Below, one piece after another: positions 1-64,000 of a DNA stretch of 64,000 nucleotides. The notes under the pieces were generated by a model. It saw only the letters and a program-made list of their open reading frames with translations, made no database searches and had not been told where the DNA came from. The stretch lies in contig JALWTA010000030.1 in assembly GCA_027082955.1 (NCBI GenBank), positions 1 through 64,000 of the forward strand. The letters run 5' to 3'. The stretch comes from Sulfurovum sp. Lineage in GTDB: Bacteria; Campylobacterota; Campylobacteria; Campylobacterales; Sulfurovaceae. A program made the position numbers and the translations under genes. How positions within the stretch are numbered: the stretch's first letter is position 1; every line of letters begins with the position of its first letter.

Positions 1-89
1 AGTTAAATCACAGACCACGAAAAGTACTTGGATTCAGGACACCTTATGAGGTGTTTTTCGAAGAATTCGCTAAAGAAGTAGCTGCTTAA
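1..89 (+). CDS. IS30-family transposase, C-terminal fragment (truncated by window start)
   Basis: Frame from nt 3 reads LNHRPRKVLGFRTPYEVFFEEFAKEVAA*, matching the conserved C-terminus of IS30-type DDE transposases (LNxRPRKxLGxxTPxEVF). Confidence 0.85.
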   Translation, partial: LNHRPRKVLGFRTPYEVFFEEFAKEVAA

Positions 90-261
90 TTTAGAGGTGA
101 ATTGCACTTATAATTTGAATGGGCGGTTTATCCTTTTCTCGACCAAAAAGTGCCAATTGCACTAGGCGTGCTTCAAAACCAGATGGATGTAAAAAAACAG
201 ATGTAAGCTCGGATGATATTGAACCTTGTAAAGGTATTGACTCGTGAGTTGTTGGAAAATA

Positions 262-348
262 TGGTGCGGATGAGAGGACTCGAACCTCCACGGGATTGCT
301 CCCACTAGAACCTGAATCTAGCGCGTCTACCAATTCCGCCACATCCGC
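262..348 (-). tRNA. tRNA-Leu(CAG)
   Basis: Reverse complement GCGGATGTGGCGGAATTGGTAGACGCGCTAGATTCAGGTTCTAG...GGTTCGAGTCCTCTCATCCGCACCA; acceptor, anticodon and T arms plus encoded CCA. Confidence 0.96.
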
Positions 349-377
349 ATAGGTAAGAAATAAATAAAAGAGAGAAG

Positions 378-454
378 TGGCGCGGCGGACGAGACTCGAA
401 CTCGCGACCCCCTGCGTGACAGGCAGGTATTCTAACCAACTGAACTACCGCCGC
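378..454 (-). tRNA. tRNA-Asp(GTC), copy 1
   Basis: Reverse complement GCGGCGGTAGTTCAGTTGGTTAGAATACCTGCCTGTCACGCAGG...GTTCGAGTCTCGTCCGCCGCGCCA. Confidence 0.96.
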
Positions 455-537
455 ACCGAAACCTTAAAAAGGCTGCAAAATTCTACTGAAATAGCTTTAA
501 AAGCAATTTATTTCAGAAAGAATATTTTCTCTACTAA

Positions 538-613
538 TGGTGGTCGCTACAAGACTCGAACTTGTGACATCTACCTTGTAAGGGTAGCGCTCTACCAACT
601 GAGCTAAGCGACC
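538..613 (-). tRNA. tRNA-Val(TAC), copy 1
   Basis: Reverse complement GGTCGCTTAGCTCAGTTGGTAGAGCGCTACCCTTACAAGGTAG...GTTCGAGTCTTGTAGCGACCACCA. Confidence 0.96.
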
Positions 614-620
614 GAAAAAA

Positions 621-696
621 TGGCGACCCCTAGAGGATTTGAACCTCTGTGACTACGATGAAAACGTAGCATCCTTGGCCACTAGATGAAAGGGTC
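621..696 (-). tRNA. tRNA-Glu(TTC)
   Basis: Reverse complement GACCCTTTCATCTAGTGGCCAAGGATGCTACGTTTTCATCGTAG...GGTTCAAATCCTCTAGGGGTCGCCA. Confidence 0.95.
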
Positions 697-723
697 ATCT
701 AGATCCAAACAGTCACACAAAAA

Positions 724-799
724 TGGTGGTCGCTACAAGACTCGAACTTGTGACATCTACCTTGTAAGGGTAGCGCTCTACCAACTGAGCTAAGCGACC
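724..799 (-). tRNA. tRNA-Val(TAC), copy 2
   Basis: Identical to the copy at 538-613. Confidence 0.96.
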
Positions 800-819
800 G
801 AAAGTTGTGATTGTTTTGG

Positions 820-895
820 TGGTGACCCGTCTAGGATTCGAACCTAGGGCCCACTCCTTAAAAGGGAGTTGCTCTACCGACTGAGCTAACGGGTC
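820..895 (-). tRNA. tRNA-Lys(TTT), copy 1
   Basis: Reverse complement GACCCGTTAGCTCAGTCGGTAGAGCAACTCCCTTTTAAGGAGT...GGTTCGAATCCTAGACGGGTCACCA. Confidence 0.96.
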
Positions 896-907
896 ATAAG
901 GGTGTCA

Positions 908-984
908 TGGCGCGGCGGACGAGACTCGAACTCGCGACCCCCTGCGTGACAGGCAGGTATTCTAACCAACTGAACTACCGCCGC
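908..984 (-). tRNA. tRNA-Asp(GTC), copy 2
   Basis: Identical to the copy at 378-454. Confidence 0.96.
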
Positions 985-1002
985 AATGACATACTTAAAT
1001 GG

Positions 1003-1078
1003 TGGTGACCCGTCTAGGATTCGAACCTAGGGCCCACTCCTTAAAAGGGAGTTGCTCTACCGACTGAGCTAACGGGTC
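1003..1078 (-). tRNA. tRNA-Lys(TTT), copy 2
   Basis: Identical to the copy at 820-895. Confidence 0.96.
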
Positions 1079-1171
1079 ACACATCTTATGCAGAATTTCT
1101 GAATAAGTGGACGGAATTATAGCTAAGACCGTCTTTATTGTCAAGAGATTTTTAGAAAATCTGAAAAAATT

Positions 1172-1654
1172 TTAAATTTTCAGTTTTTCCGAGAGCTTTT
1201 CTATGGCAAACCGGACAGACTGCTGCTGCACAGCCTCCCTGTCTCCTTCAAAAAGACAGTGGTATACTTTTTTCTCTTCATGAATGAGAATACCTATATA
1301 GACAGTACCCACCGGCTTGTCTGGTGTACCGCCGGTAGGACCGGCAATGCCTGAAACAGCAATGGCAACATCTGCATGAGCCATTTTGACAGCACCTTCG
1401 AGCATCTGAAGTACGCATGCTTCACTGACTGCACCATACTCTTTGAGTACTTCTTCGCTGACGCCTAGCCACCGGTGTTTGATTTCGTTGGAGTAGGTGA
1501 CGCATGCACCATTGAGTACAGCTGAGGCTCCGGAAATGGCTGTGAACTGTGCTGCAATGCGACCTCCTGTACAGCTCTCGGCAAAGGTGATGGTCTGTTG
1601 TTGTGCTGCAAGTGTCTGAATGATCTTTTCGGTCATTATATTGAGATTTTTCAT
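1172..1654 (-). CDS. CinA C-terminal domain protein (PncC-type nicotinamide-nucleotide amidase)
   Basis: AESCTGGRIAAQFTAISGASAVLNGACVTYSNEIKHRWLGV...AIAVSGIAGPTGGTPDKPVGTVYIG is the CinA-C signature. Confidence 0.9.
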   Translation of the reverse strand: MKNLNIMTEKIIQTLAAQQQTITFAESCTGGRIAAQFTAISGASAVLNGACVTYSNEIKHRWLGVSEEVLKEYGAVSEACVLQMLEGAVKMAHADVAIAVSGIAGPTGGTPDKPVGTVYIGILIHEEKKVYHCLFEGDREAVQQQSVRFAIEKLSEKLKI

Positions 1655-1736
1655 GTCATTATTGTACCCAAAGTAGCCTCTAACCCACTTTTGGATATAA
1701 TCCCCCGATAATATAACTCTTAAGGTATTATCGACG

Positions 1737-4490
1737 ATGGATTATAAAGAAACCCTCCTTCTTCCCAAAACAGACTTCCCGATGCGCGGAAATCTGCCTC
1801 AAAACGAACCCAAAAAATATCAGTCATGGTTTGAAAACGGTGTCTATGAGCAGATGAAAACCAAGCGTGAAGGTGCAGAGCTCTTTACACTGCATGACGG
1901 TCCTCCGTATGCCAACGGTGATATTCACATTGGGCATGCGCTCAACAAGATCCTCAAAGATATTATCCTCAAATATAATTATTTTCAGGGCAAAGCGGTA
2001 CGCATGACGCCGGGCTGGGACTGTCATGGACTGCCAATAGAACAGAAGGTAGAAGAGAAGCTTGGCAAAGCCAAAAAAGAGGCGATGCCTACTGCGCAGT
2101 TTAGAGCCCTCTGTCGTGAGCATGCGGCGAAGTTCATCGATATTCAGCGCAAGGGCTTCAAGTCACTCGGTGTGATCGCTGACTGGGAAAACCCGTATGT
2201 GACGATGGATTTCAAGTTTGAAGCGAACATTTACCGTACACTCTGTGAAGTAGCAAAACGCGGATTATTGGTTGAGCGCCACAAACCGATTTTCTGGTCA
2301 TGGGCAGCGCAGACAGCACTGGCGGATGCAGAAGTAGAGTATGAAGACAAAGAGGACTACTCTATCTACGTGCATTTCGAACTCTCCGATGCGGCAAAAG
2401 AGAAGCTTGACCTGCACGAGAAAGCGGGATTGGTCATTTGGACAACGACGCCTTGGACGCTGCCTGCCAATAGCGGTATCTCTATTAACCCGGATGAGAT
2501 GTATGTGCTCACAAGTGACGGACACATTATTGCAGAGGCACGTTATGATGCGATGATCGAAGAGGGAGTTGTCAGCGGACACGCTTCACGTAAGATTGCT
2601 GCTACAGAGCTTGAAGGGCTGCTGGCGATCAATCCGCTCAACGGTAGACCCTCTACTGTGGTACTTGGGGATCATGTCTTGATGGATGGCGGTACAGGGT
2701 GTGTCCATACCGCACCGGGGCATGGTGAAGATGACTACAAAGTGGGGCTCAAGTATGGACTGGAAGTGATCATGCCGGTCAATGAAAAAGGGCTTTATGA
2801 TGAGTCTGTGGTTGGTTTGAACTTGCTTCCTGAACCTGAAAAATTTGTCGGTATGCACATTTTCAAAGCTAACGAGCCTATTTTGGAGCTGTTGGGGGAG
2901 AGCCTGCTGAAAGTAAGCAAATTTACCCACTCCTATCCGCACTGTTGGCGTACCAAAAAGCCGCTTATCTACAGAGCGACCAACCAGTGGTTTATCTCTA
3001 TTGACGATAAGCCGAAAGGCTCTGAAGAGACGCTCAGAGAGAGTGCACTCAAGGCGATCGAGAGCGTCAAGTTCTACCCTGAAACAGCGAAAAACCGTCT
3101 CAAGCCGATGATTGAGGGCAGACCCGACTGGTGTATCTCGCGTCAGCGAAGCTGGGGTGTACCGATCGCCTTCTTTAGAAGCAAGAGCACCAAAGCAGTC
3201 ATCCTTGATGATGATGTGCTTGAGCATATCGCTGCACTCTTTGACAAGCATGGTGCGGATGCATGGTATGAGATGAGTATTGCTGAGCTTTTACCGGAGG
3301 GAAGCAAGTACGATCCGGATGATCTGGAGAAGATCGAAGATATTCTCGATGTCTGGTTTGACAGTGGCTCAACATGGAACGCTGTACTGCGTTCAGGCAA
3401 CTACGATGCGGGCAACTACCCTGCGTCACTCTACCTTGAGGGAAGCGATCAGCATAGAGGATGGTTCCAGTCTTCACTGCTGCTTAGCAGTGCGATCAAC
3501 CACATCTCTCCGTATGAGACGCTCATTACCCACGGCTTTACAGTCGATGAGAAGGGTGAGAAGATGTCCAAGTCCAAAGGCAATGTTGTAGCACCAGACA
3601 AGGTCATCAAGCAGTATGGTTCGGAGATTTTACGTCTGTGGGTGGCACTGAGTGACTACCAGAGCGACCTCAAGATCAGTGACGGCATTTTGAAGCAGAC
3701 AGCCGAGCAGTACAGAAAGATACGCAATACTTTCCGTTTCCTGCTGGCGAATGTCAATGATCTTGAAGAGGTAGTGGCACCTGAAGCCTATGGGGCATTG
3801 GATAGATGGATACTGCGCAAAGCAGCAGATGTCTTTGCCTCGGTCAAAGCGAGCTTTGATGCTAATGACTTCCTAAAAGGCTTTGCGACACTCAACCACT
3901 TCATCACCAATGAGCTAAGCGGTATCTACATGGATATCACCAAAGACAGGCTCTATTGTGAAGCCAAAAATAGCGATGTCCGTCGTGCGACACAGTCAGC
4001 AATGCTGCACATCGCCAAAGCGATGCTGGGGCTGGTCGCACCGGTACTGACCTATACAGCAGACGAGATACTTGAGTATGCGCCTGCGGTATTTAAAGAA
4101 GAGATGCAAAGCGTCTTTGATCTGATCTACACACCGGTACCCAAAGTGGCAGAGAGTTTTGATGATGCACTGCTTTTGGAAGCAAGAGAGAAGTTCTTCG
4201 AAGCGATCGATGCACTGAAAAAAGAGAAGATTATCAAGGCGACACTGGAGCTTGAGATTGCAGGAGCGCGTTCGCTCTTCCCGATAGAAGATGACAAAGA
4301 CCTTGAGGACTGGTTTGTGGTTTCAGCCATCAAAGCTGACAGCGATGGTGAAGAAGTGGCAGCCTTTGAAGTAGAGGGCAAACGTTTCAGCGTACACAAA
4401 GCCACAGCACACAAGTGCCCAAGATGCTGGCGATATACCGCACCTGCCGAAGAGACACTGTGTCAGCGCTGTAGTGAGGTTGTGGCATAA
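1737..4490 (+). CDS. ileS: Isoleucyl-tRNA synthetase
   Basis: 917 aa with HIGH-type ([16 protein letters not shown]) and KMSKS motifs and C-terminal Zn-binding CPRCWRY...C..C. Confidence 0.98.
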
Positions 4491-4615
4491 TGTTTGATAT
4501 GAGCCAGCCGGTCTCTTCTGAAATCATTATCGGGTCTATTCTGTTTATCTTTGCGATGGTAGGCATTGGGCTGGCAGTGGTGGCATACTATAAAAAGAAG
4601 TTCGATATCAAGTAA
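4490..4615 (+). CDS. Small single-pass membrane protein, 41 aa (not in ORF track)
   Basis: ATG overlaps the ileS stop (TAATG): [41 protein letters not shown]; one hydrophobic helix followed by a basic tail; stop 9 nt before gatA. Confidence 0.7.
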   Translation: MFDMSQPVSSEIIIGSILFIFAMVGIGLAVVAYYKKKFDIK

Positions 4616-4624
4616 GGATAGCGT

Positions 4625-7430
<2,806 letters not shown>

Positions 7431-7451
7431 TTTTTCCCTTTCTTTTTTCTC

Positions 7452-7474
7452 ATTACCACGCTATGCGTGGTAAT
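7452..7474. repeat. Perfect palindrome ATTACCACGC-TAT-GCGTGGTAAT
   Basis: 10-bp perfect arms, 3-nt loop, no downstream T-tract. Confidence 0.8.
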
Positions 7475-7524
7475 GCATACCTTCAAGAAAACAACACTAT
7501 AAACATCGCAAAAATATAGTACGT

Positions 7525-7547
7525 GTTCCCACGCAGAGCATGGGAAC
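7525..7547 (-). repeat. REP-like palindrome, family A copy 1 (minus strand GTTCCCATGCTCTGCGTGGGAAC)
   Basis: Same family as 55810-55833. Confidence 0.75.
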
Positions 7548-7695
7548 GAGACTGAGTTACTTGAAAGAAATCATCATTTAACCTATACTCTTATACATTC
7601 TTATGTACAACAAAATAAATATCCCAAATATTTCTATCTTTAAATCCGAATGAGATACAATAGAGCCATTATAAAACCATATAAAAGGATATAAC

Positions 7696-8397
7696 ATGGC
7701 ATTTTTCGGAAGCAGCAAGAGTGAAAAATCAACTCCTGAAGTAAAAAAGGCACCAAGTGCACCGGCAGCACCTAAAAGCGGGGCATCGACCATTACGGGA
7801 TGTATGGAGATACTGGGTAACGTCAAAGGGTGCGGTACTGTGCATGTTGACGGGAAGATCCATGGTGATCTGAGTGTTGATGAGAGTGTCATTGTCGGTA
7901 AAGACGGAGTCGTTAACGGAGATGTCAAAGCCAAAAAGATCATTGTCAGCGGCAAGATCAACGGTACGACAAAATGTGATACACTTGAGGTAACGCAGAC
8001 AGGTCATTTGACCGATACAATCGATGCGCACAAGATCGTTTCTGACGGGAAGATAGAGGCAAGCATCACTAACTGTGAATCGATCCATATTACCAAAAAC
8101 GGTCAGGTGCAGACACCCAAGATGATGGGAAAACACATTATTGTAAATGGAAATATCGAAGGGAATGTCATTGCGACAGAACTGCTTGAGATCAACAAAG
8201 ACGGGCGTGTCAAAGGGGAGATGCAGGTCAAGAAGATCAAGGTCTCAGAAGGTGGTCTGATGCTCGGTACCATGCTGACATATGAGCCGACAAATCCGGT
8301 ACGCAAAGTTGAAAAGAAACCTGAAGCCTCTTCTGATGTTGCAAAAAATGAACAGGCAACCGCTCTCAAAGAGATCGTAAAAACAAAGGAAAAGTAA
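7696..8397 (+). CDS. Bactofilin / polymer-forming cytoskeletal protein
   Basis: GNVKGCGTVHVDGKIHGDLSVDESVIVGKDGVVNGDVKAKKIIVSGKINGT beta-helical repeats, apparently two bactofilin modules. Confidence 0.88.
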   Translation: MAFFGSSKSEKSTPEVKKAPSAPAAPKSGASTITGCMEILGNVKGCGTVHVDGKIHGDLSVDESVIVGKDGVVNGDVKAKKIIVSGKINGTTKCDTLEVTQTGHLTDTIDAHKIVSDGKIEASITNCESIHITKNGQVQTPKMMGKHIIVNGNIEGNVIATELLEINKDGRVKGEMQVKKIKVSEGGLMLGTMLTYEPTNPVRKVEKKPEASSDVAKNEQATALKEIVKTKEK

Positions 8398-9665
8398 TGC
8401 ACGAACAGACGCTGGCGATTCATGCGGGGTATGAAAAAGATGCCCAGGGTACCATGGCGGTACCCATCTATCAAAGTACGGCGTATGAGTTTCGCGATAC
8501 CGAACATGCGGCAAACCTTTTTGCACTCAAGGAGCTTGGGAACATCTATACGCGTCTGATGAATCCGACCACTGATGTGTTTGAAAAGCGTTTTGCAGCA
8601 ATGGAGGGCGGTGCTGCTGCCATCGGGACTGCTTCTGGGATGGCGGCTATTTTTTATGCCATTGCCAATGTCGCCGAAGCGGGAGACAATGTGATTGTCG
8701 CCAAGCAGGTGTACGGTGGTACGACAACGCTGACTGGGCACACCATCAAGCGTTTTGGCATAGAGACACGCTATTTTGATGTGACCAACCCTGAAGAGAT
8801 CGTACCACTGATTGATAAGAAGACAAAACTGATCATCTTTGAAAGTTTGACCAACCCGAGCATCGATGTTGCCGATATTGAGGCGATCGTCAAGATCGCA
8901 GATACACATGGCATTCTAACCTGTGTGGACAATACAGTGGCAACACCGGTACTTTGCAAACCGTTATCGTATGGAGTCGATCTGACGGTACACTCCACAA
9001 GCAAATATACCACAGGTCAGGGGCTTGCGCTTGGCGGGATTATCGTAGAACGTGAAAACCTGGTAGAAAAGATCAAAGGCAATGAGCGTTACTACCATTT
9101 CAACGAGCCCGATCCGAGCTATCACGGATTGGTCTACAGTGATCTTCCTCTGCCGCTTTTTACCCTGAGAGTGCGTTTGGCACTGCTGCGTGACCTTGGT
9201 GGTGCGCCGAGTCCGTTCAACTCATGGCTGCATATTCAGGGGCTTGAAACCTTGCCGCTGCGTATGCGACAACACTCCGCTTCTGCCCTGGCGATTGCTG
9301 AATTTTTGGAAGCACATCCGAAAGTAAAAAAGGTCAACTATCCGGGGCTTCAAAGCTCGCCTCAGCATGTGCTGGCAGAAAAGTATTTCAAAGAGGGGAT
9401 GGCAAGCGGATTGCTCTCTTTTGAAGTAGAGAGCAAAGAGATGGCACAAAAGATAGCCGATGCAACAGAGATATTCTCAGTAGTGGTCAACATTGGCGAC
9501 AGTAAATCGATCATTACACATCCGGCAAGCACAACACATCAGCAGCTTTCAGCTCAGGAGCTCATTGATGCCGGTGTTCCGGGAGGACTGATTAGACTTA
9601 GTGTCGGGTTGGAGGATACGGAAGATCTTATTGACGATCTGAAGCAGGCTTTAGATAAAGGATAA
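8397..9665 (+). CDS. metY: O-acetylhomoserine aminocarboxypropyltransferase (sulfhydrylase)
   Basis: Cys/Met metabolism PLP enzyme: IYQSTAYEFRDTEHAANLFALKELGNIYTRLMNPT; SxSKYTTGQG PLP-lysine region. Confidence 0.93.
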   Translation: MHEQTLAIHAGYEKDAQGTMAVPIYQSTAYEFRDTEHAANLFALKELGNIYTRLMNPTTDVFEKRFAAMEGGAAAIGTASGMAAIFYAIANVAEAGDNVIVAKQVYGGTTTLTGHTIKRFGIETRYFDVTNPEEIVPLIDKKTKLIIFESLTNPSIDVADIEAIVKIADTHGILTCVDNTVATPVLCKPLSYGVDLTVHSTSKYTTGQGLALGGIIVERENLVEKIKGNERYYHFNEPDPSYHGLVYSDLPLPLFTLRVRLALLRDLGGAPSPFNSWLHIQGLETLPLRMRQHSASALAIAEFLEAHPKVKKVNYPGLQSSPQHVLAEKYFKEGMASGLLSFEVESKEMAQKIADATEIFSVVVNIGDSKSIITHPASTTHQQLSAQELIDAGVPGGLIRLSVGLEDTEDLIDDLKQALDKG

Positions 9666-9716
9666 AATAGTAGGGAACAGGTTTTAGGATTTAGATTGGG
9701 CTTTAAGGATTTTTTT

Positions 9717-9791
9717 GGAATCGGAGGCTTTAGCCCCGTTGGAGGTTTTTTAGCAATTTAACGTGAGTGTGAAGCTGAAGCTTTCGGTTCC
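9717..9791. repeat. Diverged inverted repeat pair (GGAAYCGRARGCTTYAGC) in the metY-metX spacer
   Basis: 9717-9734 GGAATCGGAGGCTTTAGC against reverse complement of 9774-9791 GGAACCGAAAGCTTCAGC, 14/18 identity, all differences transitions. Confidence 0.5.
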
Positions 9792-9840
9792 AGAGGAGGG
9801 AGCAGTTAAGGTTTACATAAGTAGGCATATGAAAAATACG

Positions 9841-9889
9841 CTACCCGCTACCCGCTACCCGCTACCCGCTACCCGCTACCCGCTACCCG
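9841..9889. repeat. Heptanucleotide tandem array (CTACCCG)x7
   Basis: Seven perfect copies counted directly. Confidence 0.97.
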
Positions 9890-9949
9890 CATATCTTCAG
9901 CCCAAATGCGATAAAATAGCGCAACAGTATCCCACAACAAAAGCCGTGT

Positions 9950-11065
9950 ATGAAAATAGAAACCAAAACCGCACATTTCAGCTCGCCGCTCTATCTTGAG
10001 AGCGGACGTATCATTGAGCCGTATGAGATCGCCTATGAGACCTATGGTGAGCTCAATGAAGACAAGAGTAATGTCATCCTCGTTTGTCATGCGCTCAGCG
10101 GTTCTCACCATGCTGCGGGTACCTATGAGGGAGATCGCAAGCCTGGTTGGTGGGATGGGCTTATCGGTGACGGCAAAGCGATCGATACGCAAAAATATTT
10201 TGTGATCTGTACCAATGTAGTCGGTTCCTGCTTTGGTAGTACGGGGCCGATGAGTGAGAGCTATCCTTCTTTGGAGCCGTACCGTCTGAAATTTCCTGTA
10301 GTCACCATCAAAGATATGATCCGTGCGCAGATGCACCTGCTCTCCGATCTTGGCATCTATCATGTACGGGCAATTGTCGGCGGTTCGATGGGGGGTATGC
10401 AGGCGCTGCAGTTTGCAGTGGACTATCCTAACTTTGCCGATGATATCATCTCGCTGGCTGCGACGTATGCGACACGCCCGTGGACGATCGCGTTTAACAA
10501 AGTCGCTATTGAAGCGATTCGCCGTGACCCCCGCTTCAAACACGGAAACTATGATAAAGACGACTTTAAAGAGGAGGGGCTTGACGGGCTTGCCATCGGA
10601 CGGATTGCCGGGCATATCTCCTATCTTTCTCCTGATTCTATGGATGAGAAATTCGGACGTAACTATGTTAGCAACGACGGGCTATTTGAGCTGTTTGGGC
10701 GTTATGAGGTCGAGCGATATATGGAGTACAATACGAACAATTTTGCCCGTATCTTTGATCCGCTCAGTTATCTCTATATTGTCAAGGCGATCAATACCTT
10801 CAATCTTTCACGGGGGTATGATTCGCTGCATGATGCTATCAGCCGTATCAAAGCGCGGGTGCATTTGATCAGCTTTTCATCCGACTATCTCTTCTTCCCT
10901 TCTGAGATGGAGCATATTGCCAAAATGCTCGAACGTAACGGACAGGCATACACTTATCTTGAGGTGGAGAGCAATTATGGGCATGATGCTTTTTTGGTCG
11001 AGCTGGACAAATTTGACTATCACATTAGAGACGTGTTGAGTGAAAAATTAAAAATTAAAAATTAA
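9950..11065 (+). CDS. metX: Homoserine O-acetyltransferase
   Basis: AETYGELN...NVILVCHALSGSHHAAG and VGGSMGGMQALQ nucleophile elbow. Confidence 0.95.
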   Translation: MKIETKTAHFSSPLYLESGRIIEPYEIAYETYGELNEDKSNVILVCHALSGSHHAAGTYEGDRKPGWWDGLIGDGKAIDTQKYFVICTNVVGSCFGSTGPMSESYPSLEPYRLKFPVVTIKDMIRAQMHLLSDLGIYHVRAIVGGSMGGMQALQFAVDYPNFADDIISLAATYATRPWTIAFNKVAIEAIRRDPRFKHGNYDKDDFKEEGLDGLAIGRIAGHISYLSPDSMDEKFGRNYVSNDGLFELFGRYEVERYMEYNTNNFARIFDPLSYLYIVKAINTFNLSRGYDSLHDAISRIKARVHLISFSSDYLFFPSEMEHIAKMLERNGQAYTYLEVESNYGHDAFLVELDKFDYHIRDVLSEKLKIKN

Positions 11066-11070
11066 AAATT
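11043..11070. repeat. Heptanucleotide tandem array (AAAAATT)x4 spanning the metX stop codon
   Basis: Four perfect copies; metX ends ...LKIKN* inside the array. Confidence 0.95.
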
Positions 11071-11116
11071 GTGGTATGCTTTCTTGCAGAAAGCTTTTAT
11101 TTGATGAGAGGGTGGT

Positions 11117-11323
11117 ATGAAAACTGAGACTTTTGAAGAGAAATTGGCGTACTCCAAGGCGTTGCTTGAGAAGCTGATGGATCCGGAGATTACGCTGGAA
11201 GAGTCGGTGAAGCTCTATGAAGAGGGGCTCAAGACCATCAAAGAGGCACAAAAGATGATTGAAGAGGCAAAGGTTAAGGTCTCAGTGATCGATCAGCAGA
11301 ACCAGACGGTGGATGAGGCGTAA
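11117..11323 (+). CDS. xseB: Exodeoxyribonuclease VII small subunit
   Basis: TFEEKLAYSKALLEKLMDPEITLEESVKLYEEGLK. Confidence 0.92.
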   Translation: MKTETFEEKLAYSKALLEKLMDPEITLEESVKLYEEGLKTIKEAQKMIEEAKVKVSVIDQQNQTVDEA

Positions 11324-12129
11324 TGGCAAAAACACTGGTGGTCGCTGCACTTCAACTGCCGACACTGGGAATGAACGCTACCCGTCTGGAGTTTTACCTG
11401 AAAAAGGCGACCGAACGCGGTGCTCAGGTGATGCTGCTTGGCGAGTATGTACTCAACCACTTTTTTAAAGAGCTTGCGACCATGTCTAAAAGCATGGTCA
11501 AGGCACAAACCAAAAAACATCTTGAACTGCTTAAAACCCTTTCAGTCAGGTACGATATTGTATTTGTTGCCCCAATCATTCTGGCAAAGAAAGACGGTTA
11601 CTATAAAACGATCGTCAAAATCACTCCCAAAAATACCCGCTACTATGAGCAGCAGATACTGATTCCCTATGAGCACTGGAATGAAAAAGCTTTTTTTGCC
11701 AACAAGATTAAACCGCTAAAAGATCCGATGGTCTTTAAGCTTAAAGGCTTCAAGATCATGGTCATGGCTGGGTATGAGATGCATTTTGATCCTTTCTGGC
11801 AGAAGGTAATGGAGAAAAAGGTTGATCTTGTGCTGCTCCCGACTGCTTCGACATTTGGGTCACACAACCGTTGGCGTGAGATCATAAAAACCAAAGCATT
11901 CCTTCACGGATGTTTCATTTTACGTGCCAACCGTCTTGGAGAGTACAGTGACAGTGAGATACAGTGGAAATTTTACGGTGATACCATGCTTGTCTCTCCT
12001 GAAGGGGAGGTAGAGATGATGCTCGAGGACAAGGAGTCGATGCTTGTGGAGGTGATCGATAAAAAAGAGGTAACAGACCACCGGAAAATATGGGGGTTTG
12101 AAAAAGCATTGAAGGAGCATGACGTATGA
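11323..12129 (+). CDS. Carbon-nitrogen hydrolase (nitrilase superfamily)
   Basis: VVAALQLPTLGMNATRLEFYLKKATERGAQVMLLGEYVLNHFF; overall nitrilase fold pattern. Confidence 0.82.
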   Translation: MAKTLVVAALQLPTLGMNATRLEFYLKKATERGAQVMLLGEYVLNHFFKELATMSKSMVKAQTKKHLELLKTLSVRYDIVFVAPIILAKKDGYYKTIVKITPKNTRYYEQQILIPYEHWNEKAFFANKIKPLKDPMVFKLKGFKIMVMAGYEMHFDPFWQKVMEKKVDLVLLPTASTFGSHNRWREIIKTKAFLHGCFILRANRLGEYSDSEIQWKFYGDTMLVSPEGEVEMMLEDKESMLVEVIDKKEVTDHRKIWGFEKALKEHDV

Positions 12130-12812
12130 CACAGGAAGAGTATTTTAACAGACAGATACAGTTGTGGGGAGAAGAGACACAAATGTCTCTGACAAACAAA
12201 AAGATTGCAATTATTGGTTCTGGAGGACTTGGATGTACTTTGGCAATGGCATTGGGAACCTCCGGCATAGGCGAGATACATATGGTCGATTTTGATACGG
12301 TTTCGGGACATAATATTCATCGTCAAATCGCGTTCACGTTGGAAGATGAAGGGAAAAACAAGGCTCAAGTCGTTACTTCGTTGCTCGAAAAGAAGAACCC
12401 GTTCTTGAAAACAGAAGCATTCGATATGCGTTTTGAGGCATTTAAGGAGATGGAGCATCACTATGATCTCATTTTAGATGCTACAGACAATCTTCCTGTA
12501 CGTGCAGAGATAGACATGTATGCTAAAAAAACAGGTACTCCATGGATTTATGCCAGTGTGGAGGGGTATAACGGACAGGTATGTTTCTTTGACAAAGCAA
12601 CTTTTCAGGTCTTTAATATCTCCGATCATAGACCCGGTGGGATTACCGCACCAATCGTAATGCATATCGGATCACTTCAGGCAAACCTGGCATTGCGTTA
12701 TCTTGCAGGATTACCTGTGATGAAGGATATGTTGTACTATCTTTATTTTGATGGGAATGGAGAACTGGTAACACAAAAATTTGGTATGCCTAAAGAAAGT
12801 TGTGAATCGTAG
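12126..12812 (+). CDS. ThiF/MoeB/HesA-family adenylyltransferase
   Basis: YFNRQIQLWGEETQMSLTNKKIAIIGSGGLGCTLAMALGTSGIGEIHMVDFDTVSGHNIHRQ. Confidence 0.9.
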   Translation: MTQEEYFNRQIQLWGEETQMSLTNKKIAIIGSGGLGCTLAMALGTSGIGEIHMVDFDTVSGHNIHRQIAFTLEDEGKNKAQVVTSLLEKKNPFLKTEAFDMRFEAFKEMEHHYDLILDATDNLPVRAEIDMYAKKTGTPWIYASVEGYNGQVCFFDKATFQVFNISDHRPGGITAPIVMHIGSLQANLALRYLAGLPVMKDMLYYLYFDGNGELVTQKFGMPKESCES

Positions 12813-12873
12813 AGAAGATACGCACACTATAATATGAAATGTGCTAAACTTATATTCTATATAAGGAGGAACG

Positions 12874-13221
12874 ATGAGAATTATTAGCTTACTTGTACCT
12901 GTATCGGTTATCGTTATGGTGTTGTCCGGGTGTACTCAGGAGACGCAGAACTCTCTAAGCCGATCCTTACAGAACTGGACAGGTACCAATGGAGTATTGG
13001 ATGTCTATGCTGGGGACAAGCTGGTGCATCGCTTCATTCATATTGACAAACTTTCCACTGCTTTTGGCAGTAATGACGGGAAACTGAGACCCTATCGCTA
13101 TGGATACGGGATTGATGATGTAAACTTCAATATGAAAAAAGATCAGGGAGAAAAGAAGGTTTATTTTGAATTCTCGGACTATTCAACCTCCTATATTTTT
13201 TATGAACGAAATACCAAATAA
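12874..13221 (+). CDS. Predicted lipoprotein, function unknown
   Basis: Signal peptide with lipobox VLSGC; 115 aa. Confidence 0.75.
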   Translation: MRIISLLVPVSVIVMVLSGCTQETQNSLSRSLQNWTGTNGVLDVYAGDKLVHRFIHIDKLSTAFGSNDGKLRPYRYGYGIDDVNFNMKKDQGEKKVYFEFSDYSTSYIFYERNTK

Positions 13222-13230
13222 AGGACAGTA

Positions 13231-13623
13231 ATGAGATTTGTAAGTACAAAAGAGGCACCTGAAGCTATTGGACCATATTCACAGGCAGTGATTGCAAACG
13301 GACTGGTCTATACCTCTGGGCAGATTGCTCTGATGCCAGACGGCACCATGGAGACTCGTGGTATCGAGTATCAGACCAAACAGGTATTGAAAAACCTTTA
13401 TTATGTGCTTAAGCAGGCAGGTTCCGGATTTAACCATGTGATCAAAACAACTATTTATCTGACAGACATGGATGATTTTGCCAAAGTCAATGAAATCTAT
13501 GAGCACTATTTTGGAGACCATAAACCAGCCCGCAGTACGGTTGCCGTAAAAACCCTTCCAAAAAATGCCCTTGTAGAGATTGAATGTATTGCTTTTGCAG
13601 ATCAGCTTGTTGATTTCGGATGA
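13231..13623 (+). CDS. ridA: RidA/YjgF family enamine/imine deaminase
   Basis: STKEAPEAIGPYSQAVIANGLVYTSGQIAL...NALVEIECIAF. Confidence 0.95.
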   Translation: MRFVSTKEAPEAIGPYSQAVIANGLVYTSGQIALMPDGTMETRGIEYQTKQVLKNLYYVLKQAGSGFNHVIKTTIYLTDMDDFAKVNEIYEHYFGDHKPARSTVAVKTLPKNALVEIECIAFADQLVDFG

Positions 13624-13708
13624 TATACTGTTGTTTAAAAAAATATTAAACATTGTTTCGATATAATCACGAACTTTTTTAAAATACACAGATAGTAAAG
13701 GGTTTGCA

Positions 13709-14014
13709 ATGTACGCAATCATTAAAGCAAGTGGCCAGCAATTCAAAGTGCAAGAGGGTGATATCATCTGTTTTGACAACATGGGTCTTGAGCCAAAAGC
13801 AACAGTAGAGTTCAAAGAGGTTCTAGCTCTTGACAACGGAGAATTGACAGTAGGAACACCATTCGTAGAGGGTGCTGTTGTCAAAGGTGAGGTGATAAAC
13901 GAAGGTAGAGACAAAAAAGTGATCATCTACAAAAAGAGAAGAAGAAAAGATTCAAAGCTCAAAAGAGGTTTCAGAAGAGACTTTACAAGAGTTAGAATTA
14001 CAAAAATCGCATAA
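13709..14014 (+). CDS. rplU: 50S ribosomal protein L21
   Basis: [18 protein letters not shown]...[31 protein letters not shown]. Confidence 0.97.
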
Positions 14015-14028
14015 GCTAAGGAGATAAA

Positions 14029-14283
14029 ATGGCACACAAGAAAGGTCAAGGGTCTACCCAGAACAACCGTGATTCCATCGGACGCCGCCTCGGTGTTAAG
14101 AAATTCGGCGGAGAAAAAGTGATTCCTGGTAACATTATTATCAGACAAAGAGGTACAAAAGTGAAGCCCGGAAACGGTGTAGGTATGGGGAAAGACCATA
14201 CTATCTTTGCACTTGTTGAAGGTGTTGTAAAATTTGAGAACCACAGCAGAAGCCAAAAAAGAGTTTCTGTTATTCCTGCATAA
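14029..14283 (+). CDS. rpmA: 50S ribosomal protein L27
   Basis: [29 protein letters not shown]. Confidence 0.98.
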
Positions 14284-14302
14284 TACTCAGAACACATTTT
14301 AA

Positions 14303-14335
14303 GGTATACCGTCTCAGGTATACCGACTTTTCTTT
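14303..14335 (+). terminator. Rho-independent-type terminator after rpmA
   Basis: GGTATACC-GTCTCA-GGTATACC hairpin followed by GACTTTTCTTT. Confidence 0.7.
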
Positions 14336-14547
14336 AATTTCCTCCAAAAAACTTATTATTGTCCCAAAAACGCTTTTTTGATGCAGCGTATAATTTGGAT
14401 GATTTTTCATGATAGATACATGTAATTACCATAACTCTGATGATTGAAGACTTTAGAGAAAAATCCGAAGAGATTTGGGTATAATTGCATCATTCATAAA
14501 CAGGTTCGTATGAAAGACGAATCTTTTCGTATAACAAAAGGCAAAAG

Positions 14548-15675
14548 ATGTTTGTAGACAGTGTAGAACTGACGATCAGTTCAGGTAAAGGGGGCGCAGG
14601 TGCGATCTCATTCTGGACAGAAAAATTTGTAGTCAATGGAGGTCCTGACGGCGGTGACGGCGGTCGTGGCGGATCGGTTTTTTTTAAGGTTGATAACAAC
14701 ACAGACACTCTTTCAGGTTTGAGAGGGCGTAATCATATTAAAGCAGAAAATGGAAGACCCGGTGAGGGACGAAAAAAGTATGGGCGTAAAGGAAAGGATG
14801 TGACAATTACGGTACCTCCTGGCACAGTTGTGATTGATGCAGAGACAGGAGAAGAACTGCTTGATCTTGTCAATGAAGGTGAAGTTGTCAAATTCCTTGA
14901 AGGCGGTAAGGGTGGTTTGGGTAATGTTCATTTTAAAAGTGCCACCAATCAACGACCAACCTATGCCCAGCCCGGTCTTCCGGGTATCACGAAGCATGTT
15001 ATACTTGAGATGAGACTGATCGCTGATGTAGGATTGGTTGGATATCCAAATGTAGGGAAGTCGACACTTATCTCTACGCTTTCAAATGCCCGTCCGCAGG
15101 TTGCCAATTATGAGTTTACGACACTGACACCTAAACTTGGTGTGGTTCATATTGGTGATTATGACTCCTTTATGATGGCGGATATTCCCGGTATTATTGA
15201 AGGGGCAAGTGATGGACGTGGGCTTGGACTGGAGTTTCTCAGACATATAGAACGTACCAAAACACTGCTTTTGCTGATCGATGCTGCAAACTACAGAGAG
15301 ATGAAGTATCAGTACGAAACACTGCTTGTCGAGCTGAAGCGTTACTCTGAAACACTTGCAACACGAAGACATGCCATTGCCATTACCAAGATAGACTCTC
15401 TTGCAGTAGATGAGGTGAACAAATTGACAGAACAGTTCCTTTCAGATATCGGTCTGGAGAAAAATGATACACTTGGTAAATATAAGGCCAATGCGCAGTA
15501 CAGCAGCTACGGATTTAAAACTGACTTTGGCTTGGAACTGCCTCTGCAGGAGCCGCTTTTCGTCCTGCCTATATCATCGGTAGCACATCTCAATACAGAA
15601 GCGCTGCGCTATGCATTGGGCGATTTTGTCAAAACTGTCCAGGCACAGGAAAGAGTGGATGGTGAGGAGGTGTAG
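14548..15675 (+). CDS. obgE: GTPase ObgE/CgtA
   Basis: Gly-rich Obg fold, G1 GYPNVGKSTLI, DIPGIIEGA. Confidence 0.97.
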   Translation: MFVDSVELTISSGKGGAGAISFWTEKFVVNGGPDGGDGGRGGSVFFKVDNNTDTLSGLRGRNHIKAENGRPGEGRKKYGRKGKDVTITVPPGTVVIDAETGEELLDLVNEGEVVKFLEGGKGGLGNVHFKSATNQRPTYAQPGLPGITKHVILEMRLIADVGLVGYPNVGKSTLISTLSNARPQVANYEFTTLTPKLGVVHIGDYDSFMMADIPGIIEGASDGRGLGLEFLRHIERTKTLLLLIDAANYREMKYQYETLLVELKRYSETLATRRHAIAITKIDSLAVDEVNKLTEQFLSDIGLEKNDTLGKYKANAQYSSYGFKTDFGLELPLQEPLFVLPISSVAHLNTEALRYALGDFVKTVQAQERVDGEEV

Positions 15676-16449
15676 ATGCGTTTGGTGATAAAGGTGGGCT
15701 CTCATGTTCTGACAGAGAACGGCAATGTTGCCAAGGAGCGTATGCTGGCGTTGGTATCTTTGATTGCAAAACTCAAAGAGGCAGGACATGATGTGATCCT
15801 TGTCAGTTCCGGTGCAGTAGCAGCAGGGTATAGCCAATTGAAACTTGACAGAAGTTCGGTAGCCAACCGCCAGGCACTCGCAGCGATCGGTCAGCCGCTG
15901 CTGCTGAAGATGTATCAGGAGAAGTTTGCCCGCTATGGGTTGCTTTGCTCTCAGATACTGCTTAGTGCAGACGTTTTTGATTCACGCAGGGCGACGGCAC
16001 ATGCCAAAGAGGCGGTCGATACTCTACTTGCAAACCATGTTATTCCGATCATCAATGAGAACGATACGGTTAGCATTGAAGAGCTTGTCTTTGGTGACAA
16101 TGACAGGCTCTCGGCACATGTGACACACTATTTTGATGCATCACTTTTGGTAATTCTATCAGATATTGATGCATTCTACGACAAAGATCCAAATTGTCAT
16201 ACCGATGCACAGCCGAGAAAAGTGGTGACACATATCAGTGATGCAGAACTTTGTGCAGAGCATACACCCAACAACGAATTTGCAACCGGCGGCATAGTAA
16301 CCAAGTTACAGGCAGCTGACTTTTTGATGCAGCATGGCAGAGAGATGTTCCTTGCCAGCGGGTTCAATCTGCATGATGTCGAAACCTTTTTGCTTGAAAA
16401 GAGGCATGAGGGTGGGACGCTCTTTTACTCTGAAGGTGACGAGAGATGA
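15676..16449 (+). CDS. proB: Glutamate 5-kinase (amino-acid kinase domain only)
   Basis: [13 protein letters not shown]...[32 protein letters not shown]; 257 aa, no PUA domain. Confidence 0.93.
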
Positions 16450-17360
16450 AAAAAATTGTCTATATGGGAACCCCCCACTATGCCGAAGCGATCCTCAAAA
16501 CACTGATTGAGGCTGAAGATATGGAGGTCTCTTTGGTCTTGACACAGCCTGACCGTCCTGTGGGGAGGAAAAAGGTATTGACACCACCGCCGGTCAAAGT
16601 TCTTGCCCAAGCACACAACATACCGGTACTGCAGCCAAACCGTCTGAGTGAAGAGGGGATTGCCGAGAAGATAGCGATGGAGAAGCCCGACTTTATTGTG
16701 GTAGCAGCATTTGGACAGCTATTGCCAAAATCGGTTCTCAATATCGCCACCTGTATCAATCTGCACGCCTCATTGCTGCCGCAGTACCGTGGTGCTTCAC
16801 CGGTACAACAGTCGCTGCTCAATGGTGACAAGGTAACGGGTGTAACCTCAATGTTGATGGAAGAGGGGCTGGATACGGGACCGATTCTTGAAAAGATAAC
16901 ATTTGAAATTCCAGAAGATATGCGTCTGTACGTGTTAATGACACAATTGACAAAAGATGCCTGTACGCTTACGCTCTCAACACTTCGCAACTTTGATACG
17001 CTGACACCGCAGCCGCAGGATGAGAGCAAGGCGAGTGTGTGCAAGAAGATCAAAAAGAGTGACGGAGAGGTGGATTTTTCGGATGCGGCAGTTGTTTACA
17101 ACAAGTACCGTGCATTTGAGGGGTGGCCAGGGATCTTTGCCCCAAACGGGACAAAATTCGATAATGTGTCACTGATTGAAAGTGCAACTGAGCATACACC
17201 TTTTGAGATTCTCTCTATGGAAGGCGATGATGTGATTGTCGGCTGTGCAAGAGGCAGCCTTAAGATCGGTACTCTACAGCCGCCGTCAAAAAAAGCGATG
17301 TCGGCCAAGGCTTACTGTGTCGGAAGGGGACTCAAAGTTGGAGATACAATCGTTTCCTAA
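16446..17360 (+). CDS. fmt: Methionyl-tRNA formyltransferase
   Basis: [39 protein letters not shown]. Confidence 0.97.
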
Positions 17361-17973
17361 GCTTGCCTCTACACAGCAGTATTTGACCGATGCGATCGGA
17401 GAGGGGAGATTGAAGGCACCGGTAGCCGTCATTGCCGAAGAGCAGTACGCGGGTATAGGCAGCCGAGCAAACAATTGGCTGGGCGAAAAAGGCAATTTTT
17501 TTGCTTCTGTGGCTGTTCCTTTGAACGATTTGCCCAAAGATCTTCCTCTCTCTTCTGCGTCGATCTACTTCTCCTTTATTATGAAAAAAGTATTGTTGCA
17601 ATTTACCGAGAAAATCTGGCTAAAATGGCCTAATGACTTTTATATAGACAATGACAAGGTCGGCGGTACCATCACAAAATTGGGAGGAAATGTACTGGTT
17701 TGCGGGATTGGTATCAATCTGAAAAAGAGTAGTGGTGGGTATCGTGGAATCGATGTAAAAATCTCACCTGAAGCACTTTTGAAACAGTATCTTGATGCCC
17801 TTGAAAAATTTCCTGGCTGGAAGCAGGTTTTTAGTGAGTATCGGGTAGAATTTGAGCTAAGCAGAAGATTTTCAGTACATATAGAAAATAGGAAAGTGAG
17901 CCTGAAAAATGCACAACTGTGCGAAGATGGTTCACTCATGATTGACGGGAAGAGGATATATAGTTTACGATGA
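17338..17973 (+). CDS. birA: Biotin-[acetyl-CoA-carboxylase] ligase (TTG start proposed)
   Basis: [10 protein letters not shown]...VIAEEQYAGIGSRANNWLGEKGNFFASV...WPNDFYIDNDKVGGTI; the longer ORF start at 17236 would overlap fmt. Confidence 0.88.
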   Translation: MEIQSFPKLASTQQYLTDAIGEGRLKAPVAVIAEEQYAGIGSRANNWLGEKGNFFASVAVPLNDLPKDLPLSSASIYFSFIMKKVLLQFTEKIWLKWPNDFYIDNDKVGGTITKLGGNVLVCGIGINLKKSSGGYRGIDVKISPEALLKQYLDALEKFPGWKQVFSEYRVEFELSRRFSVHIENRKVSLKNAQLCEDGSLMIDGKRIYSLR

Positions 17974-18758
17974 GCGAAGTAATCAGTATTGCCAACCAAA
18001 AAGGTGGCGTAGGAAAAACAACGACAGCGGTCAATCTAGCTGCTTCATTGGCAGAAAAGGGGAAAAAGGTGCTGCTGCTGGATATTGACCCGCAGTCCAA
18101 TGCTACCACAAGCCTTGGGTTTAGCAGAAACGACTATGAATACAACATTTACCATGTCCTTATAGGTACAAAAAAACTCTCTGAAGTGGTGTTGAAAACA
18201 CAGGTAAAAAAACTCGATCTTGTCCCTTCCAATATTGGACTTGTGGGGATTGAAAAAGAGTTTTACAATCCAAAGAAAAAAAATCGTGAACTGGTATTGA
18301 AAGAGAAGATTAAAGAGGTCTCTAAAAAGTATGATTTTATCATTATCGATTCTCCTCCGGCACTGGGTCCGATCACTATCAATGCGTTGAGTGCATCGGA
18401 CTCTGTGATCATTCCTATCCAGTGTGAATTTTTTGCGTTGGAAGGGCTTGCACAGCTTTTAAATACAGTCAGTCTGCTGAGAAAAACTATTAATCCGAAA
18501 TTAAAAATAAGAGGCTTCCTGCCAACAATGTATTCCAAGCAGAACAACCTTTCAAAGCAGGTACTTGCAGATCTGTCACATCACTTTAAAGACAAACTGT
18601 TTCATAAGAAAAAGAACTCAAAAGAGTGTATCGTGGTACCAAGAAATGTTAAAATTGCCGAGAGCCCGAGTTTTGGCAAACCGGTAACTGCATATGCGAC
18701 CAACTCCAAAGGTTCTGTTGCCTACAGGGATCTTGCAACAGTTATAGCAAGAGGGTAG
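17970..18758 (+). CDS. parA: Chromosome partitioning ATPase ParA/Soj
   Basis: IANQKGGVGKTTTAVNLAASLA. Confidence 0.96.
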   Translation: MSEVISIANQKGGVGKTTTAVNLAASLAEKGKKVLLLDIDPQSNATTSLGFSRNDYEYNIYHVLIGTKKLSEVVLKTQVKKLDLVPSNIGLVGIEKEFYNPKKKNRELVLKEKIKEVSKKYDFIIIDSPPALGPITINALSASDSVIIPIQCEFFALEGLAQLLNTVSLLRKTINPKLKIRGFLPTMYSKQNNLSKQVLADLSHHFKDKLFHKKKNSKECIVVPRNVKIAESPSFGKPVTAYATNSKGSVAYRDLATVIARG

Positions 18759-18759
18759 T

Positions 18760-19629
18760 ATGGCACTAGGACGTGGACTGGGTGATATTCTTTCCGAAGT
18801 GGAAGAAGCCTATGAAAAAGACCTTAGCGGTATAGACAGTTTTGAGCTTGAGGCAGAGGGAGCACGTGTCGAAGAGCTCCCTATAGATGCGATTACTCCT
18901 AACCCTTTTCAACCAAGAAAACATTTTGATAAAAAAGCGCTTGAGGAACTGAGCGCATCCATAAAAAAGCATGGACTGCTTCAGCCGATTGTTGTCATTG
19001 AGAAAGAGGAAGGATATCTGCTTGTTGCAGGAGAACGCAGACTTCGCGCCCATCAGCTTGCCAAAATACCTTTTATTAAAGCTGTTATAGCCAATGTAGA
19101 GATTGATGAGTTTCGACTGAGGGAACTGGCACTTATTGAGAATATTCAACGTGAGAACCTGAACGCCATAGAACTGGCGAATTCGTATGCCGAATTAATA
19201 GAAGTACACAATATAACCCATGAAGAGCTCTCTAAAATTGTGCATAAAAGCCGCTCCCAGATTACCAATACTATGCGTCTTTTGAGTCTTGGAGAGTATG
19301 CCAAATCTCAGCTTATCGCCGGCAAGATTTCGCAGGGGCATGCAAAGGTGCTTATTGGTCTTGATGAAAAACGTCAAAAAGTGATTATTGATTCAATCAT
19401 TGGGCAGCGGCTGAGTGTCCGTGACGTAGAAAAAATGGTCAAGGGTACACGTAACACCGGTACACACAAAGCAGAGAAAAGAGCTGATCCTTTGATTGCA
19501 AAAGAGACAGCAGAAATACTTCGAAAATATTTGCCGTTTAAACACAAGATTAGCACTAACAGTATTGAAATTATTTTCGAAAATACACAAGAGGTTGAAA
19601 ACTTCCTCACTTTCCTCCAAAATCGTTAG
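18760..19629 (+). CDS. parB: Chromosome partitioning protein ParB/Spo0J
   Basis: NPFQPRKHFD...VAGERRLRAHQLA...ENIQRENLNAIE. Confidence 0.96.
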   Translation: MALGRGLGDILSEVEEAYEKDLSGIDSFELEAEGARVEELPIDAITPNPFQPRKHFDKKALEELSASIKKHGLLQPIVVIEKEEGYLLVAGERRLRAHQLAKIPFIKAVIANVEIDEFRLRELALIENIQRENLNAIELANSYAELIEVHNITHEELSKIVHKSRSQITNTMRLLSLGEYAKSQLIAGKISQGHAKVLIGLDEKRQKVIIDSIIGQRLSVRDVEKMVKGTRNTGTHKAEKRADPLIAKETAEILRKYLPFKHKISTNSIEIIFENTQEVENFLTFLQNR

Positions 19630-19691
19630 AAATTAACCATTATCTCATTTATAAGATGGTAATATAATGCGAAATTACACGAGGAGTTTGA

Positions 19692-20114
19692 ATGCTTGAC
19701 ATACATTTTTCACTAATGTTGTTTGTCTTGGTATTGTTCCTGATACTTCTTGTTGTTTTAAATCGGATGCTGTTTCAACCACTGTTGAAATTCATGGACG
19801 ATCGTGACCGTTCCATAGCAAAAGATCTTGAAGCGGCAAAAGGACTCAGCGGCAATAGTGATGAACTAAAAGCAAAAGCCGAAGAGAACATCAGTCGGGC
19901 CAAAAGTGAAGCCGCTGCTATTAGACAGCGTGTTGTTGAAGAAGAGAAAGCGTTGGCGGCAAGTAGGGTCGAAACCAAACAAAGAGAGCTTGAACAGGCA
20001 TATGCCGAGTTCATTGAAAATCTGGCGAGTGAGAAAGAAGCGTTGAAAAACGAATTGCTTTCACAAATGCCGCTTTTCAAAGAGAATCTCAAAGCCAAAT
20101 TCAGCAAGCTGTAG
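19692..20114 (+). CDS. atpF': ATP synthase F0 subunit B'
   Basis: N-terminal TM helix plus long charged coiled coil; position upstream of atpF. Confidence 0.9.
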   Translation: MLDIHFSLMLFVLVLFLILLVVLNRMLFQPLLKFMDDRDRSIAKDLEAAKGLSGNSDELKAKAEENISRAKSEAAAIRQRVVEEEKALAASRVETKQRELEQAYAEFIENLASEKEALKNELLSQMPLFKENLKAKFSKL

Positions 20115-20119
20115 GAAGG

Positions 20120-20674
20120 ATGAGTATGAAAAGAGTATTATGGATCTCTCTGTTGACCGTACCTGTTTTATTGCTGGCAGGAAGCGGACATACAGAAGAG
20201 GCAAGCCGCTATTTTGCCCAAACGGGAAGAGAGAGCGACTACTGGCCACGGGTCTTCAACTTTATAATCTTTGCCGGTTTGCTCTGGTATCTTTTGGCAA
20301 ATCCGATCAAAAGCTTTTTTGCTAACAGAAGTGCGCAGATATCGGACCGTCTGAAAGAGATAGAAGAGAAGCTTCAGGTAGCCAAAGAGGAAAAGAAAGA
20401 GGCACAAGCACGTCTTGATGAAAGTCTGGTGAAAGCAGAACAGATCATCCAAGATGCAAAACAGGAAGCTAAACTGCTTGCTGAAAAGATCGCAGCAGCA
20501 AATGCACAAGAGCTCGAAGTATTGGAAAAGCAGTATCAGGAAAAGATCGCACTCGAAGAGCGAAAAGCCAAGAGAGAAGCGGTTGATCAGATATTAAGTG
20601 AGAATATCGGCAGCGATGACATCATGCTTGACAGCAAAAAGATTGTCGATATCATTTCAAGAAAGGTGGCATAG
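20120..20674 (+). CDS. atpF: ATP synthase F0 subunit B
   Basis: INFIIFAGLLWYLLANPIKSFFANRSAQISDRLKEIEEKL. Confidence 0.93.
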   Translation: MSMKRVLWISLLTVPVLLLAGSGHTEEASRYFAQTGRESDYWPRVFNFIIFAGLLWYLLANPIKSFFANRSAQISDRLKEIEEKLQVAKEEKKEAQARLDESLVKAEQIIQDAKQEAKLLAEKIAAANAQELEVLEKQYQEKIALEERKAKREAVDQILSENIGSDDIMLDSKKIVDIISRKVA

Positions 20675-20675
20675 T

Positions 20676-21203
20676 ATGGAAGAGTTGATCGCGAAACGTT
20701 ATGCTACGGCACTCTCCTCGGTATGCAGTGATGTGTCTGGAACTGCAAAAATTTTAAATGTGCTTTCAGAAGCATTGTCTGACGAAAATGTAATGCGTGT
20801 ACTAACGTCTCCAATTATCTCAGAGGATGATAAGACAAAAATGGTACTGGCAGCACTTGGAGATGCTGCAGATGAAAAACTTGCAAACTTTATCAGAACT
20901 CTTGGTGAACATAAAAGACTGGATCTGATCCCTTCTGTAGCCAGAGTGTTGAATGCAGATTTGCAGAAAGCTGCCAACAAATATGAGGGTGTGGTCAGCA
21001 GCGGTAAGAAGCTTGCGAAAGAAGATCTTGAGCGACTGGAAGAGACCCTTGCGCAATATACGGGCGCAAAGATCAAGTTAAAGCAGCAAAAGAGCGATCT
21101 TGACGGCATACGCGTTGCTGTGGATGATCTGGGGATTGAGGTGAACTTCTCTAAGCAGAGAGTCAAAGAACAACTAATCGATTTCATCAAGAAATCATTA
21201 TAA
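20676..21203 (+). CDS. atpH: ATP synthase F1 delta subunit (start moved from ORF-track 20598 to 20676)
   Basis: [16 protein letters not shown]...; downstream ATG directly follows the atpF stop. Confidence 0.93.
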
Positions 21204-21216
21204 GAAAGGAGTAGCA

Positions 21217-22731
21217 GTGGCAGTAAAATTGCAGGCAGATGAGATCAGTTCCATCATCAAAGAAAGAATTGAAAATTTTGAGATCAATGTCGATATCAAT
21301 GAAGTAGGTAAGGTTATCGGTATTGCCGATGGTATTTCAACGGTATATGGTCTTAACAATGTTATGGCAGGTGAGGTCGTTGAATTTGAAAACGGTGCAA
21401 AGGGTCTTGTACTTAACCTTGAAGAAGCTAATGTCGGTGTTGTTGTTCTTGGCAGCAGCGTAGGTATTAGAGAGGGGATGAGTGTCAAAAGACTTGGGGA
21501 ACTTCTTAAAACACCCGTAGGTGACAGCCTGATGGGTAGAGTTGTCAATCCTCTTGGGGAAGCACTTGACGGAAAAGGTGCTGTTGAAGCAACTGAGCAC
21601 AGATTTATCGAAGAGAAAGCTCCTGGTATCATGGCACGTAAATCTGTCCATGAGCCACTTCAGACAGGGATCAAAGCGATCGATGCACTTGTTCCTGTTG
21701 GTCGCGGGCAGAGAGAGCTTATCATCGGTGACAGACAAACTGGTAAAACAACCCTGGCGATCGATACGATCATCAACCAAAAAGGTCAGGATGTTGTCTG
21801 TATCTACGTTGCTATCGGTCAGAAACAGTCAACTGTTGCAGCAACTGTGAAAAAACTCGAAGAGCATGGCGCAATGGATTATACTATCGTAGTTAACGCT
21901 GGTGCTGCTGATTCTGCAGCCCTTCAGTTCCTTGCACCATATGCAGGTGTTACTATGGCTGAGTACTTCAGAGACAACGGAAGACACGCAGTTATCTTCT
22001 ATGATGATCTTTCCAAACATGCAGTTGCATACCGTGAAATGTCACTGATCCTCAGACGTCCTCCGGGTCGTGAAGCATATCCTGGTGATGTTTTCTACCT
22101 GCACTCAAGACTGCTTGAGCGTGCAGCGAAGCTGAATGATGATCTTGGTGCAGGTTCTATTACTGCATTCCCTATCATTGAAACACAAGCAGGTGACGTT
22201 GCGGCATACATTCCAACCAACGTTATTTCCATTACAGACGGTCAGATCTTCCTTGAGACAGATCTCTTTAACTCCGGTATCAGACCTGCGATCAATGTCG
22301 GTCTTTCTGTATCACGTGTCGGTGGTGCTGCTCAGATCAAAGCAACTAAGCAGGTTTCCGGTACACTGAGACTTGACCTTGCATCTTTCCGTGAATTGCA
22401 GGCGTTTGCACAGTTTGCATCTGATCTTGATGATCACACAAGAGCGCAGCTTGAGCGTGGTCAGAGAATGGTTGAAGTACTGAAGCAGGGGCCATATTCT
22501 CCAGTACCTATTGAAAAGCAGGTTGTCATTATCTTTGCTGGTGCGAACGGGTATCTTGATGACATCCCTGCTTCTTCAGTTGTGAAGTTCGAAGCGGAAC
22601 TGATGCCGTTTATGGAAGCAAAATATATGAATGTTCTCGATGCGATCAGAAATGACAAAAAGATCTCAGATGAGACAGAAGCGGAACTAAGAAAAGCGAT
22701 TGAAGATTTCAAAGCTTCTTTTGAAGCATAA
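21217..22731 (+). CDS. atpA: ATP synthase F1 alpha subunit
   Basis: [42 protein letters not shown]. Confidence 0.99.
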
Positions 22732-22743
22732 GAAAGGCTTGTT

Positions 22744-25046
<2,303 letters not shown>

Positions 25047-25075
25047 GCTTGGTCCTTGTCTGACAAAGGATACTT

Positions 25076-25462
25076 ATGGAACTTATGAAGCTTGAAATCG
25101 TCACACCAAACGGCGTGATCTTCGACAATGATGTACGCCAAGTAACCCTTCCGGGGTCGGAAGGTGAATTTGGTGTCCTGCCTAGACACGCAACGCTGGT
25201 CTCTTTGCTAGATGCCGGTGTGATTGAGATTGTCAAAGCAGATGGAAAAGAAGTTGCTGTCGCTATCAATTCCGGTTATGTAAAGGTAGAGGAAGATAAG
25301 ACAAGCTGTATTGTTGACGGTGCAGTGGCACTTTCCGGAGAAGAGACTGATCTTGCAAAAGCGATCAGCGAAGCAAAAGAACTGCTGAAAAAGGCAGAGT
25401 CATCAAGTACAGTCATTGCTGCAGCGGTCAGCAAAGTAGAACATATAGGGAAATCTCTCTAA
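25076..25462 (+). CDS. atpC: ATP synthase F1 epsilon subunit
   Basis: LEIVTPNGVIFDNDVRQVTLPGSEGEFGVLPRHATLVS. Confidence 0.96.
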   Translation: MELMKLEIVTPNGVIFDNDVRQVTLPGSEGEFGVLPRHATLVSLLDAGVIEIVKADGKEVAVAINSGYVKVEEDKTSCIVDGAVALSGEETDLAKAISEAKELLKKAESSSTVIAAAVSKVEHIGKSL

Positions 25463-25463
25463 A

Positions 25464-26036
25464 TTGAGTGCACTTCTCAATTATTTCATGGACAGCAGTG
25501 CGATCACGATCTTCGTGCTGCTTGTGCTTTCTGTTTACTTTATAGCGACATTTTGGATCTTTTTGGATCGCTATACATTGCTACGCTCGCGTATCCGTTC
25601 AGAGATACATTCACTCAAAGCACTCTACACAGGTCAGTCAAAATCAGTCTCAAGCCGATCACTTATTTTTACTTACCTCTCACGGGTGAATACTCCCAAT
25701 AAAGCCATACTTGAAGCAGCTGTGTCAGATGCGATACGGGTATCGACCAAAGGATTGACTTGGCTTTCAATTATGGCATCAACCTCGCCATTTATAGGGC
25801 TTTTTGGTACCGTTGTCGGTATTTTGGAGACTTTTTCAAAACTGGGCACACATGCTTCTGCCTCTTTGAACGTTGTGGCACCGGCTATCTCCGAAGCACT
25901 TATTGCAACAGCAGCAGGTATCGCTGTAGCCGTATTTGCCTATAGTTTCCATCTGGTACTGAAACGTAAAGCCTATGAACTCTCTTCGCTGCTGACATCA
26001 CAGTCTGAGGTGATACTCTCACAGACGGAGGCATAG
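25464..26036 (+). CDS. tolQ: TolQ/ExbB-family proton channel protein
   Basis: MotA/TolQ/ExbB core: ASTSPFIGLFGTVVGILETFSKLG...ISEALIATAAGIAVAVFAY. Confidence 0.9.
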   Translation: MSALLNYFMDSSAITIFVLLVLSVYFIATFWIFLDRYTLLRSRIRSEIHSLKALYTGQSKSVSSRSLIFTYLSRVNTPNKAILEAAVSDAIRVSTKGLTWLSIMASTSPFIGLFGTVVGILETFSKLGTHASASLNVVAPAISEALIATAAGIAVAVFAYSFHLVLKRKAYELSSLLTSQSEVILSQTEA

Positions 26037-26037
26037 G

Positions 26038-26424
26038 ATGTTCTCCTGGGATGATGATCCGGATTTGAACATTACACCGCTGGTTGACGTCATGCTTGTT
26101 TTGATGGCAATTTTGATGGTGACTGCACCAACCATCACTTTTCAAGAACAGATCGATCTTCCTCAAGGCTCCAAAACGGTGCATGTGACAAAGCCGCAGA
26201 CACTGACGATACGTATGGACAGAAAGCGCAAGATATATTTGAACAAAGATGTTTACAGTTTAAAAACCTTTGCGGATGATTTTGTGAACAAAGCATTGGG
26301 GATGGACAAACACAAAGAGGTTTACATTCGTGCCGACGAACATCTTAGTTACAAGGATGTGATGTACCTTCTTAAAAGTGTCAAGGCAGCCGGCTTTCAA
26401 AAGGTATCCCTTATTACGCAATGA
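26038..26424 (+). CDS. tolR: TolR/ExbD-family protein
   Basis: DLNITPLVDVMLVLMAILMVTAPTI. Confidence 0.9.
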   Translation: MFSWDDDPDLNITPLVDVMLVLMAILMVTAPTITFQEQIDLPQGSKTVHVTKPQTLTIRMDRKRKIYLNKDVYSLKTFADDFVNKALGMDKHKEVYIRADEHLSYKDVMYLLKSVKAAGFQKVSLITQ

Positions 26425-27200
26425 AACAGTTGATTTTGAGGTTCGTTTGGGGCATTGTCGCTGTTGGGATATATCTCACACTGCTTGGATTGCTGATCGT
26501 CTATTTCAATCATCATACTCAAATGCCTGCAAAACATTATGTGAAGGAGGATACACATCGTATTCAGGTGGCGATCTCTCCGGCAGTACAGCAATCTTCT
26601 CCTGTGAAAAAGAAAAAAACAGAGCCAAAGAAAGAAAGACATAAAGCTGCTTCAAAGAGGGTAGATCACAAAAAGAAATCAAAGAAGATTGTAAAAGAGA
26701 AGATCACTAAAAAGCATAAGCTCAAACGGGATAGAAATATCACAAAACCAAGAAAAACCTCTAAAGATCTTTTTGCCCATGTAAAAGCAAAACGCAAAAA
26801 ACCATTGATTCAAATAACAGATAAACCTGTAAAAATGAAGTCTGGCAAACATCTTTTTGATATGGTCGATGCCAAACCTGTCAAACATACAAGAAGCGGT
26901 ACTTCACGTAAGCATCAAAAGGCGATGGACACAGGCATTAAAAATGCCTACTTGGCAAAAGTGCAGGAGATGCTTGAAGATTGGCCGGCACAGAGTGACT
27001 TTGCTGGAGAAGAAGTCAAGGTCTATTTGAAAATAGATCCTACGGGTCATTTTGAGTTTGAATTGAAACAGCGGTCAGAAAATCCGGAATTTAACAGGGC
27101 GTTGACTGCCTACTTGAAACAACTTCAGACATTTGGTTTTGGTCCCCATAAGGGGCGTAGAACCTACCTTTTCGAAGCTGATTTTGTTGCCAAAGAGTGA
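26421..27200 (+). CDS. tolA: TolA/TonB-like energy transducer
   Basis: N-terminal TM, Lys-rich linker, TonB-C-like end; position after tolR. Confidence 0.75.
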   Translation: MKQLILRFVWGIVAVGIYLTLLGLLIVYFNHHTQMPAKHYVKEDTHRIQVAISPAVQQSSPVKKKKTEPKKERHKAASKRVDHKKKSKKIVKEKITKKHKLKRDRNITKPRKTSKDLFAHVKAKRKKPLIQITDKPVKMKSGKHLFDMVDAKPVKHTRSGTSRKHQKAMDTGIKNAYLAKVQEMLEDWPAQSDFAGEEVKVYLKIDPTGHFEFELKQRSENPEFNRALTAYLKQLQTFGFGPHKGRRTYLFEADFVAKE

Positions 27201-28006
27201 GTGGGCAGGTAGAACATAGCAGACATATATCCAACAACAGAACGGCTATCACCGGTACTCTTTGCGCTCGTTGTATAATCTAACAGCATAGATGTCAGAC
27301 CAATGTGTTTTGCAGCAAGGATAAGTGCTTTGATACCTGTGATGCCACATGCTTCACAGGAAGCAAGCTGTACAATGTCTAGGTTCTGGACTGCCAAAAG
27401 ACAGTGTTTGTCAAGCATATGTGCTTTTTGTTTTGTATAGAAGTGGCTGAGATCTGAACTGACAATTAGCCTGTTGTCCGGATTTTGCAATATGGCAACC
27501 ATCAGGTTGGCAAGTGTATCCGCACCGATATCACCATAAATAAGTTCTATGACTGGTGTGTGGGGGAAATAGTGCTGTATGAAGGGCATCTGCACTTCTG
27601 TGGAGTGCTCTTTTTGGTGTACCTTTGGTACAAATCCGATGGGGAAGCGTTTTGCCAGCGCAAAAAGATAGGCACTGTCGATGTCAAGATTGCCGCAGGG
27701 CGTTTGGTACTGTTCAAAAAAACTGCCACTGATCCCTTTATAGTAAATATGATGGCTCGGTCCGATTACTATGATTCGTTTTGGAGAAGTGTGTTGCAGA
27801 AAACGGTATGCAAAGTTGGCAGTATATCCGCTGTACATATAGCCTGCATGCGGGACAATGATAGCTTGTGGATGGATGGCACGTATGGCTTCAGGAATGG
27901 AGTGCGTGTTGAATTCTCGATTGAATGCAGCGATGCGCTGCCGTATTTCAGTACATCTTTTTGCGTAGAAGGTACCGGCGACAGCCATCTTCCGTATATG
28001 TTCCAT
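27164..28006 (-). CDS. MEMO1-family protein (AmmeMemoRadiSam system protein B)
   Basis: VAGTFYAKRCTEIRQRI...IVPHAGYMYSGYTANFAYRFL...VIGPSHHIYYKGIS...SSDLSHFYTKQ. Confidence 0.92.
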   Translation of the reverse strand: MEHIRKMAVAGTFYAKRCTEIRQRIAAFNREFNTHSIPEAIRAIHPQAIIVPHAGYMYSGYTANFAYRFLQHTSPKRIIVIGPSHHIYYKGISGSFFEQYQTPCGNLDIDSAYLFALAKRFPIGFVPKVHQKEHSTEVQMPFIQHYFPHTPVIELIYGDIGADTLANLMVAILQNPDNRLIVSSDLSHFYTKQKAHMLDKHCLLAVQNLDIVQLASCEACGITGIKALILAAKHIGLTSMLLDYTTSAKSTGDSRSVVGYMSAMFYLPTHSLATKSASKR

Positions 28007-28058
28007 GCGACGCTCCCTCTGCTCTCTTTTATGACATCACAAACAATATAACTTTTTA

Positions 28059-28326
28059 CCCAAATCTCGAAATAGAAATTCATGACTTTGCATCATCATC
28101 GCATTCACGGACTTCGCATAATGTTACTCGGACGTCTGTTATACCTTAGGTATAAATGCAGCGTCGTACGGAGCTATAAAAGCAAAGCAGTTTGCTTTTA
28201 TTTTACGCTTCTCCCTTACGGGTGCGACTCATGGAGCGAAGCGGAATCCACACTTGCACAATTTTCTGCAAACCCCGTAAATACGAGCATAACACAAATT
28301 CAAAGAATCCTATTTCTAGATTTGGG
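28059..28326. repeat. Putative MITE-like / inverted-repeat-bounded intergenic element (268 bp)
   Basis: Ends CCCAAATCTCGAAATAGAAATT and reverse complement CCCAAATCTAGAAATAGGATTC; internal perfect hairpins 28139-28155 and 28177-28200. Confidence 0.55.
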
Positions 28327-28459
28327 TTTTATCACAATTGTACCACAATTTAAAGATATACTATAATTTGAGATGGGTATGAGAAGTGCCCTTATGTTTT
28401 AGGAGTGTTGGCAAGGATAGAGGGAATTCCAATACATTCATGAAGGTTTCAACTCCCCC

Positions 28460-29740
28460 TTGTTACAATCTGCGTATATAAATTTCAAAGGACTTCATTT
28501 GCGATATTTGTTACTGTTTCTTTTTACGATGCATCTGTTCGCTGTTGATGCGACTCTGACCATAGAAAAAGATGTGGAACAGCGTGCACACATCGCAGTT
28601 GTGGACGGGTCGTCATTTCCCAATGAAAAGGTTTTTAAGATATTTTTGTCCGATTTGAAAATATCGGGGCATTTCCTTCCCAATGCGGAATATCGTCAGG
28701 GAGATTTCGAAGGAGGGGTAACAGACCCTGCACTGAAAGCGCAGGAGTACGTGCTCAAATACCGTTTTTCCGAGACATCAGGCAGCAGCCTGACAGTGAG
28801 ACTGCTACAGGCATCTGACGGCAAGATGATGTTTAAAAAACGGTATGCTATAGCATCGACACGAAAGATGCCTTTCTTGGTACATAAAGCGGTTTCAGAT
28901 GTTAACGATGTGCTCCGTTACTCTGATATCGGATGGATCAACCGCTATGTGGTTTTTGCACGATATACTGCTGCACGACGCAGCGAGATCGTACTGGCAG
29001 ACTATACATTCACTTACCAAAAAGCAATTATACGCGGTGGATTGAACCTCTTCCCCAAATGGGCAGACAGTAGTCAGCAGGCATTCTATTATACCTCCTA
29101 TCACGAAACGGTACCGACGCTCTACAAGCTTAACATTTATACTGGTGAGCGTACCAAAATAGCGGCTTCTGAGGGAATGATGGTCTGTTCTGATGTAAGC
29201 AAGGATGGGAAGCGTCTGCTGTTGACCATGGCACCTGACGGACAGCCGGATATTTATGAACTGAATCTGGCTACAGGGAAAAAAAGGAGAGTGACTTTCT
29301 TCAACGGCATAGACGTTGGAGGAAAATATCTTGGTAATGAACAGCAGATAGTATTTGTTTCCAATCGTCTCGGGTATGCCAATATATTTAAAAAGTCCCT
29401 CAGTGGAAGTGCTGTTTCTCAAGCAGTCTATCATGGCAGGAACAACAATGCTGTAGATGCATCTGGAAACAAGATCGTCTATGCCAGCCGTGAAAGCAGC
29501 AGTGCTTTTGGAAACAATACTTTCAATCTCTACCTGACATCGTCTACACGTACTGACAGCAGACCATTGACCACGACCGGCAGTAATCAGTACCCCCGTT
29601 TTTCAGGGGATGGTGCAGTGGTACTTTATATCAAGCGTACTGAGGGAGGGCTCTATGCAGGCTATATTAACCTGCAGAGCAAACAGAGTGTGCTCTTTCC
29701 TGTGATGGGTAGAGGACTTCAGTCGATAGACTGGCAATAA
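28460..29740 (+). CDS. tolB: Tol-Pal system beta-propeller protein TolB (start uncertain; TTG near 28499 possible)
   Basis: Beta-propeller repeats (PKWADSSQQAFYYTSY, VSKDGKRLLLTMAPDGQPDIYELNLATGKKRRVTFFNGIDVGGKY); adjacent to pal. Confidence 0.88.
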   Translation: MLQSAYINFKGLHLRYLLLFLFTMHLFAVDATLTIEKDVEQRAHIAVVDGSSFPNEKVFKIFLSDLKISGHFLPNAEYRQGDFEGGVTDPALKAQEYVLKYRFSETSGSSLTVRLLQASDGKMMFKKRYAIASTRKMPFLVHKAVSDVNDVLRYSDIGWINRYVVFARYTAARRSEIVLADYTFTYQKAIIRGGLNLFPKWADSSQQAFYYTSYHETVPTLYKLNIYTGERTKIAASEGMMVCSDVSKDGKRLLLTMAPDGQPDIYELNLATGKKRRVTFFNGIDVGGKYLGNEQQIVFVSNRLGYANIFKKSLSGSAVSQAVYHGRNNNAVDASGNKIVYASRESSSAFGNNTFNLYLTSSTRTDSRPLTTTGSNQYPRFSGDGAVVLYIKRTEGGLYAGYINLQSKQSVLFPVMGRGLQSIDWQ

Positions 29741-29763
29741 CTATTTTAAACTAAGGATATATG

Positions 29764-30279
29764 ATGAAACATACTTTACTATTTACAATTACAGCAACAG
29801 CGTTACTTTTACTTAGCGGATGCGGGCAACCGGCACCCGGAGGACTGAGCGGCGGGAGCAAGACCGGCAATGCGTTCAATGCCGATACGGTCAATATAGA
29901 TGAGAACCGTTACGGTGGCAGCGGGCTTGCCAATGCCAACAGCAGCAGTGATGGATTTCAGAGTGTCTATTTCGGATTTGACCAGTACACGATCGCTTCG
30001 GATATGCAGGGACGTATGGCAAACAATGTTGCTGTTGCGCAGCGTGCAGGAAGAAAGATCAAGATCGAAGGTAACTGTGATGAGTTTGGAAGTGACGAAT
30101 ACAACTATGCGCTTGGTTTAAAGCGTGCCAAAGCTGTTAAAGATGCCCTTGCAATGCAAGGAGTCCCCGCGTCTAATATGGTTATGGTCAGTTACGGTGA
30201 GAGTAATCCTGCATGTACGGAAGCAACAGATGCCTGCTATGCGCAGAACAGACGTGTTGACCTTCGCTTGGCGAAATAG
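29764..30279 (+). CDS. pal: Peptidoglycan-associated lipoprotein
   Basis: Lipobox LLSGCG; OmpA-C KIEGNCDEFGSDEYNYALGLKRAKAVKDAL. Confidence 0.95.
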   Translation: MKHTLLFTITATALLLLSGCGQPAPGGLSGGSKTGNAFNADTVNIDENRYGGSGLANANSSSDGFQSVYFGFDQYTIASDMQGRMANNVAVAQRAGRKIKIEGNCDEFGSDEYNYALGLKRAKAVKDALAMQGVPASNMVMVSYGESNPACTEATDACYAQNRRVDLRLAK

Positions 30280-30292
30280 AGGATAGCCAATA

Positions 30293-31024
30293 ATGCTTCA
30301 AAGAGTCCTTTTCTCGGTACTGATAGTAACCATTGGTGCCCATGCGTTCGGAGATGACCTTGCACAGGCAAACCGTAACCGCATTATGCAACTGCAGCAA
30401 AAGATCGCGCAGCAGAAAGAGCGGATAGACGGCTTGACCTCTCTGATAGAGGGAATGAGTGCATCGCTTGCCAAAATGCAGGACAGTAACCCTAAAGTGA
30501 TGCAGATGGAAGAGAAGATACAGGCGCTTGAAGCTAAAGTAACGGCACTGGAAAATGAGAAGAAGCAAAGAGATAAACTTGTCCAACGCAGTGCAGTGAA
30601 GCAAAATCATCAAACAACAGCAGCCGGTCATAGTAGGACTGATGTTTCACTGAAAACAAAAGCCCCCTCAAAGCTCTATAGCGAAGGGGTACGGATGTTT
30701 GTCAAAAAACAGTATAACGAAGCGGCAAAACGCTTTACGGTCTGTGCAAAGAAGGGGTACAAACCGGCAGCATCGAACTACTATCTCGGTGAGATCGCCT
30801 ACTATACCAAGCAGTATGATGATGCGATTTTCTACTACAAAAAAAGTGCGGGGCTGTATGACAAGGCAGGATACATGGATGTACTGCTGCTGCATACAGC
30901 GATCTCTTTGGAGAGAACGGGCAAAAAGGTGCAGGCAAAAGCCTTTTATGAGAATGTTGCAGAGAGTTACCCGGGCAAAAAAGCAGCTGCTATTGCCAAA
31001 AGGAAATTAAGAAAGCTGAAGTGA
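30293..31024 (+). CDS. Tol-Pal system protein YbgF/CpoB-like (coiled coil + TPR)
   Basis: N-terminal coiled coil, C-terminal TPR with YSEGVRMFVKKQYNEAAKRF; follows pal. Confidence 0.85.
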   Translation: MLQRVLFSVLIVTIGAHAFGDDLAQANRNRIMQLQQKIAQQKERIDGLTSLIEGMSASLAKMQDSNPKVMQMEEKIQALEAKVTALENEKKQRDKLVQRSAVKQNHQTTAAGHSRTDVSLKTKAPSKLYSEGVRMFVKKQYNEAAKRFTVCAKKGYKPAASNYYLGEIAYYTKQYDDAIFYYKKSAGLYDKAGYMDVLLLHTAISLERTGKKVQAKAFYENVAESYPGKKAAAIAKRKLRKLK

Positions 31025-31617
31025 TGCGCTTATCCCTGCTTTTGCTCCTCTTTTTTTGGACATTCAGCCTGAATGCCCAGACCCAATATGATCCCGATGC
31101 TCCGTTAGTTCCACTCAAACGTGAACTTGTTCCCCTTGGCAAAACACTTTTTCAGGTGATTGATTTAAAAACCGGGCACAGCCGTACGGTTGACCTGACA
31201 GGGAAGGATTTTGTGCTTGTATCTGTCCGTGAACCGAGAAGTGACGGACGTTTTTATGCTGTGGACAGGGACGGTACTGTATGGCTTAGCGGAGCGGTTG
31301 CTTCCGGAGCACCGCAGTTTCGCAGCCCTTCAGGTGTCTTTCATGTGCTGGAAAAGCAGCGCTACCATATGTCCAACCGCTACCCAGATGAGAGCGGCGT
31401 GAACAATATGGACTATATGATGAAATTTACCAGATGGGGGCATGCACTGCATAAGGGAAGTACCGACTGGATGTCACACGGGTGCATCCATGTTGACCCC
31501 AATCAGGTCGCGACACTCTTTCGCTGGGTACGTTTAGGGATGCCGGTAGTCATTACACGGCACAGCTATATGCCGTTTGCCAGACCCGATCTGAGACGAA
31601 TTTATCTGCATCGATAA
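31024..31617 (+). CDS. L,D-transpeptidase (YkuD domain)
   Basis: MKFTRWGHALHKGSTDWMSHGCIHVDPNQV: HxxxSHGCIH-type catalytic motif; signal peptide. Confidence 0.82.
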   Translation: MRLSLLLLLFFWTFSLNAQTQYDPDAPLVPLKRELVPLGKTLFQVIDLKTGHSRTVDLTGKDFVLVSVREPRSDGRFYAVDRDGTVWLSGAVASGAPQFRSPSGVFHVLEKQRYHMSNRYPDESGVNNMDYMMKFTRWGHALHKGSTDWMSHGCIHVDPNQVATLFRWVRLGMPVVITRHSYMPFARPDLRRIYLHR

Positions 31618-31682
31618 AAAGTGTTGATTTTTATGTTTTCTTTTTGCTAAGATATGACAAATTAGCATAAAAAGGAAAGAGT

Positions 31683-32426
31683 ATGGAAACGCCTCAAGTA
31701 AGCAGTGAGAAACTGGATGAACTTGCAGAAAAGGTGGTCAATGTAAATGATAACCTTACCAATGTGGAAGGTAAAATTTTGTTGGGTGTGCTAAAAAGTG
31801 CGACCAAGAACGATGAGAAGATAGGTGATATGGATGTTAGGGTACTTGAGATGCTGACTTCACAAGTTTTGTACAGGTTTGACAGGTTGGCAGAGAGAAT
31901 GGAGGCACTTGAGGCACAGCAGGAAGATATATTGCATCGTATAGATCGTATCGGTAAGCGTTTGCAATCACATACAACCGATATTGAAAACAATGATATT
32001 GATGTGGAAGAGATCGCCGAGCATGTCGCCTCTCTCGCAAAAAACGGCATCAACCACATCACCAAAGAAGAGGCACAAAAGCAGCTCAAGCTCAAAACCC
32101 AGCTCGCCAAAGAGAGCATCGACATGGCAGACCCGCAGGCAATCCAGTTCGCAAGCCCGCAGGTCAAAGCCGTCTATGATGCACTGATGCCGGAGATCAG
32201 GAAGGAGCTTGATAAGATGAATGATGAGTTGTTTAAAGGGCTCAATGATCTCGGTGGGGCGGTTGCTGATCTTACTGGTACAGCAGGAGGAAGGATAAGT
32301 AATGACATTGGTATCGTAGCACGTCGCATAGATGCCCATGTTGCAAATCTTCAATCAAGTTTGAGCAGTATAGATAGCAAAATTCGGGATATTCGAAGTG
32401 CTCGGGGTGGAGTTTACAGAAACTAA
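31683..32426 (+). CDS. Hypothetical coiled-coil protein, 247 aa
   Basis: Open frame with heptad-rich charged sequence; no family recognised. Confidence 0.6.
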   Translation: METPQVSSEKLDELAEKVVNVNDNLTNVEGKILLGVLKSATKNDEKIGDMDVRVLEMLTSQVLYRFDRLAERMEALEAQQEDILHRIDRIGKRLQSHTTDIENNDIDVEEIAEHVASLAKNGINHITKEEAQKQLKLKTQLAKESIDMADPQAIQFASPQVKAVYDALMPEIRKELDKMNDELFKGLNDLGGAVADLTGTAGGRISNDIGIVARRIDAHVANLQSSLSSIDSKIRDIRSARGGVYRN

Positions 32427-32438
32427 AAGAGGGCTGTT

Positions 32439-32972
32439 ATGAGAAAAATACACAATGAAAGTTTTGGCAAAAGACAAACAGGCAAGTGGGAAGCATCCAA
32501 CCAAAACCCCCTCCCCAAATCCCCCGCCGAGGAGGTCTCGGAGCATATCGTCGTCCCCGACGTGACCACCGAAGGGTCGTTGACGGTGATGGCTGCCATC
32601 CCGCCGTACTTTCTTGAGCATGCCGGGCGCGACCTTGAGTCCATCACCGAGGCAGAGACCCGGAAATACCTCAACAACGACCTGAGCATGCGGCGCTTTG
32701 CCGTGGGAAAGCTCGGTGAGCACAACCTCCGCAACAAGTGGGAGCACAGAGACCTCCACGCCACCTTCAAGAAAAAGGGCGTCGCCTCCCCCGGACTCTT
32801 CCTTGCCCAGACGCTCGAAAGCGACGCAAGCCGCCTGCTGACCACCGATGAGCTGACCAACAACGCTGTCAAGGCGGACAACTATCAGTTCTTTTTGAGG
32901 AACGCTTCTTGTTCCACATCTCCTGATGTGGAACGTAAATGTACAGAGGTGGCTGCAGGATTTTATGTATAG
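32439..32972 (+). CDS. Hypothetical protein, 177 aa; GC-rich body with REP-encoded C-terminus, possibly truncated
   Basis: Open frame; body (about 32505-32885) visibly GC-richer than flanks; C-terminus CSTSPDVER is encoded by the 24-bp palindrome. Confidence 0.5.
   Translation: MRKIHNESFGKRQTGKWEASNQNPLPKSPAEEVSEHIVVPDVTTEGSLTVMAAIPPYFLEHAGRDLESITEAETRKYLNNDLSMRRFAVGKLGEHNLRNKWEHRDLHATFKKKGVASPGLFLAQTLESDASRLLTTDELTNNAVKADNYQFFLRNASCSTSPDVERKCTEVAAGFYV
32911..32934 (+). repeat. REP palindrome family B, copy a: GTTCCACATCTCCTGATGTGGAAC
   Basis: 10-bp perfect arms, 4-nt loop; preceded by CTT. Confidence 0.92.
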
Positions 32973-33106
32973 TAAGAAAGTATGCGAAACAACGATAGAA
33001 AGTTTCTTCCGCAAATCAAGCAACGGTCAAATTTTTTGTTTGCATAGAAAACGATAATAGTTGTTGTTAGGTTGGCACTGGGCGAATAGGGGGAAGATGG
33101 GACGAA

Positions 33107-33135
33107 GGGGGGGAAGGAAAGTGGAACTTTCCCCC
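33107..33135. repeat. Bulged G/C-run hairpin next to REP copy b
   Basis: GGGGGGGAAGGAAAGT-GGA-ACTTTCCCCC. Confidence 0.55.
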
Positions 33136-33148
33136 ATATTCCGTGTTT

Positions 33149-33172
33149 GTTCCACATCTCCCGATGTGGAAC
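33149..33172 (+). repeat. REP palindrome family B, copy b: GTTCCACATCTCCCGATGTGGAAC
   Basis: 10-bp perfect arms. Confidence 0.92.
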
Positions 33173-33235
33173 ACGCGCGAAATGGAATATTGGATTTTGA
33201 TTATGGAGATAGATTAGATTTTCTATGCCTAAGGC

Positions 33236-33259
33236 GTTCCACATCGGGAGATGTGGAAC
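33236..33259 (-). repeat. REP palindrome family B, copy c (inverted): GTTCCACATCGGGAGATGTGGAAC
   Basis: Reverse complement of copy b; followed by AAG. Confidence 0.92.
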
Positions 33260-33304
33260 AAGGTTTAGAAAAAACTTGCAATATGAAGAACAGTAAAATA
33301 GCAG

Positions 33305-33838
33305 ATGGGAAGAAGCAGATATAAGATATATGAACCTACATATCCTCACTTTGTGACATGTACAGTATTGCACTGGCTACCGATATTTACAAGAAAAGAG
33401 AGTGTGGGGATTATATTGTCCTGTTTACAGTTTCTTCAAAAAAATGCCAATCTAAAACTTTATGCCTATGTTATTCTTGAAAACCACTTACATATGATTG
33501 TTCAAAGTGATGATTTGGTAAAAACGATGAAATCGTTTAAACAGTATACGGCAAAAGAGCTATTGGTGCTTCTTAAGAAAGAGAATGCAAAAACCATTTT
33601 GGAACAACTTCATTTTTATAAGAAAGCGCATAGAAAAGCGTCAAACTATCAAGTATGGGAAGAAGGATACCAGCCTAAATTGATTCGGACAGAGAGTATG
33701 ATGATTGGCAAAATAAAATATATTCATGAAAATCCTGTTAAACGCGGTTATGTTGATGAGGCGAAACACTGGAGATATAGCTCTGCCAGAAACTATGAAG
33801 GCATGGAAGGGTTGATCGAAGTTGAGAAGTTTTGGTGA
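33305..33838 (+). CDS. REP-associated tyrosine transposase (RAYT / Y1 transposase, IS200-like)
   Basis: HUH motif in ENHLHMIVQS; Y1 region KIKYIHENPVKRGYVDEAKHWRYSSARNY typical of RAYTs; flanked by REP palindromes. Confidence 0.92.
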   Translation: MGRSRYKIYEPTYPHFVTCTVLHWLPIFTRKESVGIILSCLQFLQKNANLKLYAYVILENHLHMIVQSDDLVKTMKSFKQYTAKELLVLLKKENAKTILEQLHFYKKAHRKASNYQVWEEGYQPKLIRTESMMIGKIKYIHENPVKRGYVDEAKHWRYSSARNYEGMEGLIEVEKFW

Positions 33839-33857
33839 ATCAATGAGGTAAATAGGT

Positions 33858-33881
33858 GTTCCACATCGGGAGATGTGGAAC
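33858..33881 (-). repeat. REP palindrome family B, copy d (inverted): GTTCCACATCGGGAGATGTGGAAC
   Basis: Identical to copy c, including following AAGG. Confidence 0.92.
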
Positions 33882-33892
33882 AAGGGTAAAAA

Positions 33893-34657
33893 CTATTTAG
33901 AGAGTTCGAGTGCCTTTTTGTAGGCCTTTTCAACGGCTTCCATGCATGAGGCACGTACTTTACCTTTTTCCAGAGCGCTGTAGCCGGCAGCGGTAGTGCC
34001 GCCGGGGCTCATGACACCGTCTTTGAGCAGGGCGGGATGGACATCCTGAATGAGTTTGCCAAAGCCTCCAAAGAGTCCGCGCATGACTGCCATGGCATCC
34101 TCTCTGCCAAGCCCCTCTTTGACTGCACCGTCAGCGAGTGCTTCGGCGATGAGCGCAAGGTATGCAGGACCTGACCCTGCCAGTGCGGTAGCGATGTCGA
34201 GAGCCTTTTCACTCTCCAGCCATAACACTTCACCCGCACCGCGCAGCAATACTTCTGCTTCTTCTTTATGGTCGGCATCGCCGGTCAGCGTGGTCATGGA
34301 AGCCCCTACCGATGCGGCGAGGTTTGGCATGGCGCGGATATAGGCTTTGCTTTTGAGCTTTTTTTTGAGTCTCTCCACCGGTACACCGGCAAGAATGGAG
34401 ATGAGCAGTTTTGCTTTGCCTTTGAGCTGTTTGGCAACCTCTTCGAGATTGCCGGGTTTGACGCAGAACAGTACAGTTCTGTCTGTGATGTCGAACTCCT
34501 CAAGAGTGTGTTTTTGCACTTTTTTGCCAAGCGCTTTTTCAAATGCATCAAGATGGTCGCTGTTGCGTCCGACCACTTCGATGTTATATTTGCCCTTGAG
34601 TCCCTGTGCGATACTCAATGCCATATTGCCGTTTCCGATAAAGGTGATGGTCTGCAT
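33893..34657 (-). CDS. proC: Pyrroline-5-carboxylate reductase
   Basis: ITFIGNGNMALSIAQGL; MSPGGTTAAGYSALEKGKVRA. Confidence 0.96.
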   Translation of the reverse strand: MQTITFIGNGNMALSIAQGLKGKYNIEVVGRNSDHLDAFEKALGKKVQKHTLEEFDITDRTVLFCVKPGNLEEVAKQLKGKAKLLISILAGVPVERLKKKLKSKAYIRAMPNLAASVGASMTTLTGDADHKEEAEVLLRGAGEVLWLESEKALDIATALAGSGPAYLALIAEALADGAVKEGLGREDAMAVMRGLFGGFGKLIQDVHPALLKDGVMSPGGTTAAGYSALEKGKVRASCMEAVEKAYKKALELSK

Positions 34658-34753
34658 CTTCGCCTCTCTTTATGTGTTAAAGTGTAAGATTATAGCATTA
34701 TTAGGTTTTATTTGCTAAAATCAGTCAATTTTTGTAAACGAGGTACAACCAAT

Positions 34754-35989
34754 ATGGAAGCATTTTTAGAAGAAGCCAAAGCATCAAGCCGCGTGCTCTC
34801 CACACTGAGCGGCAGCGAAAAGAACCGCATTTTGCGTGCCATGGCAGCCAAACTGCGGGAAGAGGCATCTGCCATTCTGGAAGCCAATGCCGAGGATATG
34901 AGAAACGCCCAGACCAATAACCTCAGTGCCGCACTTAAAGACAGGCTCTTTCTCGATGAGAAACGCATAGAGGGGATAGCGACTGCCATTGAGCAGATCG
35001 CGGCACTCAAAGAGCCTGTTGGGCGTGTTTTGGAAGGGTGGCATGCCGATGCGGGATTTAAGATAGAGAAAGTGACCGTACCTATCGGGGTGATCGGGGT
35101 GATTTATGAGTCCCGTCCCAATGTGACAGCTGATGTGGGGGCGCTTTGTTTTAAAAGCGGCAATGTTGCCATTCTAAAAGGGGGTAAGGAGGCGGAGCAC
35201 TCCAACCGTGCCATAGCCAATGTATTGCAAAGTGTATTGGAAGAGAACGGTTTGCCCAAAGCGGCTATCGCCCTGTTGCCTGACAGCAGCCGTGAAGGGG
35301 TGGCAAAGCTGATCAAGCAGGAGAGATATGTTGACCTCATTGTTCCACGCGGTGGTGAAGCGCTCATCCGCTATGTCTCTACCAATGCGACCGTTCCGGT
35401 GGTCAAGCACGACAAGGGGCTGTGCCATACCTATATTGACGAGGATGCGGATTTTGAGAAGGCATTGGGGGTCATTGTCAATGCCAAGTGCCGCCGTACA
35501 GGTATTTGCGGTGCACTGGAGACACTGCTGGTCGATGCGGCGATCGCGGAGGAGATCCTGCCGCGTATTGCCGAGGCGTATGCCGCACAGGGTACCGAAG
35601 TGCGCGGATGTGAGCGAACACGTCAGATCATCGATGCGGTAGCAGCGACCGAAGAGGATTATGCAACAGAATACCTTGACAATATTCTTACAATCCGTGT
35701 GGTCGATGGCGTCGATGCTGCTATCGCTCACATTGCACAATACGGTTCACAACACTCTGAAGCGATCATTACCGAGAACTACACCACGGCTGAGAAGTTT
35801 CTTAATGAGGTCGATGCCTCGTGTGTCTATCTGAATGCCTCGACGCAGTTTACTGACGGTGGGGAGTTTGGCTTTGGAGCGGAAGTGGGTATTAGTACCA
35901 ACAAACTCCACGCCAGAGGACCGATGGGGCTGAATGAGCTGACGACCTATAAGTATAAGATTTACGGAAACGGAGAGATGCGGGCTTAG
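34754..35989 (+). CDS. proA: Gamma-glutamyl phosphate reductase
   Basis: VPIGVIGVIYESRPNVTADVGALCFKSGNVAILKGGKEA; start set at MEAFLEEAK. Confidence 0.96.
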   Translation: MEAFLEEAKASSRVLSTLSGSEKNRILRAMAAKLREEASAILEANAEDMRNAQTNNLSAALKDRLFLDEKRIEGIATAIEQIAALKEPVGRVLEGWHADAGFKIEKVTVPIGVIGVIYESRPNVTADVGALCFKSGNVAILKGGKEAEHSNRAIANVLQSVLEENGLPKAAIALLPDSSREGVAKLIKQERYVDLIVPRGGEALIRYVSTNATVPVVKHDKGLCHTYIDEDADFEKALGVIVNAKCRRTGICGALETLLVDAAIAEEILPRIAEAYAAQGTEVRGCERTRQIIDAVAATEEDYATEYLDNILTIRVVDGVDAAIAHIAQYGSQHSEAIITENYTTAEKFLNEVDASCVYLNASTQFTDGGEFGFGAEVGISTNKLHARGPMGLNELTTYKYKIYGNGEMRA

Positions 35990-36330
35990 AGCCCCAACTC
36001 TTCCATGCAGGCGACACAGTAGATTGATTCAGGCATCAGTTTGAGCCGCTCCATGGGGATAGGCTCTTCGCACTCCTGGCAGATGCCGTACTGCGGTGTG
36101 TCTATTTTCAAGTAGGCGTGTTTAAGTCGATTAAGCCTTTTTGTCGCCTCTTCATAACGTTGTATGTGAATGCTCTGGTCAAGTTTGAAGTTTAGATGTG
36201 CGACTTTGTCGGAGGGACCTTCTCCTTTTTCGGGGTAAAGCGCTTTTTGAATAACGGCTATCTCTTCGCTGAGCGTCTCTATCTCTTGCTCAATACTCTC
36301 TTTAAGTTTTTGTTTCTCTTCTTTTGTCAC
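35986..36330 (-). CDS. dksA: DksA/TraR-family zinc-finger transcription factor
   Basis: YGICQECEEPIPMERLKLMPESIYCVACME. Confidence 0.88.
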   Translation of the reverse strand: MTKEEKQKLKESIEQEIETLSEEIAVIQKALYPEKGEGPSDKVAHLNFKLDQSIHIQRYEEATKRLNRLKHAYLKIDTPQYGICQECEEPIPMERLKLMPESIYCVACMEELGL

Positions 36331-36477
36331 GCTTCTTTATCCTCAATGTGTGTGCAGGTGTTGTATGTGGCATTATAGCCAAAGGAACATAGAAAAAAGA
36401 GACAACGCATACATCTGTTAAGCATCGGTAAAGTTTGCTTAGATAGAATAGCAGCAAATTTAACATTAGGAACTATT

Positions 36478-36981
36478 ATGGCAGTAAAAGCTGAAAACAG
36501 TGTAGTCGGAATTGAGTACGAAGTAAAAGAAGCAGGAAGCAACGAAATTGTAGACAGTAACAAAGGTGCACAGCCGCTTGAGTTCGTGACAGGTAAAGGG
36601 CAGATCATCCCAGGTCTTGAAAAAGCACTTGAAGGTATGAACGAGGGCGAAAGCGCAGACATCCTTGTGAAAGCCGAAGATGCATACGGTGAAGTAAATC
36701 CTGAAGCGGTACAGACACTTCCTATCGAGCAGTTTGAGGGTGTGGACTTGAAAGAGGGTATGACACTCTACGGTCAGGGTGAAGACGGACAGACTGTACA
36801 GGTTGTTGTCAAATCATTCAATGACAAAGAAGTTACTATCGACTTCAATCACCCTCTTGCAGGCAAAGATCTGATGTTTTCTGTTAAAGTACTCTCTGAA
36901 AGAGATGCAACAGATGACGAAGCAGCAACCGGTCAGGTTGGCGGCGGCGAGAGCTGCGGCGCAGGATGCGGATGCCACTAA
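36478..36981 (+). CDS. slyD: FKBP-type peptidyl-prolyl isomerase (SlyD-like)
   Basis: PLEFVTGKGQIIPGLEKALEGM..; Cys/His-rich C-terminus GGGESCGAGCGCH. Confidence 0.92.
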   Translation: MAVKAENSVVGIEYEVKEAGSNEIVDSNKGAQPLEFVTGKGQIIPGLEKALEGMNEGESADILVKAEDAYGEVNPEAVQTLPIEQFEGVDLKEGMTLYGQGEDGQTVQVVVKSFNDKEVTIDFNHPLAGKDLMFSVKVLSERDATDDEAATGQVGGGESCGAGCGCH

Positions 36982-37004
36982 GCCTAACGGCTATCCATAA
37001 ACAC

Positions 37005-37029
37005 AAAAGGCTTCTCTCTGAGGTCTTTT
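37005..37029 (+). terminator. Terminator-like hairpin after slyD
   Basis: AAAAGGCTTC-TCTCT-GAGGTCTTTT (10-bp stem with two G.T pairs). Confidence 0.55.
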
Positions 37030-37144
37030 GACTATTTTCTCTCTCTTTCTTTCCCAATATCTCTCTTTGAACGATAATTATTATCTATTTTGTGATAAGA
37101 TATATTTACTATATGACACCGGTATATAGGTAAAAGGGGAAGTT

Positions 37145-38488
37145 ATGAAGAAGATTGAGCGCTATTTTGATATCAATATGGTACTGATGACAATATATTC
37201 AGCACTGGAGTCAGTACGGGAAGAGAAAGAAATAGAACTGGTATATGATATCGACTCTACTATCCCCAAAGAACTCAAAGGTGACCCAGAATCCGTTACC
37301 CACGTCTTGACACAGCTTTTGATGTTTGTTTTTCAAAATACAGAAAATAAAGAGGTGATACTTGCATTACGTGCACCAGAAGATTTTCTGTATGAAGAAG
37401 CGATCACATTTGAGATCGACCATACCGACTTGAGTATGGAAAAAGCGCAGAGTTTTTTTGATGTAAGACTCAAGCCTGTGCTTGAGAGACTCGACGGTAT
37501 TCCCTCATTTAATCCGGAAACCGGGAAAATAGCCATATCTCTCCCTTTTAAACTGAATGACTTAGGCAACCGACGTTATTACAGGCTGCCGGATATTGGT
37601 ATGCTTGGGAAAAAGGTGCTGCTTATCTGTAAAAGCCGGATTGTAGCAGAGAGTCTCCACAAGATGTTCAAGTATTTTCTGTATGAAGTGGATATCGGTG
37701 CAGAGGAGTATAAAAAAAGAGGGAGCAATCTTGCCCACTATGATATCTTTGTGCTGGAGGACAGCCTTCTTACACCGGGGATAGAGGCACTTGTCATCAA
37801 AGTACAACAGACACATGATGTGAAGTTTGTACTGCTTGAGGATGCAGGAAAACCTCATTTGGAACAGAAAAAGCATATCTCTGCCCATTTGATAAAACCG
37901 GTGATGCAGGAGAGTATATTTGAGTTGATCATTGCACTCTTTGAAGAGGATGTGAAAGAGAGAAAAATCAAGCGTGATGCAGGAAAACCCATAATCAATA
38001 TGGAAAAATATATTCTCGATGCCTTTAAAAAGAGTGAAGAGGCATATGTAGAGATGGAGAAGATTCAGTCGCAAATTACACCGCAGAACAAAATTGCTCC
38101 GATGATCAAGGAGATTGAACGGGAAGAGGAAGAGGATGACTCTGTTGTCCTCAATGTGGAAGATGGACGAAAGAAAGCGAAAAGTATGGGTGTGGATTAT
38201 AATGATGCACTGAAACACTTTATGGAGACCTTTGAAGGGTCTGACCGCTATTTTCGTGATATTGCAAAAAGCAAAGCGGTATGGCAGATTAAAGAGTTTG
38301 CCATAGATCTTGAAAAACAGGCGAAAGTGATTGGTGCGGAACGTGTTGCAAAGCTTGCCGAAAAGATCAGTTTGCTGTTTGTATACAACAATCTTGATAT
38401 GCTGCCTGTCTATCCGGGTAAATATCACCTTGAACTCAAAAAGCTCTTTGAAGAGATTAAGCGCTATCTACAGAAACATCAGCATTAG
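37145..38488 (+). CDS. Putative degenerate sensor/receiver signalling protein, 447 aa
   Basis: N-terminus resembles a HATPase core without recognisable H/N/G boxes; middle resembles a receiver (KKVLLICKSRIVAESLHKMFKYFLYEVDIGAEEY...YDIFVLED..HLIKPVMQESIFELI); C-terminus HPt-like. Confidence 0.55.
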   Translation: MKKIERYFDINMVLMTIYSALESVREEKEIELVYDIDSTIPKELKGDPESVTHVLTQLLMFVFQNTENKEVILALRAPEDFLYEEAITFEIDHTDLSMEKAQSFFDVRLKPVLERLDGIPSFNPETGKIAISLPFKLNDLGNRRYYRLPDIGMLGKKVLLICKSRIVAESLHKMFKYFLYEVDIGAEEYKKRGSNLAHYDIFVLEDSLLTPGIEALVIKVQQTHDVKFVLLEDAGKPHLEQKKHISAHLIKPVMQESIFELIIALFEEDVKERKIKRDAGKPIINMEKYILDAFKKSEEAYVEMEKIQSQITPQNKIAPMIKEIEREEEEDDSVVLNVEDGRKKAKSMGVDYNDALKHFMETFEGSDRYFRDIAKSKAVWQIKEFAIDLEKQAKVIGAERVAKLAEKISLLFVYNNLDMLPVYPGKYHLELKKLFEEIKRYLQKHQH

Positions 38489-38515
38489 CAGAAATGATGT
38501 CAATTTGACATCATT

Positions 38516-39046
38516 TTGATGCTTTATTACTATTTATCCTATAATCCTTCCATGCAAAGCTATTCAGATATACAGATATATTCTGTTGCCATTCTTCTTT
38601 TTTTTACAATGCTGTTCTTTTTGCAGTTTTTTCGTTTGATGCTTCGTTCTAAAAACAAACGCTATTTGAGAAAATATCGTTCTGTAAAAAAGCTTAAAAA
38701 ACTTACATGGTCTGAATTTGAACATCTATGTCTGCTCTTTTATCGGGAACAGGGGTGGAAAGTCAAAGGTAATGAGCAACATGGTGCGGACGGTGGGGTT
38801 GATCTCTGGATGAAAAAGAGAGGTACCCGTGCCATTGTGCAGTGTAAAAAGTATGAGGATGCCAAAGTGACTGTTAAAGTGATCCGTGAAATGTACGGAC
38901 TCATGCATGAGTATGATGTGGATATGGCTATTGTCGTGACAACCAGCGGATTTACCAAAGAGTGTGACCGTTTTGTTGAAGAGAAACAGATCACACTGAT
39001 AGATGGTGAAACACTGGTTGAGATGATTGGAAAAATGACACGTTAA
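38516..39046 (+). CDS. Membrane-anchored Mrr-type restriction endonuclease-fold protein
   Basis: N-terminal hydrophobic helix; LTWSEFEHLCLLFYREQGWKVKGNEQHGADGGVDLWMKKRGTRAIVQCKKY (D...QxK nuclease motif). Confidence 0.85.
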   Translation: MMLYYYLSYNPSMQSYSDIQIYSVAILLFFTMLFFLQFFRLMLRSKNKRYLRKYRSVKKLKKLTWSEFEHLCLLFYREQGWKVKGNEQHGADGGVDLWMKKRGTRAIVQCKKYEDAKVTVKVIREMYGLMHEYDVDMAIVVTTSGFTKECDRFVEEKQITLIDGETLVEMIGKMTR

Positions 39047-39051
39047 CGAGT

Positions 39052-39225
39052 CTATTTCTCCTCGTTGTATGGTTCAAAATTCTCTTTTTTGACACCACAA
39101 TCCGGGCATTCCCAGTCATCAGGCAGATCTTCAAACGGTGTGCCTGCGGGGATACCGCTCTCTGGGTCGCCAATAGCGGGATCATAAATGTACTCACATA
39201 CTGTACAGATATATTTTTGTGCCAT
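39052..39225 (-). CDS. Rubredoxin, 57 aa (not in ORF track)
   Basis: [57 protein letters not shown]; two CxxC pairs. Confidence 0.95.
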
Positions 39226-39338
39226 CTTTGTCTCCTTTGTATGGTTTTGTTTACAATCTATCGGGGGAATGTGTAATGGGTGTGTAGATTTTGGGTTAAA
39301 ATGGTAAAATACACCATACTATTTTTTGAAAATAAAGG

Positions 39339-40286
39339 ATGATGATGTCAGTCAAATGCGCATTTTTATTTCCTGGACAGGGGTCTCAGGCAGTAGGTAT
39401 GGGAGAGGATTTTTACAATAACTCAGAGATTGCAAAAGAGATGATCGAAGCAGCAGGTGAGCGTACCGGTATAGACTTCAAAACACTGCTTTTTACAGAG
39501 AATGATGATCTTGAAAAGACAGAGTTTACTCAGCCTGCGATTTTGCTTGTTTCTGCGATCGCACACAAGCTTTTTGAGAATGAACTGCCGATCAAACCGG
39601 TCTATGCACTGGGACATTCACTGGGTGAGTTCTCTGCACTGACAGCGGTAGGGGCACTCGATGCCATCGATGCGGTCGAACTGGTCAACCTGCGAGGCAA
39701 GCTGATGGCTCAGGCGTGTGAAGGACAGGATGTCGGGATGCTGGTGAGTTTGGGGCTGGATGATGAGACGGTCGAGAAGATCTGTGCAGACTTCAGAGAG
39801 GCAGGCAAAAAAGTATGGCCTGTCAACTACAATGCTCAGGGGCAGATCGTCATTGCAGGGATCAAAAGCGATCTTCAGGAACTTGAACCGGTACTTAAAG
39901 AGAACAAGGCAAGACGTGCGATGCTGCTGAATATGTCTGTCGCTTCCCACTGTCCGCTGCTTGAGTCTGCTACAGCACCACTGGCGCAGAAGCTTCAAGA
40001 GGTACTTAAAGACGAGTTTACCGCACCGGTTGTCTCCAATGTTACTGCCCAAAAGTACAGCAGCAAAGCCGAAGCACTCGAATTGCTGCCAAAGCAGCTT
40101 GTCTCGCCGGTACTTTACAAGCAGTCCATTGCAAAGTTTGATGATGAGGTAGACTGTTATGTCGAGTTTGGAGATGGCGGGGTACTCAAAGGGCTGAACC
40201 GCAAAGCGACCAAAAAACCGCATTTTGTGGTTTCGGACATGCAGTCTTTGGCAAATGCCATTGAAGAGATCAGCAAACTTGGATAA
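39339..40286 (+). CDS. fabD: Malonyl CoA-acyl carrier protein transacylase
   Basis: AFLFPGQGSQAVGMGED; ALGHSLGEFSAL. Confidence 0.97.
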   Translation: MMMSVKCAFLFPGQGSQAVGMGEDFYNNSEIAKEMIEAAGERTGIDFKTLLFTENDDLEKTEFTQPAILLVSAIAHKLFENELPIKPVYALGHSLGEFSALTAVGALDAIDAVELVNLRGKLMAQACEGQDVGMLVSLGLDDETVEKICADFREAGKKVWPVNYNAQGQIVIAGIKSDLQELEPVLKENKARRAMLLNMSVASHCPLLESATAPLAQKLQEVLKDEFTAPVVSNVTAQKYSSKAEALELLPKQLVSPVLYKQSIAKFDDEVDCYVEFGDGGVLKGLNRKATKKPHFVVSDMQSLANAIEEISKLG

Positions 40287-40289
40287 ACA

Positions 40290-40985
40290 ATGAAAATAGC
40301 CATTATGGGCGCAATGCCCGAAGAGATCGAACCGCTGATTGCAAAGCTTGACAACGTCACTACGACGGTTTATGCTGCCAACAAGTACTATGAGGGTACC
40401 TATAAGGGCAAAGAGGTTGTTGTTGCCTACTCGAAGATAGGAAAGGTGTTTGCAACCTTGACTGCAACCATGCTCATTGAGAAGTTTGGCTGTGATATAC
40501 TGCTCTTTTCCGGGGTTGCAGGTGCGATTTCTGATGAGTTGAAGATTGGTGATCTGATCATTGCAGACGGTTTGTGTCAGCACGACTTGGACATTACGGC
40601 ATTTGGACATCCATTTGGGTATGTGCCGGAAGGGGAGGTGTGTATCCCTACCGATGTCGGATTGAGAAATATCGCCAAAGAGATTGCCGCTTCCAAAGGC
40701 ATTGAATTGAAAGAGGGTGTGATTGCTACGGGTGACCAGTTTATTGCCAATCCTGAAAAGAAAGAGTGGATAGGCGAGGTCTTCAAAGCCCATGCGCTTG
40801 AGATGGAGGGTGCCAGTGTGGCGGTGGTCTGCAATGCGTTGAATGTGCCGTTCTTCATCCTCCGTGCCATCTCCGATGCGGCAGATATGGATGCGAGTTT
40901 CAATTTTGATGCATTTCTTGAGAGTTCGGCGAAGATTTCAGCGGATTTCATCCTTTCTATGGTTGAACACATTCAAGAAGATTGA
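40290..40985 (+). CDS. mtnN: 5'-methylthioadenosine/S-adenosylhomocysteine nucleosidase
   Basis: MKIAIMGAMPEEIEPL; ATGDQFI...ALEMEGASVAVVC..RAISDAAD. Confidence 0.96.
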   Translation: MKIAIMGAMPEEIEPLIAKLDNVTTTVYAANKYYEGTYKGKEVVVAYSKIGKVFATLTATMLIEKFGCDILLFSGVAGAISDELKIGDLIIADGLCQHDLDITAFGHPFGYVPEGEVCIPTDVGLRNIAKEIAASKGIELKEGVIATGDQFIANPEKKEWIGEVFKAHALEMEGASVAVVCNALNVPFFILRAISDAADMDASFNFDAFLESSAKISADFILSMVEHIQED

Positions 40986-41000
40986 TGCCTTTAAAGGTGC

Positions 41001-41819
41001 GTGAAAGAGAGAATTTTGGAAAAAAGAAGAATAGACCAAAGCAAATCCATCACCATGAGCCGAAAGCTCCTTAAAGTGATTGGTAAAACCAATGTGGAGT
41101 TCCGTCTGATCGGTGAGGGTGACAAGGTGCTGGTAGGGCTTAGTGGCGGGAAAGACTCGCTTGCGCTTGTGCATGCACTCAAACACATTCAAAAACACGC
41201 CCCGTTTCACTTCGAGTTTGAAGCCTGTACGGTCAAGTACGGGATGCCCGATGAACACTACGACTACCTTGTATCTCACTGCAAAGAGTACGGCATCAAA
41301 CATACGGTGTATGACACGAACATCTATGCAATCTCCAATGACACCATACGTGAAAACTCTTCGTTTTGCTCCTACTTCTCACGCATGCGGCGCGGGGCAC
41401 TCTATTCGTTCGCGCAGGAGGGAGGATTTACCAAAGTAGCCCTTGGACACCACTTCGATGACATGGTCGAGAGCTTTTTTATGAATATGTTCTACAACGG
41501 TTCACTGCGCACCCTTGCCCCCATCTACAAAACCGGAAAAGGCTTCCACCTGATCCGCCCGCTCATTCAGGTACGCGAACGCCAGCTGCGAGACTTTGCC
41601 ACAGAGAACAACTTGCAAGTCATTGGTGATGAAGCCTGCCCTGCCATGCTTAAAAATGTTAAAATGCCCCATGCCAGAGCCTCAACCAAGGAGTGGCTCG
41701 CAGGCATGGAGAAAGAGAACAGAGAACTCTTTAAAATGCTCAAAGCCTCATTCAAACATATCCATGACGACACCTTCCTTGACCCCAAGCGGTGGGACAG
41801 GGATGATATAGAGATTTAA
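41001..41819 (+). CDS. ttcA: tRNA 2-thiocytidine(32) synthetase TtcA (start uncertain)
   Basis: GLSGGKDSLALVHAL PP-loop; CSYFSRMRRGALYSFAQE; ACPAML. Confidence 0.9.
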   Translation: MKERILEKRRIDQSKSITMSRKLLKVIGKTNVEFRLIGEGDKVLVGLSGGKDSLALVHALKHIQKHAPFHFEFEACTVKYGMPDEHYDYLVSHCKEYGIKHTVYDTNIYAISNDTIRENSSFCSYFSRMRRGALYSFAQEGGFTKVALGHHFDDMVESFFMNMFYNGSLRTLAPIYKTGKGFHLIRPLIQVRERQLRDFATENNLQVIGDEACPAMLKNVKMPHARASTKEWLAGMEKENRELFKMLKASFKHIHDDTFLDPKRWDRDDIEI

Positions 41820-41822
41820 TAC

Positions 41823-41851
41823 TTGACAACTTGACAACTTTTTTCTATAAT
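41823..41851 (+). promoter_or_regulatory. Consensus sigma70 promoter for the toxin-antitoxin operon
   Basis: TTGACA (41823-41828), 17-nt spacer, TATAAT (41846-41851); second TTGACA at 41831-41836. Confidence 0.75.
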
Positions 41852-41870
41852 GGAGAAAAAAGGAGTTGTA

Positions 41871-42116
41871 GTGCAGACATTGAGTGTTGCCGAGTTTAAA
41901 GCAAATCTCTCTTCCATCCTCCAACAAATGCAGGAGGATGGTGAGGAGATTGTTATCGCGTTTGGCAGAGGGCACAAAAAGGTTGCAAAGCTGGTTCCTT
42001 ATACGGAAGATACCGGAGATAGAGTATTTGGACAATTTAAAGGGATGGTCGAGATACCTGAATCGTTTGATGAAGAAAATGAAGCGATCAATGCGATGTT
42101 TTACGGGAATGATTGA
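41871..42116 (+). CDS. Phd/YefM-type antitoxin (GTG start proposed; ORF track has 41850)
   Basis: MQTLSVAEFKANLSSILQQMQEDGEEIVIAFGRGHKKVAKLVPY; AGGAG at 41861-41865. Confidence 0.82.
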   Translation: MQTLSVAEFKANLSSILQQMQEDGEEIVIAFGRGHKKVAKLVPYTEDTGDRVFGQFKGMVEIPESFDEENEAINAMFYGND

Positions 42117-42496
42117 TGGAGATTTTAATAGATACCCACATCTTCCTCTGGCTCGCTTCCAATCCCAATAAGCTCTCAAAAAAACATTTGGCACTTTTGC
42201 AAGCGCGTAAAAACAGGCTCTATCTGAGTGCGATGAGTATTGCCGAGGTGATGATAAAGCAGTCTATTGGGCAGATAGATATTCCCTTTGATATGATGGA
42301 AGCCTGCGAGATGATGGAGATAAACCTGTTGGATTTTGATGCGGCAAGTGCGATGAAACTCGGTACGCTTCCTATGCATCATAAAGACCCTTTTGATCGG
42401 ATGTTGATCGCTCAGGCAATGACGCACAATATGATTTTTTGTACGATCGATCGGAAGATGGCACTTTATGCAGATGAGGGGTTGAAATTGCTCTGA
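42113..42496 (+). CDS. PIN-domain VapC-type toxin
   Basis: ILIDTHIFLWLA..., SIAEV, HHKDPFDRMLIAQA, TIDRKM: complete PIN acidic residue set. Confidence 0.92.
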   Translation: MMEILIDTHIFLWLASNPNKLSKKHLALLQARKNRLYLSAMSIAEVMIKQSIGQIDIPFDMMEACEMMEINLLDFDAASAMKLGTLPMHHKDPFDRMLIAQAMTHNMIFCTIDRKMALYADEGLKLL

Positions 42497-42569
42497 TGAA
42501 AAAATTGAAAAACAGTCTATTGAAAATTAGTTATAATACAAAATATATTATTGAGATAAAAGAGTAACA

Positions 42570-42887
42570 ATGACCCAGCAAGAACTTATTGAAAAACTGC
42601 AACTGTTGAAGCCCGTATTGAAAGAGGAGGGGATTACCCTGCTTGGGATTTTTGGCAGTTACGCAAGAAATGAGCAGACCCCGCAGAGTGATGTGGATAT
42701 TTTGTATGACATCGATGATCCAAAGGCATTTGCCAAACGGTTTGGCGGTTTTGGGGCATTTACACGGCTGGAAGAATTGAAAAAATATATCGCACAACAG
42801 TTAAATACGGAAGTGGACTTTGTTTCAAGAAAAGGTTTGAATAGTGTCAGTAAAATCTACGTAGAAAAAGATCTGCAATATGTTTAA
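42570..42887 (+). CDS. MNT-type minimal nucleotidyltransferase
   Basis: LLGIFGSYARNEQTPQSDVDILYDID (GSYAR...DxD). Confidence 0.9.
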   Translation: MTQQELIEKLQLLKPVLKEEGITLLGIFGSYARNEQTPQSDVDILYDIDDPKAFAKRFGGFGAFTRLEELKKYIAQQLNTEVDFVSRKGLNSVSKIYVEKDLQYV

Positions 42888-42917
42888 AGAATCAATTCAT
42901 AGTTCTAAAGGCATCCA

Positions 42918-43883
42918 TTGAGTCAAACAAATAGTTTTCATGCAGAAGGGAGCGGTCGCCTCGACAAGATTCTCTCCCAAACCCTCGAAGTAAGCCGCAA
43001 TCAGGTCGAAAAGCTCATCAAAGACGGGCTGGTGTCGGTCAATGGCAAAGTGGTGAGCAAACCAAGTTTCAAAGTCTCAGAGGGTGATGAGGTTGTCTAT
43101 GTGTTCAAAGAGGCAGAAAAGCGAGAACCTGTTGAAGTGGACTTTGATGTGGAGGTGCTGTATGAGGATGAGCACTTGCTGGTGGTGAACAAGCCTAGCG
43201 GATTGGTGGTGCATCCGGCACCTTCGGTCAAGGAGGCGACACTGGTGGATTGGCTGGTGCAAAAGGGTATTTCACTCTCTACCATCAGTGGGGAGGAGCG
43301 CCACGGTATCGTTCACCGCATCGACAAAGAGACCACCGGCGCACTGGTGGTTGCCAAGACCAATGAAGCGCATGAGAAGCTTAGTGCACAGTTGCAGGAC
43401 AAGAGCATGGGGCGCTACTATCTGGCACTCATAGACCATCCGCTCAAAGAAGATACCATCGTTGACAAACCCATAGGACGCAATCCGAACAACCGCCTCA
43501 AGATGGATGTGGTACCGCATGGTAAGCTTGCAAAAACTGCCTTTGTAAAGCTTGCAGCTTCTCCGCATGATACGGAGCTGATCGCTGCAAAGCTCTTTAC
43601 AGGGCGTACCCATCAGATACGGGTACATCTTAACACACTCGGGCGGCATATTTTGGGTGATGATTTATACGGATTTAAGAGCAAAAGAGATAAAATCCCA
43701 AGAGTTTATCTGCACGCCTATCTGCTCTATCTGATCCATCCGGAAACCGGGGAGAAGATGGAATTTATCGCACCGCTCTTTGAAGATATGCGAGACTATC
43801 TGACAAAGTATTTTACGTCTGAGAGCATCGAAGATGCCCTCGATCCTTCCGGGCTTAAAACGCGTTTTGCAGTAAAGGCGTGA
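42918..43883 (+). CDS. rluD: RluD-family pseudouridine synthase (TTG start)
   Basis: S4 domain; GIVHRIDKETTGALVVAKT; FTGRTHQIRVHL. Confidence 0.92.
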   Translation: MSQTNSFHAEGSGRLDKILSQTLEVSRNQVEKLIKDGLVSVNGKVVSKPSFKVSEGDEVVYVFKEAEKREPVEVDFDVEVLYEDEHLLVVNKPSGLVVHPAPSVKEATLVDWLVQKGISLSTISGEERHGIVHRIDKETTGALVVAKTNEAHEKLSAQLQDKSMGRYYLALIDHPLKEDTIVDKPIGRNPNNRLKMDVVPHGKLAKTAFVKLAASPHDTELIAAKLFTGRTHQIRVHLNTLGRHILGDDLYGFKSKRDKIPRVYLHAYLLYLIHPETGEKMEFIAPLFEDMRDYLTKYFTSESIEDALDPSGLKTRFAVKA

Positions 43884-43918
43884 TAATTTACATATAGTGT
43901 TGGGATACAATCCCCACA

Positions 43919-45121
43919 TTGTTTTACAAGCAGGATGCCATGCCCCATATAAAAGTCAAACCGTTTGAAACATCCATTGTTGATGAAGCTGTTACCAAGA
44001 GCGATCTGCTCACATTCCGAGCCAAGGCACTCAACCGCGGTGATGAACTGTGGGGAGTCGTGCTTGAGGGAAGAGAGTTCTTGCTTCAGGTGAAGTACTA
44101 TGATGATGAGGTGCTCATCAAGTATGACAAAGTGACCCGTCCGCTCAAGGTCAATCTCCTCAAAGAGGCGCTTGGGCGTGTTGCCAAAGAGCTTGGGCTT
44201 GAAGTGATCGCCTCCAACATCACACAGCACAAAGAGACCCGCTTCGCTTCGGCGTATGAAAAACAGATAGAGGACTTTGAGAACATTGCGTTCCCGTTTG
44301 AAAAGGTATGTGTCGAGGTGGGGTTTGGTTCCGGGCGGCATCTGCTCTATCAGGCAAACAAACATCCCGACACACTCTATATCGGACTGGAGATCCATAC
44401 CCCCTCTGCGCAGCAGGTACTCAAGCAGATCGACCTACAGGGGCTGAAAAACATCTGGGTGGTCAACTACGATGCCAGACTCTTTTTGGAGATGCTGCCT
44501 TCCAATTTGCTGGAGCGGATCTATGTACACTTTCCTGTGCCCTGGGACAAGAAACCTCACCGCCGTGTCATCAGTCCGCAGTTTCTGGCGGAGTCGATGC
44601 GTGTACTCTCTAAAGGAAGAGAGCTTGAACTGAGAACCGACAGTGACAACTACTTTGCTTATGCGCTGGAGACCTTCTTTGGGGTACCCAAAACAGAGGT
44701 ACATGTACGCAAAAATGCAGACCTTGAAGTGACAAGCAAATATGAGGCGCGATGGAAGCGGATGCAGAAGGACATTTACGATGTCTATGTGACAGCACTG
44801 GAGGTTTCCGAACCCAAGCAGGAAGTGGGTGATTTTAACTTTAATATTGTAAAATATAGAGAAGGTATAGAAACGGTCTTGCCCAAAAAAGCATTGGTAG
44901 AAAAAGAGTATTTTGTACATATAGAAAGGCTCTATACCATTGAAGAAAAGAGACTGCTGATCAAGTGTTCGTTCGGCAGTTTCGACCGACCTGAACACAA
45001 GTATATTTTACTTGAAGCGGAGGGGTGCCGTTATTTTGCATCCCGTCCGGTAAAGACCAGCGTCAACCACAAAGCCCATCAAACAATCATGGAGTTGCTC
45101 AGCAATGTCGAATGTCATTAG
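43919..45121 (+). CDS. trmB: tRNA (guanine-N7-)-methyltransferase, long form
   Basis: VCVEVGFGSGRHLLYQANKHPDTLYIGLEIH; VHFPVPWDKKPHRRVISPQFL. Confidence 0.92.
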   Translation: MFYKQDAMPHIKVKPFETSIVDEAVTKSDLLTFRAKALNRGDELWGVVLEGREFLLQVKYYDDEVLIKYDKVTRPLKVNLLKEALGRVAKELGLEVIASNITQHKETRFASAYEKQIEDFENIAFPFEKVCVEVGFGSGRHLLYQANKHPDTLYIGLEIHTPSAQQVLKQIDLQGLKNIWVVNYDARLFLEMLPSNLLERIYVHFPVPWDKKPHRRVISPQFLAESMRVLSKGRELELRTDSDNYFAYALETFFGVPKTEVHVRKNADLEVTSKYEARWKRMQKDIYDVYVTALEVSEPKQEVGDFNFNIVKYREGIETVLPKKALVEKEYFVHIERLYTIEEKRLLIKCSFGSFDRPEHKYILLEAEGCRYFASRPVKTSVNHKAHQTIMELLSNVECH

Positions 45122-45779
45122 TGCCCAAAATCTGACCCTTGCGTATGACAACGGACGCAAAGAGATCATCCAAAATGCCAGTTTTAACATCCGTAAAGGG
45201 GATTTTGTCTTTATTACCGGTCCGAGCGGTTCAGGCAAGTCAACGCTGCTTAAAGCACTTTATGGGCAACTTCGACCAAAATCGGGTGACCTCGTTGTCG
45301 GCGGAGTGGATCTTACCCGTGTCAGACCCAAAAAACTTCAGGAACTGCGTACCCATCTGGGGATCATATTTCAGGATTACAAGCTGATCAATGAGTGGAC
45401 TGTAGCGAAGAATGTTGTTTTGCCATTGATGATCGCAGGGTATTCTCTGGATGTGCAGCAGACTCAGGCACACCGTCTTCTCAAACATGTCAAACTCTCT
45501 GAACATGCCGACAAATATCCGCTTGAACTTTCTGGTGGTGAACAGCAGCGGGTTGGGGTGGCACGCGCACTCTCAAAAAATCCTGTAGTGATTTTGGCAG
45601 ACGAACCTACGGGAAACCTCGATGATTATTCCTCAAATGTTATCTGGGATCTGATGGAAAACGCCTGTCAGCAGCTTGAGACGACAGTACTGGTTGTTAC
45701 ACACAAGATACCGACAATATTCTCTTTGCCATACCGCCATTTTATCATTGAAAGCAAGGGTGTCTATGAAGTTCATTAA
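45105..45779 (+). CDS. ftsE: Cell division ATP-binding protein FtsE
   Basis: Walker [32 protein letters not shown]. Confidence 0.93.
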
Positions 45780-46581
45780 AAACCATCTGATGTTTATTTT
45801 GCCGTTGATGGCGATTTTACTCGGTATTGAGTTCTACCTTGTCTTTGACCGTACGACAGACTCATATGAAAAGAAGCTTAAAGAAGGGTATACCATGCTG
45901 GTGGTCACTAAAAAACCTGTGACGCTCTCTCAGCTTAAAGCGCTGAATGGACATATCGCTTCACTTCAGCCTATTAAACGTGCTCCTATTGTTTCCGAAG
46001 TTGCCAAAGGAGTGGGAGCAGAGAGTAAAAAAGAGATCCTTGCCGCACTGCCGTATTTTTATAATGTCGGATTGGACAGCTACTTGGATACGCAAGTGCT
46101 GGACAGGATTAAGCAGGATTTGACAAAAGAACATACTATCAAGCGGGTAGAGACATTTGGTAGCAGTTACAGCTCTGCGTACAGACTCTTCTCTCTTATC
46201 AAGTTTCTGTTAAAAGTCTTCATAGGCTTTATGGGAATTGTCAGCCTGTTGCTGATCATTAAACAGATGGAGATTTGGAAATATGCCCACAAAGAGCGTA
46301 TGCAGGTTATGGAGATCTTTGGTGCGCCATTGATGTTGCGTTCGGGTGTGTTGTTTAAAATAGCCATTATAGATGCGTTTATTGCGACACTGTTGACCAG
46401 CGGTGTCTTTTTTTATGTCAAGTATATTTGGGCACCCAAAAGCGGCATCGACCTGATGGTGCAGAAACAGGATGCACTGTTTCGGACGGCCGATATGGGT
46501 GTTCTGATCGGTGCAGCATTGTTGTTGGTGATTATTGCCGTGTATGCAGTGGTTGTCAGCAGCAAGGGAGTTCGTGAGTGA
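45766..46581 (+). CDS. ftsX: Cell division protein FtsX (start moved from ORF-track 45676)
   Basis: [28 protein letters not shown]; 4 TM; overlaps ftsE end. Confidence 0.85.
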   Translation: MKFIKNHLMFILPLMAILLGIEFYLVFDRTTDSYEKKLKEGYTMLVVTKKPVTLSQLKALNGHIASLQPIKRAPIVSEVAKGVGAESKKEILAALPYFYNVGLDSYLDTQVLDRIKQDLTKEHTIKRVETFGSSYSSAYRLFSLIKFLLKVFIGFMGIVSLLLIIKQMEIWKYAHKERMQVMEIFGAPLMLRSGVLFKIAIIDAFIATLLTSGVFFYVKYIWAPKSGIDLMVQKQDALFRTADMGVLIGAALLLVIIAVYAVVVSSKGVRE

Positions 46582-47945
46582 GGCGTTTACTTCTTTGTCT
46601 TCTCTGCATAACCCTGACTGCAGGTGCTACCGCTACTACCAAAAAGATCAACACTTCCAAAAAGAAACTGACAAGGGTGGAACGGGCACAGAAAACTACC
46701 AGCAGGCGGCTTGATAAAATTGCCAGAGATATCAAGGTTACTGAGAAGGAAATTGCTTACCTTGATCAAAAGATTGATGAACTTGGCAAAGACCAAAATG
46801 AAACAGAAGCAGCCTATATACGCCTGAAAGATGAACTTAAACATTCCGAAAAGGAGTATGAACAGACCGCAACGGCACTGGAAAAAAAGCGTAAGCAGTT
46901 TATCTCGCTGCTCTCTGAGCGATTCTCTGTTCTTTTTGCAATGGAAAAGGCACATGAACCAACACGGCGATCGGTGATCGATCAGGAGGTTTACAAAGCA
47001 TACAAAGCGCAAAATACCCGTATGCTTGCACAGCTAAAAAAAGAGATAAGACTTCTGAAAAAGAAGAAAGAGGATAAAAAGTATCAGCGAAACAGAACCA
47101 AAAACCAGCTTGCACGCATTGTGAAGCGGCGTGAATCCTATGCGCAGAAGAAAAAGCAGAAAGAGAAACTGCTTAAGCGTCTGGCCGCTGATGAGGAGAA
47201 ATATACTGCCAAACTTCAGAAGATTGTAGACAGGCAGAATGCGCTGCGTGCGACACTTGCAAAGCTAAACATTCTACGAAAACAGGAAGTGGAAGAGGCT
47301 CGTAAACGTGCTGCTGCAAGAAAAAAAGCAATGCAGCTTGAAAAAGAGCGTAAACGGAAGTTGAGGATTGCAAAAGCAAAAGCTCGTGAAAAGGCAAGAC
47401 TGGCCAAAGAAGCACTTAAACAGGCTAAGACTGAAGAGGCAAGAAAACAGGCACAACTGGCGGCAAAAGAGGCGGCTGAAGAGTCCAAAGCCATAGCAAA
47501 AGAGAGCCAGAAAGTACGGAATATCAATTCATCGTACCAAAAAGAGTCTGTCTATACCTATCGTGGTCACAGAACCATCTCTCCAATCAGCGGTGCGAAG
47601 TTGATCAAAAAATTCGGTACTTATGTCGACCCGATCTATAAAATAAAGATTTTCAATGAGTCTATTACACTTCAGGCTCCGCATACGGATGCAAAAGTAA
47701 AGAACGTGCTTAACGGAAAGGTGGTATTTGCGGGCAGAACCAGTATGCTTGGAAAAGTTGTGGTGATTGCACACAGCGGCAGAATGCATACAGTTTACTC
47801 CGGTCTTTCCAAGATCGCACCGACAATCAGAACTGGGAAAAAGATCCCCAAAGGCTATGTTATCGGGAAGGTACGAAGGAAACTTCTATTTGAAGCGACC
47901 AAAAACTCAAAACACATCAACCCTCTCCGGCTGATACGGCTTTAA
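46578..47945 (+). CDS. EnvC-like murein hydrolase activator (coiled coil + LytM/M23)
   Basis: Signal peptide, long coiled coil, C-terminal LytM-like VVFAGRTSMLGKVVVIAHSGRMHTVYSGLSKI; follows ftsEX. Confidence 0.88.
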   Translation: MRRLLLCLLCITLTAGATATTKKINTSKKKLTRVERAQKTTSRRLDKIARDIKVTEKEIAYLDQKIDELGKDQNETEAAYIRLKDELKHSEKEYEQTATALEKKRKQFISLLSERFSVLFAMEKAHEPTRRSVIDQEVYKAYKAQNTRMLAQLKKEIRLLKKKKEDKKYQRNRTKNQLARIVKRRESYAQKKKQKEKLLKRLAADEEKYTAKLQKIVDRQNALRATLAKLNILRKQEVEEARKRAAARKKAMQLEKERKRKLRIAKAKAREKARLAKEALKQAKTEEARKQAQLAAKEAAEESKAIAKESQKVRNINSSYQKESVYTYRGHRTISPISGAKLIKKFGTYVDPIYKIKIFNESITLQAPHTDAKVKNVLNGKVVFAGRTSMLGKVVVIAHSGRMHTVYSGLSKIAPTIRTGKKIPKGYVIGKVRRKLLFEATKNSKHINPLRLIRL

Positions 47946-48710
<765 letters not shown>

Positions 48711-48746
48711 CGGAATATACCAAAAAAAGAACCAAAGGAAATTAAC

Positions 48747-48953
48747 ATGAGAACAGAACAATTGACAGCAAAAGCACTTGAAAAAGTAGATTTTGACAAA
48801 TATCTTTTGGCAAATGCCGTAGGGAAACGTGCAGAAGAGATTGCAAAAGGGGCGGAGCCGCTTGTTGATGCAGATCCAAAGACAACCAAGCATACTGATA
48901 TTGCACTGCAGGAGATTGCAGAAGGCAAGCTGATAGTCTCTACTGAGGGATAA
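48747..48953 (+). CDS. rpoZ: RNA polymerase omega subunit
   Basis: RTEQLTAKALEKVDFDKYLLANAVGKRAEEIAKGAEPLV. Confidence 0.92.
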   Translation: MRTEQLTAKALEKVDFDKYLLANAVGKRAEEIAKGAEPLVDADPKTTKHTDIALQEIAEGKLIVSTEG

Positions 48954-48958
48954 ACCGT

Positions 48959-51112
48959 TTGGATGCGTTTCTCGCCAGAGTAAAGGATACTCGGACAGTT
49001 GAAGATGCCACAGTACTGCTGTGGGAACAGCTTCCCTCTCCGCTGGACTCTACGCGAAAAGCGCTTTCTCTTGCGCTGGATGCACATAAAGGTCAAAAAC
49101 GCAAAAGCGGTGAGCCCTATATTGTTCATCCTATTCTTGTAGCAGTGATTACTGCCGCCATCTCCAGTGATGAGATGATGGTACAGGCGGCACTGCTGCA
49201 TGATGTGGTTGAAGATACAGACTATGAACTTGATGACATTGAGGCAATGTTTGGTGAAGACATTGCCCATATGGTCGCAGGACTTACAAAGATCGTAGAG
49301 ATACGTGATGAAGAACTGGTACCGTCAGGTTCGGATGAACGTCTTGTCTCTTCTGCTTTGACCTTTCGAAAAATGCTGATCGCTTCGATCAAAGATATTC
49401 GGGTACTTGTGATCAAACTGTGTGATCGTTTGCACAATATGCTAACCCTTGATGCGCTTAGACCTGACAAACAAAAGCGTATTGCAGAAGAGACGCTTGT
49501 TGTGTATGCCCCTATCGCACACAGGCTGGGTATTTCACGTCTTAAAAATCATCTTGAAGATTTGAGTTTTTACTACATCTATCCGGAAGATTATGCCCGA
49601 ATAGACAGCTATATCCGTGAAAATGCCCAAAATCTCCAGTTTAAACTCAATGCGTTCATACAGAAAGTCACAACCATGATGGAGAGCAACGGATTCTCCC
49701 ACGACACTTTTGAGATTCTAGGCAGGGTTAAACATTACTACTCTATCTATCTCAAAATGCACCGCAAAGGGGTCAGCATAGAAGAGGTGCTTGATCTGCT
49801 TGCCATTCGGGTGATCGTGCAGGAACCGCTGGAGTGTTACAAAGTGCTGGGATTAATGCACTTGAACTTTACACCGCTTATCTCGCGTTTCAAAGATTAT
49901 ATTGCTGTCCCCAAAGAGAACGGATACCAGACGATCCATACGACACTTTTCAATGAAGAGGGGATTGTCGAATCCCAGATCCGAACACGACAGATGCATC
50001 GTCTTGCCGAGTACGGTGTCGCTGCACACTGGAAATATAAAGACGGAGGCAACGGTGTGAATCTTCAGTGGCTTGAGAGTCTCTCATACCAGAATGAATC
50101 TGTCGAAGAATTTTATGAATTGGCAAAGAGTGATCTTTTTTCAGAGGATATTACCGTATTTTCTCCAAAAGGAGACTACTATACCCTGCCAAAAGGCTCT
50201 GTAGCACTAGATTTTGCCTATGCCATTCATTCGGAGGTGGGTGCCAATGCTACGGGTGCGTTGGTTAACAAGCATAAATCCTCACTGCTGACAGTATTGA
50301 AAAATGGGGATATCGTCAGGATACTCAAAGACGATAAGCCTCATTTGCACTGTTCATGGCAGGATGCGGTCAAAACCTCCAAAGCCAAAGAGGGTATCAG
50401 AAGCCAGTGTAGAGCAAGGCTGCGTGAAACCGACACACTCAGTGCCTACAATATCCTGTCGGCACTTTTCAATCACCCTGCCGATGAGATCCGCAGTGTC
50501 ATAGAGGATATGGGACTGGATGAGACGATCCACAAACTTCCTGTACAGCTTGACTATTTTAAGGAGACGATCCGAAAGGTCGCTGCCTATATGGGAGAAA
50601 AAGAGGTACGTTTTTGGGAACTGCTCAAACGTGGGTACAAAAAACCGCAGATCAGAGAAATAGAACATTTTCGATTCTTCACAAACAAGCCGCTGGACGG
50701 GGTAGAGTTCGATTATTGCTGTCATCCGAAAGTTGGCGATCAGATTGTAGCTTTCTATAAGGACAGTAAGGCTATTATACATCATAAACTCTGCAAGAAA
50801 GCCTATGTAAAGATTCTTAATGCAGAGCCGATGCTCTTTGTCAATTGGAGCAGGACAAAGATGTCACGTTACAGACTGATCATCAGTCTTCAGAACCAGA
50901 AGGGTGTGCTTGCAGACCTGTTGGCGAAACTCTCTCAGCTCGATATGAATGTGATCAGTATCGAATTGGGTATCCGAAGTTCGGAAAGTGCGGAGTATTG
51001 TCAGATTGAAGTAGAAAGCCCGGAAGCGAAAAAAAATGTCTTGGAAGAGAAGATCGCACAGCAGTTTAAGCTGATTGAAATGATCAGTTTGGACGATGCA
51101 TATAATAAATAA
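48959..51112 (+). CDS. spoT: Bifunctional (p)ppGpp synthetase/hydrolase (TTG start)
   Basis: HD domain (HPILVAVITAAI..AALLHDVVEDTDY), synthetase, TGS and ACT domains. Confidence 0.95.
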   Translation: MDAFLARVKDTRTVEDATVLLWEQLPSPLDSTRKALSLALDAHKGQKRKSGEPYIVHPILVAVITAAISSDEMMVQAALLHDVVEDTDYELDDIEAMFGEDIAHMVAGLTKIVEIRDEELVPSGSDERLVSSALTFRKMLIASIKDIRVLVIKLCDRLHNMLTLDALRPDKQKRIAEETLVVYAPIAHRLGISRLKNHLEDLSFYYIYPEDYARIDSYIRENAQNLQFKLNAFIQKVTTMMESNGFSHDTFEILGRVKHYYSIYLKMHRKGVSIEEVLDLLAIRVIVQEPLECYKVLGLMHLNFTPLISRFKDYIAVPKENGYQTIHTTLFNEEGIVESQIRTRQMHRLAEYGVAAHWKYKDGGNGVNLQWLESLSYQNESVEEFYELAKSDLFSEDITVFSPKGDYYTLPKGSVALDFAYAIHSEVGANATGALVNKHKSSLLTVLKNGDIVRILKDDKPHLHCSWQDAVKTSKAKEGIRSQCRARLRETDTLSAYNILSALFNHPADEIRSVIEDMGLDETIHKLPVQLDYFKETIRKVAAYMGEKEVRFWELLKRGYKKPQIREIEHFRFFTNKPLDGVEFDYCCHPKVGDQIVAFYKDSKAIIHHKLCKKAYVKILNAEPMLFVNWSRTKMSRYRLIISLQNQKGVLADLLAKLSQLDMNVISIELGIRSSESAEYCQIEVESPEAKKNVLEEKIAQQFKLIEMISLDDAYNK

Positions 51113-51129
51113 CAAAGGATAGAAAAAAT

Positions 51130-52335
51130 ATGTCAATTACACAAGCGTTAGATGAGATCCGTAGAGGAACTGCCGAGATTATCGATATGGAACGTATTGA
51201 AACTCTCGTGAAAAAGTTTTATGAAACGGGTGAGACCTATACGGTAAAAGCGGGATTTGACCCTACCGGGGCAGATTTGCACCTTGGTCATACCGTATTG
51301 CTTCAGAAATTGCGTATTTTTCAAAAACACGGCGGTCGCATACAATTGCTTATTGGGGATTTTACTGCGATGATCGGTGATCCTACAGGGAAAAGCGAAA
51401 CACGAAAGGTGCTTGACCGAGATACTATTCTTGAAAATGCAAAAACCTATACCGATCAGGTGTTCAATATTTTGGAAGAGAGCAAAACCGACGTCGTCTT
51501 TAACTCAGAGTGGCTTGAAAAGCTGGGTGCGGCCGGGATGGTATCGCTCACAACGACTTTCAATGTAGCGCGTATGCTCGAACGCGATGATTTCGAGAAG
51601 CGTTACAAAGCAGGGCAGAGCATCTCTATCTCAGAATTCATCTATCCGCTGCTGCAGGGGTATGATTCTGTGGCATTGAAGTCAGATATTGAGATAGGCG
51701 GTACAGACCAAAAGTTCAACCTGCTGATGGGAAGACAGCTTCAGCGCACCTATGGCGTCGGTAAAGAACAGGCGGTACTGATGATGCCTATTTTGGAAGG
51801 TCTTGATGGAGTGCAGAAGATGAGCAAATCGCTTAACAATTACATCGGTATCACTGAAGCCCCAAAAGATATCTATGCGAAGACGCTCTCTATCTCCGAT
51901 GAATTGATGTGGCGCTATTATGAGCTTCTCAGCGAAAAGTCTCTCGAAGAGATCGAAATAATGAAAAGAGAAGTTGCAGAGGGCACTCTGCACCCTAAAA
52001 CAGCCAAAGAGAATCTTGCGAAAGAATTGGTATCACGTTTTTATGATGATGAAGCTGCGGAAGCGGCAAAATCAGAATTTGACAATGTTTTCAAAGCGAA
52101 TAAACTGCCAGATGATATGCCAGAAGTCTCTGTCGAAGACAATATCTGGATATGCAAAGCACTCGTAGAAGCGGGTATTGAACCCTCTACGTCACAGGCG
52201 AGACGGGACATCAAACAGGGAGCAGTGCGGGTTGATCAGGAGAAGGTTTCAGATGAGAAAACACAACTTGCTTCAGGAGAATACGTGCTGCAGGTAGGCA
52301 AGAGAAAGTTTGCAAAAGTGAGGGTGGGTGTATGA
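51130..52335 (+). CDS. tyrS: Tyrosyl-tRNA synthetase
   Basis: GFDPTGADLHLGHTVLL; KMSKS; C-terminal S4. Confidence 0.97.
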   Translation: MSITQALDEIRRGTAEIIDMERIETLVKKFYETGETYTVKAGFDPTGADLHLGHTVLLQKLRIFQKHGGRIQLLIGDFTAMIGDPTGKSETRKVLDRDTILENAKTYTDQVFNILEESKTDVVFNSEWLEKLGAAGMVSLTTTFNVARMLERDDFEKRYKAGQSISISEFIYPLLQGYDSVALKSDIEIGGTDQKFNLLMGRQLQRTYGVGKEQAVLMMPILEGLDGVQKMSKSLNNYIGITEAPKDIYAKTLSISDELMWRYYELLSEKSLEEIEIMKREVAEGTLHPKTAKENLAKELVSRFYDDEAAEAAKSEFDNVFKANKLPDDMPEVSVEDNIWICKALVEAGIEPSTSQARRDIKQGAVRVDQEKVSDEKTQLASGEYVLQVGKRKFAKVRVGV

Positions 52336-53441
52336 AATTTAAACCGTTAAAAATAGGTAAATACACCATAGAAAAACCGATTATACAAGGTGGTATGGGT
52401 GTCGGTATTTCTTGGGATCAGCTTGCAGGTACAGTTTCCAAAGAGGGGGCACTCGGTGTCATCTCGGCAGTAGGAACAGGAGTTTACAAAAACCGTTCCT
52501 ATCTTGATGACAAACAGATGGTAGGTAAAGAACACCGCCCGCTTGATGCGATCAATTTCTACTCCTACAAGGCGCTTAAGCAGATCTTTGACAATGCCAG
52601 AAAGATATGTGGAGACAAACCGCTTGCTGCAAACGTTCTCTATGCACAGAGTGATTACAATCGTGTGGTTGAAGATGCCTGCAAGGCAGGTGCGAACATT
52701 ATCATAACCGGTGCGGGGCTGCCCCTGACGATGCCTGAGGCAACCAAAAACTATCCGGATGTGGCACTGGTTCCCATTGTCTCTACCGCAAAAGCGTTGA
52801 GAATTCTATGTAGACGGTGGAAAAAGCAGCATAATCGACTGCCCGATGCTGTCATTGTTGAAGGACCGCTTAGCGGCGGGCATCAGGGATTCAAATATGA
52901 AGAGTGTTTTTTGCCTGAAAACCAGTTGGAAAATATTTTACCACCGGTTGTCGAAGAGGCGAAGAACTGGGGGAGTATGCCTGTGATCGCTGCAGGTGGT
53001 ATTTGGGATCATGATGATATTGTACACATGATGGAACTTGGTGCGAGCGGCGTACAACTGGGTACACGCTTCATTGGGACAGTAGAGTGTGATGCCAGTG
53101 ATGTGATGAAACAGAAGATCATCGATGCCAAAGAAGAGGACATTAAACTTTTCAAATCTCCTGTCGGGTACCCTGCGCGAGGAGTGAAGAGTGAACTGCA
53201 CAAACGCATTGAAGAAGGAACTGCACCCAAGGTTGCCTGTATCTCCAACTGCGTCGCACCATGTAATCGCGGTGAAGAAGCGAAGATCGTCGGTTACTGT
53301 ATCGCAGACCGCCTTTCTGATGCGTATGATGGTATTGCCGAAACAGGACTTTTCTTTACAGGTGCCAACGGCTACAGGCTTAACGAGATCATTACGGTCA
53401 AGGAGCTGCTTGACAAGTTGATGAACGGAGAAGAGAAGTAG
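52332..53441 (+). CDS. Nitronate monooxygenase-family protein
   Basis: PIIQGGMGVGISWDQLAGTVSKEGALGVISAVGTG; PVIAAGGIWDHDDIVHMMELGASGVQLGTRF. Confidence 0.88.
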   Translation: MKFKPLKIGKYTIEKPIIQGGMGVGISWDQLAGTVSKEGALGVISAVGTGVYKNRSYLDDKQMVGKEHRPLDAINFYSYKALKQIFDNARKICGDKPLAANVLYAQSDYNRVVEDACKAGANIIITGAGLPLTMPEATKNYPDVALVPIVSTAKALRILCRRWKKQHNRLPDAVIVEGPLSGGHQGFKYEECFLPENQLENILPPVVEEAKNWGSMPVIAAGGIWDHDDIVHMMELGASGVQLGTRFIGTVECDASDVMKQKIIDAKEEDIKLFKSPVGYPARGVKSELHKRIEEGTAPKVACISNCVAPCNRGEEAKIVGYCIADRLSDAYDGIAETGLFFTGANGYRLNEIITVKELLDKLMNGEEK

Positions 53442-53442
53442 C

Positions 53443-54663
53443 GTGAAACGCATACTCCTTCTATGGGTGCTGTTATGCAGTTTTGTTGTGCTGCATGCCG
53501 CTTCTGTTGCCATTCTGGAAAAAGCTGAGGTGAAAAAGGGTGAACTGCGTCTGCACTTCAACAAAACATATAATAAAAGCAAGATACATCATTTTACGCT
53601 GAGACACCCTTATCGAGAGATATTTGATATTCCGCATGCACGTCTTAAAAACCGATATACAGGGAAGCATTTACACTCTGTTCACTGTCGTTCCATACGT
53701 GTATCACAATATAAACCCAATACAGTACGGGTGGTATTGGAAACAGGGAGAGGCTATGCCTGCTCACCATATCGTCCGTTGCTTTCATATAAGTCGTACC
53801 ACATTCCTCTTCCTCCGTTTACTATAAAACCTTCCAAACATGTATCCCATAAAAAAACGAAAACCGTAATCATGCATCAAAGGATTTCACATAAACATAC
53901 AAAGCAGAAATCACCGCATACCTATGCTTATATGATGGATATCCCAAAGGTATATCATCAGGGACGTGGTGAACTTGTGGTCATCGATCCGGGGCATGGT
54001 GGACATGATACCGGAGCAATTGGTGGCGGGAAACGGGAAAAAGATTTGGTACTTCAAATTGCCAAACGGGTAGAAAAACAGTTGAAAAAACGGGGCTTTA
54101 GGGTCTATATGACACGCCATACCGATATATTTTTGAAACTGCCTCAGCGGACACATATTGCCGATATGAAAAAAGCGAGAATTTTTGTTTCTATTCATGC
54201 CAATTCAGTACCCAAAAGCAAACGTAATGTTGCGCAGGGGGTAGAGACGTTCTACTTGCAAAAGACGAGAGATGCCAAGTCTCAACGGATTGCAGCACGG
54301 GAGAATGCAGCCGTTTTGAAAGGTGCGAGCAGTTCATTGAGTAAAAAAGTGATTATTGATTCGGTATTGGCAGGACCAAAGATTGTTGAGTCAAACAAAC
54401 TTGCCATCGATGTACAGCGCAGAATTTTGGCAAACTTAAGAGCGCACTATAGAGGAGTACGTGACGGTGGCGTGCGACATGCCCCTTTCTGGGTACTTGT
54501 TGGAGCCAGCCGCCCGTCCATTCTGGTAGAAGTGGGGTACATCTCCCATCCACGTGAACGTAAACGTCTCTTTACTCCTGCCTATCAGGAACAGATTGCC
54601 AAGGGGATTGCTGAAGGGGTACAGCGCTATCTTGCGAACAGAAAACGCGAGATAGAACTGTAG
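53443..54663 (+). CDS. N-acetylmuramoyl-L-alanine amidase (AMIN-like + Amidase_3)
   Basis: VVIDPGHGGHDTGAIGGGKREKDLVLQIAKRV; SIHANSV; RPSILVEVGYISHPRE. Confidence 0.93.
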   Translation: MKRILLLWVLLCSFVVLHAASVAILEKAEVKKGELRLHFNKTYNKSKIHHFTLRHPYREIFDIPHARLKNRYTGKHLHSVHCRSIRVSQYKPNTVRVVLETGRGYACSPYRPLLSYKSYHIPLPPFTIKPSKHVSHKKTKTVIMHQRISHKHTKQKSPHTYAYMMDIPKVYHQGRGELVVIDPGHGGHDTGAIGGGKREKDLVLQIAKRVEKQLKKRGFRVYMTRHTDIFLKLPQRTHIADMKKARIFVSIHANSVPKSKRNVAQGVETFYLQKTRDAKSQRIAARENAAVLKGASSSLSKKVIIDSVLAGPKIVESNKLAIDVQRRILANLRAHYRGVRDGGVRHAPFWVLVGASRPSILVEVGYISHPRERKRLFTPAYQEQIAKGIAEGVQRYLANRKREIEL

Positions 54664-54669
54664 TGTAGG

Positions 54670-55188
54670 CTATTTGTAGTTTTTGATCGCTTTTTCAAGA
54701 ATCTCTGCAGCTGCCGCTTTGTCTTTGAATCCGTTTACTTTTACCCATTTACCCGGCTCAAGCATTTTGTAGGTCTCAAAGAAGTTTTTGATGCGGTTGA
54801 GAGTCGCTTCGGGAATATCTGAAAGGTCTTGAATATTCGCATAGGTTGGGTCGATCTTTTCAGTAGGAACTGCAAGCAGTTTCTCATCACCACCTTTTTC
54901 ATCTTCTGTCAGGAGTACACCGACAAGACGGCACTTGATGTAGGAACCAGCCTGTAGTTGGTAGTCACAAAGTACCAGAACATCTGCCGGGTCACCGTCA
55001 TCTGAGAGTGTGTTAGCGACAAAACCGTAGTTTGCAGGGTAGTGTACGGCAGAGAAAAGTACTCTGTCCACTTCGACTGCACCGGATTCTTTATCGAGTT
55101 CATATTTGATGTTTGAGTTGAGGGGAACCTCAATGATGACTTTGACATTGTCTGGGCATTCGCCGTGTCCGATTTTTGTAATATCCAT
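54670..55188 (-). CDS. ppa: Inorganic pyrophosphatase
   Basis: VIIEVPLNSNIKYELDKESGAVEVDRVLFSAVHYPANYGFVANTLSDDGDPADVLVL. Confidence 0.97.
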   Translation of the reverse strand: MDITKIGHGECPDNVKVIIEVPLNSNIKYELDKESGAVEVDRVLFSAVHYPANYGFVANTLSDDGDPADVLVLCDYQLQAGSYIKCRLVGVLLTEDEKGGDEKLLAVPTEKIDPTYANIQDLSDIPEATLNRIKNFFETYKMLEPGKWVKVNGFKDKAAAAEILEKAIKNYK

Positions 55189-55278
55189 CGTGATATCTCC
55201 ATAGGTTAAATTTGGGCTAATGGTAGCATAAAATCGATAATAATGTTATGATTTGGTATCAAGAACAGGGAGTGAATC

Positions 55279-55791
55279 ATGAAGAAGATTATGATGGCAG
55301 CAGTGCTGCTTATGCAATGCGGTATGGCAATAGAAATAGGTAAGGTACCGCCCAAAGTGGTACTTAGCGGCAAAGAGGGTGCCAAAGTGGATGGGAGTGC
55401 ATGGCATTCAACTATGCTCAAGGGGAAAGTACACATTCTTTTTTATGTCGATCCGGATGAACGTAAAACCAATGATGCCTTGACCCATGCACTCAAAAAA
55501 CGCCATTTTGATAGAAAAAAGTTTGCCTCGGTTGCCGTGATTAACCTTGCGGCGACATGGATGCCAAACATTGTGCTTGAATCACTGCTTAAAAAGAAAC
55601 AACAAGAGTTTCCCGACACAGTCTATGTCAAAGACAAACAAAAAGTGCTGGTCAAGCAGTGGCAGCTTGCCGATGATGCATCAGATGTACTGCTGTTTGA
55701 CAAAAACGGCAAACTGCTCTACAAGAAGTTTGGTAAACTAAATGAAGCTGAGATTGCAAAGGTGTTGGAGATTATCGAACGGCATCTTTGA
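55279..55791 (+). CDS. Periplasmic YtfJ-like thioredoxin-fold protein
   Basis: Signal peptide; GKVHILFYVDPDERKTNDALTHALKKRHFDRKKFASVAVINLAATWMPNIVLESLLKKK. Confidence 0.75.
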   Translation: MKKIMMAAVLLMQCGMAIEIGKVPPKVVLSGKEGAKVDGSAWHSTMLKGKVHILFYVDPDERKTNDALTHALKKRHFDRKKFASVAVINLAATWMPNIVLESLLKKKQQEFPDTVYVKDKQKVLVKQWQLADDASDVLLFDKNGKLLYKKFGKLNEAEIAKVLEIIERHL

Positions 55792-55809
55792 TCGTGTTTA
55801 TTTGACCTT

Positions 55810-55833
55810 GTTCCCATGCTCCCGCGTGGGAAT
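55810..55833 (+). repeat. REP-like palindrome, family A copy 2: GTTCCCATGCTCCCGCGTGGGAAT
   Basis: Same sequence and same mismatch position as 7525-7547 on the minus strand. Confidence 0.75.
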
Positions 55834-55959
55834 GTAGATTTTATATTGAGATCTCTAAAAAATCGCCGGTTTCTCGTGATAGCTCTGTGTAAGGTTATTC
55901 GGAGGGTTCTATTGAAAGAAACATTGCTCCATACTCTCACGTAAAACGTAGGGCAATAC

Positions 55960-57147
55960 TTACAAGTACCTTCTCCTGATCCAAAGATAATAGACCGCAG
56001 TAATCAAAAATCCGATACCAAGTATCACTGTAATAGCAGGCAATGAAAACCCCCACTCAAAAGCGTAACCGATGAAGAGTGCTGTGACGATGTTGGAGAG
56101 CATAAAGAACATGTCATTATAGGAGATGATGCGCCCCAAATAGGCTTTGTCGGTCTCCTGCTGGAGCATGAGGTAGGTTTGTGACCAGAGTGTGGAGGTG
56201 AAAAAGCCTACGCCAAAGAGGGCAATGAGTGCCCAGTAGAAGTTATGCTGTGTCAGACTCCATGCTATGATGGCAAGCCCTTCGAGGATGAAAAAATAGT
56301 GCAGATTTTGGTTGTTGATCCATTTTCCGATGAAAAAAGGACCGATCATCAGTGCGACTGCACGCACGGCGTTGATCCAACCTATGGCAAGCGGCACGGC
56401 AATGAGGGTTTTGTACTCGTAATCAGCAAGGAGTGTAACAAGTGCATCAAAGCTTGTCAGTCCCAATGAGGCATGCAGCAGGATGAGGTGTATGGTCTTT
56501 TTACGTGATTTGAGGTAGTGAAAACCGTCGATGAACATTTGCCAGTGTGAATGGGAGTGTTTGGGAAGTGTCAGCGAGAGTTTCAAACCAAGCAGGATGG
56601 AGAGGGCGATGCTGTAGAGCACTGCATCGGTAATGAAGGCAGTATGGTAGCCGAAACGGTAGGTGACAAGCCCGCCCACCGCCATACCTGCCGCATAGGT
56701 AAATGACCAGATAATCGAATGGATCTCGTTGGTATTCTTGAGCATCTCCCCTTCAATGATCTTGGGAAAGAGTGACATCTCTGCACTAAAGAGCATGCTT
56801 GATGCTGCCGAACGAATGAAGATAAGCCCCATTAAAAGCCAGACAAGTGAAAGGGAGTCGATGAGCATGAAGCCAAGTGTCGCACCGATCTCAATTGCCA
56901 GCAGCGTACCCATCAGTTTTTTAAAGTGGATGCGGTCTACGGCAATGCCAATAAGAGGTGCAAGTACCACAGCAGGCAGCATCGCCATGGCAGCGGTAAG
57001 TGAAATGATAAGTGCGCCGGTATGCAGCTCAACAAGTAAAGAAAATATAGCTACCTGAGAAAACCATGTGCCAAAGTAGCTGATGAGCTGTATGAGCGAA
57101 AGCCGCGCGATGACGGGATGGCTGAGTGTTTGAATGTAGCGGGACAT
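55960..57147 (-). CDS. Major facilitator superfamily transporter
   Basis: 12-TM hydrophobicity; IGIAVDRIHFKKLMGTLLAIEIGATLGFML. Confidence 0.85.
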   Translation of the reverse strand: MSRYIQTLSHPVIARLSLIQLISYFGTWFSQVAIFSLLVELHTGALIISLTAAMAMLPAVVLAPLIGIAVDRIHFKKLMGTLLAIEIGATLGFMLIDSLSLVWLLMGLIFIRSAASSMLFSAEMSLFPKIIEGEMLKNTNEIHSIIWSFTYAAGMAVGGLVTYRFGYHTAFITDAVLYSIALSILLGLKLSLTLPKHSHSHWQMFIDGFHYLKSRKKTIHLILLHASLGLTSFDALVTLLADYEYKTLIAVPLAIGWINAVRAVALMIGPFFIGKWINNQNLHYFFILEGLAIIAWSLTQHNFYWALIALFGVGFFTSTLWSQTYLMLQQETDKAYLGRIISYNDMFFMLSNIVTALFIGYAFEWGFSLPAITVILGIGFLITAVYYLWIRRRYL

Positions 57148-57896
57148 CAGGTATCATCACCCAGTGAGTAGCCAATCTGTTTTTCTTCCAGCAGTGCAAT
57201 GAATTGCTCGAATGTCTCTTTTGCCAATGCTTTGTCATGGGAAGCTACCGAGAGGGTAACATGCCAGCCGTTGTCATAAAGCTTTGGTAGTGATGATATT
57301 TCTACATCACGCGGTGCATTTTCCATCAGCTCGATAAAGAGGTTCTCTTTGCATGCTGCAGTAAGGGTGAAACGGTGTATTGGTGTGCCTTTGGGGATGA
57401 TATGTTCAAGTATATATTCCACCATCGGATGGCTCATTTGCGGAAATCCCGGCATGAAAAAATAGCGCTCATCCAGATAGAAAGCAGGCATCCGGTTGAT
57501 GGGATTGTGCAACAGTTTTGCTCCTTTTGGAAGCTGTGCCATCTTGATGGGGTGAGGGTAGGCATCATCACCAAGTCTCTCTTCTATGATCTTTTTAGCT
57601 TCGGGCTGTTCATGGAGGTTCCCATCACGCAGGGCAATGGCAGCACACTTACGCGTATGGTCATCGGGAGTGGAGCCGATGCCTCCAAAGCTGAAGAGCA
57701 CCGGGTTTGGCTGTGAAGCAATGAATTTCAGTGTCTGCACAATAAGCGCAGGGTCATCTTCGATGACGAATGAGCCGGAGAGCTTGTGCCCTCTTTTTGC
57801 AAGTGCATCGGCAAGGAAATCAAAGTGAGCGTCTTTGCGTCTTTGGTTGAGGATCTCGGTACCGATGATGAGGGCGAAGAAGGTTGGTGTTTTCAC
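57147..57896 (-). CDS. CinA N-terminal / MoCF-biosynthesis (molybdopterin-binding) domain protein
   Basis: FFALIIGTEILNQRRKDAHFDFLADALAKRGHKLSGSFVIEDDPALIVQTL...FGGIGSTPDDHTRKCAA. Confidence 0.85.
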   Translation of the reverse strand: MKTPTFFALIIGTEILNQRRKDAHFDFLADALAKRGHKLSGSFVIEDDPALIVQTLKFIASQPNPVLFSFGGIGSTPDDHTRKCAAIALRDGNLHEQPEAKKIIEERLGDDAYPHPIKMAQLPKGAKLLHNPINRMPAFYLDERYFFMPGFPQMSHPMVEYILEHIIPKGTPIHRFTLTAACKENLFIELMENAPRDVEISSLPKLYDNGWHVTLSVASHDKALAKETFEQFIALLEEKQIGYSLGDDT

Positions 57897-57900
57897 ACGC

Positions 57901-59757
57901 CTACTCTTCGATGTAGTTTTTCAGTTTTCTTCCTACCTTAGGGTGTTTGAGTTTCTTGATAGCAGAGGACTCTATCTGTCTTACACGCTCACGGGTGACG
58001 TTGAGCTCTTTACCGATCTCTTCGAGTGTGCGGTCACTTTCGTCCTCAAGCAGACCAAAACGCATACGGATGACTGCTTTCTCTCTTTCGTTGAGCTGGT
58101 CGAGTACCTCGTCGATCTGATTATTGAGGTCATCTTTGAGGACGACATCGGTCGGGCTGAGGGTGGTCTTGTCCTCGATGAAGTCACCGAATCTTCCATC
58201 ATCCTCATCTCCCACAGGGGTTTCAAGAGAGACAGGTTCTTTTGTGATCTTGATGACATTTTTGACCTTGTCGACCGAGAGTCCTACCTCTTTGGCGATG
58301 GTCTCAAGATCAGGCTCTTTACCGGTCTCCTGCAGGTGCTTGCGGATGATCTTGTTGATACGGTTGATCGTCTCGATCATGTGGATCGGGATACGGATCG
58401 TGCGTGCCTGATCGGCGATGGCACGGCTGATGGCTTGACGGATCCACCATGTTGCATAGGTAGAGAATTTGTAGCCTTTCTCGTACTCGAACTTGTCAAC
58501 CGCTTTCATCAGACCGATGTTACCTTCCTGAATGAGATCCAAAAACGGCAGACCGCGGTTGGTGTAACGTTTGGCGATGGAGACGACCAGACGGAGGTTG
58601 GATTTTGCCATACGTGTTTTGGCTTTCTCGCTCTTGGCTTTACCCTGACGGATCTGGTTGAGGATCTCCTGAAGCTTCTCTTCGCTCAGATCAAAACCGC
58701 CTTTACTCGCCTCTCTGGTCTCAAAAAGCTTTTTGATCTCCACATAGGTACTGACCATGGTCGTTTCAGGTACTGCATCAATGATATCCTCTTTGTCCAT
58801 GTTGATAATGTTGTCGAGGATCTTTTGGTGGTTTGCACGCAGCATATCATTGAAGAGTGGCAGTTTGTACTCGAGACGCTTAAGCTCTTTTTCAAAACTG
58901 TCATCGCTCTTGAGGGCAGTCTCCATCGCTTTTACCAGCTCGTTGATCAGTTTGGATGTCGGTCCAAGATCAAGGAGTGCCGCTTTAAGCTGCTCTTTTT
59001 TGAATGCGATCTTCAGACGCTCATGGATCACCTTGACAGGATCGGTTTCGTTCGCAAGCAGATCATCAAGACCCTCACGGGCTTTCATCCACTCTTTTTT
59101 GGCTTTCTCAAGGCGTTTGAAACTCTCTACGACCTGTTTGACACGTTTGTCGTTCTTCGGTGTTTTGCTTGTTTCTTCACTGCCTTCTGCTTCATCGGCA
59201 TCCTCTTTTTCATCACTGTCGCCTTTGTCATCTTCAAAACTTTTGAAGAGCTCTTTGACACGTCTTTCACGGTTGAGCAGAGGCTCCTTGTAGTTGAGGA
59301 TGTAGTCGATGAGGTAGGGGACGGAACAGATTGCATCGATGATGATCTCCTCTCCCTCTTCGATCTGTTTGGAGAGCTCTACCTCCTCCTCTTTGGTCAG
59401 CAACGGGATCTTACCCATTTCACGCAGGTACATTCTTACTGGAGAGTCTGAACGGCTCCACTCCAGCAGTTCTTTTTCTTTATGCAGATCGAATTCGTCT
59501 TCTATTTCACCATCCGCAGCGCGTTTTCTGGCATCTTCACGGCGCTTGCTCTCTTTGTCGGTAAGCTGTTTTGCATACTCCGATGCAGAGACAATGTTGA
59601 CTTTGGTATCTTCGGAGAGTTTATGGATTTTTTTTGCCTGTGCCGCGGTAGGGGCTTTGGCGAATTCTTTGGCAATGTTCTCAAAGGTGACAACATCACC
59701 TTTCTTTTTCGATTTGAATAGTGCTTCGATATTTTTCATAGTGTCTTTTGTTGCCAT
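57901..59757 (-). CDS. rpoD: RNA polymerase sigma factor RpoD (start set at MATKDTMKN)
   Basis: [76 protein letters not shown]. Confidence 0.98.
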
Positions 59758-59901
59758 TGAAACCCTTTTTTTTAAGAGGAAATTAAGGTGGATTATACCG
59801 AAATTTTCTTTGTTTTGCGCGGCAAATTTGGCAAATTCCGATTTTTTGGCTATAATCGCGAAAATTTTTACCGGCACAGTCCGGAGTACAAAGGATATAC
59901 T

Positions 59902-60399
59902 TTGCAAGGAAAAGTCTGGAAATTCGGCGATAATATCGATACCGATTTGATCATTGCGGCACGTTATCTGAACACGAGTGAGCCAAGCGAACTGGCAAAG
60001 CACGTTATGGAAGATGCAGACCCTGAGTTCGTCTCTAAAATGGAGGAGGGTGACATCATCGTTGCTGGTGAGAACTTCGGATGTGGTTCAAGCCGTGAAC
60101 ATGCGCCCATTGCACTCAAAGCAGCAGGGATCAACGCCGTCATTGCACCGACTTTTGCGCGTATTTTTTACAGAAACGCATTCAATATGGGACTGCCTAT
60201 CTTTGAGCTTAAAGAGGCAGATGAGATCAATGAGGGCGATACTGTACGTATCGATATGGACAGCGGTGAAATCATCAATGTCACACAGGCAAAAACCTAT
60301 AAGTTTACGCCCATTCCTGCATTTATGCAGGAGCTTGTCGATGCGGGCGGGCTGATCAACTATGCAAAACAGGAAATTGCCAAAGGAGCACAGCAATGA
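59902..60399 (+). CDS. leuD: 3-isopropylmalate dehydratase small subunit (TTG start proposed)
   Basis: [45 protein letters not shown]. Confidence 0.94.
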
Positions 60400-61469
60400 G
60401 TACAAGAAACTATAGAATAGGCGTGATCAAAGGTGACGGGATCGGTCCCGAGATCGTCGATGAGGCACTCAAGGTACTCGATGCGGTCTCTGTAGCACAG
60501 GGCTTTAACCTCAAGTATGAGGAGATGCTGCTTGGCGGTGCTGCGATCGATGCAACGGGGGTACCGCTTCCTGATGAGACCATTCAGGGAGTCAACAAAT
60601 GTGACGCGGTACTCTTTGGTGCCATTGGCGGACCAAAGTGGGACAACCTTGAGCGTCATCTGCGACCAGAAACCGGACTGCTTGGACTGCGTAAAGAGAT
60701 GGGTACCTTTGCCAACCTCAGACCGGCTATGGTCTATGATGAGTTGGTCAACGCTTCCAGTCTGAAGCCTTCGGTCATTCAGGGCGTGGATATTATGGTG
60801 GTGCGTGAGCTTACCGGCGGTATCTACTTCGGTCAGCCAAGAGAGCTGCATGAAGACAAAGCTTTCAACACTATGATCTATACCCGTGAAGAGGTCAGAC
60901 GTATCGCGGTCGTGGCATTCGATATTGCCATGAAACGCAGCAAGCGTGTCTGCTCTGTCGATAAAGCCAATGTACTCGAAGTCAGTCAGTTCTGGCGGGA
61001 GATCGTTGAAGAGGTTGCCAAGGATTATCCTGAAGTGGAACTCAGCCATATGTACGTGGACAATGCAGCAATGCAGCTTATCCGTGATCCGAAACAGTTC
61101 GATGTGATTTTGACAGGAAACATTTTTGGCGATATCCTTTCTGATGCGGCAAGTATGCTCAGCGGTTCTATCGGGCTGCTGCCAAGTGCAAGTACCGGAA
61201 AAGGGGTAGGGCTCTTCGAACCGATCCACGGTTCTGCACCGGACATTGCCGGACAGGGGATCGCCAACCCGCTGGCGACCATCTCCAGTGCGAGTATGAT
61301 GCTGCGCTATGCACTCGATGAGCAAGAAGCGGCAGATAGAATCGATGAAGCGATCAAAAAAGCCCTTGCAGAGGGGTACCGTACCGGTGATATCGGTGAT
61401 TATGATGCCAAAGAGATCGTGAGTTGTTCTGAGATGGGTGATATTGTTGCCGATTACGCAAGCAGATGA
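60396..61469 (+). CDS. leuB: 3-isopropylmalate dehydrogenase
   Basis: [45 protein letters not shown]. Confidence 0.97.
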
Positions 61470-61471
61470 TA

Positions 61472-61499
61472 AAATTAGAAATTAGAAATTAGAAATTAG
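61472..61499. repeat. Heptanucleotide tandem array (AAATTAG)x4
   Basis: Four perfect copies beginning 3 nt after the leuB stop; continues AAAT. Confidence 0.95.
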
Positions 61500-61511
61500 A
61501 AATGGGTGTGT

Positions 61512-62348
61512 ATGGAAACCAAAGCGCGTGTATTGATCGACTGTTATGATGCCAAGGGATTGGTCTACAAGATTTCAAAAGTCTTTTATGACCGTGATCT
61601 CAATATTGACTCCAACCGTGAGTTTGTCGACAAAGACAGAGCGCGCTTTTTTATGCGCAGTGTGGTTACGGGTACTTTTGACATAGAGGAGCTTGACAGT
61701 GCACTCAGAGAAATCGCCCCTGAAGATGCCCATATCAGAGTGATTCCTCCGCGCCAGAAGAAGATTGTCATCCTTGCAACCAAAGAGTCCCATGCGCTTG
61801 GTGACATCCTTATCCGTCATGCAGCGGGGGAACTTGGTGCAGAGATAGAGTGTGTCATTGCCAACCACGACATGCTGAGAAGTCTTGTGGAGCGTTTTGA
61901 TATTCCATTCATTCACATTTCTGCGGAGGGTTTGAGCAGAGAGGCGCATGAAGCCAAAGTGATGGAGGCGATCAACAAACATACCTTTGACTACATTGTC
62001 CTTGCCAAATATATGCGTATCCTTACCCCGACGTTTGTTGCGGCATACCCTGAGAAGATCATCAACATTCACCACTCTTTCCTTCCGGCATTTATCGGTG
62101 CCAACCCCTACAAACAAGCCTATGAACGCGGTGTGAAGATCATCGGTGCGACGGCACACTTTGTGACGAACGATCTTGATGAAGGACCGATCATCGCGCA
62201 GGATGTCATCCCCGTCAATCACCGTTTTGACTGGAGAGATATGCAGCGTGCCGGGCGTGATGTGGAGAAAGTGGTACTCTCCCGTGCACTCAATCTTGTG
62301 TTGCATGACCGTGTTTTTGTCAATGGCAACAAAACGATTGTGTTTTAA
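61512..62348 (+). CDS. purU: Formyltetrahydrofolate deformylase
   Basis: N-terminal ACT domain; formyltransferase core INIHHSFLPAFIGANPYKQAYERGVKIIGATAHFVTNDLDEGPIIAQDV. Confidence 0.95.
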   Translation: METKARVLIDCYDAKGLVYKISKVFYDRDLNIDSNREFVDKDRARFFMRSVVTGTFDIEELDSALREIAPEDAHIRVIPPRQKKIVILATKESHALGDILIRHAAGELGAEIECVIANHDMLRSLVERFDIPFIHISAEGLSREAHEAKVMEAINKHTFDYIVLAKYMRILTPTFVAAYPEKIINIHHSFLPAFIGANPYKQAYERGVKIIGATAHFVTNDLDEGPIIAQDVIPVNHRFDWRDMQRAGRDVEKVVLSRALNLVLHDRVFVNGNKTIVF

Positions 62349-62375
62349 ATGAGGAATGAAGTATGAGGAATGAGG
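62348..62375. repeat. Heptanucleotide tandem array (AATGAGG)x4, imperfect
   Basis: AATGAGG AATGAAG TATGAGG AATGAGG, starting on the last base of the purU stop. Confidence 0.85.
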
Positions 62376-62389
62376 AACGGATAAGATCT

Positions 62390-62411
62390 GTAGGGTGCGT
62401 AATCACGCACC
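62390..62411 (+). repeat. REP-like palindrome GTAG-GGTGCGT-AATC-ACGCACC
   Basis: 7-bp perfect stem preceded by GTAG. Confidence 0.7.
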
Positions 62412-62444
62412 AAAATCAGCGTTTGCTGTGATGATGGATTATCA

Positions 62445-62933
62445 ATGTTTAATATAGTATTGGTGGAACCTCAGATCCCGCAAAATACAGGGACGATCGG
62501 GCGGTTGTGTGTCAATCTTGGGGCGACGCTGCATCTGATCAAGCCGCTTGGATTTGACATTGACGACAAAGCGGTCAAGCGGGCGGGGCTTGACTACTGG
62601 AAGCAGCTTGATCTTGTTGTCTGGGAGTCGTTTTCAGAGTTTCTTGCTGCCCATCCTGTAGATACCCATACCCATATGGCAACGACAAAGACAGACAACC
62701 TCTACTTTGATGCCAAGTTTCAAAAAGGGGATTATATTCTTTTTGGTTCCGAGACCAAAGGGATCGATGAACGTGTGCTTTTAGAGCACCCCCAGCAGTG
62801 CATTACTATCCCCATGGGCGGCAAGGGAAGAAGTCTCAACCTTGGTGTGAGTGTCGGTATTGTCACTTATGAGGCACTGCGTCAAAACTATGCAGGGTTT
62901 GAGAAGATCACTATCCCTTTCAAGGAGTCCTGA
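62445..62933 (+). CDS. trmL: tRNA (cytidine/uridine-2'-O-)-methyltransferase (TrmL-like SpoU family)
   Basis: FNIVLVEPQIPQNTGTIGRLCVNLGATLHLIKPLGF; SLNLGVSVGIVTYEALRQ. Confidence 0.94.
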   Translation: MFNIVLVEPQIPQNTGTIGRLCVNLGATLHLIKPLGFDIDDKAVKRAGLDYWKQLDLVVWESFSEFLAAHPVDTHTHMATTKTDNLYFDAKFQKGDYILFGSETKGIDERVLLEHPQQCITIPMGGKGRSLNLGVSVGIVTYEALRQNYAGFEKITIPFKES

Positions 62934-63076
62934 TGTCATTTGGAGACATTGTCTATATTTTCGCTGCGCTGCTTTTTGCCTATATGACCTTTGTAATCGT
63001 ACGCAACAATTTCCGTTCAAAGTTCGATGATGAGTGGCGACGCAAAGACCTCAAAGAGGACGAAGAGGAACTATAA
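62933..63076 (+). CDS. Small single-pass membrane protein, 47 aa (not in ORF track)
   Basis: TGATG overlap with trmL stop; MSFGDIVYIFAALLFAYMTFVIVRNNFRSKFDDEWRRKDLKEDEEEL*. Confidence 0.72.
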   Translation: MSFGDIVYIFAALLFAYMTFVIVRNNFRSKFDDEWRRKDLKEDEEEL

Positions 63077-63138
63077 CCCCCTATTTACCAACTTTTGGGT
63101 AAAATATCCTCCATTATCTCCTTAGAGGATCTTTTACG

Positions 63139-64000
63139 ATGACACAACCACTACTCATAGAGATCGGTGTGGAAGAACTGCCCGCCATTCCGCTTCTGAA
63201 AATTGTTACCAACATTGAAAATGCATGGCGCAAACTGCTTGAAGAGTACAAACTCTCGTGCGATTTCCGTTTTGTCTATACGCCAAGACGTCTTGTACTG
63301 ATGCACGATGCCATGCCGCTTACACAGGAAGACAGCACTATCGAGCTGATGGGACCTCCGGTTGCAGCGGCGTTCAAAGACGGTGAGCCTACCCCTGCCG
63401 CGCTTGGGTTTGCAAGAAAGTGCGGTGTGGATGTGAATGAACTGGGTCGAGCGCAAAAAGGCAAAAGTGAAGTGCTCTACTTCAAAAAAGAGGAGAAGGG
63501 TGAAGAGACTGCTTCTTTGCTTGAAGAGATGATAGCAAAATGGATTGCCTCTATGGCGTTTGGCAAGATGATGCGCTGGGGTGACAGAAGCGATGAGTTC
63601 ATCCGCCCGGTACGCTGGCTGCAGGTCAGACTGGGAGATACTTCCGTACCTGTAGAACTCTTTGGTGTTAGCTCAGATACCAAGACCTATGTGCACCGTA
63701 TGGTAAGCTATGATGCAGTCGAAGTACCGAGCATTGAAGCCTACACAGGAGTGCTCAAAGAGGGAGCAGTGACGCTTGAGCCTTCAGATCGTGAGGCACG
63801 CATTCTTGCCGAGTTTGATGCGCTTGAAGCAGAACACGGCATTGTGATCGAACGTGACGGTGCACTCTTGGCAGAAGTGGTTGCCATTACTGAGAACCCC
63901 AAAGCGCTGGTAGGGAAGTTTGACGAGATGTTCCTCGAACTGCCGCCAGAAGTGATCATCACTTCTATGAAAGAGCATCAGCGCTACTTTCCTGTCTTTG
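63139..64000 (+). CDS. glyS: Glycyl-tRNA synthetase beta subunit (truncated by window end)
   Basis: MTQPLLIEIGVEELPAIPLLKIVTNIENAWRKLLEEY...YTPRRLVL...GPPVAAAFKDG. Confidence 0.95.
   Translation, partial: MTQPLLIEIGVEELPAIPLLKIVTNIENAWRKLLEEYKLSCDFRFVYTPRRLVLMHDAMPLTQEDSTIELMGPPVAAAFKDGEPTPAALGFARKCGVDVNELGRAQKGKSEVLYFKKEEKGEETASLLEEMIAKWIASMAFGKMMRWGDRSDEFIRPVRWLQVRLGDTSVPVELFGVSSDTKTYVHRMVSYDAVEVPSIEAYTGVLKEGAVTLEPSDREARILAEFDALEAEHGIVIERDGALLAEVVAITENPKALVGKFDEMFLELPPEVIITSMKEHQRYFPVF

Follow-up and report, generated by a model that had tools for sequence, protein, structure and literature searches.

The 64,000-nucleotide stretch of Sulfurovum sp. contig JALWTA010000030.1 analysed here, which as a whole we call the window, probably contains a RAYT-REP unit (REPtron) that was acquired horizontally and belongs to a branch of Campylobacterota RAYTs resembling subclass 2.6 or Bertels Group 5. 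The unit has a foot of its own, CTCG in the family and CTTG in the window, rather than GTAG; hairpin recognition, the position of cleavage and strand transfer are what we infer for it. The four palindromes of the window are probably hairpins recognised by the RAYT. CTCG-tagged units of gene and hairpins make up a previously unlabelled family in relatives of Campylobacter, the present host being a deep-branching one, and the Campylobacterota-like character that a preliminary description had read from the sequence is borne out.

Exact matches to the 24-bp palindrome occur at 32911-32934, 33149-33172, 33236-33259 and 33858-33881 of the window, with a chance expectation of 0 in 100 dinucleotide shuffles, which confirms the positions, perfect arms and loops first described; a fifth copy is not present within the window at up to three mismatches. 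REP a (32908-32935, plus strand; foot CTTG, stem GTTCCACATC, loop TCCT) sits inside the last codons of ORF2. REP b (33147-33174, plus strand; loop TCCC, foot TTTG) is the left partner of the RAYT unit, and its position and orientation match those of the upstream REP of relatives' RAYTs. REP c (33235-33262, minus strand; foot CTTG) is inverted and makes a REPIN-like doublet with b, the arms being separated by 63 nt, and REP d (33856-33883, minus strand; foot CTTG, minus-strand loop TCCC) is the right partner of the unit. Read on the forward strand, the loops are TCCT in a, TCCC in b and GGGA in c and d, so that a and b are direct and c and d inverted. The CTT/AAG flank noticed earlier in three of the four copies is, in the TCCY orientation, the 5' foot CTTG of a, c and d, replaced by TTTG in b, and the asymmetry of the palindrome does reside in loop and foot. 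The RAYT gene is enclosed by b and d, which match each other perfectly as inverted repeats over 28 nt; interleaved with this pair is a second inverted one, a and c (28 nt, 96%). As single strands the hairpins fold stably (-10.6 to -13.4 kcal/mol), and their designation as REP-like hairpins of the RAYT is upheld.

The enclosed gene (33305-33838, plus strand) encodes a TnpA_REP-like HUH/Y1 nuclease of 177 aa. Its identification as a RAYT from an HUH motif and a Y1 region holds up: it scores 97.9 bits against NCBIfam NF047646, "REP-associated tyrosine transposase" (cut-off 80), and translation and alignments show the HUH motif NHLH (H61, H63) and the putative nucleophile Y139 within YIHENP. Other models match less well, with 21.9 bits for the Pfam Y1 model, slightly below its cut-off of 23, and 14.2 bits for the IS200/IS605 model NF033573 (cut-off 55); the sole PDB match, a weak one, is the E. 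coli TnpA_REP structure 4ER8, and an AlphaFold model (mean pLDDT 54) is too poor to use. The open reading frame is intact, with all catalytic motifs kept in the alignments, and its G+C content of 35%, against 46% for the window, places it among the window's lowest-G+C stretches. Where other family members mostly have YIH[NQH]NP and WQ, the window RAYT has YIHENP and WE. P124 and K125 align with E100 and H101 in the GTAG-contacting region of the E. coli RAYT, and K125 is invariant across 18 family members; judged from the alignment, the replacement would fit a changed guide and is no proof of one.

The unit lies within a lineage-specific insertion (31618-33892) between an L,D-transpeptidase gene (31021-31617, plus strand) and proC (33893-34657, minus strand). 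These convergent genes are 2-29 bp apart in 19 of the 20 relatives in which both could be placed within 1.5 kb, and 910 bp apart in the other, whereas the gap in the window measures 2.27 kb. Horizontal acquisition of the RAYT unit at this locus is the best reading. Also within the gap are ORF1 (31683-32426), encoding a coiled-coil protein of 247 aa, and ORF2 (32439-32972), encoding a 177-aa protein that has no family match; both are possibly cargo of the same insertion. The pair recurs in G001 (L008), adjoining a metallophosphatase-like gene, and ORF2 is found in that genome alone among 200 relatives. REP a recodes the ORF2 C-terminus: the G001 homologue ends in FLRNIGAAKLN before its stop, seven residues past the common FLRN. 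Coding genes at L039 (G052) and L064 (G087) likewise appear to gain a short REP-encoded C-terminal tail from a REP at their 3' end. Two candidates for genes split by a RAYT unit are both better read as insertions at the 3' end of one gene, with an unrelated gene alongside.

In the rest of the genome (2.10 Mb in 48 contigs, 95.6% complete) the exact palindrome has no match with up to three mismatches, nor does the b-c doublet recur, and the palindrome is thus not a dispersed REP here. Its restriction to the locus is the outcome that the preliminary description had itself named as telling against its proposal, and because of it the "complete RAYT-REP system" claimed there is unsupported as stated. 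What fails is the part about dispersed cognate REPs. A wider palindrome family, however, has five dispersed copies in this genome, occurs in 84 of 200 relatives and is strongly associated with the RAYT family. The five are CTCG/TGCATA REPs with other stems: two form an inverted pair adjoining thiO (C45), and another, upstream of guaA (C33), has a partner that is slightly degenerate. Only one RAYT of this family is encoded in the genome; one further Y1-like protein there matches it with 23% identity.

The pattern first described is in fact too specific, and the family emerges once the stem is allowed to vary between a fixed foot, CTCG, and a fixed tail, TGCATA. Counts of the exact palindrome in relatives returned scattered matches with compensatory changes, which is why a stem-free motif was adopted. 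The RAYT itself has matches in 76 of the 200 relatives (E<=1e-6); identity is 60-84% for the best copies, and many matches are fragments. Around 54 distinct full-length copies a common design appears, outside-CTCG-[TTCC(C/A)N..loop..N(G/T)GGAA]-TGCATA-inside on the left and its inverse on the right; the left hairpin typically lies within ~150 bp of the ATG, and the right mostly 13-91 bp past the last codon. In 34 of the 54 a palindrome is detected on both sides, with equal stems in 32, or 33 if one register shift is allowed; some copies have no palindrome detectable at the settings used. The motif CTCGNYCC-N10-16-GGRN-TGCATA accounts for the 84 relatives, and a reversed-pattern control for 0; as this search imposes CTCG and TGCATA, their conservation is best judged from the alignment of RAYT surroundings, where they are not imposed. 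Copy number reaches up to 35 per genome, a lower bound since MAGs can lose or collapse repeats. Among 130 distinct REPs at the loci examined there are 28 different 9-nt arms; the motif exists in at least 28 stem versions, and its foot has a T-rich stretch ahead of it. The inner five pairs of 70 22-mers are Watson-Crick in 95%, against 47% with shuffled partners, and stem positions 5-8 use several pair types, as expected of covarying arms. Not every stem is perfect: in the 23-mer class a T-G wobble is constant and a C-C is left unpaired. The window departs from this consensus: its tails lack TGCATA, and CA directly follows GGAA in b and d but not in a and c.

For the stem-free motif, the correlation with RAYT presence suggested as a check is strong. 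Of the 58 genomes that carry the RAYT family 54 have the motif, as do 25 of the 130 that lack it (Fisher p=8e-23 overall and p=1.5e-6 within genus, relatedness being ignored in both), 12 genomes with unclear RAYT matches having been left out. Its mean count falls from 8.3 in genomes with a full-length RAYT to 3.8 in those with fragments only and 0.7 in those with no RAYT; the 25 genomes with the motif and no detected family RAYT are explained only by loss or by incomplete MAGs. Stem type and RAYT are co-inherited: mapped on the tree of 54 RAYTs, stem type changes 12 times (minimum 9), compared with a mean of 23.0 after shuffling, and 0 of 200 shuffles is as low. The RAYT is also under purifying selection, with dN/dS of 0.04-0.13 in seven pairs with measurable dS.

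Both the gene and the repeats vary in location among genomes. RAYT copies of different genomes have almost no common neighbours (6 locus pairs among 54 loci), and REPIN insertion sites are species-specific in gene-level data, sister species lacking the REPIN in the corresponding intergenic gap. Upstream of guaA this genome has a REPIN, as do G018 and G075, though theirs have other stems; G009 has one lone REP there, and no REPIN is present in G050, G056, G076, G073 and G002. Between thiC and thiO many relatives have <=15 bp, against 293 bp, including a REPIN, in this genome. Many dispersed copies in other genomes are likewise ~110-bp inverted pairs, or REPINs. Their two stems differ in 21 of 24 and agree in 3, whereas the two ends of a RAYT agree in 33 of 34 (p=1e-11). 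There is no evidence of selection for unequal REPIN ends: 3 of 24 doublets have equal stems, and pairing the ends of each genome at random would give 5.3 (P=0.13). When one doublet served as a DNA query, copies with a common interior turned up in G010, G007 and G012, which suggests that some doublets, at least, multiply as units. In most doublets the interiors are unrelated or have diverged too far, and a view of the interiors as unrelated, taken from 17 pairs, was partly wrong. Many of the same gaps hold other inverted repeats, TAGGGTGC.../...GCACCCTA and TAGGGTGTTGT.../ACAACACCCTA (L180-L209 at thiC-thiO, L223 downstream of proC), which fall outside the CTCG family. At L050 and L054, in two genomes, RAYTs with different stems each have a 152-aa neighbour, on opposite sides; the two neighbours are 98% identical and may represent another mobile element.

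How might such a unit work? By analogy with its family, the RAYT would be a single-strand-specific HUH/Y1 nuclease that recognises a hairpin of ~20-24 nt on the strand bearing foot, hairpin and tail. The parts recognised would be the foot CTCG (CTTG in the window), the fixed outer stem TTCC/GGAA, a TCCY-type loop and the tail TGCATA, with the variable inner stem of ~5 bp specific to each RAYT lineage. TGCATA places CA just after the hairpin, and if the guide model tested for GTAG REPs applies, T2 and G4 of CTCG would select this CA as the cleavage site; for CTTG, T2/T3 and G4 would do so. Given the CTTG feet and the tails that lack TGCATA, the predicted CA site is not conserved in the window. 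The feet point outward at both ends, which means that paired REPs fold on opposite strands, as in BIMEs and REPINs. Through cleavage and strand transfer the RAYT may then insert REPs and ~110-bp REPINs into intergenic sites, by copying or by moving them, while the unit spreads horizontally among genomes and decays; here it would be a recent arrival between the L,D-transpeptidase gene and proC, with extra palindromes (a, c) so far only beside itself. Against this reading stand the window stem, undispersed in its own genome, and the low copy numbers, 5 here and at most 35. A bolder proposal, which we regard as doubtful, is that a new guide code, CTCG selecting CA, is joined to an inner stem that serves as an exchangeable specificity cassette: each RAYT lineage would have one stem on both its ends and move with it as a unit, and at any one site dispersed REPs would give way to REPs of other lineages, which would leave REPINs whose two ends differ.

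Could the unit instead be an autonomous insertion sequence? The RAYT and its flanking hairpins (b to d, ~740 bp) would then transpose whole, like IS200/IS605 (subclass 1.1), and the extra palindromes would be remnants of earlier copies. The equal ends of RAYT copies (32-33 of 34, against 3 of 24 dispersed pairs), their presence at unrelated loci, the fragments in many genomes and the low G+C all agree with this. The two systems have in common the HUH/Y1 type of nuclease and hairpin ends. IS200/IS605 elements, however, have a Y-Q motif, ends on the same strand and near-identical copies within a genome, whereas the window has YIHENP, a Y-NP motif, with inverted hairpin ends and a single copy. 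Near-identical multiple copies within one genome are not seen, though MAG assembly may hide them, and the gene is missing from most dispersed copies. On balance an autonomous element is possible and rather unlikely.

Somewhat less probable still is a decayed REPtron, in which RAYT and palindromes are now inactive in this genome. The feet and tails of the window deviate from the family consensus and its stem has no dispersed copy, which speaks for decay, but the reading frame is intact with every catalytic motif, the pairing of b with d is perfect over 28 nt, and all four stems are perfect. That the palindromes instead regulate adjoining genes, as terminators or operators acting in RNA or DNA, with the RAYT incidental, is very improbable. 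REP d does sit between two convergent genes, and the hairpins are stable as single strands; by eye, no U-tract follows the hairpin on either strand, for which reason an intrinsic terminator was rejected, and the same architecture surrounds RAYTs beside unrelated genes, with stem type following the RAYT tree.

The preferred reading, a horizontally acquired RAYT-REP unit, finds its closest counterpart in subclass 2.6, or Bertels Group 5 (PMC6006769), a likeness of length and motifs: 177 versus 179 aa, NH[LIV]H, YIHxNP, an SS motif, an alphaC-beta4 insertion absent from the E. coli RAYT, and non-GTAG hairpins beside the gene. The subclass motifs are YIH[QN]NP and WQ, compared with YIHENP and WE in the window; its published members are mostly Bacteroidetes rather than Campylobacterota. 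Its hairpins, described as atypical, weaker and devoid of GT[AG]G (PMC6006769), have no stated common foot, in contrast to the strong hairpins, uniform CTCG foot and TGCATA tail found here, and Bacteroidota plasmid homologues (31-33% identity) have no CTCG/TGCATA-type hairpins.

RAYT-REP units, their coevolution and local clustering of REPs are already known (PMC2817692), the clustering near a RAYT being reported for marine gammaproteobacteria. Canonical GTAG REPtrons and REPINs of E. coli, Pseudomonas and Stenotrophomonas (PMC2817692, PMC3116915, PMC8266576) share with the present unit a RAYT between two inverted REPs, RAYT-REP coevolution and REPIN doublets. They differ in the foot, GTAG or GTGG instead of CTCG (CTTG in the window), and in copy number, which runs to hundreds there and from a few to 35 here, with the cognate stem undispersed; the CTCG family has in addition a conserved 3' tail and REPIN ends usually unlike in stem, and in the guide region the E. 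coli residues E100 and H101 give way to P124 and K125. Published work shows that single-stranded REPs are cut at CT or CA by RAYTs of Groups 2 and 3, and that for one of these RAYTs the choice between the dinucleotides is made by bases of the GTAG foot (PMC8266576). TIRtrons (PMC3733652) also have a RAYT-like gene between inverted repeats; their long terminal repeats contain GGGGWSAS, which is absent here. GTAG and CGTC repeats have been reported from epsilonproteobacteria (PMC3733652), and the CGTC repeats, tagged palindromes also reported in Sulfurovum NBC37-1, are not linked to a transposase or RAYT, unlike the CTCG family. No description of the CTCG/TGCATA family was found in the open-licence papers searched, supplements aside, where a prior mention is possible.

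RAYT-REP systems are the best-known domesticated bacterial transposases, yet GTAG REPs of the gammaproteobacterial Groups 2 and 3 are the only ones for which guide and cleavage rules have been tested. With its uniform non-GTAG foot, its conserved tail and its 28 or more covarying stems, each of which goes with its own RAYT, the CTCG family constitutes a natural key-and-lock set. It makes directly testable what guides a RAYT to its hairpin and whether the foot is a general guide. The family also explains a class of hairpins, in Sulfurovum-type genomes, of which the papers searched yielded no description.

Named records of homologues come from Sulfurovum, Sulfurimonas, Sulfuricurvum and others. 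The family extends beyond Campylobacterota, since the gammaproteobacterial Salinivibrio kushneri plasmid NZ_CP114587.1 (L139) carries a RAYT 57% identical to that of the window, along with four hairpins that have the family's foot and tail. The phage records searched and the viral contigs contain no RAYT of this family, and the motif occurs in only 9 viral contigs. The Salinivibrio hairpins all have one orientation and lie downstream of a gene for a type I restriction subunit. One MAG contig (L074), whose record title is Helicobacter pylori PMSS1, has a family RAYT that groups with Sulfuricurvum sequences, and its label is probably wrong.
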